Positions 1 to 37,175 of a DNA stretch of 37,175 nt are shown here, piece by piece (position 1 is the first letter of the stretch; each line of letters begins with the position of its first letter). The stretch is from Vicinamibacteria bacterium (GTDB lineage Bacteria > Acidobacteriota > Vicinamibacteria > Fen-336), in NCBI GenBank assembly GCA_035570235.1, contig DATMML010000010.1:1-37175 (forward strand), given 5' to 3'. The notes under the pieces are model-generated. The model worked only from the letters and a program-made list of their open reading frames with translations, was not told the DNA's origin and did no database searches. A program made the translations under genes and the position numbers.

Positions 1-198
1 CGGGGGATCAAGCATCCTTTCGTCAAGAACTACGTGCTCGCCCGCACCACACCCCTGACGCGGCAGCGCAAGACGCTGCCCTCCTTCGACCAGACCTTCA
101 CCAAGCTGCTCTCCGCCCTCGAGGCCTTCGACACGACCAAGATCCGCTACGAGGACGTGCAGCGCTCCTCGGTATTCGCCGCGCCCGCCGGAGACTAG
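1..198 (+). CDS. 3' end of an unrecognised gene (cut by the window edge)
   Basis: An open frame enters from the left edge and ends at the TAG at 196-198, giving 65 C-terminal residues that include FVKNYVLART and FDQTFTKLLSALEAFDTTK. I do not recognise the family; a DNA-partition-like protein crossed my mind but I see no defining motif. It is a real coding sequence because a diverged copy of the same protein sequence recurs at 7269-7460, where it has suffered two single-base deletions, and an 18-base piece recurs again at 8035-8052. The better preserved frame here suggests this is the functional or parental copy. Confidence 0.6.
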   Translation, partial: RGIKHPFVKNYVLARTTPLTRQRKTLPSFDQTFTKLLSALEAFDTTKIRYEDVQRSSVFAAPAGD

Positions 199-343
199 GG
201 GAGCGGCGCCGCCGTTATTCGAGGAGCATCGAGGTCGAGCTCGGTGCGGCGGACGGAGACCGCGGGGTCACGAGTCCGGCGCGCCGCCGGGCGGTCTCGA
301 CGAGGGGACCCAGGCGCTCGACAAGCGCCAGGGGACGAAGCTC

Positions 344-372
344 TTGCCGTAGCCAAGCAGGCCCCCTTAGAC
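344..372 (+). promoter_or_regulatory. Putative sigma-70-like promoter of the NHL/PDZ gene
   Basis: TTGCCG at 344-349 and TTAGAC at 367-372 are separated by 17 nt. Transcription would begin near 379, about 33 nt ahead of the preferred ATG at 412. This supports 412 over the far-upstream possible start at 244, which would lie before the promoter. Seen by eye only; such matches are common in GC-rich DNA. Confidence 0.4.
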
Positions 373-411
373 TGGAGTGTCATGCTGGCGGCTGGCCGCG
401 GAGGCAACCGC

Positions 412-3400
412 ATGCACGCTCCGCCCGGGGACCACTCTGAGGATCAGCGGCGACTTGTGCCGCTTGCGGTCGGGCTGCTGTGGGCGCTGTGCGCAGCGTC
501 ATCCCGTGCCGGGACGGGCTGGGAGCCACCCGCCCTTCCACCGGTGCCGGCCCTCTCGGTAGGGCTCGGCATTCCGAGAAGTGTCGTCGTCGACAAGAGC
601 GGCAACACCTACATAGCCGCTGAGTTGCGAACCGGGGGCCAACCGGCGGGTCGGGTCTTCAAGGTGGATCCTACCGGGACCCTCACGGTGTTCGCGGGGG
701 GTGGGCCAAGGATGCTCAGTCGTTCCAACGGGGATGGGGAAGCTGCACGATTGGCAGAGCTCAAGATGCCATCGGGACTTGCCCTAGACCGATCCGGCAA
801 TGTCTTCGTCGCCGACGAGGCCGGGGGCCGGATACGGCGGATCGATGCCGTCAGCGGAATCATCACCACGGTCGCCGGGACTCGGCCCCCTGGTGAGCAA
901 ATGGACGCGGGGGCCGCCGCGGAGGGGCCTCTTCTGCGGCCCGCAGGAGTGGCCCTAGACGATGCCGGGAACCTCTACATCGTCGACCGCGGGGCTCAAC
1001 GCCTGCTACGTCTCGATGCAAAGACGGGATCGATTGACACGTTGGCGGGCGATGGTTTCCCAGGAGAGAGCGGGGACGGGGGACCTGCCTTGAAGGCCCG
1101 CCTCTCTTCGCCGCAGGGCGTGGCCGTCGACGACGCGGGCAGCCTCTACATCGCGGACAGAGGAAACCACCGGATCCGGAAGATCAGTGCCAACCGTACC
1201 ATCTCCACCGTTGCCGGCAACGGGAAGGCCGGGTTTAGCGGCGATGGTGGTCCCGCGACCGCGGCGTCTCTCAAGGACCCGTCAGGTGTTGCTCTGGACG
1301 CGAGGGGTAACCTTCTCATCGCCGACGCGGGCAACGGTCGCGTTCGCCGGGTCAGCACATCCGGGGTCATCTCCACGCTCGTGGGCGGCGCTACCGAGTG
1401 GTTTTCAGGCGACGGCCGCCCGTCCGCAGAGGCCGGCCTGGGAACGCCGGTGTCGGTGGCCGTCGCTCCGTCGGAGACCCTGCTGATTGCGGATGCCCGA
1501 CACTGTCGCATCCGCAGAGTGGATCGGTCGGGAATCATCACGACGTTGGCCGGTAACGGTGTCGGCTTCTACGGTGACGGCAGACCGGCAGCCGTCCGGC
1601 CCGAGCCACGGTGGGCGTATCGAAACGAAGAGGCGTGGATAGTCGGTGAGATCACCCGCGACATCGGGGAGATGGTCGCGTACGGCAAGGACCGCTCCCT
1701 CCTTGAGTCCGGTGCCATCACCATCGAGGGTCAGCCGTCGCCGAGTTCTTCAACGGGCCCCCCGAGCTTTGACGTGAGCGTCGCTCTCCCGAAGGCGGCG
1801 CCGGTGAGTGCGGTCGTTGTCCTCGATGAGCACATCTGGTCTCCGAAGAGTTACCTCAACTTCGCCCAGTTGCTGTTGGGCCGCGCTGGTCTGAAGGCCG
1901 CAGCGGCGGGCAGCGTGAGCCAGGCTTCGCTTCTTGGAGCCCTCACGGATCTGCAAGCTTCTAACCTCGAGCACGAGAACCAACGCATCTCGGGCATGCT
2001 GGCTGCAGACATACGGGATCCTCTGGCCCACGAGCAGGCGGCCTTCCTCCTCGGAGCATTTGGCCTGCGTGAGTCGGCAGGCACTTTCTCGGACAATCGG
2101 CGCACGCTCTCGCGCATGACCGCGCATCTTGCGATGGCCGAGGCCCTTCGCCAAACCAGGCCCATAAGCCTCGAGGGAACGTACGCGGAGACTCTACTTC
2201 TGACGTTGGCGGGTCGCCAACGCGACGCCATGGACCGGCTCGCCACGGGCAGGGCTCGCGCCCCCCTCCAACCTCCGGAAACCGCGTGGGTCAACGCCCT
2301 CGAGATGCGGAACAGTCACGACTATCGCGTGGTGGCCGATCCCCCGAAGGCGAGCCTGCTCGAGCGGCTCGAGTACTTTCGCGCTCTCTCCACCAGCGTT
2401 GGCGGTCCCGCGGTTCTCGAGCTCCTGCAGAAGCGGCAACCCGAGGCCGTACCCGACTGGGGGCGAATCACACTTCAGGAGAACCTCGGTGTTCAGACGG
2501 GGAACGTCTTCGCCTCTGCCGCCGTGGCCGCGGAAATGGGGCAGCTGGCGGAGATCTGGAAGCTCTCTCGGGGTCAGGCGCTCCACCCCGACGATGCCCC
2601 CAAAGTACTCAACATGCTTCCCGTTCGGTGCATTGCCCGGCGGGAAGACGGGAAGATCCGTCCCGAGGCACTGGACTGGGGCAGTTGGGCTTACTCGTCA
2701 CAAAGGCATCTCTGCCATGCCCTGGTTGAGGATGAGTTCTTCATACGGTCTCTCCAGGGCCTCAAGGACGAGGGGGCGTCCTTCAGAGATGAGGCCGCGC
2801 GCCAGTTTGAATCGCTCCGGCTCTACCCGCTCGTGTTCTTCAAATGGCAGTCGGGACTGTTCGACGAACGGACGCGCAAGGCTACAACAAGGATACCCGG
2901 AAATTTCATGGAGTTGCGCAAGACCAAGTCCGAGGAGGAGGCATGCGATAACACTCTCCTCCTCTTCAGAGACACACCCGAGCTTCCTACTGCATCAAAC
3001 TGGGACAGAGTGTTTCGAGTCTGCGGACGCGCGCGCGACTCCGGTGCCCTTCCAGACTATGTGCGCTGGTTTTCGAAGGCGCCTCTGCGCGGAACGGCGT
3101 TTGACGTCGATCGTCGAGTGATAGCCGCTCCCGCCGATGACGCCTACGGCCCCCTCCAGCTTGAGGGCCTCCTCAAGCTGGCTCCTTTTCAACGGTCTCT
3201 GGTGCAGGCCTATGTGCGTCTGAAGTACGGGAACAAGCTGACTTTGGAACAGCTCGACGCTGCTGCCGGTTTGCTCGTTGGCTATGATCGAGGGCTCATG
3301 CGCGAGAGAGCGAATCTGGCGACGGGCAATCCCGCCGACTACCTTCGCCTTGCTAGCCCCCTCTGTGACCTGAACGCCGGCGAATGCCTCGCTCTCGGCG

Positions 3401-4056
3401 ACTACCTTGCCGACCACGAGATGGATGAACCAGCTGCTCTCGCCTATCAGCGGGCAGTCGATGCTGCACCTGACCGTTTGGCTGTGGCCCAGGACTCTGA
3501 TTGGCTCGTCAACTACTACTTCGATGGGGGCAACAAGGAGAAGGCAGTTGGGGTCGCCCAGATCGCGGCTGCGGTCTACTCGGGAGCGGGCCTTCAGACC
3601 ATGGGCCGAGTTCTCGAGCGCTTGGGCAATTACACGGAGGCCGAGTCGTTTTTCAAGACGATCGAGCAACGGTATAACCGCCCAACAGAACTGCTGTCCT
3701 TCTACATTCGCCGGGAGCATAGGGCTCCTGGCTCGGGCTTCGCGGCCCAAGCGGCCAACGCATTGAAGGCGTTGTTTCCGCAGGGATTGGAGCTGGTTTC
3801 ACTCTCCGACTTCAGCGCTCCCCCGTCGGATCAAAACGGACTGCGAATAGGGCAGACTACCGGGAAGCTCCGTCGATTTGGTATCAAGGTTGGCGACGTG
3901 ATCGTAGCGATCGATGGCTATCGCATCGGAAACGAGGATCAGTATCTCTGTGTGCGGGGCTTCACCGACGATCCAAACATGACGGTTGTGGTCTGGCGAG
4001 CGGGCAGGTACGTGGAGATCAAGGGGTTGTTCAAGCGGCGTCGTTTCGGTCCTTAA
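412..4056 (+). CDS. Secreted NHL-repeat beta-propeller protein with C-terminal PDZ domain
   Basis: About 1214 residues. I chose ATG 412 because GGAGG lies 7 nt upstream (400-404) and the protein then begins with a signal-peptide-like stretch (RRLVPLAVGLLWALCAASSRAG); the frame stays open upstream to 244. Residues about 50-393 carry five or six NHL-type repeats of the form PxGVAxDxxGNLYIADxxNxRIRR followed by ISTVAGNG and GFSGDGGPA, which form a beta-propeller. The middle (about 400-1000) is helical-looking and unrecognised. Residues about 1006-1092 look TPR-like (AALAYQRAVDAAPDRL, LERLGNYTEAESFF). The last 70 residues form a PDZ-like domain (FGIKVGDVIVAIDGYRIG). NHL propellers and PDZ domains bind proteins or peptides, so a periplasmic or surface scaffold is likely; no enzyme site is visible. 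It converges on the truncated kinase at 4087. Confidence 0.85.
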   Translation: MHAPPGDHSEDQRRLVPLAVGLLWALCAASSRAGTGWEPPALPPVPALSVGLGIPRSVVVDKSGNTYIAAELRTGGQPAGRVFKVDPTGTLTVFAGGGPRMLSRSNGDGEAARLAELKMPSGLALDRSGNVFVADEAGGRIRRIDAVSGIITTVAGTRPPGEQMDAGAAAEGPLLRPAGVALDDAGNLYIVDRGAQRLLRLDAKTGSIDTLAGDGFPGESGDGGPALKARLSSPQGVAVDDAGSLYIADRGNHRIRKISANRTISTVAGNGKAGFSGDGGPATAASLKDPSGVALDARGNLLIADAGNGRVRRVSTSGVISTLVGGATEWFSGDGRPSAEAGLGTPVSVAVAPSETLLIADARHCRIRRVDRSGIITTLAGNGVGFYGDGRPAAVRPEPRWAYRNEEAWIVGEITRDIGEMVAYGKDRSLLESGAITIEGQPSPSSSTGPPSFDVSVALPKAAPVSAVVVLDEHIWSPKSYLNFAQLLLGRAGLKAAAAGSVSQASLLGALTDLQASNLEHENQRISGMLAADIRDPLAHEQAAFLLGAFGLRESAGTFSDNRRTLSRMTAHLAMAEALRQTRPISLEGTYAETLLLTLAGRQRDAMDRLATGRARAPLQPPETAWVNALEMRNSHDYRVVADPPKASLLERLEYFRALSTSVGGPAVLELLQKRQPEAVPDWGRITLQENLGVQTGNVFASAAVAAEMGQLAEIWKLSRGQALHPDDAPKVLNMLPVRCIARREDGKIRPEALDWGSWAYSSQRHLCHALVEDEFFIRSLQGLKDEGASFRDEAARQFESLRLYPLVFFKWQSGLFDERTRKATTRIPGNFMELRKTKSEEEACDNTLLLFRDTPELPTASNWDRVFRVCGRARDSGALPDYVRWFSKAPLRGTAFDVDRRVIAAPADDAYGPLQLEGLLKLAPFQRSLVQAYVRLKYGNKLTLEQLDAAAGLLVGYDRGLMRERANLATGNPADYLRLASPLCDLNAGECLALGDYLADHEMDEPAALAYQRAVDAAPDRLAVAQDSDWLVNYYFDGGNKEKAVGVAQIAAAVYSGAGLQTMGRVLERLGNYTEAESFFKTIEQRYNRPTELLSFYIRREHRAPGSGFAAQAANALKALFPQGLELVSLSDFSAPPSDQNGLRIGQTTGKLRRFGIKVGDVIVAIDGYRIGNEDQYLCVRGFTDDPNMTVVVWRAGRYVEIKGLFKRRRFGP

Positions 4057-4086
4057 GCGTGACGGATCCTGCCCGCGCCCACTTCT

Positions 4087-4713
4087 CTAGCCCCTCTCAG
4101 TGATGCTCCAGCCGGCCTGCAGAGCTGCTTCCGAATGAATATCTCGGAGTGTGGCACTACCTGGCCAAGAAGCGGACGAAAGGACCGCCGAGACCCGCTT
4201 GCAATCAACAACCACTTCGCGATACGAGCCTTGTCTCCGCAGGAGGAATGCAGCCAAGCTAACGGTGTCACACTCGACCGTATTCAGGGCCGTGAACTGC
4301 CGATAGCTCCTGACCCGAATGCCATTCACGGCCGCGATCACATCCCCAGCTGAAGGGGCGTCCTTATTGGCCGACTCGATCAGAGCCGGGCAGGTGATGT
4401 TCGGGTGGGAGAGCCAGCCAGCGGCGGGCCCCTCCCGGCGGAACCGCCGAAGGTACTCGTCGCGGGTAGTGTGGGTCAGGTACTCGGACTTTATGGTCTT
4501 GATGGCCACGGGTCGCGCAAACAGGGGAGCGAACCCCCGATAGACCCGGCCCATCGCCCCGTCGCCGATCTCCCCCGCGACCCGGTAGCGGCCGAATGCA
4601 GTGAGCGTCACGGACCGTGGCCCTCGCCGCCCGCTTGAAACGTCCCCGGGGGCGCGCGGGGTCCTCGGCGCGTGGGTGGAGTCTGAGGGGCAGCCTAGAG
4701 TAGGCAGGTCCAC
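4087..4713 (-). CDS. Truncated Ser/Thr kinase: N-lobe joined to a PDZ-like tail (probable decay product)
   Basis: An intact 208-codon frame on the minus strand. Residues about 40-106 are the N-lobe of a bacterial Ser/Thr kinase: FGRYRV, the glycine loop GDGAMGRVYRG, VAIK with Lys72, and RRFRRE with the helix-C Glu94, ending at LSHPNI. The sequence then jumps to a PDZ-like half domain (APSAGDVIAAVNGIRVRSYRQF). Everything between is gone, including the HRD catalytic loop, DFG and the C-lobe, so it cannot be an active kinase. An internal deletion that kept the frame best explains it. The open frame begins at ATG 4713, but the first 34 residues are low complexity; GTG 4611, just before the kinase similarity and preceded by GAGGG, may be the true start. 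It lies 120 nt beyond the end of the intact kinase. Confidence 0.6.
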   Translation of the reverse strand: MDLPTLGCPSDSTHAPRTPRAPGDVSSGRRGPRSVTLTAFGRYRVAGEIGDGAMGRVYRGFAPLFARPVAIKTIKSEYLTHTTRDEYLRRFRREGPAAGWLSHPNITCPALIESANKDAPSAGDVIAAVNGIRVRSYRQFTALNTVECDTVSLAAFLLRRQGSYREVVVDCKRVSAVLSSASWPGSATLRDIHSEAALQAGWSITERG

Positions 4714-4832
4714 CCGGGTTTAACTGCTCCGGTCTCGTGGTCTTCAGAGGCTCCCCGACAAAGATCCGGCGGCTACGCGTACGGCCCGAAATGGCTTCGG
4801 GGCGTTCACGGCGGCACCGCGCCACCCTGGTT

Positions 4833-6836
4833 TCACGGATGCTCCGCATCGCCTCGCGGTGCGTCCTTCTCCGTTTCCCGAAGCACGGCTCGAAGCTTGG
4901 ACGGGAGAAGACCTGAAGAATTGAGCGCGCCCTTACCGCTGAAGGTCTGCTCGACGCGAACCCGCGTTCGAACCTTGACCCCGTTCTTCTGGGCCGGAGC
5001 GTAGCGCCAGTTGCGGACGGCGGCGAGAACCGCATCATCCAGGACCTCTCCCGCGGACTCCACGACGCGCAATTCCGCAGGCTCGCCCGCCACCGTCACC
5101 GTCATCTCGATCGCGACCATCCCCCCCAGCTTCAGCCTCCGGGCCGGCTCGGGGTAGGGAGCGGTCTCCCCCGAGATCTTCCGGGGGGGTGTCACATCCG
5201 GACCCGGTTCCAGGAAGTCCCCCTCGCGGACCCACCCCAGGCTCCGCAGGTGCTCGCTGAGATCGGCGCTCGGCTGGCCTTGGAGCCGACCGAGCAGGGG
5301 GATCCGGTCGCCCGCGCGTGCCTGGACCGTCTGCACCCAGGGAGCAAACCCGTTCCGGGTCAGCTGCACCCCGTGCTCGCCGGGCCGTAGGGAAAGGCCC
5401 TCGAGGGGCGTGGTTCCCCTGGGCTGACCGTCGATGACCACCTCCGCTCCCTCCGGGTCCGAGTGGACCTCAAGGACTGCGCTCACCGGCTGCAGGGTGA
5501 ACCGAAGGGGCACGCCGAACGCTCCCGCGGGTACGTCCAGGGCCAACTCCGCGGAGGAGAACCCAGGGAGGGCGACCCGGATCGCGTGTCGGCCCGGACG
5601 GACCCCGGCCAGAGACAGCGGCGATTTCCCCGCCTCCGCGCTATCCACCCAGACCTGGGCGCCCACGGGCTCGGTCGCGATCTCGAGTCCCCCCGTCGGG
5701 ACGGAGGACCGCCCCTGCGCAGACGGTTGGAGAGCGGCGGAGCGGCGGAGCGCGACGGTGGCCGCCACCGCGGAGAGAACCAGGGCTCCCAAGGCGAGGA
5801 GCGAGTTGCGGTGCGAGAACGACCACGCGGAGGAGGCTGTCGCCGGCCCAGGCACCTTCCACTCGACCTCCTTGAGGTCGTGTGTCGCCACAACACCAGC
5901 CGCATCGGCGCCGTCTGCGGATGGGACTGGAGCCACGGGAGTTGCGGCCGGGCCGGCGGCATCGCCGCTTCTTCGGCCAAGCGCAGCCACGAAGGAGGCG
6001 CCGCTGGGGAAGCGGGTGCTCGGGTCCTTGGCCAGGGAGCGTCGGAAGACCTCATCGAAACGCGGGGGAAGCGCCGGGTTGTGGGACGAGGGAGGAGGAG
6101 GATCGGCGTTGACGACGTTGTGGACGATCTGGGCGATGGACTCTCCCTCAAAGCATCTCTTCCCCGTGAGCGTCTCGTAAGCCACCACCGCGAGGGAGAA
6201 AAGATCCGTGCGCGCGGAGGCCTGGCTGGACGTGATCTGCTCCGGCGCCATGTAGGAGGGTGAGCCGACGAAATCGCCGGCCGCCGTCACCGCGGTGGAG
6301 GTGAGATGGGCGACCCCAAAGTCCATGATCTTGGGGCGGCCGTCCGGCAAGATCATGATGTTTGAAGGCTTGATGTCGCGGTGGATCGTGCCCTTGCTAT
6401 GCGCATAGTCGAGACCCTCGGCAATCGGACCCAAGATCTGCAACGCCTCGGCAAGTTCGAGCTGGCCCACCTGCTGCAGCCGTCGGTGGAGAGTAACGCC
6501 TTCAAGGAGCTCCATCACGAAGAAGTCGTCGCCGACGTCAAAGACGGTGGTGATGTGGGGGTGAGCCAAGTTGCCCGCGGCCTGGGCCTCCCGGCGGAAG
6601 CGCTTCAAGTACTCTTCGCCCCGGGTACCGCTCAGGTATTCGGTCTTCAGCGTCTTGATGGCGACGACGCGTTTCGCCATGGGGTCGTAGGCCCGGTAGA
6701 CCCGGCCCATCGAGCCCTCGCCCACCAAGCCCTGGACCTCGTAACGCCCAAATGCGGTCGGGAGGGGATCCTGGACCAGTTGCAGATCGAGGGCCCTCTC
6801 CAGGGGTCCGGTGCTTTCCTTGTCGGGTTTTGGCAA
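4833..6836 (-). CDS. Transmembrane Ser/Thr protein kinase with two PEGA domains and a TonB C-terminal domain
   Basis: 667 residues. The start is TTG (6836-6834), chosen because GGAGGTG lies about 5 nt upstream; no ATG is suitably placed. The Hanks-type kinase spans about 30-288 with all key residues: GEGSMGRVY, VAIK Lys61, Glu83, HRDIKPSN (Asp154), DFG (Asp172) and APE. A Pro/Ala-rich linker leads to one membrane helix (345-363). Outside the membrane are two PEGA repeats (about 383-450 and 453-517; GAQVWVDSAEAGKSPL and GAEVVIDGQPRGTTPL) and a TonB C-terminal domain (about 547-633; YPEPARRLKLGGMV, VLAAVRNWRYAPA). The kinase should act in the cytoplasm and the PEGA/TonB part in the periplasm, perhaps as a sensor or envelope contact. 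It sits among decayed relatives (4087-4713, 7656-7904), so this is the functional survivor of a local family. Confidence 0.93.
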   Translation of the reverse strand: MPKPDKESTGPLERALDLQLVQDPLPTAFGRYEVQGLVGEGSMGRVYRAYDPMAKRVVAIKTLKTEYLSGTRGEEYLKRFRREAQAAGNLAHPHITTVFDVGDDFFVMELLEGVTLHRRLQQVGQLELAEALQILGPIAEGLDYAHSKGTIHRDIKPSNIMILPDGRPKIMDFGVAHLTSTAVTAAGDFVGSPSYMAPEQITSSQASARTDLFSLAVVAYETLTGKRCFEGESIAQIVHNVVNADPPPPSSHNPALPPRFDEVFRRSLAKDPSTRFPSGASFVAALGRRSGDAAGPAATPVAPVPSADGADAAGVVATHDLKEVEWKVPGPATASSAWSFSHRNSLLALGALVLSAVAATVALRRSAALQPSAQGRSSVPTGGLEIATEPVGAQVWVDSAEAGKSPLSLAGVRPGRHAIRVALPGFSSAELALDVPAGAFGVPLRFTLQPVSAVLEVHSDPEGAEVVIDGQPRGTTPLEGLSLRPGEHGVQLTRNGFAPWVQTVQARAGDRIPLLGRLQGQPSADLSEHLRSLGWVREGDFLEPGPDVTPPRKISGETAPYPEPARRLKLGGMVAIEMTVTVAGEPAELRVVESAGEVLDDAVLAAVRNWRYAPAQKNGVKVRTRVRVEQTFSGKGALNSSGLLPSKLRAVLRETEKDAPRGDAEHP

Positions 6837-7019
6837 GGTTCACCTCCGGTTCTCCGCCGACGGCGGCACCAAATCAACTAGCACCCCTTGCGGGGCTAGT
6901 GCGACGACCGCGGCCTTGCCAGGGTGTTGGTCCCAGAGCGTCGCAACTCTCTAAAGATGTGAGGCCGAGAACCCTCAGTCAACTGTCATTTACGCATCGC
7001 CGCGCCTCTTATTTCGTTT
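6837..7019. repeat. Kinase 5' leader and upstream block, copy A
   Basis: The non-coding stretch upstream of the intact kinase is repeated, diverged, at 7905-8034 upstream of the deleted kinase copy. Shared pieces in order are GGTTCACCTCCGGTTCTCCG (matching GGTTCACCCCCGATTCTCCG), GGCCGAGAACCCTCAGTCAA (GGCCGAGAACCCCCAGTCAA) and CTTATTTCG (CTTTATTTCG). Copy A also holds a hairpin at 6877-6900 (ACTAG, CCCC, loop TTGC, GGGG, CTAGT with a 2-nt bulge) that copy B lacks and that would lie in the kinase leader RNA. I see no gene here. Confidence 0.7.
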
Positions 7020-7460
7020 GTGGCACAAGTGCGTACGGGCCAGCAACTTGGGGCCTCGCTGATCGGCAGGGTTTGCTCGATGTGCCACGCACGGTGTCGG
7101 CAGGCTTCGTGCTGGAATTGTCACCGCTCCCCACGCTCCTATCGCCAGCGGGTGGACACGTTCCTGAAGCGGAGGCTCGCGGAGACTCTCGAGTCGCGGG
7201 TCGAGTGGGCGGACAAGGTCCGGGCGGCTTACGAGGCCTTGGGCCGGGGGGTGGCCGCCCTGAAGAAGCGCGGGATCAACCACCGGTTCGTCAAGAACGA
7301 CGTGCTCGCCCCCACCACCCCCTGATGCCACAGCGCAAGACGCTGCCCTCCTTCGACCAGACGTTCACGAAGTTGCTTTCCGCGCTCGAGCCCTTCGACA
7401 CGAACAAGGCCCGCACGAGGACGTGCAGCGCTCGTCGGTCTGCGCGGCGCCCGCCTGGGA
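7020..7460 (+). pseudogene. Frameshifted copy of the gene at the left edge
   Basis: From 7269 onward the sequence repeats window positions 1-185 with many identities (for example AGCGCAAGACGCTGCCCTCC). One base is missing in the CCCACCACCCC run, which brings TGA into frame at 7323-7325, and another is missing near 7410 (GGCCCGCACGAGG against ATCCGCTACGAGG). The open part upstream (7020-7325) reads as a basic helical segment (about 7140-7268) that would be the region cut off in the left-edge copy. Its first 40 residues are Cys-rich and may not belong to the original gene. Reading frames disagree along the length, so this is a dead copy. Confidence 0.7.
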
Positions 7461-7655
7461 GCCCTCCGCTTGCCCTTGCGCAACTCTCGCGTCGGGGTGC
7501 CCACCCAAACTGAAACCTAGGCAGTGCCGCGGATCTCGAGGGTACAGTTAATTCGTACCGATGGACCGGTGTCTGGTTCTTGGGAAGGACTCCCCGCTGA
7601 CGTTTTGGCGGACGCCGCAGGCGTGAACGGCACGTTCGGGATCCAGACTCCGGTG

Positions 7656-7904
7656 TCATTGCGGTCCGCCTTTTCCATAGGCCAGGTCTTTCTCCGTCTC
7701 CCGAAGCACCGCCGGTACCTTGGACGAGACAAGGCCGGAATTGAGTTCCCCGTTGCCGCCAAAGGCCTGCAGGACACGAACGCGCGTTCTCACCTTGACC
7801 CCGTTTTTCTGGGCCGGAATGTAGCGCCAGTCCGTTACGGCGGCGAGAACCGCACCATCCACCTCGTAGCGCCCAAATGCAGTTGGCTGGGCGGCCTTTG
7901 TCAC
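7656..7904 (-). pseudogene. Remnant of a second PEGA/TonB kinase: first residues fused to the TonB tail
   Basis: An 82-codon frame starting at GTG 7904. Residues 7-15 (QPTAFGRYEV) match the start of the kinase domain in the intact gene (LPTAFGRYEV). The next residue onward (DGAVLAAVTDWRYIPAQKNG, then VRTRVRV and LRETEKD) matches the TonB C-terminal domain and tail of the same gene. About 570 codons have been removed in frame. The leader also matches the intact gene, with the ribosome site changed from GGAGGTG to GGGGGTG. It cannot be a kinase; a tiny soluble TonB-C peptide is possible but decay is likelier. Confidence 0.75.
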
Positions 7905-8364
7905 GGTTCACCCCCGATTCTCCGTCCGCGGTGGAACCAAATTGATGCTGACGCACGCTCTACGGCGTGCGGCCGAGAACCCCCAGTCAACAGTCGATTG
8001 ACCTGTCGACGGGTTCTTTATTTCGCTGTTGGGATCGACCAGACGTTCACGATGCTGTCCGTCGTACTCTCACCTCGCGTTCCTCAGGTTTTTTCCTGAA
8101 TCCTCCCACGCGAGCACAAACCGTGCCGGCAACCGAAGAAGGCTGGGACCAGGCATTGGCGCGGGTTGGGCGGTGTGGCGGGCCCCGCCGCGTGGCCAGG
8201 CTGGGAACCCAGATACCACTAGATGGAACCGGGCGGCTGTTCCCGGCGCGAGGCGAGCAGCCCCCCCTGTCCCACGAGCCTAAACCCCGGTGGGAACACC
8301 GGGCCCCCAAGAGCGCGTGCCCTCGAAGCGGCGCATCCGGAAGGCCGTTCCCCGACCTTCCGAG
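7905..8364. repeat. Copy B of the kinase leader block, then gene-free degenerate DNA
   Basis: Positions 7905-8034 are a diverged copy of 6837-7019. Directly after it, TCGACCAGACGTTCACGA (8035-8052) is an 18-base identical match to 7353-7370 inside the frameshifted gene copy, so a third fragment of that gene follows. The rest up to the mglA stop contains no gene I can support. It holds short inverted repeats: TCAGG/CCTGA around a T6 loop (8084-8099), CCCGGTG/CACCGGG around GGAA (8286-8303), and the hairpin noted at 8338-8362. Confidence 0.6.
8338..8362 (-). terminator. Hairpin just after the mglA stop codon (possible terminator)
   Basis: A perfect 7-bp inverted repeat, CGGAAGG (8338-8344) and CCTTCCG (8356-8362), with an 11-nt loop, begins three bases beyond the mglA stop codon. 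No T-run follows on the minus strand, so it is not a textbook intrinsic terminator. It may mark the 3' end of the mRNA or help Rho-dependent ending. A second perfect hairpin (8286-8303) follows about 35 nt further on. Confidence 0.4.
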
Positions 8365-9666
8365 TTACCGCGGGGGCTTGATCTTTAAGACTAGACGCAG
8401 GCTCAGGTTCACCAGGGTGGTGCCGGGTTCCAGGTTGAGCTCGATGGGGACCGAGACCTCGGCCTGCGACGAGCCGCCCAGAACTTCGACCTCAATCGGA
8501 GGGGGCGGGGCGGGGCGGGGCGGGGCGGGGCCGCGGGGCGGGGCCGCGGGGCGAGGCGGGGTCGGCACGGGCGCGGGTGCGAGAACCGGCGCGCGAGGAG
8601 GAGCCGGGAGGGGGCCGGGGGGAGGCGGGCCCGCCCGCCGGAGGGGCGGGAGGGGCTCGCTCTCCAGCGAAATCTCCTCGATCTCGTCCTCCTCTTCCTC
8701 GATCGCCTCCAGGTTCACATCGAAGTCCGCGGAGGGAATGCTGATCCGCCTCCGCAGGTCCTGCGCCTCGTCGGGGGTCGAGATAAGGGTCCCGCCCTTG
8801 GGCTCGGGACTGCGGATCGGGGCGGGGAGTGGGGTCGCGACCTCATCCTCCTCCACGATCAACGGGATCTCGGCGGTATCCCCGCGGTGGACCGGTGCCG
8901 CGGGCTCGGCATCGAGATCGAGCAGGTCCTCGGCGCTCGACATGGGCGGCCGACCGGCGGCGGGCGGGATCGTAGCCGTCCGGGACGGGGGCCGGGGGGC
9001 GGCCGCGGGGGGGGCGGCGGCCCGCGGGGCCGGGGGGGCGGGTGCTGAGGCGGGGGAGGAAGCGGAGGAGGCATCCGTCCCGTATCGGGCGGAGAGGGAC
9101 TTGAAGACGAGCTTAGTGACGCCCTTGAGCGTCTCCTCCACCCCGATCCCCTTGAGCGCGACCGCCTCGTAGAACGGGAAGTTGCGGGGGTTGATCCGCT
9201 CGTTGAGGATCTCGATGGGGAGGGCGTTCGGCAGGTCCCGCTTGTTGTACTGCAGGACCATGGGGATCTCGTCGGGATCGATCTCGTTGGCCTCCAGGTT
9301 CTGCCGGAGGTTCTCGTAGCTCTCCAGGCAGGCCTCCAGCATGGGTTCCTGGGTGTCGCAGACGAAGACCACGCAGTCCGCCCCCTTCAGGACCATGCGC
9401 CGGGTGGCGTTGTAGAAGACCTGGCCGGGCACGGTGTAGAGCTGGATGCGGGTCTTCATGCCCCGGATGGTTCCGATCTCGATGGGCAGGAAGTCGAAAA
9501 AGAGCGTCCGGTCGGTCTCCGTGGCCAGGGAGAGCATCTTGCCCTTGTTCTTGATGGGCACCTTCTCGTGAATCCACTGGAGGTTGGTCGTCTTTCCGCA
9601 GAGGCCGGGACCGTAGTAGACGACCTTGGCCGTGAGTTCTTTGGTGGAGTAATTGAAGAGAACCAT
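8365..9666 (-). CDS. mglA: MglA-family small GTPase with a long Pro/Ala-rich C-terminal extension
   Basis: 433 residues, ATG start. Residues 1-195 are a complete MglA-type Ras-like GTPase: Walker A GPGLCGKT (19-26), the switch region with VPGQ (79-82), and NKRD (141-144) for guanine recognition. MglA sets cell polarity and drives gliding or pilus motility in Myxococcus; in other phyla the family is wide and roles less clear. Usual length is about 195, so residues 196-433 are an added tail: Ala/Pro-rich, then acidic (EEEEDEIEEISLE), then Pro/Arg-rich, ending in a short structured-looking strand (PIELNLEPGTTLVNLSLRL). The tail may recruit partners. A good promoter lies immediately upstream and would leave only a few bases of leader. 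It diverges from the cyclophilin gene. Confidence 0.92.
   Translation of the reverse strand: MVLFNYSTKELTAKVVYYGPGLCGKTTNLQWIHEKVPIKNKGKMLSLATETDRTLFFDFLPIEIGTIRGMKTRIQLYTVPGQVFYNATRRMVLKGADCVVFVCDTQEPMLEACLESYENLRQNLEANEIDPDEIPMVLQYNKRDLPNALPIEILNERINPRNFPFYEAVALKGIGVEETLKGVTKLVFKSLSARYGTDASSASSPASAPAPPAPRAAAPPAAAPRPPSRTATIPPAAGRPPMSSAEDLLDLDAEPAAPVHRGDTAEIPLIVEEDEVATPLPAPIRSPEPKGGTLISTPDEAQDLRRRISIPSADFDVNLEAIEEEEDEIEEISLESEPLPPLRRAGPPPPGPLPAPPRAPVLAPAPVPTPPRPAAPPRGPAPPRPAPPPPIEVEVLGGSSQAEVSVPIELNLEPGTTLVNLSLRLVLKIKPPR
8501..8553. repeat. GGGGC tandem repeat inside mglA (G-quadruplex-prone)
   Basis: The plus strand reads six consecutive G-runs of four or five separated by single C (8501-8530), then more GGGG runs to about 8552. 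The plus strand is the non-transcribed strand complement of mglA, whose Pro/Arg-rich segment it encodes. Spacing of G-runs by one base fits a G-quadruplex. Repeats like this also vary in length by replication slippage; the unit is 5 bp, so a change of one unit would shift the mglA frame near its 3' end. Confidence 0.7.
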
Positions 9667-9677
9667 GTACTTAGAGC

Positions 9678-9706
9678 ATTCTAAGGCTCTCCGCGGAGCC
9701 GAGCAA
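9678..9706 (-). promoter_or_regulatory. mglA promoter with palindrome in the spacer; near-leaderless mRNA
   Basis: On the minus strand, TTGCTC (9706-9701) and TAGAAT (9683-9678) are 17 nt apart, a good sigma-70-like pair. The ATG of mglA begins 11 nt after the -10 box, so the leader would be about five bases. The perfect 10-bp palindrome CTCCGCGGAG (9689-9698) lies in the spacer, where a repressor or activator dimer could act on mglA and on the divergent cyclophilin gene. Confidence 0.55.
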
Positions 9707-9750
9707 CCGCCCTGTTGGTAGAATGGCCCCTTCTATAAGGGAGGCACCCT

Positions 9751-10398
9751 ATGATTGTCGCCGCCGCGCCGCTCCTGCTCGCCCTTCTCCAGGCCCCGAC
9801 GCCGGAGCCGACGCCCCGGCCACTCCCCGACGGTCCCGTGGTGGTCCTGACCACGTCGATGGGGAGGATCAAGATCGGCCTTCACAAGGACAAAGCCCCG
9901 ATCACGGTCGACAACTTCATGAAGTACATCCACTCCGGCCACTACGACGGGACCATCTTCCACCGGGTGATGCCGAATTTCATGATCCAGGGCGGGGGTC
10001 TCGACCCCGACATGACGGAGCGACCCACGCGCCCGCCGATCAAGAACGAGGCCAGGAACGGTCTGCGCAACTCCCGCGGCACGTTGGCCATGGCCCGCCT
10101 CGACGACCCCAACAGCGCCACCTCCCAGTTCTTCATCAACGTGAAGGACAATCACGCGCTCGATTTCGGGATCCGGGGCGCCGGCTACGCCGTCTTCGGG
10201 GAGGTCCTGGAAGGCATGGACGTCGTGGACAAGATCGTCAACGTGCCCACGACCACAAAGGGGATACATGAGAACGTGCCCGAGACCCCAGTGGTCATCA
10301 AGACCGCCCGCGAGGTGCCGGCGGCGGCGCCCGTCTCCCCCGCGCCCACCTCTCCCAAGCCAGCCTCGCCTAGCCCGGTCGGGTCTCCCAAGCCGTGA
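9751..10398 (+). CDS. Secreted cyclophilin-type peptidyl-prolyl cis-trans isomerase
   Basis: 215 residues, ATG with GGGAGG about 7 nt upstream. It speeds cis-trans isomerisation of Xaa-Pro bonds, aiding protein folding. A short hydrophobic start (IVAAAPLLLALLQA) looks like a signal sequence, so it should act outside the cytoplasm. The cyclophilin core covers about 28-182: FHRV (70-73) with the catalytic Arg72, MIQGG (78-82) and TSQFFIN (124-130). The C-terminal 30 residues are Pro/Ser/Ala-rich and probably disordered. The next gene, a cytochrome c, starts with a GTG overlapping this stop codon, so the two are probably translated together. Confidence 0.93.
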   Translation: MIVAAAPLLLALLQAPTPEPTPRPLPDGPVVVLTTSMGRIKIGLHKDKAPITVDNFMKYIHSGHYDGTIFHRVMPNFMIQGGGLDPDMTERPTRPPIKNEARNGLRNSRGTLAMARLDDPNSATSQFFINVKDNHALDFGIRGAGYAVFGEVLEGMDVVDKIVNVPTTTKGIHENVPETPVVIKTAREVPAAAPVSPAPTSPKPASPSPVGSPKP

Positions 10399-10850
10399 GC
10401 CCGCGGGTGGGCGCGGGGGCGCTTTGCTTACTGCTCGCGGGTGCCCCTCTCTCCGGGGCGCCGCCCGGCGCCCCGGGGGATAGCTGGGACCCTCCCCCCG
10501 CGGAACGGGATCGAAAGTCGCCGGTGGCCGCGACCCCCGCCGCCTTGGCCAAGGGCCGGGCCCTCTTCCAGATCCACTGCACTCGCTGCCACGGGGACAA
10601 GGGCCGGGGCGACGGCTCGGCGGCGGCGGCTCTCGCCGCGGAGCCGGCCGACCTCAGCGATCCCGTTTTTCAGGGGCTGCTCACGGACGGCGAGATCCTT
10701 TGGAAGGTGACGAACGGTCGCCGGCGGGGCAAGGAGATCCTGATGCCGGCCATGGCGGAAAAGATCCCCTTCGAAGAGGACCGCTGGAAGCTCGTGGCCT
10801 TCGTGCGGTCGCTCGCCGCTGCCGCCCCTAAAGCTCCTGAAAGGCCTTGA
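10395..10850 (+). CDS. Secreted mono-haem cytochrome c
   Basis: 151 residues. The GTG start (10395-10397) overlaps the preceding TGA (GTGA), a usual sign of translational coupling. A signal peptide (GALCLLLAGAPLSGA) is followed by a Pro-rich linker and a single class-I cytochrome c domain: haem site CTRCH (Cys62, Cys65, His66) and a distal Met in ILMPAM. It would carry electrons in the periplasm; the redox partner cannot be told from the sequence. Pairing with a periplasmic cyclophilin suggests no specific pathway. Its 3' end overlaps the convergent DUF4340 gene by 23 bp. Confidence 0.9.
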   Translation: MSPRVGAGALCLLLAGAPLSGAPPGAPGDSWDPPPAERDRKSPVAATPAALAKGRALFQIHCTRCHGDKGRGDGSAAAALAAEPADLSDPVFQGLLTDGEILWKVTNGRRRGKEILMPAMAEKIPFEEDRWKLVAFVRSLAAAAPKAPERP

Positions 10851-12270
10851 TCAATTCCTCGGCCTTGGCGGGGTCCAGCTTGAGCAGGGACAGGTCGCCC
10901 GTCCGCCGGGCATAGACGGCGCCGTCCTTCTTGCCCAGCTCCACCGAGACCTCGGGCTTGGTGGCCCCGAAGCGCAGCGTGAGCCGGAAGGCGGGGGCGT
11001 CGAGGCCGTAGACGGGCGGGTCCTTGGGCGCGTCGATGAACTCCTGGACCTCGAGCCCGCCCAGCTTGAAAAGGGCGTCCTCCACCTTGGTGGACTCCAG
11101 ATCCTTGGCCTCGGGGGCGGTCCGCTTCCACTTGGGGGTCTCCGGGCCCTTGGGGTCCTTCTGAGCGGCCTTGGTGTAGACGCGCTTCTGGGCTCCCAGC
11201 TGGGCCTCGACGCCCTCCACCTCGTAGGTCGCGACCTCGAGCAAGCGCTTCGCCCGCAGTTCCTTCATTCCCTTGGCGAGGTCGTCCTCGAGGGCGGCGG
11301 GGATCACGGCCACCAGCCGCCGGCTCGCATCCCGCGCGTAGTACTTGGTCGGCTTCTCCTTGGACGAATCCTTCTTGCTCTTTTTGTCCTTGTCCTTGTC
11401 CTTGTCCTTGTCCTTGTCCTTCGAGGTCTTCTCCTCCTCGGACGCGCTCCCGATCTCGAGGGTCTTGGTAGTCCCGTCGGAGAGCCCCACCGTCACCGTG
11501 CGCGCCGCCTTGGCCAGGCCGAAGGGCTTCAGGTCGGCGGCCTCTTCCGCCGCCACCGACTCCATGCGCAGGTTCTCGATCGTGCCCAGGAGACTGTCCA
11601 CCGACCAGCGCCCGGCCCGAGTGGTCAATGGCTTGGTGAACGCCCACTCCCCCTTGTCGTCGCGGGCGAGCGCGTAGCTGTCCCCGGGACCGCTGATATC
11701 CAGGGTCTTGACCGCGTCGCGCTTGACGTGCAGGAGGTCGCGGTCGCGCAGGTCGAAAGGCTTCTTGTTGAGGGAGCCCTCGACGTAGGAGGGGATGGTG
11801 AAGACGCGGGGCTGGGTCGGAAGCTTGGCGTAGATCCCGCTGCCGTCCGCCAGCTTCTCGCCCAGGAGCAGCTTCAGGGGCTCGGTCGCGCCTTGGAGGA
11901 GGATGCCCACCGTGAGCTTGGGGTTCTCCAGGCCGAAGTCGGCCAAGTGGGGCGCGCTGGCCGTCGCCACTTCATCGACTTCCAGAGACTCGAGCGTCGA
12001 GACCAGGGAGTCCGCGGCGGGACCGTCCGCGGGCAGGGCCTTGGGCGCGGCCATCGTCCAGTTGCTCCCCTCCTTGACGAGGCGGATCGTCTCCCCGCCG
12101 CTCGGGAGGAGGGTGAGCTCCTTGACCTTGGCCTTGTCGAGGGTGAAGACCTTCTCCTTCGGTTTCTCGGGTTTGTCCTCCTGCTTGGCCTCCACGAAAT
12201 AAAGGTAGGCCACGAGCCCGGCCAGGACGGCGAGGGCGAGGTAGGTCTTCCAGAACTCCCCCGCCTTCAT
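10828..12270 (-). CDS. DUF4340 membrane-anchored protein, last gene of the Gld-like operon
   Basis: 480 residues from ATG 12270, which overlaps the stop of the upstream gldG-like gene (ATGA). A TTG at 12285 is in frame but less likely. One membrane helix near the start (TYLALAVLAGLVAYLYFV) anchors a long periplasmic region with the repeating pattern of DUF4340 (for example FGLENPKLTVGI, LLLGEKLADGSGIYA, FDLRDRDLL, and again FGLAKAARTVTVGL). DUF4340 proteins are often encoded next to GldF/GldG-type ABC permeases, but their role is unknown. A Lys-Asp repeat (about residues 284-296) comes from a hexanucleotide repeat in the DNA. The gene converges on and overlaps the cytochrome c gene. Confidence 0.88.
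   Translation of the reverse strand: MKAGEFWKTYLALAVLAGLVAYLYFVEAKQEDKPEKPKEKVFTLDKAKVKELTLLPSGGETIRLVKEGSNWTMAAPKALPADGPAADSLVSTLESLEVDEVATASAPHLADFGLENPKLTVGILLQGATEPLKLLLGEKLADGSGIYAKLPTQPRVFTIPSYVEGSLNKKPFDLRDRDLLHVKRDAVKTLDISGPGDSYALARDDKGEWAFTKPLTTRAGRWSVDSLLGTIENLRMESVAAEEAADLKPFGLAKAARTVTVGLSDGTTKTLEIGSASEEEKTSKDKDKDKDKDKDKKSKKDSSKEKPTKYYARDASRRLVAVIPAALEDDLAKGMKELRAKRLLEVATYEVEGVEAQLGAQKRVYTKAAQKDPKGPETPKWKRTAPEAKDLESTKVEDALFKLGGLEVQEFIDAPKDPPVYGLDAPAFRLTLRFGATKPEVSVELGKKDGAVYARRTGDLSLLKLDPAKAEELIKAFQEL
11384..11419. repeat. Hexanucleotide repeat, six copies of TTGTCC
   Basis: Six perfect tandem copies inside the DUF4340 gene, encoding alternating Lys-Asp on the minus strand. Because the unit is 6 bp, gain or loss of copies would change the length of the charged linker by two residues without breaking the frame. 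Confidence 0.9.
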
Positions 12271-13853
12271 CTCCGGCGCCACCAAGTCGAGATACCGGCC
12301 ACCACGAAGGCGCCGGGAAGTAGAAAGAGGGCTATCAATTTCACGTTCAGCTGCTGCTGCTGGGTCAGGAACAGGCGCTGGTCGTCGGGCTCCTTGGGCC
12401 GGATGGCGATGAGGTCCGCGTCCTCGGAGAGCCAGGCCACCCCGTTCAGGAAGAAGTCCTTGTTGCCCTGGAATCCGAGGAGCGCGTTGCTCGCGAAGTC
12501 GGAATCCCCGATCGCCACCACCCGCCCCTCCGGAGCCTTCGGGGGCGGCTCCGCTCCCGGGGAGGGAGAGGGAGACGGCGAGGGAGAGGGAACGGGCTCG
12601 GGGGCCCGGATCGTGGCCGCCGCGCCCAGGGAAATGGGGCCGCGCCGGTCCTTGCCCTCGTTGAACTCGATGCGGCCTTTGAGGGAGAGGTCGCTCTCCG
12701 CCCAGGACTCACGCGAGGTCTGCAGGAGGTTTTGCGCAGTGACCCCCTCCACGGTTCCCTTGCCCGCCTCCATGCTCCGCGCCATGTGGAAGGCGGTCAT
12801 GACCCGGAAGTCCTTGGTGATCTCGTGGTAGGGGTACTCGGCCACGATCGGCGTCAACTCCCCCGCCCCGAAGAGCTGGCCCATGCCGGAGACGTCCACC
12901 ACGATGTCCTTGCCGGCCTGGATGTTCCACTCCTTCAGGAGGGCGACCAGGTTGGGATAGGCCTCCTTCAGCTCGGGCTCCACCATCACAAGCGCCTTGC
13001 CCCCGGCCTTCACGAAAGAACGGATGGCGTCGACGGCCTCGGGCAGAAGGTCCTTCTCCGGCCCCGCCACTACGAGCACGGTGCACTCCGCGGGCACCTT
13101 CTTCTCCCGCAGGAGCAGCACCTTCTTGGTCTCGTATTGGTTCTTGGCGAGGGCGGCCTTGGCCGCCGAGAGACCTCGCTCCCCGGTGTCGTCCTCTGAC
13201 CGCTCGCCCTCCCCTTCCGCGAAGCAGACCGTCCTCTTCTTGTCCCGGGTGACCTTGATGAGGGCGTTGGTGATGTCCTGCTCGGTATCGTTGGTGATCC
13301 GCTCCCGGCTCGTCCCCTTCTCCACGACCAGGATCGGCCAGGGGCCCCGCACGTCGTACGCCTGCGCCCGGGCGGGGTTGGCCACGGGGTCCACGAAGTC
13401 GGCCTGGATCTTGGGGGTGACGCTCTGGAACTCCTTCAGCCGTTCCTGGCCGCGGGCGAGGTCCAGGCCGCGCGCGAAGTAGGTGACCTTCACCTCCTCC
13501 TTGAGGCCAGCCAGGACCTTCCGCGTCTGATCGGAGAGGCTATAGCGCTGGCCTTTGGTGAGGTCGAAGCGCCGGGTGTGCCGGAAGACCAAGTAGTTGA
13601 CCAGGCCCAGGATGACCAGGACCACGACCACGAGAACCGCAGTGTTGGTCCCGTATTTCATCTGACGTCGGCCCAAGCGGCCCACGACGTCCTCCCACCG
13701 CAGAACGAGGTGGGCGAGAGCGAGGGCGAACCCCGCGAGCAGATAGGGGCCAGGCCCCCCGGGGAGGGTCCGCCCCGTGAAGACCACCCAGGCCAGCGAG
13801 CCCACGACGACGAGGAGGCCCAGGGGAGCGAGAAGATCAATGGCCCGCTTCAT
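12267..13853 (-). CDS. gldG: GldG-type ABC-transporter auxiliary/permease protein
   Basis: 528 residues from ATG 13853 (GGAGG about 8 nt upstream, inside the end of gldF); the frame is open upstream but that extension only reads gldF out of frame. Three N-terminal membrane helices (LLVVVGSLAWVVF; YLLAGFALALAHLVL; TAVLVVVVLVILGLVNYLVF) precede a large extracytoplasmic domain of the GldG/ABC_transp_aux type, starting FDLTKGQRYSLSDQTRKVL and including YFARGLDLARGQERLKEF and VLVVAGPEKDLLPEAVDAIR. A Pro-Ser repeat linker follows, then a C-terminal helix and WWRRR. In Bacteroidetes, GldA/F/G are needed for gliding; outside that phylum the complex has no firm role. Confidence 0.9.
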   Translation of the reverse strand: MKRAIDLLAPLGLLVVVGSLAWVVFTGRTLPGGPGPYLLAGFALALAHLVLRWEDVVGRLGRRQMKYGTNTAVLVVVVLVILGLVNYLVFRHTRRFDLTKGQRYSLSDQTRKVLAGLKEEVKVTYFARGLDLARGQERLKEFQSVTPKIQADFVDPVANPARAQAYDVRGPWPILVVEKGTSRERITNDTEQDITNALIKVTRDKKRTVCFAEGEGERSEDDTGERGLSAAKAALAKNQYETKKVLLLREKKVPAECTVLVVAGPEKDLLPEAVDAIRSFVKAGGKALVMVEPELKEAYPNLVALLKEWNIQAGKDIVVDVSGMGQLFGAGELTPIVAEYPYHEITKDFRVMTAFHMARSMEAGKGTVEGVTAQNLLQTSRESWAESDLSLKGRIEFNEGKDRRGPISLGAAATIRAPEPVPSPSPSPSPSPGAEPPPKAPEGRVVAIGDSDFASNALLGFQGNKDFFLNGVAWLSEDADLIAIRPKEPDDQRLFLTQQQQLNVKLIALFLLPGAFVVAGISTWWRRR

Positions 13854-13855
13854 AA

Positions 13856-14644
13856 TCAGGCCCTCCACCGCTGGCTCTCCACCGACTGGTGGGCCAGGAA
13901 GAGCCCGAAAGCCACCACGCTCAGGTAGAAGACCAGGTCCTTCAGGTCCAGAACCCCCCTCACCATGTCCTCCATGTGGGTGGTCACACCCAGATAGGCC
14001 ACCGCCTTCATCAGGGGCCCCGCGCTGGGGTCGTCGGCCCAGCCCAGCGTCCACATCACCAGGAACAGGCAGAAGGAGAGGATGCCGGCCACGATCTGGT
14101 TGCGGGTGAGGGTGGAGACGAAGAGCCCCATGGCGAGGAAGCAGGAGCCCAGGAGGAGGAGGGCGAGGGCGCCGGTGAGAATAGGCTTCCACTCGGGGGG
14201 GGTGGGGGCGTAGTAGAAAACGAGGGCGAGGTTCAGGAGGCCGGCCAGGATCATGAGGGCGTAGAGCCCCGCCGCGGCCAGGAACTTTCCGACCACGACC
14301 TCGATGTCGCGCAGGGGGGACGTGGCCAGAAGCTCGATCGTCCCCTGCCGCTTCTCCTCCGCAAAGAGGCGCATGGTGAGCAGGGGGGCGATGAAGAGGG
14401 CCACCACCGCCATGTTGTGGAGGACGGGACCGATCAGGAACTCGTTGAGGGACATCTTGACTCCGCCCCCGAACTCCATCCCCGAGGCGCGCATGGACCG
14501 TTCGAGGAAGAAGCGGAAGGCGTAGTGGAAAAAGACTCCGAAGAGCATGGTCCAGACGAAGAGCCCCACATAGGCGATGGGGCTGCCGAAGTAGTGGCGC
14601 CACTCCTTCTCGACGATGGCGCCGATGTTTCTGAGCGCGGTCAC
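13856..14644 (-). CDS. gldF: GldF-type ABC-2 permease
   Basis: 262 residues, GTG start overlapping the stop of gldA (GTGA). An ABC-2 type permease with about six membrane helices: SPIAYVGLFVWTMLFGVFF, VVALFIAPLLTMRLFAEEK, ALMILAGLLNLALVFY, ALALLLLGSCFLAMGLFV, VAGILSFCLFLVMW and DLVFYLSVVAFGLFL. The motif RLFAEEKRQGTIELL is typical of the GldF/NosY-like family. It should form the membrane pore or export core driven by the ATPase encoded just upstream. The next gene starts 2 nt after its stop. Confidence 0.93.
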   Translation of the reverse strand: MTALRNIGAIVEKEWRHYFGSPIAYVGLFVWTMLFGVFFHYAFRFFLERSMRASGMEFGGGVKMSLNEFLIGPVLHNMAVVALFIAPLLTMRLFAEEKRQGTIELLATSPLRDIEVVVGKFLAAAGLYALMILAGLLNLALVFYYAPTPPEWKPILTGALALLLLGSCFLAMGLFVSTLTRNQIVAGILSFCLFLVMWTLGWADDPSAGPLMKAVAYLGVTTHMEDMVRGVLDLKDLVFYLSVVAFGLFLAHQSVESQRWRA

Positions 14645-15618
14645 GCGGTCACCTCCGGGGCGACGGGAGCGGGTGGCTCCTCCATGGTGTCGGTGGTGGT
14701 GAGGTGGAGGAAGACCTCCTCCAGGCTCATCCCCACCTGCTGCAGGCCGAGCAGGCCGAAGCCCTTGGTCACCACCGCCCAGGCCAGGTCGGCCCTTATG
14801 TCCTTCCCCGCCTCCGCCTCCACCTCGAAGACCGCCACCCCCGGCCCGTCGCTCTTGGGATGGATCTGGGCCACCCCCGGCACGCCGCGGAGGACGTCGA
14901 AAGCGGGTCCCTGCTCCCCCCGTATCTCCAGGCGGAACGTGCCCGCCCCCTTGAGCCGGTGGGTCAGGTTATGGGGGGTGTCCTCCGCCACGACTCGGCC
15001 CTTGTTGATGATGACCACCCGTCCGCAAGTCATGGAGACCTCGGGCAGGATATGGGTGGAGAGAACGATGGTATGGTCGCCGCCCAGGCTCTTGATCAGC
15101 TCCCGGGTCTCGATGATCTGCTTGGGGTCGAGGCCGGCCGTGGGCTCGTCCAGGATCAACACCTCGGGGTTGTGGAGGATGGCCTGGGCCAGGCCCACCC
15201 GCTGGCGGTACCCCTTGGAGAGCTTGCCGATCAGGGTGCCGCGGACGTCGCCGATCCGGCACTTCCCGATGGCCTCGTCCACGCGCGCCCCCCGCTCCTT
15301 GGACGGCACGCCCTTGATCTTGCCGCAGAAATGCAGGAACTCCCCCACCTCCATGTCGGGATAGAGGGGTGGGGTCTCGGGGATGTAGCCCGTTCGCTTC
15401 TTGACCTCCATCGGTTCCCGGAAGACGTCGTAGCCGGCCACTCGGGCCGTCCCCTCGGTGGGGGGCAAATAGCAGGTGAGGACGCGCATGGTCGTGGTCT
15501 TCCCCGCCCCGTTGGGTCCGAGGAAGCCAAGGATCTCGCCCTTCTCGACCTTGAACGAGATCGCGTCCACCGCCGTGTGTCGGCCGTACCTTTTGGTGAG
15601 GTTCTCGACCTCGATCAT
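14641..15618 (-). CDS. gldA: ABC transporter ATP-binding protein, GldA type
   Basis: 325 residues, first gene of the gldA-gldF-gldG-DUF4340 operon. All ATPase motifs are present: Walker A GPNGAGKT (34-41), signature LSKGYRQR (133-140), Walker B VLILDEP (153-159) and the switch His189 in STHI. LSKGYRQRVGLAQA is the usual variant in this subfamily. About 90 C-terminal residues form the extra domain of GldA/CcmA-like ATPases. Cytoplasmic, it should power the ABC-2 permease. AGGAG sits about 10 nt before ATG 15618, and a near-consensus promoter lies at 15793-15822. Confidence 0.94.
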   Translation of the reverse strand: MIEVENLTKRYGRHTAVDAISFKVEKGEILGFLGPNGAGKTTTMRVLTCYLPPTEGTARVAGYDVFREPMEVKKRTGYIPETPPLYPDMEVGEFLHFCGKIKGVPSKERGARVDEAIGKCRIGDVRGTLIGKLSKGYRQRVGLAQAILHNPEVLILDEPTAGLDPKQIIETRELIKSLGGDHTIVLSTHILPEVSMTCGRVVIINKGRVVAEDTPHNLTHRLKGAGTFRLEIRGEQGPAFDVLRGVPGVAQIHPKSDGPGVAVFEVEAEAGKDIRADLAWAVVTKGFGLLGLQQVGMSLEEVFLHLTTTDTMEEPPAPVAPEVTA

Positions 15619-15768
15619 GTTCTGTCGGCTCCTGGGCTCGTCCGGACCAAGCGCGCAATCGCGTGCCGCCGATCGGGCCTTTTTTGGTGGCTCGCCACTA
15701 GTTCAGGGTTCCCGCCGGCGCGATCGGGCGCGCGCCGTTGCCGCCGGAAGCCTCGCATCTAGCGGTGC

Positions 15769-15797
15769 TTGGCCCCCGCGCAGGGAGTTCGTATCAT
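15769..15797 (+). promoter_or_regulatory. Putative promoter of the histidine kinase gene
   Basis: TTGGCC (15769-15774) and TATCAT (15792-15797) are 17 nt apart, about 39 nt before ATG 15836. Its -10 box overlaps that of the opposite-facing gldA promoter (15793-15798), so the two should compete for RNA polymerase. Confidence 0.5.
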
Positions 15798-15822
15798 AGC
15801 GAGAGGGGTCTCTGCCTGTCAA
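15793..15822 (-). promoter_or_regulatory. Near-consensus promoter of the gldA operon
   Basis: On the minus strand, TTGACA (15822-15817, a perfect -35 box) and TATGAT (15798-15793, one mismatch) are 18 nt apart. Transcription would start near 15786 and give a leader of roughly 170 nt before gldA. This is among the best promoter matches in the window. Confidence 0.7.
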
Positions 15823-15835
15823 ACACAGATCCGCA

Positions 15836-17035
15836 ATGACTGTCTCGCGCACGTCGCTCCTGAGGCGGCTTACCGACCGGGTTCTGGAGGCCCCCGACCT
15901 CGAGGGCCTCGTGCAGGTCTTGACCCGCACCCTGCCCGAGGCCCTGGACGTGGAGGGTGCCCGCCTGCTCCTCTGGGACCGTAAGCTCGAGACCTTCGAG
16001 GGCCTTTCGTTGGTCCTCCAAGGAGGTGAGACGCGGATCGAGCCCTTGCGGCCGGCGGAGCCGGGATCGCCCTTGCCAGAGGCGCGCTACCTCATCTCCG
16101 AGGGCCAGGTCTTGGAGACCCCTGGGCATGGGGAGGGGGCCCTCGTCCCCCTCATGGCCCGCAGCGGACTCGTGGGCATGCTCATGCTGGATCGGCCCCG
16201 GCGGCAGCGGCGATCCGTCTACCACCGGGCGGAGGCGCGGCTCCTCACCCTGCTGGCCAGCCGCTCCGCCCTCGCCCTCGAGAACCACCTGTACCAGAAG
16301 GAGTTGATCGCCTCCGAGCGGATGGCTGCGCTCGGCACCATGGCCGGGATGCTGGCCCACGACTTCCGAGGCCCCATGACCATCATTCGTGGCTACGCGG
16401 AGACGCTCGTGGAAGCGGGCCTGACCCCGGCGGAGGTGGCCGCCCGGGCCACCCTCATCGTTCAGAGCGTCGACCGCTTGGAGCGGATGACCGCGGAGAC
16501 GCTGGACTTCGTGCGCGGCAGCGGGCGCCTGGCCCGGCGCACGCTCGGGGTGTCGGCCTTCCTGAACGAGCTTGCGGGAGGTCTGACGGCCGAGCTGCCG
16601 GGCCTGGAGGTGGTGCGCGACTTCAACGTCCCCCCCGGCGCCTCCGCCGCCTTGGACGTGGACAAGCTGCGGCGGGCCGTGGGCAACATCGCCGCCAATG
16701 CGCGCGACGCCATGGGGGGCACGGGCCGGCTGTACCTGAGCGCGGTCCTCGAATCCGGGAACAACGAAGCGGACTCCAGGCTCGTCCTGACCCTCGCCGA
16801 CGAGGGGCCGGGGGTGGCGGCCGAGGTCCAGGAGCGCGTCTTCCAGCCCTTCGCGACCTTCGGCAAGAAGAAGGGAACGGGGCTGGGGCTGGCCGTTTCC
16901 CGGCGCTTCGTCGAAGATCACGGCGGGACCCTGGAGCTCCTCCCCTCCCCGCCCCCACCCGAGCACGGGGCCCGCTTCCGGATCGCCCTCCCCTTGGGCG
17001 TGCCCTCCCCGCCCCGATCGGAGCCGGCGTCCTAA
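15836..17035 (+). CDS. GAF-domain sensor histidine kinase (orphan)
   Basis: 399 residues. A GAF-like input domain (about 20-150; ends AEARLLTLLASRSALALEN) precedes a HisKA dimerisation domain with H-box AGMLAHDFRGPMTIIRGYAE (His175) and a HATPase domain with N-box NIAANARDAM (284-293), G1 DEGPG (322-326) and G2 GTGLGL (347-352). Every residue needed for autophosphorylation is present. There is no membrane segment, so it should sense an internal signal or a partner. No response regulator gene lies nearby. The start lacks a clear ribosome site, but a promoter at 15769-15797 fits. Confidence 0.92.
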   Translation: MTVSRTSLLRRLTDRVLEAPDLEGLVQVLTRTLPEALDVEGARLLLWDRKLETFEGLSLVLQGGETRIEPLRPAEPGSPLPEARYLISEGQVLETPGHGEGALVPLMARSGLVGMLMLDRPRRQRRSVYHRAEARLLTLLASRSALALENHLYQKELIASERMAALGTMAGMLAHDFRGPMTIIRGYAETLVEAGLTPAEVAARATLIVQSVDRLERMTAETLDFVRGSGRLARRTLGVSAFLNELAGGLTAELPGLEVVRDFNVPPGASAALDVDKLRRAVGNIAANARDAMGGTGRLYLSAVLESGNNEADSRLVLTLADEGPGVAAEVQERVFQPFATFGKKKGTGLGLAVSRRFVEDHGGTLELLPSPPPPEHGARFRIALPLGVPSPPRSEPAS

Positions 17036-17109
17036 GACGCGCCGTTCGCGCTTCCCGCGCCGTCCGTGGCGGCCGCAGGGTCTGCCCGGAGGAGTATAGA
17101 ATCGATTGC

Positions 17110-17613
17110 ATGCGCCCCGGCCTCGCCTTGGCCCTCCTCCTTGGCGCCCTGGTGGCGTGCCGGACGCCCGACCCGAAGACAGAGCTGGAGGTCACGGCCG
17201 TGGAGACCTACTGGGCGGTGGACCCGCCCCGGGGCGCTACGCAGTACATCGCCCCCGTCGTCCGCTTCCGGCTGAGGAACAAGAGCCCCAAGCCCGCGCG
17301 GCCCATCCAGTGCCGCGCTGATTTTCGCCGTACGGGAGAGAAGGAGGAGCCCTGGGCCTCGGGTTTCCTGCAGGTCACCTCCGCCCAGAAGCCGCTTCTG
17401 CCCGGGCAGGAAATCCAGGTGGTTATCAAGTCCGAGGGCCACTACACCTCCGGGGGACCACCCGAGGGCATGTTCCAGAATCCCGCTTTCCGGGACGCCC
17501 TCGCGCAGATCTACTTGCGGGCGGGCTCCTCCGGCATGGTGCGGATGGGAGCCGACTACAAAGTGGAGCGCCGGCTCGGCAGCCGGAGCGTCCAGGGCAT
17601 CGCCGCCCCCTAG
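17110..17613 (+). CDS. Putative lipoprotein of unknown function
   Basis: 167 residues. The N-terminus MRPGLALALLLGALVAC is a lipoprotein signal with lipobox LVAC (Cys17), so the mature protein should be attached to the envelope. The rest has beta-strand-like pieces (TQYIAPVVRFRLRNKSPKPA, GQEIQVVIKSEGHY) resembling a small immunoglobulin-like fold, but I recognise no family. The start lacks a close ribosome site; TAGAAT stands 7 nt before the ATG, which could be a -10 box giving a leaderless message. The next gene begins 4 nt after its stop, so the two are likely co-transcribed and may share a process. Confidence 0.8.
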   Translation: MRPGLALALLLGALVACRTPDPKTELEVTAVETYWAVDPPRGATQYIAPVVRFRLRNKSPKPARPIQCRADFRRTGEKEEPWASGFLQVTSAQKPLLPGQEIQVVIKSEGHYTSGGPPEGMFQNPAFRDALAQIYLRAGSSGMVRMGADYKVERRLGSRSVQGIAAP

Positions 17614-17617
17614 CCGA

Positions 17618-19219
17618 ATGGCTCAGCTCAGCTTCGTTCACCTCTCGGGTCCGCGCCGGGGCGAGACCGACGAATTGCGCCTGCCCGCAATGATCGGCTC
17701 GGATCAAGGACTCGAAGTGATGGTGCCCGGCATCGCCCCCCGCCACGCCCTGGTCTTCGAGCGGGACGGCGAGATCGTGCTGCAGGATGGCGGCTCCGAC
17801 CTCGGAACATTCCTGGCCGGGGAGCCGGTGCAGGAGGCCGCCCTCCACGACGGCGACGTGCTGGAGCTGGGGCCGGAGGGGCCCAAGCTCCGCTTCCGCC
17901 ACGAGGGAGAGGAGCGCGTCCCCCTTCTTCGGGCCCTGCTCTGGGCCCGGCCGGAAGGGGCCATCCAGCTCTCCGACACCACCGGCTTCCTGCGGGCGGT
18001 GGTCCGGGAGACCGCCAGTCGCACCAGCCGCGCCTTCCGCTTCATCGCCATCGGCCTGGTCGTGGCGGGCGGCCTCTTCCTGGCCTGGACCCAGTGGCAG
18101 GCCCATCGGCTGGGGGCGGATGTGGCTCGCCTGCGCGAGGCCGTCCGGCGGGCAGAGGCCGCGCAGCGAGACTTCCACGAGCGGGTGGAGCAAGAGCGCC
18201 GGCGTTCGGAGGCCGAGCGCCAGGCCCTGCAAGCGCGGATCGAGGAAGCCCGCCAGCGCGAGGATGAGCTGAAACGCCAGCTGGGCGAGGCCTCTCCCGG
18301 CCAGGCACCGTCGGTGCGGGACGAGCTAGCGGCGGCCCGGGAGCGGCTGGTCAGCCTGGAGAGCGAGCGAACCGCAGGGGAGCGGGTCATCCGCGAGTAC
18401 GGCCCCGGCGTGTGCCTGGTCCAGGGGGCCTACGCGTTCTACGACGCGAGCGCGCATCCCCTCCGCTACAAGCTGGACGGCGACGGTCGGCCCCAGCGCG
18501 ACAACGAGGGCTGCTACGCGCTGGACCTGGCCGGCCCCGGGCCCGTGCACACCGTGGACTACCTGGGCACGGGCTTTCTGGTCGACCGTCGCGGCTTGGT
18601 TCTCACCAACCGCCACGTGGCCGAGCCCTGGTGGAACGACTCCTGCGCGGAGGCGGTCATGAACACCGGCTTCAAGCCCCGCTTCACCCTTTTCCGCGCG
18701 TTCTTCCCGCGCGAGCGCGAGGCCTTCGAGCTCGATGTGGACCGCCTCTCGGAGACGGTGGACCTCGCCCTGGTGCGGGTGAATCTCAAGGGTAAGCGGA
18801 TTCCCGTGATCCCCCTCGACCGCAGCGGGAAGGGGGCGGTGGCCGGGCAGCCGGTGGTGGTGGTGGGGTACCCGGCGGGCCTGGAGGCCATCCTGGCCAA
18901 GGCGGACAGCGCGGTGGTCAAGGACATCCTGGCCGCGGGCACCAGCTCGGAGCGGGTCACGGAGGCTCTCGCGCGCAAGGGTCTCATCCGTCCTTCCACG
19001 ACCCAGGGTCACATCGGGGACATCACCCAGACGGACATCGTCTTCGATGCCCCCACCACCCAGGGGGGCAGCGGGGGCCCCGTGCTCAACAAGAGCGGGG
19101 AGGTGATCGCGGTGGAATACGCGGTCCTCACCAAGTTCGGCGGCAATTCCTTTGGCGTTCCCATCGGATACTCCCTGGAGCTGCTCCGACCCCCAAAGGG
19201 GAAGGCGGGCGGACGGTGA
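17618..19219 (+). CDS. FHA domain-transmembrane-coiled coil-trypsin-like serine protease fusion
   Basis: 533 residues. Residues 1-95 are an FHA-like domain (LPAMIGSDQ, GIAPRHALV, LHDGDVLELG). One membrane helix follows (about 141-158), then a long charged coiled coil (165-255) and a trypsin/DegP-like protease (about 265-520) with the full triad: His333 in TNRHVAEP, Asp382 in VDLALVRV and Ser485 in TQGGSGGP. The FHA part should be cytoplasmic and the protease periplasmic. FHA domains bind phosphothreonine, which would couple kinase signalling to proteolysis. However, the Arg of the usual GR motif is replaced (IGSD) and the Ser of SxxH is Ala (APRH), so phosphate binding may be lost. There is no PDZ domain, unlike DegP. 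Starts 4 nt after the lipoprotein gene. Confidence 0.9.
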   Translation: MAQLSFVHLSGPRRGETDELRLPAMIGSDQGLEVMVPGIAPRHALVFERDGEIVLQDGGSDLGTFLAGEPVQEAALHDGDVLELGPEGPKLRFRHEGEERVPLLRALLWARPEGAIQLSDTTGFLRAVVRETASRTSRAFRFIAIGLVVAGGLFLAWTQWQAHRLGADVARLREAVRRAEAAQRDFHERVEQERRRSEAERQALQARIEEARQREDELKRQLGEASPGQAPSVRDELAAARERLVSLESERTAGERVIREYGPGVCLVQGAYAFYDASAHPLRYKLDGDGRPQRDNEGCYALDLAGPGPVHTVDYLGTGFLVDRRGLVLTNRHVAEPWWNDSCAEAVMNTGFKPRFTLFRAFFPREREAFELDVDRLSETVDLALVRVNLKGKRIPVIPLDRSGKGAVAGQPVVVVGYPAGLEAILAKADSAVVKDILAAGTSSERVTEALARKGLIRPSTTQGHIGDITQTDIVFDAPTTQGGSGGPVLNKSGEVIAVEYAVLTKFGGNSFGVPIGYSLELLRPPKGKAGGR

Positions 19220-19247
19220 TGCCGGCTCCGCCCTACCCCCGCCGAGC

Positions 19248-20507
19248 ATGACCTTTTCGCGACGGGACCTCGGGTGGGCCGCCCTCCTGGCCCTTCTCGC
19301 CGCCGCCTTCCGCCTGCCCGGGCTCGGCTATCCCCCGGAGACCTACTTCGACGAGGTCTACCATGCGAAGGCCGCGGCCCAGTACCTAGCGGGAGAGGCT
19401 CCCACGGAATGGGTTCATCCCCCCACGGCCAAGCTCCTGATCGCGGTCCCCGTGTGGCTCTTCGGGTACAAGCCTTGGGCCTGGCGGCTGGCTCCCGCCC
19501 TCGCCGGTATCCTTCTCGCTCCCACCTTCTTTCTCTTCGCCCGCCGCCTCCTGGCTACGGAGCGCGCCGCGCTCCTGGCCTCCGTCCTGCTGCTCTCGGA
19601 CGGGGTCTACCTGGTCCAGAGCCGCATCGCCATGACCAACATCTTCGCCGTCCTCTTCCAGGTGGCGGCCGCCCTCCTGATCCTGGACTCCGTCCTCGGC
19701 GAGCGTCTGCCGGGGTGGAAAATGATCGGGGCCGGGCTCCTCCTTGGCCTCGCCCTCTCCACGCGCTGGACGAGCCTTTGGGCGGCGGCCTTTCTGGGCC
19801 TCGTGGTCCTGGTGGTGCGGGGCCGCCGGATCTTCCGCTTGCGGGAGCTGCTGCTCACGGCCGTGGCCTTCGTGGTCCTGCCCGTCGTCATCTATATCCT
19901 GAGCTACTTGCCGCTGCAGATCCTGCGACCCGGCCTGGAGCCTTGGCACCACCACCTTTCGGAGTTGTGGGACCTCCAGCTGGAGGTCTGGCGGTACCAC
20001 GCAAACCTGAACGCCACCCATCCCTACTTCAGCAAGTGGTGGACCTGGCCCTGGCTCTATCGGCCGACCTGGTACTTCTACCAGCCGGTGGGGGACAGGG
20101 TGCGCGGGATCATGGCCATCGGGAACCCCGCGCTCTGGTGGGTGTCGGTTCCGGTCACCCTTTATTCCCTCCTGACCGGGCTCAAGGCCCGGGACCCCCG
20201 GCGGCTCTTCGCGGCCGCCGGCTTCGCCCTGCTCTACCTTCCCTGGGGCATCTCGCCCCGCACCCTCAACTACAGCCACTACCTCTTCGAGGCCATCCCC
20301 TATGCCTGCTTGAGCCTGGGCATGCTGCTCGACGGGTGGTGGGACGGACGGGCCGGCCCCTTGGCGCGCGGCTATCTCGCGGTCGTGGTCCTCCTCTTCT
20401 TCTTCTTTCTGCCCTTCCTGACCGCCCTGCCCGTCCCCTCCACCTGGTACTTCGGCCAGACACCCCTCCATCTCCGCCTCTGGACGTGGTTCCCGAGCTG
20501 GGTCTAA
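19248..20507 (+). CDS. Dolichyl-phosphate-mannose--protein mannosyltransferase-like (PMT, GT39) membrane protein
   Basis: 419 residues from ATG 19248, 28 nt after the protease gene; an in-frame upstream start at 19152 would overlap that gene and read a hydrophilic shadow. About ten membrane helices. The first outer loop has the acidic pair of GT-C enzymes in TYFDEVYHAKAA (Asp35-Glu36), and EWVHPPTAKLLIA is typical of the PMT family. Such enzymes move a sugar from a polyprenyl-phosphate carrier to Ser/Thr of secreted proteins or to lipid A. The GT2 gene at 24645-25343 could make the donor. The C-terminal WYFGQTPLHLRLWTWFPSW is a hydrophobic tail. Confidence 0.88.
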   Translation: MTFSRRDLGWAALLALLAAAFRLPGLGYPPETYFDEVYHAKAAAQYLAGEAPTEWVHPPTAKLLIAVPVWLFGYKPWAWRLAPALAGILLAPTFFLFARRLLATERAALLASVLLLSDGVYLVQSRIAMTNIFAVLFQVAAALLILDSVLGERLPGWKMIGAGLLLGLALSTRWTSLWAAAFLGLVVLVVRGRRIFRLRELLLTAVAFVVLPVVIYILSYLPLQILRPGLEPWHHHLSELWDLQLEVWRYHANLNATHPYFSKWWTWPWLYRPTWYFYQPVGDRVRGIMAIGNPALWWVSVPVTLYSLLTGLKARDPRRLFAAAGFALLYLPWGISPRTLNYSHYLFEAIPYACLSLGMLLDGWWDGRAGPLARGYLAVVVLLFFFFLPFLTALPVPSTWYFGQTPLHLRLWTWFPSWV

Positions 20508-20553
20508 AGCCCCCTCCCCGATCCTCCGCGCGCGCAGCCCGTCCTCGCCGGGG

Positions 20554-20575
20554 CCCGAAACTCGGGTGCTATACT
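20554..20575 (+). promoter_or_regulatory. Possible promoter element with inverted repeat before the selenoprotein gene
   Basis: TATACT (20570-20575) is a good -10 box 19 nt before ATG 20595. No matching -35 box is seen. Instead the spacer region contains the inverted repeat CCCGA-aac-TCGGG (20554-20566), which could be an activator or repressor site. Confidence 0.35.
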
Positions 20576-20594
20576 GCCCGGGAAGGGAGCGGCG

Positions 20595-21260
20595 ATGGCT
20601 TTGATCAGTGAAGAGGTGGCGGCACAGCTCAAGGAAGAGTTCGCAAAGCTCGTCCACCCCGTGCGTCTGGCCGTTTTCTCCCAGGCCCTGGCCGATCCCG
20701 AGTCGGATCAGGTGCGTCGGCTGATCGAGGAGCTGGGCGCTCTCGACCCCCGCCTCAAGGCCGAGTCCTACAACTCCGTCCTCGACGCGGAAAAGGTGAA
20801 GGCCCTCGGGATCGCCCGCATCCCGGCCGTGGCCATCCTGGGAGAGAACAAGGACTACGGCATCCGCTTCTACGGCCTCCCCTCCGGCTATGAGTTCGGG
20901 TCCCTCATCGAGGCCATCCTCGACGTCTCCAGCGGGCAGAGCGGCCTCGGGGAGGAGACCCGGGCTGGCCTGGCCGCCCTGGCGCACCCCGTCCACATCC
21001 AGGTCTTCTCGACGCCGACCTGACCGCATTGCCCCCGGGCCGTGCGCCTGGCTTTCCAGTTTGCGCTCGAGAGCGACAAGATCACCGCGGACGGAGTGGA
21101 GGTGACGGGGTACCCGGAGCTGGCGCGGAAGTACCGCGTCTCCTCGGTTCCCAAGACCGTCTTGGGGGACAGCGTGGAGTTCGTGGGGTCGGGGCCGGAG
21201 TCCATGCTGCTGAAGCACGTCCAGGACGCGGCGGCCCAGGTCCCCGGCGTCACGACCTGA
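20595..21260 (+). CDS. Selenoprotein: two-domain thioredoxin-fold disulfide oxidoreductase with U-P-H-C active site (TGA = Sec143)
   Basis: 221 residues if TGA at 21021-21023 is read as selenocysteine; start ATG with GGGAG close upstream. The frame before the TGA ends VHIQVFSTPT and continues in the same frame PHCPRAVRLAF, so TGA replaces the first Cys of a CxxC site (TPTCPHCP in the family). The layout matches protein disulfide oxidoreductases of the PDO/glutaredoxin-like family, with two thioredoxin folds and about 220 residues. The second fold has Sec143, Cys146 and cis-Pro186 (SSVPK). The first fold (about 20-110) has lost its CxxC (ADPE in that place) but keeps its cis-Pro (RIPA). Cys146 is the only Cys. 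A 17-nt hairpin 11 nt after the TGA fits a bacterial SECIS. A caller ignoring Sec would report 142- and 72-residue halves. Confidence 0.9.
21035..21051 (+). promoter_or_regulatory. Bacterial SECIS element of the disulfide oxidoreductase
   Basis: CCGGGCCGTGCGCCTGG folds as a 6-bp stem (one G-U pair) with loop CGUGC. It begins exactly 11 nt after the TGA and is exactly 17 nt long, the same layout as in E. coli fdhF (11 nt, then a 17-nt hairpin with GU in the loop). A G is the second base of the loop, as in the bacterial SECIS consensus. SelB should bind here. Confidence 0.8.
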
Positions 21261-21277
21261 CCGCCTGCTCCCGAAGC

Positions 21278-21289
21278 GCCCGCGCGGGC
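21278..21289. terminator. GC palindrome between convergent genes (possible bidirectional terminator)
   Basis: GCCCGCGCGGGC is a perfect 12-bp palindrome in the 39-nt gap between the selenoprotein stop (21260) and the convergent GT-C gene stop (21300). It could form a 4-bp stem on both strands. No T-run follows on either side, so its role is uncertain. Confidence 0.3.
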
Positions 21290-21299
21290 TCCCCAAACT

Positions 21300-23042
21300 C
21301 TAAGGGCAGGGCGGCTGCTCGCTCGTGGAAGAGCGGTCCAGCGCCTCCATCGCCCCGGAGAGGCCCAGTCGATAGACCCGCACGGTGCCGCCAAAGGGCG
21401 GGGGAAGCGGTGTCCTCCGAACCTCCGTCAACTGGATCCCGGGAAGGTCCGGGAAGCGTCGAAGGAATTCCCGGAAGGGCTGCATCACGCTGTAGTCCCC
21501 GTTCCAGGAGAGGACCCACTTGGGCTGCAGGAACGTCAGCCCCATCGCCCAGCAGAGGGGTCGGGCGTCCACCCGCGTGAGCGTCTCCGCTCCCCAGACC
21601 TCACGCACGCCCGCCCGGAAGGCCGGGCTCCAGCGTCCCTGGAAGTATTGCCCGGGCGCGGGGTAGCCGATGACATCGAACCTCCGCTGCAGATGGAAGG
21701 CGAAGGGCACGGGGACGTACACCCGATCGCCCGGGTGGGCGCCGGACACAAGGAGCGCGTCCAGGAGCGCTCCCTGCAGCTGTGCGTAAGGCAAGTCCTG
21801 GCCGCGGAGCCCGGCGAGAAATCGGCTCCCGCCGGCCACGCTCAAGGAAAGAAAGACCCCCAGGCCCGCGACCCGCAAGGCGGTTGTCCAGTAGGGCTTT
21901 CTCGAGAGCTCGCCCAGGCGCGCCGTGATCGCCTCGGCCAGAAAGGCCAGGGCCAGGTAGAGCGTCGCCTGGTAGATCGCCCGGTACGAGAGCACGAAGT
22001 GCTTCAGAAACAGGAAGTGCACGACCACAAACAGGCAGTAGGTCCCCGCGAAGAAGCGCGCGGCCCGCGAAAACGGGAGGGGCGCGACCGCGGGCAGGGC
22101 CAGGCAGGCCGCCAAGGCCAACCAGATCCCCGGATGCCCGACATGGGTCTGAACAAAATCAGCGGTCAGACTCGCCAGCTCCCTCCACTCTCCGTGCAGA
22201 GGGAGCGCGAGCACGCGCAGCAGAGTCACGTTTCCTTGGGCCTGGGCCAGCTGGCCCCGGATGTTGGCCAGGCTGTCGGTCAGGATGAAATAGCCGTAGA
22301 GGAGGGGGATGGCGGCGTAGGGTGCGAGCCCGGCCGCGATCGCGCGCGGGGAGGCCTCCCGGACCAGGGGCACCGCGAACACCAGGAGGAGCGCGGCCGC
22401 GAAGAACAGCACCGAGGTGTGCGAGAGCATCCCGGCCGTGAACGCCGCGCCCATCCCGAAGAGCACGAGCGGGCGGCGACAGCCTTCCCCCTGCCAGGCC
22501 CAGAGGCCGAGCACGCCCATGAGCAGGCAAAAGCCCGCCGTCATCTCCGGACGCCCGTGGCGCGCGGCTTCGATCATCCGTTCGTCGCGGGTGAGCGCGT
22601 AGAGGAAAACGCCCAGGCCCAGCAGCGCCCCGCGGCGCACGAGGAAGAAGGCGCCGCCCGCGGCCAGCAGGGCAAAATGAAGCGTGTTGGCAAGCGGAAT
22701 TGAGGAGGGGCCGTCACCAAAGATCCGAATCAGGACCGCATGGACGGTGGCGTAGTAGTAGACGGTGAGGTTGTAGGTGCGATTCTGGGCGTTGAGGCCG
22801 GGGCCGAGAAGGGGCGAGCCGAAGGTGCCGCGCTCGGCGAGACTGAAGGAGGGGTAGGTGTATTCGTAGTCGTCGTGGGCGAACGTGGGCGCGATGCCTA
22901 GCCGGAACGAGTAGACACCGAAGACGGTCAAGCCGACGGCCAGGGCTACGGCCCCAGAGAGGGCCTTCATTCCCTTCGTCGATACCCCGAGCGGCGTCCC
23001 CCGGTCCGCCCCCGGAGCGCCCAAGCTTCCCGGGAGGGCCAC
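21300..23042 (-). CDS. GT-C-type polytopic glycosyltransferase-like membrane protein
   Basis: 580 residues from GTG 23042, 3 nt after the stop of the DUF4388 gene; ATG 22970 (MKALSGAVALAVG) is an alternative that starts right at the first helix. About ten membrane helices. The first outer loop has HDDYEYTYPSFSLAERG, the acidic pair expected of GT-C glycosyltransferases such as ArnT/GT39, followed by AQNRTYNLTVYYYATVH. The C-terminal 150 residues are soluble. It likely transfers a sugar from a lipid-phosphate carrier on the outer face of the membrane; donor and acceptor are unknown. It is the last gene of an operon with GT2 and DUF4388. Confidence 0.8.
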   Translation of the reverse strand: MALPGSLGAPGADRGTPLGVSTKGMKALSGAVALAVGLTVFGVYSFRLGIAPTFAHDDYEYTYPSFSLAERGTFGSPLLGPGLNAQNRTYNLTVYYYATVHAVLIRIFGDGPSSIPLANTLHFALLAAGGAFFLVRRGALLGLGVFLYALTRDERMIEAARHGRPEMTAGFCLLMGVLGLWAWQGEGCRRPLVLFGMGAAFTAGMLSHTSVLFFAAALLLVFAVPLVREASPRAIAAGLAPYAAIPLLYGYFILTDSLANIRGQLAQAQGNVTLLRVLALPLHGEWRELASLTADFVQTHVGHPGIWLALAACLALPAVAPLPFSRAARFFAGTYCLFVVVHFLFLKHFVLSYRAIYQATLYLALAFLAEAITARLGELSRKPYWTTALRVAGLGVFLSLSVAGGSRFLAGLRGQDLPYAQLQGALLDALLVSGAHPGDRVYVPVPFAFHLQRRFDVIGYPAPGQYFQGRWSPAFRAGVREVWGAETLTRVDARPLCWAMGLTFLQPKWVLSWNGDYSVMQPFREFLRRFPDLPGIQLTEVRRTPLPPPFGGTVRVYRLGLSGAMEALDRSSTSEQPPCP

Positions 23043-23045
23043 GCC

Positions 23046-24605
23046 CTACTTGAACAACTTCTTCAAGCTGGTGAGGGCGGAGTCCTTGGGAGACAAGGAC
23101 TCGAGCTCCTCGCGGGCCATTGCGTGCCGGGGGTTCAGGCGCACCGCCGTCCGCATCTCCGCCACCGCGCGGCTCCGCTGCTTCATGGCTTTGTAGTAGA
23201 GGCCGAACTGGTAGTGGATGTCGGCGTTGTCCGCGTCCAGGCGGAGAGCCTCCAGGAACTCGCGCTCCGCCTGCTTGGCCGTCCGCGGGTAGCAGGCCAT
23301 GGCGATGGCCAGGCGCACGCGGTAGGCGGGGATCATGGGCGCGATCTGGACCAGCTTTTCGTAGACCGTGACCGCGTTGGCGTAGTCGGAGACGGTCATG
23401 CGCACCTCGCCCTCCATGAGCAGGTGTTCCACCTTGGCCTGGCCCTCGAAGGTGGTGGAGCCGGGGGAGGCCGCGGAGGACTCGATGGCGGGGCGGGGGC
23501 GGGGGGCCTCGCTGGCCCGGGTCTCGGGGGAGGTGAGGCGCTCTTCGGGAGGGGAGGGGGCCGGGAGCGGGGCCTGGCGGGCCAGGCGGAGCATGGCGGA
23601 AGCCCGCCCCAGGATCACCTCGATGTCGGTCTTGATCTGATCTTCCTCACCCACGGCCTCCCGCAGGGCGTGGTAGCGCTCCATCTTTTCCTCGAGGGCC
23701 TTGACCAGCTCGTCCCGGGGGGCGGTGCTCGCGACCTTCAGCCACTTCTCCTTGTCCAGGTGGGCGGAGCGCTCGAGCTCGTCCTCCACCTCCAGGCGGA
23801 TGGCGTCCTGCCCGGAGGGGTCGGGGGACCGGCGCAGGGCGGAGAGCAGGAAGGTGCCCGTCTCCATTTGGACGATAGGCTGGGCGGCCGCGGCCAGGGC
23901 CTCGTCGGCGTCCTGGAGAATCCCGCCCGCGGAGAGCGCGTAAACGGCCTGCAGCCGGGACAGGGCGAGCCCGCCCGAGGCCCAGGCCAGCCGTCGCTGG
24001 GTCATGGGGCGCCGGGCCAGCTCCAGGACTTCCTTCTCCTCGGGCGGGCACTCCTTGGGGTCGAACGAAAAGGGCGGCACCGAAGCCAGGACCAGGCTGC
24101 GGTCCAGATTGCCGAGCCCGGTCAGGATCAGCTCCCGGCTCTCCATGGTCCGGATGCCGTCGTAGAGGAGCCGGTGGAGCGAGAGGCTCACCATGTACTC
24201 GAGGGGGATCGCGCAGCGCCGGTCCTCGAAGGAGGCGGCGCCGTCCGTGAGCTCGAACATGGAGAGCACGATCCGCCGCACTTGACGGGCCACCGAGCCC
24301 CCTACCTCGTTCTTGTCCATGACCCCCGCCGCCACCAGGGCCTCCCCGAAGCGGCGCTTGCGGTCCCCCTTCATGAGGGCCGACACCCGGTTGAACTCCT
24401 CGTCCGTGATGCGGCCCAGGGCCACCAGGGCCTCGCCCAGCCGGTCCTTCTTGAGGTTGCTGGCCGCGAAGACCAGGCGACCGTGGTCGAAGAAGACCGT
24501 CTTCACGATCTTCCCCGAGCGGACCTGGAGGTCCCCGCTCCGTCTGTCCGCGGACAGCCCGCGGAGCGTCTCGGCGACGGGCGTGGTGGCGAGCTCAGTG
24601 AGCAT
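23046..24605 (-). CDS. DUF4388 (PATAN-like) and TPR-repeat protein
   Basis: 519 residues, ATG start. The N-terminal 100 residues are a DUF4388 domain (AETLRGLSADRRSGDLQVRS, KTVFFDHGRLVFAASN, LGEALVALGRIT). In deltaproteobacteria and acidobacteria this domain occurs with kinases, GTPases and response regulators and is thought to be an adaptor. The middle is helical; a Pro/Ser-rich linker (about 355-395) leads to a C-terminal TPR region (DYANAVTVYEKLVQIAPMIP, AEREFLEALRLDADNADIHY, MRTAVRLNPRHA). No membrane segment, so it is cytoplasmic. It lies between two glycosyltransferase genes, 39 nt after the GT2 gene and 3 nt before the GT-C gene. That placing suggests a regulator or scaffold for surface sugar assembly, which is inference. 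Confidence 0.88.
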   Translation of the reverse strand: MLTELATTPVAETLRGLSADRRSGDLQVRSGKIVKTVFFDHGRLVFAASNLKKDRLGEALVALGRITDEEFNRVSALMKGDRKRRFGEALVAAGVMDKNEVGGSVARQVRRIVLSMFELTDGAASFEDRRCAIPLEYMVSLSLHRLLYDGIRTMESRELILTGLGNLDRSLVLASVPPFSFDPKECPPEEKEVLELARRPMTQRRLAWASGGLALSRLQAVYALSAGGILQDADEALAAAAQPIVQMETGTFLLSALRRSPDPSGQDAIRLEVEDELERSAHLDKEKWLKVASTAPRDELVKALEEKMERYHALREAVGEEDQIKTDIEVILGRASAMLRLARQAPLPAPSPPEERLTSPETRASEAPRPRPAIESSAASPGSTTFEGQAKVEHLLMEGEVRMTVSDYANAVTVYEKLVQIAPMIPAYRVRLAIAMACYPRTAKQAEREFLEALRLDADNADIHYQFGLYYKAMKQRSRAVAEMRTAVRLNPRHAMAREELESLSPKDSALTSLKKLFK

Positions 24606-24644
24606 GCGACGTTCTAGTTACCACGCCCGGGGCGGGGAGACAAC

Positions 24645-25343
24645 CTAGCGCAGCTCACGCCAGAGCCGGCCCATCTCCAGCAGGATCTTGAAGATCACCC
24701 TGGGAGAAGCGAGGGTGCTGGTGCCCCGCGAGCGGGGGAAGTAATCCACCCCGATCTGGATGATGGAAGCCCCCGCCTTCCTCGCCCGCACCAGGAACTC
24801 CGCGTCGATGAAGCTGCCCTCGCTCTTCAGCACCACCCGGTCCAGGAGCGAGCGCCTAAAAAGCTTGAAGGAGAAGTTTACGTCGCGGTAGCGGAGGCGG
24901 AAGAGGGTGCGAATGAGGGCGCTGTAGGCGAGGGTGTAGAGGGTCCGCAGGGGGCCCTCCGAGGTGCGGTCGAAGCGGTAGGCGGTCAGCACGTCCGCCC
25001 GCTGGTACTCGAGCAGGCGCACGGCGCGCGCCACCTCCCGGAAGTCAAAGGGCAGATCGGCGTCGCTGTAGAGGATCAGGTCCTTGGTGGCGGCGGCGTA
25101 GCCCGCGCGCAGCGTCCCCCCCAGTTGCCGGTTCCGCTCATTGTGCAGAACCTTGACCCGGGGGTCGGCGCCAGAGAGGGCCTCCGCCAGCTCCCTCGTG
25201 CGGTCGGTGGAGGCGTCGTCCACAATGATGATCTCGTGGTCGGGGGCGATGCTCTCCAGCACCTCTCGCGCCGCTACCACCGCCCGCTCAAGATAGGCCT
25301 CCTCGTTGTACATTGGGAAGACCACGCTGATGGAGGGGGGCAT
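24645..25343 (-). CDS. Family 2 glycosyltransferase (polyprenyl-phosphate sugar synthase-like)
   Basis: 232 residues, ATG start. A GT-A fold GT2 enzyme: SVVFPMYNEE at the start, EIIIVDDASTDRT (Asp42-Asp43) for the nucleotide sugar, and LILYSDADLPF (Asp94-Ala-Asp96), the metal-binding DxD. RYRDVNFSFKLFRR and FIDAEFLVRARKAG are typical of dolichyl-phosphate mannose/glucose synthase relatives. It has no membrane helix at its C-terminus. The likely reaction is sugar transfer from NDP- or GDP-sugar to polyprenyl phosphate on the cytoplasmic side. The product could feed the GT-C enzymes at 19248-20507 and 21300-23042. First gene of the GT2-DUF4388-GT-C operon. Confidence 0.92.
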   Translation of the reverse strand: MPPSISVVFPMYNEEAYLERAVVAAREVLESIAPDHEIIIVDDASTDRTRELAEALSGADPRVKVLHNERNRQLGGTLRAGYAAATKDLILYSDADLPFDFREVARAVRLLEYQRADVLTAYRFDRTSEGPLRTLYTLAYSALIRTLFRLRYRDVNFSFKLFRRSLLDRVVLKSEGSFIDAEFLVRARKAGASIIQIGVDYFPRSRGTSTLASPRVIFKILLEMGRLWRELR

Positions 25344-25383
25344 GGGGGGTCAAGGGTATCATTCCCCCTCCGGGAGGCGAGCC

Positions 25384-25878
25384 ATGGCGGAGTTGGGGAT
25401 CGCGCTGATCGAGGACGTTCGCCGGCGAGTGGTGACGGGGTACCCGGCCCAGGTCCGGGCTTCCCTCGAGGCCCTGAGTGACGAGCAGGTCTGGTGGCGG
25501 CCCCACCCCACGAGCAACTCGGTGGGGAACCTGGTCCTCCACACCTGCGGGTCCACCCGCCACTTCCTGGGCCGGGGGCTGGGGGGGAGCTCCTACCGGC
25601 GGGACCGGCCCCGGGAGTTCGCGGAGACGGGCCTGCCCCGGCCCGAGCTCCTCGCGGTCCTCGAGGACACGGTGGCGGAGGCGGAGCGGGTCCTGGGCAC
25701 CCTCGATCCCGCGCGCCTTTTGGAGGTGACGGATCGCGCGGGCGAGCCGGAGACCGCGCTCGCCATCCTCCTCCGCACCGCCCATCACTGGGGCGTGCAC
25801 ACCGGCCAGATCGTCTTCGCCACCAAGGCCTTCAAGGAGGGCGCTTTTGAAGACCTCTGGAGGAAGACAATGCGCTAG
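25384..25878 (+). CDS. DinB-like (DUF1572-type) putative metal-dependent protein
   Basis: 164 residues from ATG 25384, which has GGGAGGCG about 6 nt upstream; an in-frame upstream start at 25306 would overlap the divergent GT2 gene. A four-helix DinB-superfamily protein: LSDEQVWWRPHPTSNSVGNL, LVLHTCG (His53) and RTAHHWGVHTGQIVF (His135, His139). Three His in these positions bind a metal in the family. Some members are bacillithiol or mycothiol transferases, most are unassigned. Its stop codon overlaps the stop of the convergent peroxiredoxin gene at a shared CTAG. Confidence 0.85.
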   Translation: MAELGIALIEDVRRRVVTGYPAQVRASLEALSDEQVWWRPHPTSNSVGNLVLHTCGSTRHFLGRGLGGSSYRRDRPREFAETGLPRPELLAVLEDTVAEAERVLGTLDPARLLEVTDRAGEPETALAILLRTAHHWGVHTGQIVFATKAFKEGAFEDLWRKTMR

Positions 25879-26315
25879 GCCTCGGGCACGGCCAGGGCGG
25901 CCGCGGCCTCGGCCAGGTGGGCCTCGATGTTCAGCTCGCTGTGGAAGGCCAGGCGAACCCTGCGGTTCCGGCCCACCACGTACGTGACCCGGCGGGCCAG
26001 GCCGATTAGGGGCCACCTGACCTTGTAGGCCCGTAGGAGGACACCCTTGGGATCGCCCACCAGGGGGTAAGGCAGGCCAAGCGACTCCCGGAAGCGGTCG
26101 CTCACCTCCTGGCGGTCCTTGGAGACCCCCACCACATCGCCGCCCGCCTGGCGCAGGGGCTCGTACTCCCGGCGGAACCCGCCGGCCTCCCGCGTTCAGC
26201 CGGGGGTGAAGGCCTTGGGAAAGAAGAAGATCACGGCCGCACGCTCCGCCAGCATCTGGTAGAGAGTGCGCTCCCCCACCGCGAAGTCGGGCGCGATTTC
26301 GCCATGCTTCAGCAC
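25875..26315 (-). CDS. bcp: Selenoprotein: Bcp/PrxQ-type peroxiredoxin with Sec40 at the peroxidatic position
   Basis: 146 residues if TGA at 26198-26196 is read as selenocysteine. The frame reads IFFFPKAFTPG, then TGA, then TREAGGFRREYE. Bcp-type peroxiredoxins read YPKxxTPGCTxEAxxFRD, so TGA replaces the peroxidatic Cys exactly. The rest of the fold continues in frame (VVGVSKDRQEVSDRF, GLPYPLVGDPKGVL, TYVVGRNRRVR). It reduces hydrogen peroxide and organic peroxides, here with a selenolate. The resolving Cys five residues on is Gly45, and the protein has no Cys at all, so an outside thiol must recycle it. GTG 26315 is chosen by family length. A perfect 7-bp hairpin 10 nt after the TGA fits a bacterial SECIS. 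Ignoring Sec would yield only an 86-residue fragment from 26135. Confidence 0.9.
26169..26185 (-). promoter_or_regulatory. Bacterial SECIS element of the peroxiredoxin
   Basis: On the minus strand, CCGGCGGGTTCCGCCGG is a perfect 7-bp inverted repeat with loop GUU. It starts 10 nt after the TGA and is 17 nt long. G is the first loop base and GU is present, as the bacterial SECIS consensus requires. It is coding sequence as well (part of EAGGFRRE). Confidence 0.85.
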
Positions 26316-26321
26316 GCTCGC

Positions 26322-26351
26322 ACCATAGGCCGCGGCTGGCTCCAAAAGCAA
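26322..26351 (-). promoter_or_regulatory. Possible promoter of the peroxiredoxin gene
   Basis: On the minus strand TTGCTT and TATGGT are 18 nt apart, with TATGGT only 6 nt before the GTG start at 26315. If used, the message would be leaderless, which would explain the lack of a ribosome site. Confidence 0.35.
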
Positions 26352-26447
26352 GGGCTCGGGCCCAGACGCGCGCTCGCCCCCGCCCCCCCGCCGGTTTAGA
26401 ATGTCGCTCTCCCGGGGGCTCGCGCCGAGCGGCGCCCGGAGGCTTGA

Positions 26448-27512
26448 ATGGCACGAGCCGTCATCGTCGGCAGCGGTAGCGAGATCGCGCCCGTCCAGGT
26501 CACCAACTCGATGCTGGCCCGGATCATGGACACCAGCGACGAGTGGATCCAGGAGCGGAGCGGGGTCAAGACCCGCTACTTCGTGGAGCCGGGGACCGCC
26601 ACTTCCGACCTGGCGGCGGGAGCGGCGGGACGCGCGCTGGAGCGGGCAAAGGTGGGAAGGGAAGAGGTGGACCTCCTGGTCTTCGCCACCATGACCCCCG
26701 ACCACTACTTCCCGGGCAACGGGGGGATCCTCCAGAAGAAGCTCGGCCTCAAGGCCATCCCCTGCTTCGACATCCGGCAGCAGTGCGTGGGCTTCCTGTA
26801 CGGGCTCCAACTCGTGGACGCCCACATCCGGGCCGGGCTCGCAAAGACGGTGCTCCTGGTGGGAGCGGAGATCCACAGCGGCTTCATGCCCTGGACTCCC
26901 GCCAATTGGGAATACATGTACGGCCGGGGCGAGGTCCCCCCCACCCCCGAGGAGTTCGCCTGGAACACCCGCTTCCGCCACCTGACCGTGCTCTTCGGTG
27001 ACGCGGCCGCGGCCGTGGTCCTGAGGGCGGCCGAAGGCGGCGAGGCCGGGATCGTGGACCAGATCCTCCACACCGACGGCGCGGACTACGATAAGCTCTA
27101 CGTCCCGGGGACCGGCTTCGCCCGCCGTCCGTACACCGACCCCGAGCAGTTCCGGCGGGGCGAGCACATCCCGGTCATGGACGGGCGCCACGTGTTCAAG
27201 ATGGCCACCACCCATATGATGGAGGTCTCGCAGGAGATCTTGAAGCGGAACGGAGTCCGCGTGGAGGACCTCGCCATGGTCCTCATGCACCAGGCCAACC
27301 AGCGGATCAACGAGTACTGCCAGAAGGCCCTGGGCATCCCCGACGAAAAGATCGTCCACAACATCGAGCGCTACGGAAACACCACCGCCGCCACCATCCC
27401 CCTCTTGTGGGACGAGTGCACGAGAGGAGGCCGAATCCGGCCGGGCGACCTCGTGCTCATGGTGGCTTTCGGGGCGGGCATGAGCTGGGGGGCCACCCTC
27501 GTCCGGGCCTGA
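26448..27512 (+). CDS. fabH: 3-oxoacyl-ACP synthase III (KAS III) family enzyme
   Basis: 354 residues, ATG with GGAGG 6 nt upstream. The KAS III catalytic set is present: Cys113 in IRQQCVGFLYGL, His281 in LMHQANQR and Asn311 in RYGNTTAATIP. These enzymes condense an acyl-CoA starter with malonyl-ACP. E. coli FabH has about 317 residues; the extra length lies mainly at about 145-178 (GFMPWTPANWEYMYGRGEVP and on), between the Cys domain and VLFGDAAAAVV, near where substrate binding loops sit. It may therefore take an unusual starter or belong to a secondary lipid pathway. No other fatty-acid genes are adjacent, which also argues against the standard housekeeping fab cluster. The next gene follows 4 nt after its stop. 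Confidence 0.88.
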   Translation: MARAVIVGSGSEIAPVQVTNSMLARIMDTSDEWIQERSGVKTRYFVEPGTATSDLAAGAAGRALERAKVGREEVDLLVFATMTPDHYFPGNGGILQKKLGLKAIPCFDIRQQCVGFLYGLQLVDAHIRAGLAKTVLLVGAEIHSGFMPWTPANWEYMYGRGEVPPTPEEFAWNTRFRHLTVLFGDAAAAVVLRAAEGGEAGIVDQILHTDGADYDKLYVPGTGFARRPYTDPEQFRRGEHIPVMDGRHVFKMATTHMMEVSQEILKRNGVRVEDLAMVLMHQANQRINEYCQKALGIPDEKIVHNIERYGNTTAATIPLLWDECTRGGRIRPGDLVLMVAFGAGMSWGATLVRA

Positions 27513-27516
27513 ACTC

Positions 27517-28578
27517 ATGAAGAACCGGTCCCGCCTCGTCGTCTTTGTCCTCCTCGCCCTGGTCCCGGCCCGAGCGCGGGCCCAGGCCCCCTTGACGGTC
27601 GGGAGCATCACCGCCCAACCCGGGGAAGCGGTGTCGGGATGGCTCATCGTCCCCGACGGCGTCGACCCCGGGACCCGGATCCCGGTCACGGTCGTGAACG
27701 GAGCGCGGCCGGGAGCGGTGCTGGCCCTGGTGGCGGGGACCCACGGCTACGAGTACACATCCATCATCGCCCTCCAGCGGCTGCGCCCCCGGCTCGACCC
27801 CAAGCGCATGAGCGGCGCCGTGATCCTGGTCCACATGGCGAACCCGCCCACCTTCTACGGCCGGCGGATCTACTACGGGCCGGACGGGAAGAACCTGAAC
27901 CGCGTGTACCCCGGCCGCGCGGAGGGCACGATCAGCGAGCGGATCGCCGAACGCATCACCCGGGAGGTGATCGACAAGGCCACCCACCTCGCGGACCTGC
28001 ACTGCGGGGACGGGAACGAGTCGCTCCGCCCCTACTCCTACTGGCAGGTGAGCGGGAACCAGGAGCGGGACGCGGCGGGAAAGGAACTGGCCCTGGCCTT
28101 CGGCCTGGACCACATCGTGGTCGACCGGGAGCGGCCGCGGGACCCCGCGCACAGCCTCTACACCTCGAACACCGCCGTCCTGCGCGGGAAGCCCGCCATC
28201 ACGGTGGAGTCGGGGGGGATGGGCCTGACCGACGCCGTCTCCGTGGGCGCCCAGGAGGCGGGGGCGCTCTCCCTCATCGCCCATCTCAAGATCATGGACG
28301 CCCCCTCGGTGCGGGTGGAGAAGCCCCTCTGGCTCGATCCCACCCGCGTCCTGACCGCGCCCGCGACCGGCGTGTGGCACCCCACGGTGGACAAGATGCA
28401 GTCCGTGGCCAGCGGGGCCCTGATCGGCCGCCTCACCGATCCCTTCGGCCAGCTCCTGCACGAGGTGCGAGCCCCCTTCGCAGGGGAGGTGCTCTACGTG
28501 GTGGCCACGCCGCCCGTCACCGAAGGGGAGCCGCTCGCCTTCATCGGGCAGCTGAGCGAGGGCGAGCCCAAACCCTGA
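27517..28578 (+). CDS. Secreted succinylglutamate desuccinylase/aspartoacylase-like zinc hydrolase
   Basis: 353 residues, ATG 4 nt after the KAS III gene. A signal peptide (RLVVFVLLALVPARARA) sends it out of the cytoplasm, unusual for AstE/aspartoacylase proteins, which are normally cytosolic. The M14-like zinc site is visible: GTHGYEY (His76, Glu79), DLHCG (His162), and a later ITVESGG with the probable catalytic Glu. The substrate is unknown; the family removes acyl or peptide groups from amino-acid-like compounds. The C-terminal part (about 265-345) resembles the beta-barrel domain of the family. It converges on lhr with a 10-nt gap. Confidence 0.87.
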   Translation: MKNRSRLVVFVLLALVPARARAQAPLTVGSITAQPGEAVSGWLIVPDGVDPGTRIPVTVVNGARPGAVLALVAGTHGYEYTSIIALQRLRPRLDPKRMSGAVILVHMANPPTFYGRRIYYGPDGKNLNRVYPGRAEGTISERIAERITREVIDKATHLADLHCGDGNESLRPYSYWQVSGNQERDAAGKELALAFGLDHIVVDRERPRDPAHSLYTSNTAVLRGKPAITVESGGMGLTDAVSVGAQEAGALSLIAHLKIMDAPSVRVEKPLWLDPTRVLTAPATGVWHPTVDKMQSVASGALIGRLTDPFGQLLHEVRAPFAGEVLYVVATPPVTEGEPLAFIGQLSEGEPKP

Positions 28579-28588
28579 AGGGGTCGCC

Positions 28589-31500
28589 TCATCCCTCGGC
28601 CAGGGGGAGGTCGGGGGTTCCCGGCGGAGCGGCCGCGACCAGCCGGAAGCCGGGCCCCGACCGGGTAAAGCCGGCTTCCAGGAGATAGGGCGCGAGCGGG
28701 CTCTCGGCCAGGGGCCGCCCGTCGGGGGCGCCCCAGCCGAGACCGGAACGGCCGGTGCGGGCCGCCCAACCGGCGAGAGAGAGGGCCAGGGCCCGCGCCG
28801 CGCGCGAGCGGACCGGCTCGTCCTCGGGGAGGAAGGTCGTAATCTCGCGCTCGCCCTTGCCGAGGACGGCGAGGAGGACTCCATCCACCAGGGCCACGTG
28901 CCCGCCCGCAGCGCGGGCGAGCCGGGTGCCGTCCACCCGCGGCCAGGGGAGGGCCACCCCATAGGGGTTCGCAGGATCCGTAGCCGCGAGCACCGCCGCC
29001 TGGGGCGCCGCCTCCTCCCCCGCGTCGCGCCGGGCCCGCAGGCGCTCGAGGGCCCCCGGGTGGGCGAACTGGGACCCCCCCCGGCCGGCCACGAAGTAGC
29101 CGCGCCGAATGCGACCCGCCTCCTCTAGCGCGCGGAGCACGGGATACAGGGTGGCCACACCGCCCGGCACGTCCTCGGCCAGGATGGCGTCGCGGGTGAG
29201 AACGCCGTGGCGGGCCAGCATCTGCTCGGCCCGGGCCAAGGCTCGCTCCGCGGGGGTGGGGGGGGCGCCCCGCAGGGGGGCGAGCCGGCTCCAGCGACCC
29301 GCCGCACTGGGCAGGGACGACCGGCGTGAGCGCAGCGGCGCAATCCGGGATCGGTACGAAGGGCGTCCCGTCCGCGCGCCCAGAAAAGCGCGCAGGACGC
29401 CGGGGCTGTCGTTGGTGACCTCCCCCGCCCAGACGAGGTCCCAGAGGGCATCCAAGACCGCCTGCCCCAGGCCGCCCCCCGCCGCCTCGTGAAGCTCCGC
29501 GAAGAAGGAGGCCCCGTGGCGGGAAAGGTGCTCGCGCAGCCGGTCGTGGACCTCGCCCCGCGGGGGGTCGGGGTGCGGTGCCTGCAGGAGCCGGAGGTCC
29601 TCCACCAGGTAAAGGGCCATTCGGCCGTCCCTATCGCCCAAGGGGCCTGCCCCGAGCCACACGACCTCGCCCGCGGCGCAAAGGGCGTCCAGGTCCTGGG
29701 GTCGGTAGCCGGGGATCCGCGCGGACAGGATGTCCGACTCCAGCGCGGAGGCGGGGAAGACCGCCCCCTGGATCTGCTCGATCACCTCCAGGAGCGCCTC
29801 CGGTCCGGGGCGGCGCGGGGATCCCGTGATCCCGTGCCAGTCGAGGAGCATCCGGGCCAGGGCCGCGGGCTCGGTGGGCTCCACCTGCCGGCGGAGCCGA
29901 GCCAGCGAGCGCCGCCGCAGCGCGGCCAGGACCTCGGGGGCACACCACTCGCGCCCCGACCCCCCCGGCCGGAACTCCCCTTCCAGGAGCCGCCCCGCCG
30001 CGGCCAGCTCCTGGAGCGCGGGGGCGAGGGCGACCTCCTCGGTCCCGAATCGCCGCGCCACATCGCGGGTGGGGAACGGGGCGTGGGTCCGCGCGTAGCG
30101 AGCGACGAGCTCGCGCAGGGCGTGGGGAAGGGGAGCCAGGAAGGCCGGGGGCAGGCCGGGGGGAATAGCGACGCCGAGGGCGTCGCGAAGCCGGCCCGCG
30201 TCTTCGACGGCCGCGAAGCGTGCCTCCCCGCCCACCCTCACCGCGACGATGCGGCCCTCGCCTTGAAGAGCGTCGATCCAGGCCCGGGCCACCTCCTGGG
30301 GGGTTCGTCCGTCCTCCCCCGTCCCCACCCGGGCCGCGACCTCCTCGACCGTGAGATCGCCCAGCCGCAGAAGGAGGTCGTGGAGACGGTCGGGGTTTTT
30401 CAGGGCGTGGTCCGGATCCAGGCCCTGCAGGCTCAACTCCAGCTCGGCCAGGGCCCGGGGATCGATGAGCTCGCGCAGCTCGGCCTCGCCCAACAGCTCG
30501 CGGAGCTGGCGCGGGTCCACGGAGAGAGCCTGGGCCCGCCGCTCCGCGAGGGGGGCGTCACCGTCGTAGATGTAGTTGGCGACGTAGCCGAAGAGAAGCG
30601 AGGCCGAGAAGGGAGAGGGCGCGAGAGAGTCCACGGTCACGAGCTTGACCTCCCGGCGGCGCACGCGCCGGGACAGGTCCACGAGCGCGGGCAGGTCGAA
30701 GACGTCCCGCAGGCACTCGCGGTAGGCCTCGAGCACGATCGGAAAGGAGGGGTAGCGGGAGGCCACGGCCAGGAGGTCGGCCGCCCGCTTCCTCTGCATC
30801 CAGAGGGGGGAGCGCGCGCCGGGCCGGCGACGGGGGAGGAGGAGGGCGCGGCCCGCGGCTTCCCGGAAATGGGCGGCGAAGAGCGCGCTGCCCCCCAGCG
30901 CTCCCACCACCAGCTCCTCGATCTCCTCCGGCCCGGGGAGCAGGGCGGCCGCGTCCGGAGGCGTCTCGCGGTCGGGGACGCGCACCACGATGCCGTCGTC
31001 GCTCCAGAGCGTCTCGACCTCGCCGGAAGGGCGCAACCGGGCCTCGAGGGCGAGGGCCCAGGGGGCGTGGACCCGCCCGCCCCAGGGCGAGAGCAGGCAC
31101 AGCCGCCAGTCCCCCATCTCGTCGCGGGTCCGTTCGAGAACAATCGTCCGGTCGTCCGGCACCGCGCCCGTGGCCAGGCGCTGCTCCTCTAAGTAGTCGA
31201 GCAGGTTCTCGCGGGCGCGGGGGTCGAGCGCGTGCTCCTCGTCGAGGAGGCGCGCGGCCTCCGCCCGGGGGAGGGACAAGAGCTCGCGGGTGAGGCGTCC
31301 GATGGCCCGGCCCAGCTCGGCCGGCCGGGCCCCGCGGTCGGCTTTCCAGAATGGCATCTTCCCCGGCTCCCCGGGGGCGGGGCGCACGAGCACGCGGTCG
31401 CGGGTGATCTCCTCGATGCGCCAACTCGAGGCCCCGAGCACGAAGACTTCCCCGACCCGGCTCTCGAAGACCATCTCCTCGTCGAGCTCCCCCACCCGCC

Positions 31501-33118
31501 TCCCGGGGCGGTCCTCCTCCCCGGCCAGGAAGACGCCGTAGAGACCGCGGTCGGGGATGGTCCCCGCATTGACCACGGCCAGGCGCTGAGCCCCCTCCCG
31601 CGCGCGGACCAGACCCCGGCGGCGGTCCCAGGTGAGTCGCGGCCTGAGCTCGGCGAACTCGTCGGAAGGGTAGCGGCCGGAGAGCATGTCCAGCACGCCC
31701 TCGAACTGGGCCCGGGGCAGGCTCGCGAAGGGCGCGGACCGGCGCACGAGGGCGAAGAGGCCATCCACCGCGAGTTCCCCGGCCGCGGCCATGGACACAA
31801 GGTGCTGGGCGAGCACGTCCAGGGGATTCGCGGGGACTCGGGTCTCCTCGACCTCCCCCGCCTTCATGGCTTTGGTGATGGCGGCGGTGGCCAAGAGGTC
31901 GCCGCGGTACTTGGGGAAGATCACACCCCGGGAGACGGCATCCACCTGGTGGCTCGCGCGTCCGATGCGCTGCATCCCGCTCGCGACCGAGGGAGGGGTC
32001 TCGATCTGGACCACCAGGTCGATGGCTCCCATGTCGATCCCCAGCTCCAGAGAGGAGGTCGCCACCAAAGCGGGAAGCCGTCCCGCCTTGAGGGCCTCCT
32101 CCATGGCCGAGCGCTGCTCACGGGCGATCGAGCCGTGGTGGGCCTGGGTCACCTCCTCCCCCGCCAGGTCATTGAGGGCCGCGGACAGGCGCTCGGCCAG
32201 CCGCCGGCTGTTGACGAAGAGAAGCGTCGACCGGTGGGCGCGGATGAGCTCCAGGAGGCGGGGGTGGACGGCCGGCCAGATGGAGCGTGGGGAGCCCTCC
32301 TTCCCCTCCGGCACGGCCACGGGCGCGGGCGCTTCGGGTCGGGACATGTCCTCTACCGGCACCTCGACCTTTAGGTCGAAGGTTTTTCGGGTCCCCGCAT
32401 TCACGATCGTCACCGCCCGGGGGCTCCAGTTCCGCCGGCCATCACCCCCGCCCAGGTAGCGCGCGACCTCGTCGAGGGGCCGCTGGGTGGCGGAGAGGCC
32501 GATCCGCTGCAAGGGGTCGCGACAGATCTCGGCCAGCCGCTCCAGGGAGAGGGCCAGGTGGGCGCCGCGTTTGGTGCCCACCAGCACGTGTATCTCGTCC
32601 ACGATGACGACCTCCACGCTGGCCAGGACCGCGCGGGCGCGGGAGGTGAGCATGAGGAAGAGGGACTCGGGGGTGGTGATGAGGATCTCGGGGGGCGCGC
32701 GCAGGATCTTGGCCCGCTCCGCGGCGGGGGTGTCGCCGGTGCGCAGCGCAACCGCCGGAGAGTGGAAGGCGTCTCCCCTCCGCCCGGCAGCTCGGGCGAT
32801 CCCCGCCAACGGGGATTGCAGGTTTCGCTCCACATCGACGGCGAGCGCCCGCAAGGGGGAGAGGTAGAGCACCCGGCAGCGCTCGGCCGGGGCGGGCGCG
32901 GGGGCGAACATCAGCCGATCAATCGCGGCCAGGAAGGCGGCCAGGGTCTTGCCGGAGCCGGTGGGGGCGAAGATGAGCGTGGAGCGGCCTTCCCGGATGA
33001 CCGGCCAGCCCAGGGCCTGGGCCCGGGTGGGGCCCGGGAACGACGCCGCGAACCATTCCTCGACCGCGGGATGAAAGCGCTCGGGACCGGACGGTGCCTG
33101 GGGTTGCCGGGGAGCCAC
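28589..33118 (-). CDS. lhr: Lhr-type large ATP-dependent DNA helicase
   Basis: 1509 residues, GTG start with GAGG about 5 nt upstream. Superfamily 2 helicase core: Q-like PGPTRAQALGWPVI, Walker A APTGSGKT (51-58), DEIH box (174-177) within VVIVDEIHVLVGTKRGAH, SATQRPLDEVARYLGG, LLFVNSRRLAERL, and ASGMQRIGRASHQ. After the core come a winged helix, the Lhr core domain and the long C-terminal region seen in full-length Lhr (E. coli Lhr is about 1538 residues), so it is the long form. Lhr proteins unwind DNA and RNA-DNA hybrids with 3'-5' polarity and aid repair. It is transcribed alone and the divergent neighbour begins at 33246. Confidence 0.95.
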   Translation of the reverse strand: MAPRQPQAPSGPERFHPAVEEWFAASFPGPTRAQALGWPVIREGRSTLIFAPTGSGKTLAAFLAAIDRLMFAPAPAPAERCRVLYLSPLRALAVDVERNLQSPLAGIARAAGRRGDAFHSPAVALRTGDTPAAERAKILRAPPEILITTPESLFLMLTSRARAVLASVEVVIVDEIHVLVGTKRGAHLALSLERLAEICRDPLQRIGLSATQRPLDEVARYLGGGDGRRNWSPRAVTIVNAGTRKTFDLKVEVPVEDMSRPEAPAPVAVPEGKEGSPRSIWPAVHPRLLELIRAHRSTLLFVNSRRLAERLSAALNDLAGEEVTQAHHGSIAREQRSAMEEALKAGRLPALVATSSLELGIDMGAIDLVVQIETPPSVASGMQRIGRASHQVDAVSRGVIFPKYRGDLLATAAITKAMKAGEVEETRVPANPLDVLAQHLVSMAAAGELAVDGLFALVRRSAPFASLPRAQFEGVLDMLSGRYPSDEFAELRPRLTWDRRRGLVRAREGAQRLAVVNAGTIPDRGLYGVFLAGEEDRPGRRVGELDEEMVFESRVGEVFVLGASSWRIEEITRDRVLVRPAPGEPGKMPFWKADRGARPAELGRAIGRLTRELLSLPRAEAARLLDEEHALDPRARENLLDYLEEQRLATGAVPDDRTIVLERTRDEMGDWRLCLLSPWGGRVHAPWALALEARLRPSGEVETLWSDDGIVVRVPDRETPPDAAALLPGPEEIEELVVGALGGSALFAAHFREAAGRALLLPRRRPGARSPLWMQRKRAADLLAVASRYPSFPIVLEAYRECLRDVFDLPALVDLSRRVRRREVKLVTVDSLAPSPFSASLLFGYVANYIYDGDAPLAERRAQALSVDPRQLRELLGEAELRELIDPRALAELELSLQGLDPDHALKNPDRLHDLLLRLGDLTVEEVAARVGTGEDGRTPQEVARAWIDALQGEGRIVAVRVGGEARFAAVEDAGRLRDALGVAIPPGLPPAFLAPLPHALRELVARYARTHAPFPTRDVARRFGTEEVALAPALQELAAAGRLLEGEFRPGGSGREWCAPEVLAALRRRSLARLRRQVEPTEPAALARMLLDWHGITGSPRRPGPEALLEVIEQIQGAVFPASALESDILSARIPGYRPQDLDALCAAGEVVWLGAGPLGDRDGRMALYLVEDLRLLQAPHPDPPRGEVHDRLREHLSRHGASFFAELHEAAGGGLGQAVLDALWDLVWAGEVTNDSPGVLRAFLGARTGRPSYRSRIAPLRSRRSSLPSAAGRWSRLAPLRGAPPTPAERALARAEQMLARHGVLTRDAILAEDVPGGVATLYPVLRALEEAGRIRRGYFVAGRGGSQFAHPGALERLRARRDAGEEAAPQAAVLAATDPANPYGVALPWPRVDGTRLARAAGGHVALVDGVLLAVLGKGEREITTFLPEDEPVRSRAARALALSLAGWAARTGRSGLGWGAPDGRPLAESPLAPYLLEAGFTRSGPGFRLVAAAPPGTPDLPLAEG

Positions 33119-33179
33119 GGTGCCTCGCTGAGCCCTCTATGATAGGAGAGGCGGGCCTCTATCGGGTCCAGAGCGAGCC

Positions 33180-33208
33180 TTGACCGCTCCCAGCCCCCTG
33201 TGTATGGT
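33180..33208 (+). promoter_or_regulatory. Promoter of the secreted pilin-like gene
   Basis: TTGACC (33180-33185) and TATGGT (33203-33208) are 17 nt apart, about 37 nt before ATG 33246. A close match to the sigma-70 consensus. Confidence 0.6.
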
Positions 33209-33245
33209 CGTCCCGGGTTTGGATCCAGGGCCTGGAGGTCTATCC

Positions 33246-33779
33246 ATGGGGTTCGGGAGAAGGCCGCTGGCCCTGGCCGCCGTCTTGACCACGGCCAGTC
33301 TTGCCGCCCAGGACCCGGAGCCGGAAAAGCTCGATTCGGAAGCGCTCCGGGGGCGCGATCGCACCGCGATCCTGGACGTGCGGAGCGTGGTCATGGCAGG
33401 CCGGGCCTACGCCGCCGCGAACGGCGCGCTCTTCGGGACCCTCTCCTGCTACACCCAGCCCGAGACCTGCCTGCCCGATTTCCCCAAGGATGCCGCCCCT
33501 TTCCTGGACCCCTCGCACGACTGGCTGGCCACCAGTCTCGGCTACGTGCACAAGTTCCATCCCGGCCCCCTCGCCAGCGAGGAGGAGATCCTGAAGGCCA
33601 AGGCCGCTCCCGGGAGCTTGAAGTCCTTCGCCTTCACGGTCGCTCCCGTGAAGCCCGGCCAGACCGGCCTCCGCGCTTTCTGCGGCGATTCCTCGGGCCG
33701 CATCTGTGTCAGCCGCGACGGCTCCGAACCCCGCGTCAAGGACGGGCGCTGCGCGCAAGCCTGCCCGGAGCTGAAGTAG
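33246..33779 (+). CDS. Small secreted protein with a type IV pilin-like globular domain
   Basis: 177 residues from ATG 33246 (GGAGG 7 nt upstream); an in-frame start at 33180 would overlap the promoter. Signal peptide MGFGRRPLALAAVLTTASLAAQ. The mature part resembles the globular heads of acidobacterial pilins and pseudopilins: AILDVRSVVMAGRAYAAANG, a Cys-containing loop, a WLATSLGYVHKF strand, FAFTVAPVKPGQTGLRAFC, and SSGRICVSRDG. It lacks the prepilin cleavage motif and the long N-terminal helix that assembles pili, so it would be soluble in the periplasm. Six Cys could form three disulfides. The family match is by eye. It is followed 4 nt later by the M14 peptidase gene, so the two are probably co-expressed. 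Confidence 0.75.
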   Translation: MGFGRRPLALAAVLTTASLAAQDPEPEKLDSEALRGRDRTAILDVRSVVMAGRAYAAANGALFGTLSCYTQPETCLPDFPKDAAPFLDPSHDWLATSLGYVHKFHPGPLASEEEILKAKAAPGSLKSFAFTVAPVKPGQTGLRAFCGDSSGRICVSRDGSEPRVKDGRCAQACPELK

Positions 33780-33783
33780 GGAC

Positions 33784-36318
33784 GTGCGCGCGTCGACGAG
33801 CGTCCTCCTCCTGGCCCTCGCCGTCCTCCCCCGGCCCGCCCGGAGCGCGGATCCGCTCGCCCCGGAGTCGGTCCTGGGTTTTCACCCCGGCGACGACCGC
33901 AAGCTCGCGGACTGGGGGCAGATGGTCGACTACTTTGGTCGGCTGGGCGGGGCGTCCGCCCGCGTCCGCGTCGAGCAGGTGGGCCTTACCACGGAGGGAA
34001 ATCCCTTCCTGGTCGTCACCATTACTTCCGAGGCCAACATGGCCCGCCTGGAGGAGATCCGCCGGGACAACCTGCGTCTCTTCGACCCCCGCGGGCTTTC
34101 CGAGGAGGAGGGGCAGCAGATCGTCGCCCGCGGCAAGGCCATCGTTGCCATGACCTGTTCCATCCACTCCACGGAGGTGGGAGGGTCACTCACCGCTCTC
34201 GAGCTCGCCCATCTCCTGGGCACGAGCCACGACGCCGCCGTCCTGGCCCTGCTCGAGGAGGTGGTGCTCCTGCTCGTCCCCTCCCAGAACCCCGACGGCA
34301 CCCAGCGGGTGGCGGATTGGTATCGGCAGCACCTGGGCACACCCTTTGAGGGGGTGGAGCCTCCCTTCCTCTACCACCGGTACACCGGCCACGACAACAA
34401 CCGCGACTGGTACATGTTCACCCAGGCCGAGACCCGCCTCACCGTGAAGTACGTCCACGACCGCTGGCGTCCGCAAATCCTCCACGACGTCCACCAGATG
34501 CTTCCGCGGGGGGCGCGCATCTTCGTTCCGCCCTACGTCGACCCCTACGAGCCCAACGTGGACACCTCCCTTCGCTCGGCGATCAATGCCCTGGGCGCGC
34601 AGATGGCGGCCCGGCTGAGCGGGGAGGGCAAGAAGGGGGTAGTCATCCACGCCCTCTTCGATGCCTGGAGCCCAGCCCGCTTCTACCCTCACACCCACAG
34701 CGGAGTGAGGATCCTCTCCGAGACCGCTTCCGCTCGCTTGGCCACCCCGGTGGAGGTGGCGTTCGCGGAGCTGCGGCCCGGTTTCGGCTACGACCCCAAA
34801 ACGTCCTCCTGGAACTTCCCCGAGCCCTGGCCGGGCGGTCTTTGGCGGCTGCGCGATATCGTCGACTACCAGCTCTCCGCCTCGCGGGCCATCCTCGAGC
34901 ACGCGGCCGGGAACCGCGAGTACTGGCTGCGCCGCTTCCTGGAGGTGAGCCGCCGGGCCGTGACCCGGGCCGAGCCCTTCGCCTTCTTGGTGCCGGGGGA
35001 CCAGCCGGATCCGCTGGCGGCGGCCACGCTCCTAAGCGTGTTGCGCACGGGGGCGGTGGAGGTGCAGCGGGCGCGGGCCGCTTTCCAGGCGGACGGCCGC
35101 GCCTACCCGGCGGGCACCCATGTGATCCTGATGCAGCAGCCCGCCAGCGCCTTCGCAAAATCGCTGCTCGAGCGGCAGCGCTACCCGGATCTTCGCCTCT
35201 ATCCGGGCAGCCCGCCCCAGCGCCCCTACGACGTGACCGCGCACACGCTGCCCCTGCTCATGGGGGTGACGGTGGATGTGGCGACGGCTCCCTTCAAGGC
35301 TGACGTCGAGTTCGTAGCCGCGCCGGAGGTCACCCCCGGTCGTGTCCTCGGTGCGGGGGCGTGGCTGGCCTTTGGCCACGGGAACGGCGACCTCTTGGCC
35401 CTTTCCCGCCTCCTCCGCGCCGGCGTCCCCGCGCATTGGGCCCTGGACGCGTTCTCGGACGGAGGGCGGTCGTTCGCGGCGGGAACGCTCCTCGTCCCTG
35501 CGGCCGCGCGCCCCACCCTCTCCGGCCTCGCCCGCGATCTGGGGCTGCTCGTCCGGGGCGTGAACGCGTCGCCGCGTTGCCTCGTCCTGCGCCGCCCGCG
35601 CATCGGACTCTACCGGTCGTGGGTGCCGTCGATGGACGAGGGGTGGACGCGCTTCGTCTTCGAGCGCCAGATGGAAGTGGACTATGAGACGCTGCGGGAT
35701 GAGGACCTGCGGGCCGGCAGTCTGCGCGACCGCTTCGACGCCATCGTACTCCCCGATCAGTTGCCGGACCAGATCGTGAAGGGCCACCCCCGGGGCTCTC
35801 TGCCGGAGGAATACACGGGCGGCCTGGGGAGGGAGGGGGTGAAGAGCCTTAAGGACTTCGCGACCGCGGGCGGCACGCTCGTGGCCCTGAATGCGGCCTC
35901 GGGCCTGGCTCTCGAAGGCGGTGCGCTGGAACTGCCGGTCGTGAACGTCCTCGCCGGCTCCGCGGAGGGCCCGGACCCCGTCTACTGCCCGGGCGCGCTC
36001 TTGCAGGTCAGCTTGGACGGGACCCACCCCCTTGCCCACGGCCTCCCGGTGGAAACGCCCGTCTGGTTCGAGTCCGGCCCGGCCTTCGACGTCGGCGCGG
36101 GCCGGGTGGTGGCGCGCTACGGCACGGACCCGCTGCTCTCGGGGTGGCTGCTGGGAGGGAAGCGCTTGAGCGGCCACGCGGCCTTGGTGGAGGTGCCGCT
36201 CGGCCGGGGGCGCGTGGTGCTTTTTGGCTTCCGCCCCCAGTACCGGGCCCAGAGTTGGGCCACGTATATCCCCTTCCTGAACGCTCTCTATCTCTCTGCG
36301 GCGTCGCCCACACCCTGA
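33784..36318 (+). CDS. Secreted M14-family zinc carboxypeptidase-like protein
   Basis: 844 residues; GTG start 4 nt after the preceding stop. A signal peptide (RASTSVLLLALAVLPRPARS) is followed by an M14 peptidase domain (about 30-330): CSIHSTEVGG (His128, Glu131), SQNPDGTQ, the substrate-binding GHDNNRDWYM, and HDVHQM with the third zinc His. This long form, common in acidobacteria and gemmatimonads, has about 500 further residues of beta-rich domains. They include GVTVDVATAPFKADVEF and a late glutamine-amidotransferase-like fold (GRVVLFGFRPQYRAQSWATY). It should cut peptides outside the cell. Its 3' end overlaps the convergent L,D-transpeptidase-like gene by 31 bp. Confidence 0.9.
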   Translation: MRASTSVLLLALAVLPRPARSADPLAPESVLGFHPGDDRKLADWGQMVDYFGRLGGASARVRVEQVGLTTEGNPFLVVTITSEANMARLEEIRRDNLRLFDPRGLSEEEGQQIVARGKAIVAMTCSIHSTEVGGSLTALELAHLLGTSHDAAVLALLEEVVLLLVPSQNPDGTQRVADWYRQHLGTPFEGVEPPFLYHRYTGHDNNRDWYMFTQAETRLTVKYVHDRWRPQILHDVHQMLPRGARIFVPPYVDPYEPNVDTSLRSAINALGAQMAARLSGEGKKGVVIHALFDAWSPARFYPHTHSGVRILSETASARLATPVEVAFAELRPGFGYDPKTSSWNFPEPWPGGLWRLRDIVDYQLSASRAILEHAAGNREYWLRRFLEVSRRAVTRAEPFAFLVPGDQPDPLAAATLLSVLRTGAVEVQRARAAFQADGRAYPAGTHVILMQQPASAFAKSLLERQRYPDLRLYPGSPPQRPYDVTAHTLPLLMGVTVDVATAPFKADVEFVAAPEVTPGRVLGAGAWLAFGHGNGDLLALSRLLRAGVPAHWALDAFSDGGRSFAAGTLLVPAAARPTLSGLARDLGLLVRGVNASPRCLVLRRPRIGLYRSWVPSMDEGWTRFVFERQMEVDYETLRDEDLRAGSLRDRFDAIVLPDQLPDQIVKGHPRGSLPEEYTGGLGREGVKSLKDFATAGGTLVALNAASGLALEGGALELPVVNVLAGSAEGPDPVYCPGALLQVSLDGTHPLAHGLPVETPVWFESGPAFDVGAGRVVARYGTDPLLSGWLLGGKRLSGHAALVEVPLGRGRVVLFGFRPQYRAQSWATYIPFLNALYLSAASPTP

Positions 36319-37022
36319 GCCGGAGGGGGAAGCCCCCACTCGCGGGCCAGCCGCGGCCACAGGGTTGCCGGGATCTGGACGAGCACGGGTCGCAATGCGG
36401 GGTCGAGCCAACGCAGCAGTCGTTCCATGGGCTCCCCCCCCATCGCGGTGCAACCTTCGGTGACCGACCCCGGCGAGGACCGAAGATGCAGGAAGATGCA
36501 GCTTCCGGCCCCCGCGGCCGGCGGCCCATCGTTGTGGCCCACCCAGATCACGAGACGGTAGAGATCGTCCCCGCGGTGCATCATCTCCGCCGAAGCCCAG
36601 TCCTTGCGGACCCGCGTTTCGTTGACCAGACGGTTGTAGAAAGAGGAGCTGGGATCGTCCACGCACCTGAGATCAGGCGTGGCCGTTCGGTAAGCCAGGC
36701 GTGTCCCCGGGGGGGGCTCGGGCGCGTAGCCGGTGGCCTCGCGCAGTTCGAACACGCCCGCCGGCGACTTGCCGTCCCCCTCCTTCTTTGACGGGCCCTC
36801 GAGGCCCGAGGGATGGAGACCCCGACCCCAGGCGAGCCCTGTCCGGCCCAGTGAGGCGTCGAAGGAATCGCCGAGGGGTCGCCAGTTGGCGGCAGCGTTT
36901 TCCCGGTCGAAGAGACGGACACGGGCGGACAGTGCGGTCCAGCTCGCGCCCACGGAGAGCACGAGCTGGCGGCTCTCGGCGGGGACGGGCGCCGCGGCCA
37001 GGACGGCAATCAGCAGGATCAT
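36288..37022 (-). CDS. L,D-transpeptidase (YkuD)-like exported protein
   Basis: 244 residues, ATG start. A hydrophobic start (ILLIAVLAAAPVPA) is a signal peptide. The catalytic core is IFLHL (His179) and SVTEGCTAM (Cys191), the usual HxxS/TxGC arrangement of YkuD-type enzymes, with upstream KSPAGVFEL, the family's KTPxGxF-like strand. Family members cross-link peptidoglycan or attach proteins to it. It may be a relative of unknown specificity, since GHNDGPPAAGAGSC differs from classical members. Its 3' end overlaps the M14 gene. Confidence 0.88.
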   Translation of the reverse strand: MILLIAVLAAAPVPAESRQLVLSVGASWTALSARVRLFDRENAAANWRPLGDSFDASLGRTGLAWGRGLHPSGLEGPSKKEGDGKSPAGVFELREATGYAPEPPPGTRLAYRTATPDLRCVDDPSSSFYNRLVNETRVRKDWASAEMMHRGDDLYRLVIWVGHNDGPPAAGAGSCIFLHLRSSPGSVTEGCTAMGGEPMERLLRWLDPALRPVLVQIPATLWPRLAREWGLPPPAQGVGDAAER

Positions 37023-37051
37023 TCCCGCCAGTTTATCCCCAGCCGAACGGT

Positions 37052-37080
37052 TTGAAATCGGAGATCGCCTTGGCTAGACT
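37052..37080 (+). promoter_or_regulatory. Promoter of tRNA-Gln
   Basis: TTGAAA (37052-37057) and TAGACT (37075-37080) are 17 nt apart and end 19 nt before the tRNA 5' end, as expected for a single tRNA gene. It lies in the leader region of the divergent L,D-transpeptidase-like gene. Confidence 0.7.
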
Positions 37081-37099
37081 CGAATGTCCCGCCCGCTAC

Positions 37100-37173
37100 T
37101 GGGAGGTCGTCCAACGGTAGGACACATGGCTCTGGACCATGGTATCGGGGTTCGAATCCCTGCCTCCCAGCCA
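37100..37173 (+). tRNA. tRNA-Gln (anticodon CUG), with encoded CCA
   Basis: A complete cloverleaf: acceptor TGGGAGG pairing with CCTCCCA including the U1-A72 pair typical of tRNA-Gln; D stem GTCC/GGAC; anticodon stem CATGG/CCATG with loop CTCTGGA, anticodon CTG; variable loop GTAT; T stem CGGGG/CCCTG with loop TTCGAAT; discriminator G and encoded CCA. It reads CAG codons. Confidence 0.96.
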
Positions 37174-37175
37174 AA

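Follow-up and report, generated by a model that had tools for sequence, protein, structure and literature searches.

Archaeal protein disulfide oxidoreductases (PDOs) are thermophile enzymes that carry two thioredoxin folds per chain and two Cys-Cys sites, one CXXC per fold (PMC7465337). In the S. solfataricus PDO, mutagenesis has assigned the thioltransferase activity to the C-terminal site, while the isomerase activity needs both sites (PMC7465337). PDO receives its electrons from a thioredoxin reductase and passes them on to peroxiredoxins (PMC7465337, PMC7278568), and a 2020 review described PDOs as exclusive to thermophiles (PMC7465337). The corresponding family, TIGR02187, is listed in NCBIfam as 'protein disulfide oxidoreductase' (NCBI model name PDO_seleno_TRX). 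Zhang et al. (2006, PMC1794560) described selenocysteine (Sec) members of TIGR02187 from Carboxydothermus hydrogenoformans and Symbiobacterium thermophilum under the name 'Homolog of AhpF, amino-terminal domain', and two reviews place the family, with its UxxC, among the selenoproteins (PMC9312934, PMC13188914). The 2006 work also counted Acidobacteria among the Sec users (PMC1794560). In the available portions of these three sources (PMC1794560, PMC9312934, PMC13188914), acidobacteria are not named for the TIGR02187 Sec forms, and beyond family listings we found no literature on acidobacterial Sec-PDOs.

The window analysed here, meaning the whole stretch of 37,175 nucleotides from a Vicinamibacteria bacterium, contains a PDO gene interrupted by an in-frame TGA (Table 1). 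The evidence strongly supports the view that this is a real selenoprotein gene of the PDO type, with the structure and mechanism put forward in the original prediction, and we estimate the probability that it encodes a Sec-containing TIGR02187 reductase at about 0.9. The original prediction had left open whether a Sec form of PDO had been described; the sources above show that it has, so that the Sec-PDO as a kind is already known. The unusual part is the inactivated N-terminal site, and we found no description of a one-site version.

Table 1. Features of the PDO locus, in positions of the window.
Feature	Position	Strand	Remark
PMT-family mannosyltransferase	19152..20507	+	co-directional; 87 nt upstream of PDO start
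Purine-rich Shine-Dalgarno-like stretch GGGAAGGGAG	20580..20589	+	5 nt upstream of ATG; read from the sequence, role presumed
Selenoprotein PDO coding sequence	20595..21260	+	221 residues with Sec143; ATG 20595, stop TGA 21258-21260
D34-P-E-S37, degenerate N-terminal active site	20694..20705	+	alignment of 92 loci and tree; CxxC in most relatives
Pro77, cis-Pro position of N-terminal fold	20823..20825	+	kept (R-I-P-A-V); alignment
In-frame TGA, codon 143	21021..21023	+	putatively read as selenocysteine
Cys146	21030..21032	+	putative resolving Cys of U-P-H-C site; sole Cys in PDO
Bacterial SECIS-type hairpin CCGGGC-CGUGC-GCCUGG	21035..21051	+	apical G-U 21042-21043, flanked by covarying C21041/G21044
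Pro186, cis-Pro position of C-terminal fold	21150..21152	+	S-S-V-P-K, facing U-P-H-C; alignment

Family membership and loss of the N-terminal site

The translated window PDO matches the TIGR02187 profile over nearly its whole length (E 5e-71, residues 6-211 against model positions 2-208/209) with 238.3 bits, above the cut-off of 185 for full-length membership, and U143-P-H-C146 stands where the family has its C-terminal CxxC or UxxC. This single match spans both sides of the TGA, confirming the claim that the frame stays open across it with family sequence before and after. The closest solved structures are the PDOs of P. furiosus (1a8l) and P. horikoshii (1j08), with E about 1e-41; 1a8l aligns to residues 1-210 with a Cys opposite U143, which, together with the profile match, is the full-length alignment that had been proposed as a check. 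Pfam profiles mainly detect the second fold. A structure prediction made with two sequences as input gave a pLDDT of 44.8, so the model was discarded as too poor.

With the Sec proteins of Carboxydothermus and Symbiobacterium the window PDO shares the family and the UxxC; it may differ from them in having no N-terminal CxxC. The archaeal PDOs (1a8l, 1j08, S. solfataricus) are alike in their two thioredoxin folds, aligned end to end, with their C-terminal CPYC opposite UPHC. However, where they have two Cys-Cys sites the window PDO has a single Sec-Cys site, its first fold lacking one, and its host is not known as a thermophile. In AhpF, only the second of two tandem folds is redox active. The AhpF N-terminal domain (TIGR03140; 1zyn, 4o5q) resembles the window PDO in this tandem arrangement and matches weakly in sequence, with 69.5 bits against a membership cut-off of 502.9, but the window PDO is a free-standing protein of 221 residues, is not fused to an FAD/NAD domain, and has Sec for Cys.

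Relatives were sought in 198 genomes, 100 of which have TIGR02187 matches above the cut-off, and 92 loci were gathered. Counts were made on 90 of these, leaving out L068, whose site was mis-picked in the count, and L113 (Acidobacteria bacterium isolate AA29, from a contig labelled 30 cm depth and so apparently from soil), which duplicates G009. In the alignment of the 92 loci, relatives carry CEYC or CETC opposite D34-P35-E36-S37, and the window PDO is thus a member of the family that does not have one CXXC per fold. The prediction of an N-terminal fold that has lost its CxxC holds, and as C146 is the only Cys in the protein, any thiol- or selenol-based redox chemistry would depend, as predicted, on the one U-P-H-C pair. 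Pro77 and Pro186 occupy what we take, from the thioredoxin fold in general, to be the cis-Pro positions of the two folds.

The N-terminal CxxC is gone in the family to which the window belongs and in the sister family, where (D/H)-P-E-S or D-P-G-S stands instead; it is separately lost in family f5 (G-S-E-S, A-P-E-T) and missing in a few single alignment rows. The family tree requires at least six changes of N-site state, and at least two Sec-bearing clades appear to have lost a working N site independently of each other. Outside the class, a wider sample of the phylum gave 34 matches above the cut-off, 28 of them without TGA and six TGA forms, and all 16 readable sequences keep the N-terminal CxxC. 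Because of this, the two-site form is most likely ancestral and the one-site form derived, as judged on an unrooted tree. Loss of the N site showed no association with Sec in independent pairs on the tree (3 usable pairs, median p 1): most Sec forms retain both sites, and some Cys forms also have no N site. One genome (G081) carries both a Sec PDO with an intact N site and a diverged Cys paralogue, C-A-S-C, with the N site lost (L112 and L027).

The replacement of the N site is conserved within clades, as (D/H)-P-E-S in the window's order and as G-S-E-S in another family, which could mean that the N-terminal fold has acquired a new non-thiol function, such as the binding of a partner or ligand, and that the PDO is not a general thiol reductase. 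We consider this unlikely, since simple common descent could explain the conserved replacement and the gene order suggests neither a partner nor a ligand. Among the relatives, whose neighbouring ORFs were taken from a composition-filtered listing, several loci of the window's family (L050, L055, L057) have, 40-70 nt before the PDO, an ORF whose C-terminal end resembles that of the window's mannosyltransferase, and in families f5, f8, f9 and f17 a small CxxC-type ribbon protein (MSDRKYRQRGYQD...AFDDLFK) holds the upstream place. Neither the mannosyltransferase nor the ribbon protein points to a redox partner, and within the window no redox gene stands next to the PDO. One further predicted protein of the window, at 17618-19219, combines an FHA domain with a trypsin-like protease domain in a fusion.

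Decoding of the in-frame TGA

The host genome (5.7 Mb, 138 contigs, 99.6% complete) was checked for the Sec machinery, and all four genes are present: selA (524 bits), selB (341.9 bits), selD (352.8 bits, with its own in-frame UGA in CAGU) and tRNA-Sec (71.4 bits, anticodon TCA). The selD gene is itself a selenoprotein gene (L018, 1501-2421 of G000:C103), the TGA lying in CAG-U-ASK at the N-terminal site. In a comparison of 50 genomes the Sec forms of the PDO track selB, which scores above its cut-off in 34 of the 35 genomes that have a Sec form and in 3 of the 12 that have Cys forms only (Fisher test, p = 1.5e-6, a value that overstates independence because the genomes are related; the tree nevertheless calls for at least 10 changes between Sec and Cys). 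The sole Sec-form genome without selB, G002, does have selA, and the nine Cys-only genomes lacking selB have no selA above the cut-off either. In L057 (G008), from the same family as the window, TGC stands for TGA, yet the genome keeps selA and selB; this is likely a switch from Sec to Cys with Sec decoding retained.

The stretch just downstream of the TGA can form a hairpin with stem CCGGGC/GCCUGG and loop CGUGC at -9.6 kcal/mol. The bSECIS model of PMC13188914 has an apical loop of 3-9 nt with G in the first two positions, 16-37 nt from the UGA, and an energy of at most -7.5 kcal/mol; the window loop begins 17 nt past the UGA, is stable enough, and also fits the N1-G-[G/U]-N-N2 style apical pattern of the same source. 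The E. coli fdhF hairpin, whose G23 and U24 have been reviewed for their importance (PMC8659212), is alike in its apical G-U flanked by G and C (G-G-U-C) and in its nearly identical distance from the UGA. It differs in stem sequence and in an apical loop shifted by one nucleotide, and most relatives of the window PDO have an extra 3'-side base compared with fdhF. Folded alone, 53 nt of the window are not more stable than their own shuffles (z -0.44), and the SECIS claim therefore rests on comparison.

We number positions from the first base after the TGA, so that the apical G-U is G19-U20. Both members of pair 18-21 are third codon positions; 75 of the 76 Sec loci have G-C or C-G there, and 6 of the 14 Cys loci have a Watson-Crick pair. 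Pair 12-27, also at third codon positions, is Watson-Crick in 67 of 76 Sec loci against 6 of 14 Cys loci. No other third-position pairs equal the mutual information of these two. When codons were exchanged between sequences column by column, which leaves each protein and each column's codon set as they are, the means were 55 (18-21) and 36 (12-27), and not one of the 5,000 shuffles came up to the observed 75 and 67. The hairpin has a mean energy of -10.6 kcal/mol in the Sec loci, -7.9 in the shuffles and -6.9 in the Cys forms. On independent branches, positions 18 and 21 change the same way in 5 of 5 pairs where both differ (p = 0.06, with too few pairs), which is the more cautious figure because the codon shuffle leaves relatedness in. 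The stem varies among relatives, pair 17-23 being formed in 55 of 76, and a hairpin at the SECIS position also folds in 9 of 14 Cys forms.

As DNA does not tell the identity of the inserted residue and relatives carry Cys, a mischarged or near-cognate tRNA might read through the UGA with another amino acid, for instance Cys or Trp. This is very improbable in view of the full selA, selB, selC and selD set with a Sec-type SelD, the covarying SECIS-type hairpin, and the lack of selA and selB in 9 of 12 Cys-only genomes.

In table 11 TGA is a stop, the PDO gene's own end is a TGA, and plain ORF calling halts at codon 143, so one may also ask whether the TGA simply terminates a 142-residue product, leaving the downstream half as a decaying pseudogene remnant. 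Most of the above-cut-off matches in the 198-genome search have exactly one TGA, and at codon 143 it is present in 76 of 90 loci, the other 14 having TGC or TGT. This recurrence at one codon, as read from the alignment, is far beyond chance, and it fits the pattern of a bacterial selenoprotein, a TGA opposite Cys in homologues and conserved across species. The downstream half is 59-79% identical to family members, and between close relatives the excess of changes at third codon positions is equal before and after the TGA (for L050, 0.14/0.10/0.35 before, 0.13/0.10/0.41 after). The downstream half is therefore translated and constrained as coding sequence just as the upstream half is, and its synonymous sites retain the SECIS pairing. 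In a genome that decodes Sec, termination at this TGA is barely credible. Homologues continue past the TGA rather than all ending there. Of the two hypothetical fragments expected from a standard annotation, plain ORF calling does give the first, of 142 aa, whereas its list contains no further in-frame fragment of at least 80 aa.

A sequencing or assembly error for TGC or TGT, conceivable in a draft of 138 contigs with TGC at this codon in the related G008, is negligibly probable, since the same TGA recurs in dozens of independent genomes of many families and tracks selB.

Proposed function and wider meaning

Under the Sec reading, as far as sequence comparison goes, UGA 21021-21023 would be decoded by SelB and tRNA-Sec, directed by the hairpin at 21035-21051, to give a cytosolic PDO of two thioredoxin folds with redox activity in the second only. 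Sec143 would attack the substrate disulfide and Cys146 would resolve the selenenylsulfide; by analogy with the family, the U-P-H-C pair may then be re-reduced by a thioredoxin reductase-type flavoprotein. In the host genome L114 scores above the cut-off as a thioredoxin reductase, and three longer flavoproteins (L115-L117) contain a TrxR-like domain; all are possible electron donors for the PDO. In each of the three longer proteins the N-terminal part reads like a cyclic-nucleotide-binding domain, the TrxR-like part being C-terminal. The first fold has lost its CxxC and kept its sequence, and probably its fold; its remaining task would most likely be that of a scaffold or docking domain, on the model of AhpF's N-terminal domain, and to this role, taken alone, we give only moderate confidence. 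Since isomerase activity needs both sites in the archaeal enzyme, the one-site Sec form is predicted to be a reductase or thioltransferase, for example for peroxiredoxins, and a poor isomerase if one at all. One might speculate that Sec lets the PDO drop its second site, so that in at least two acidobacterial clades an isomerase-capable enzyme would have become a dedicated one-site reductase with a docking-only first fold, in parallel to AhpF; we offer this as a tentative and somewhat doubtful suggestion.

Contrary to the thermophile-only statement of PMC7465337, this class of acidobacteria commonly carries TIGR02187 proteins. The Sec forms add a large pool of acidobacterial selenoproteins that has so far drawn little attention and whose genes are truncated at the UGA by simple gene callers. 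The forms with no N site, having a single Sec-Cys pair and no other Cys, offer a clean system for redox work and selenium labelling. With at least 10 swaps between Sec and Cys on one tree, and selB coming and going, the family provides a good natural series in which to measure the benefit of Sec to a thiol oxidoreductase.
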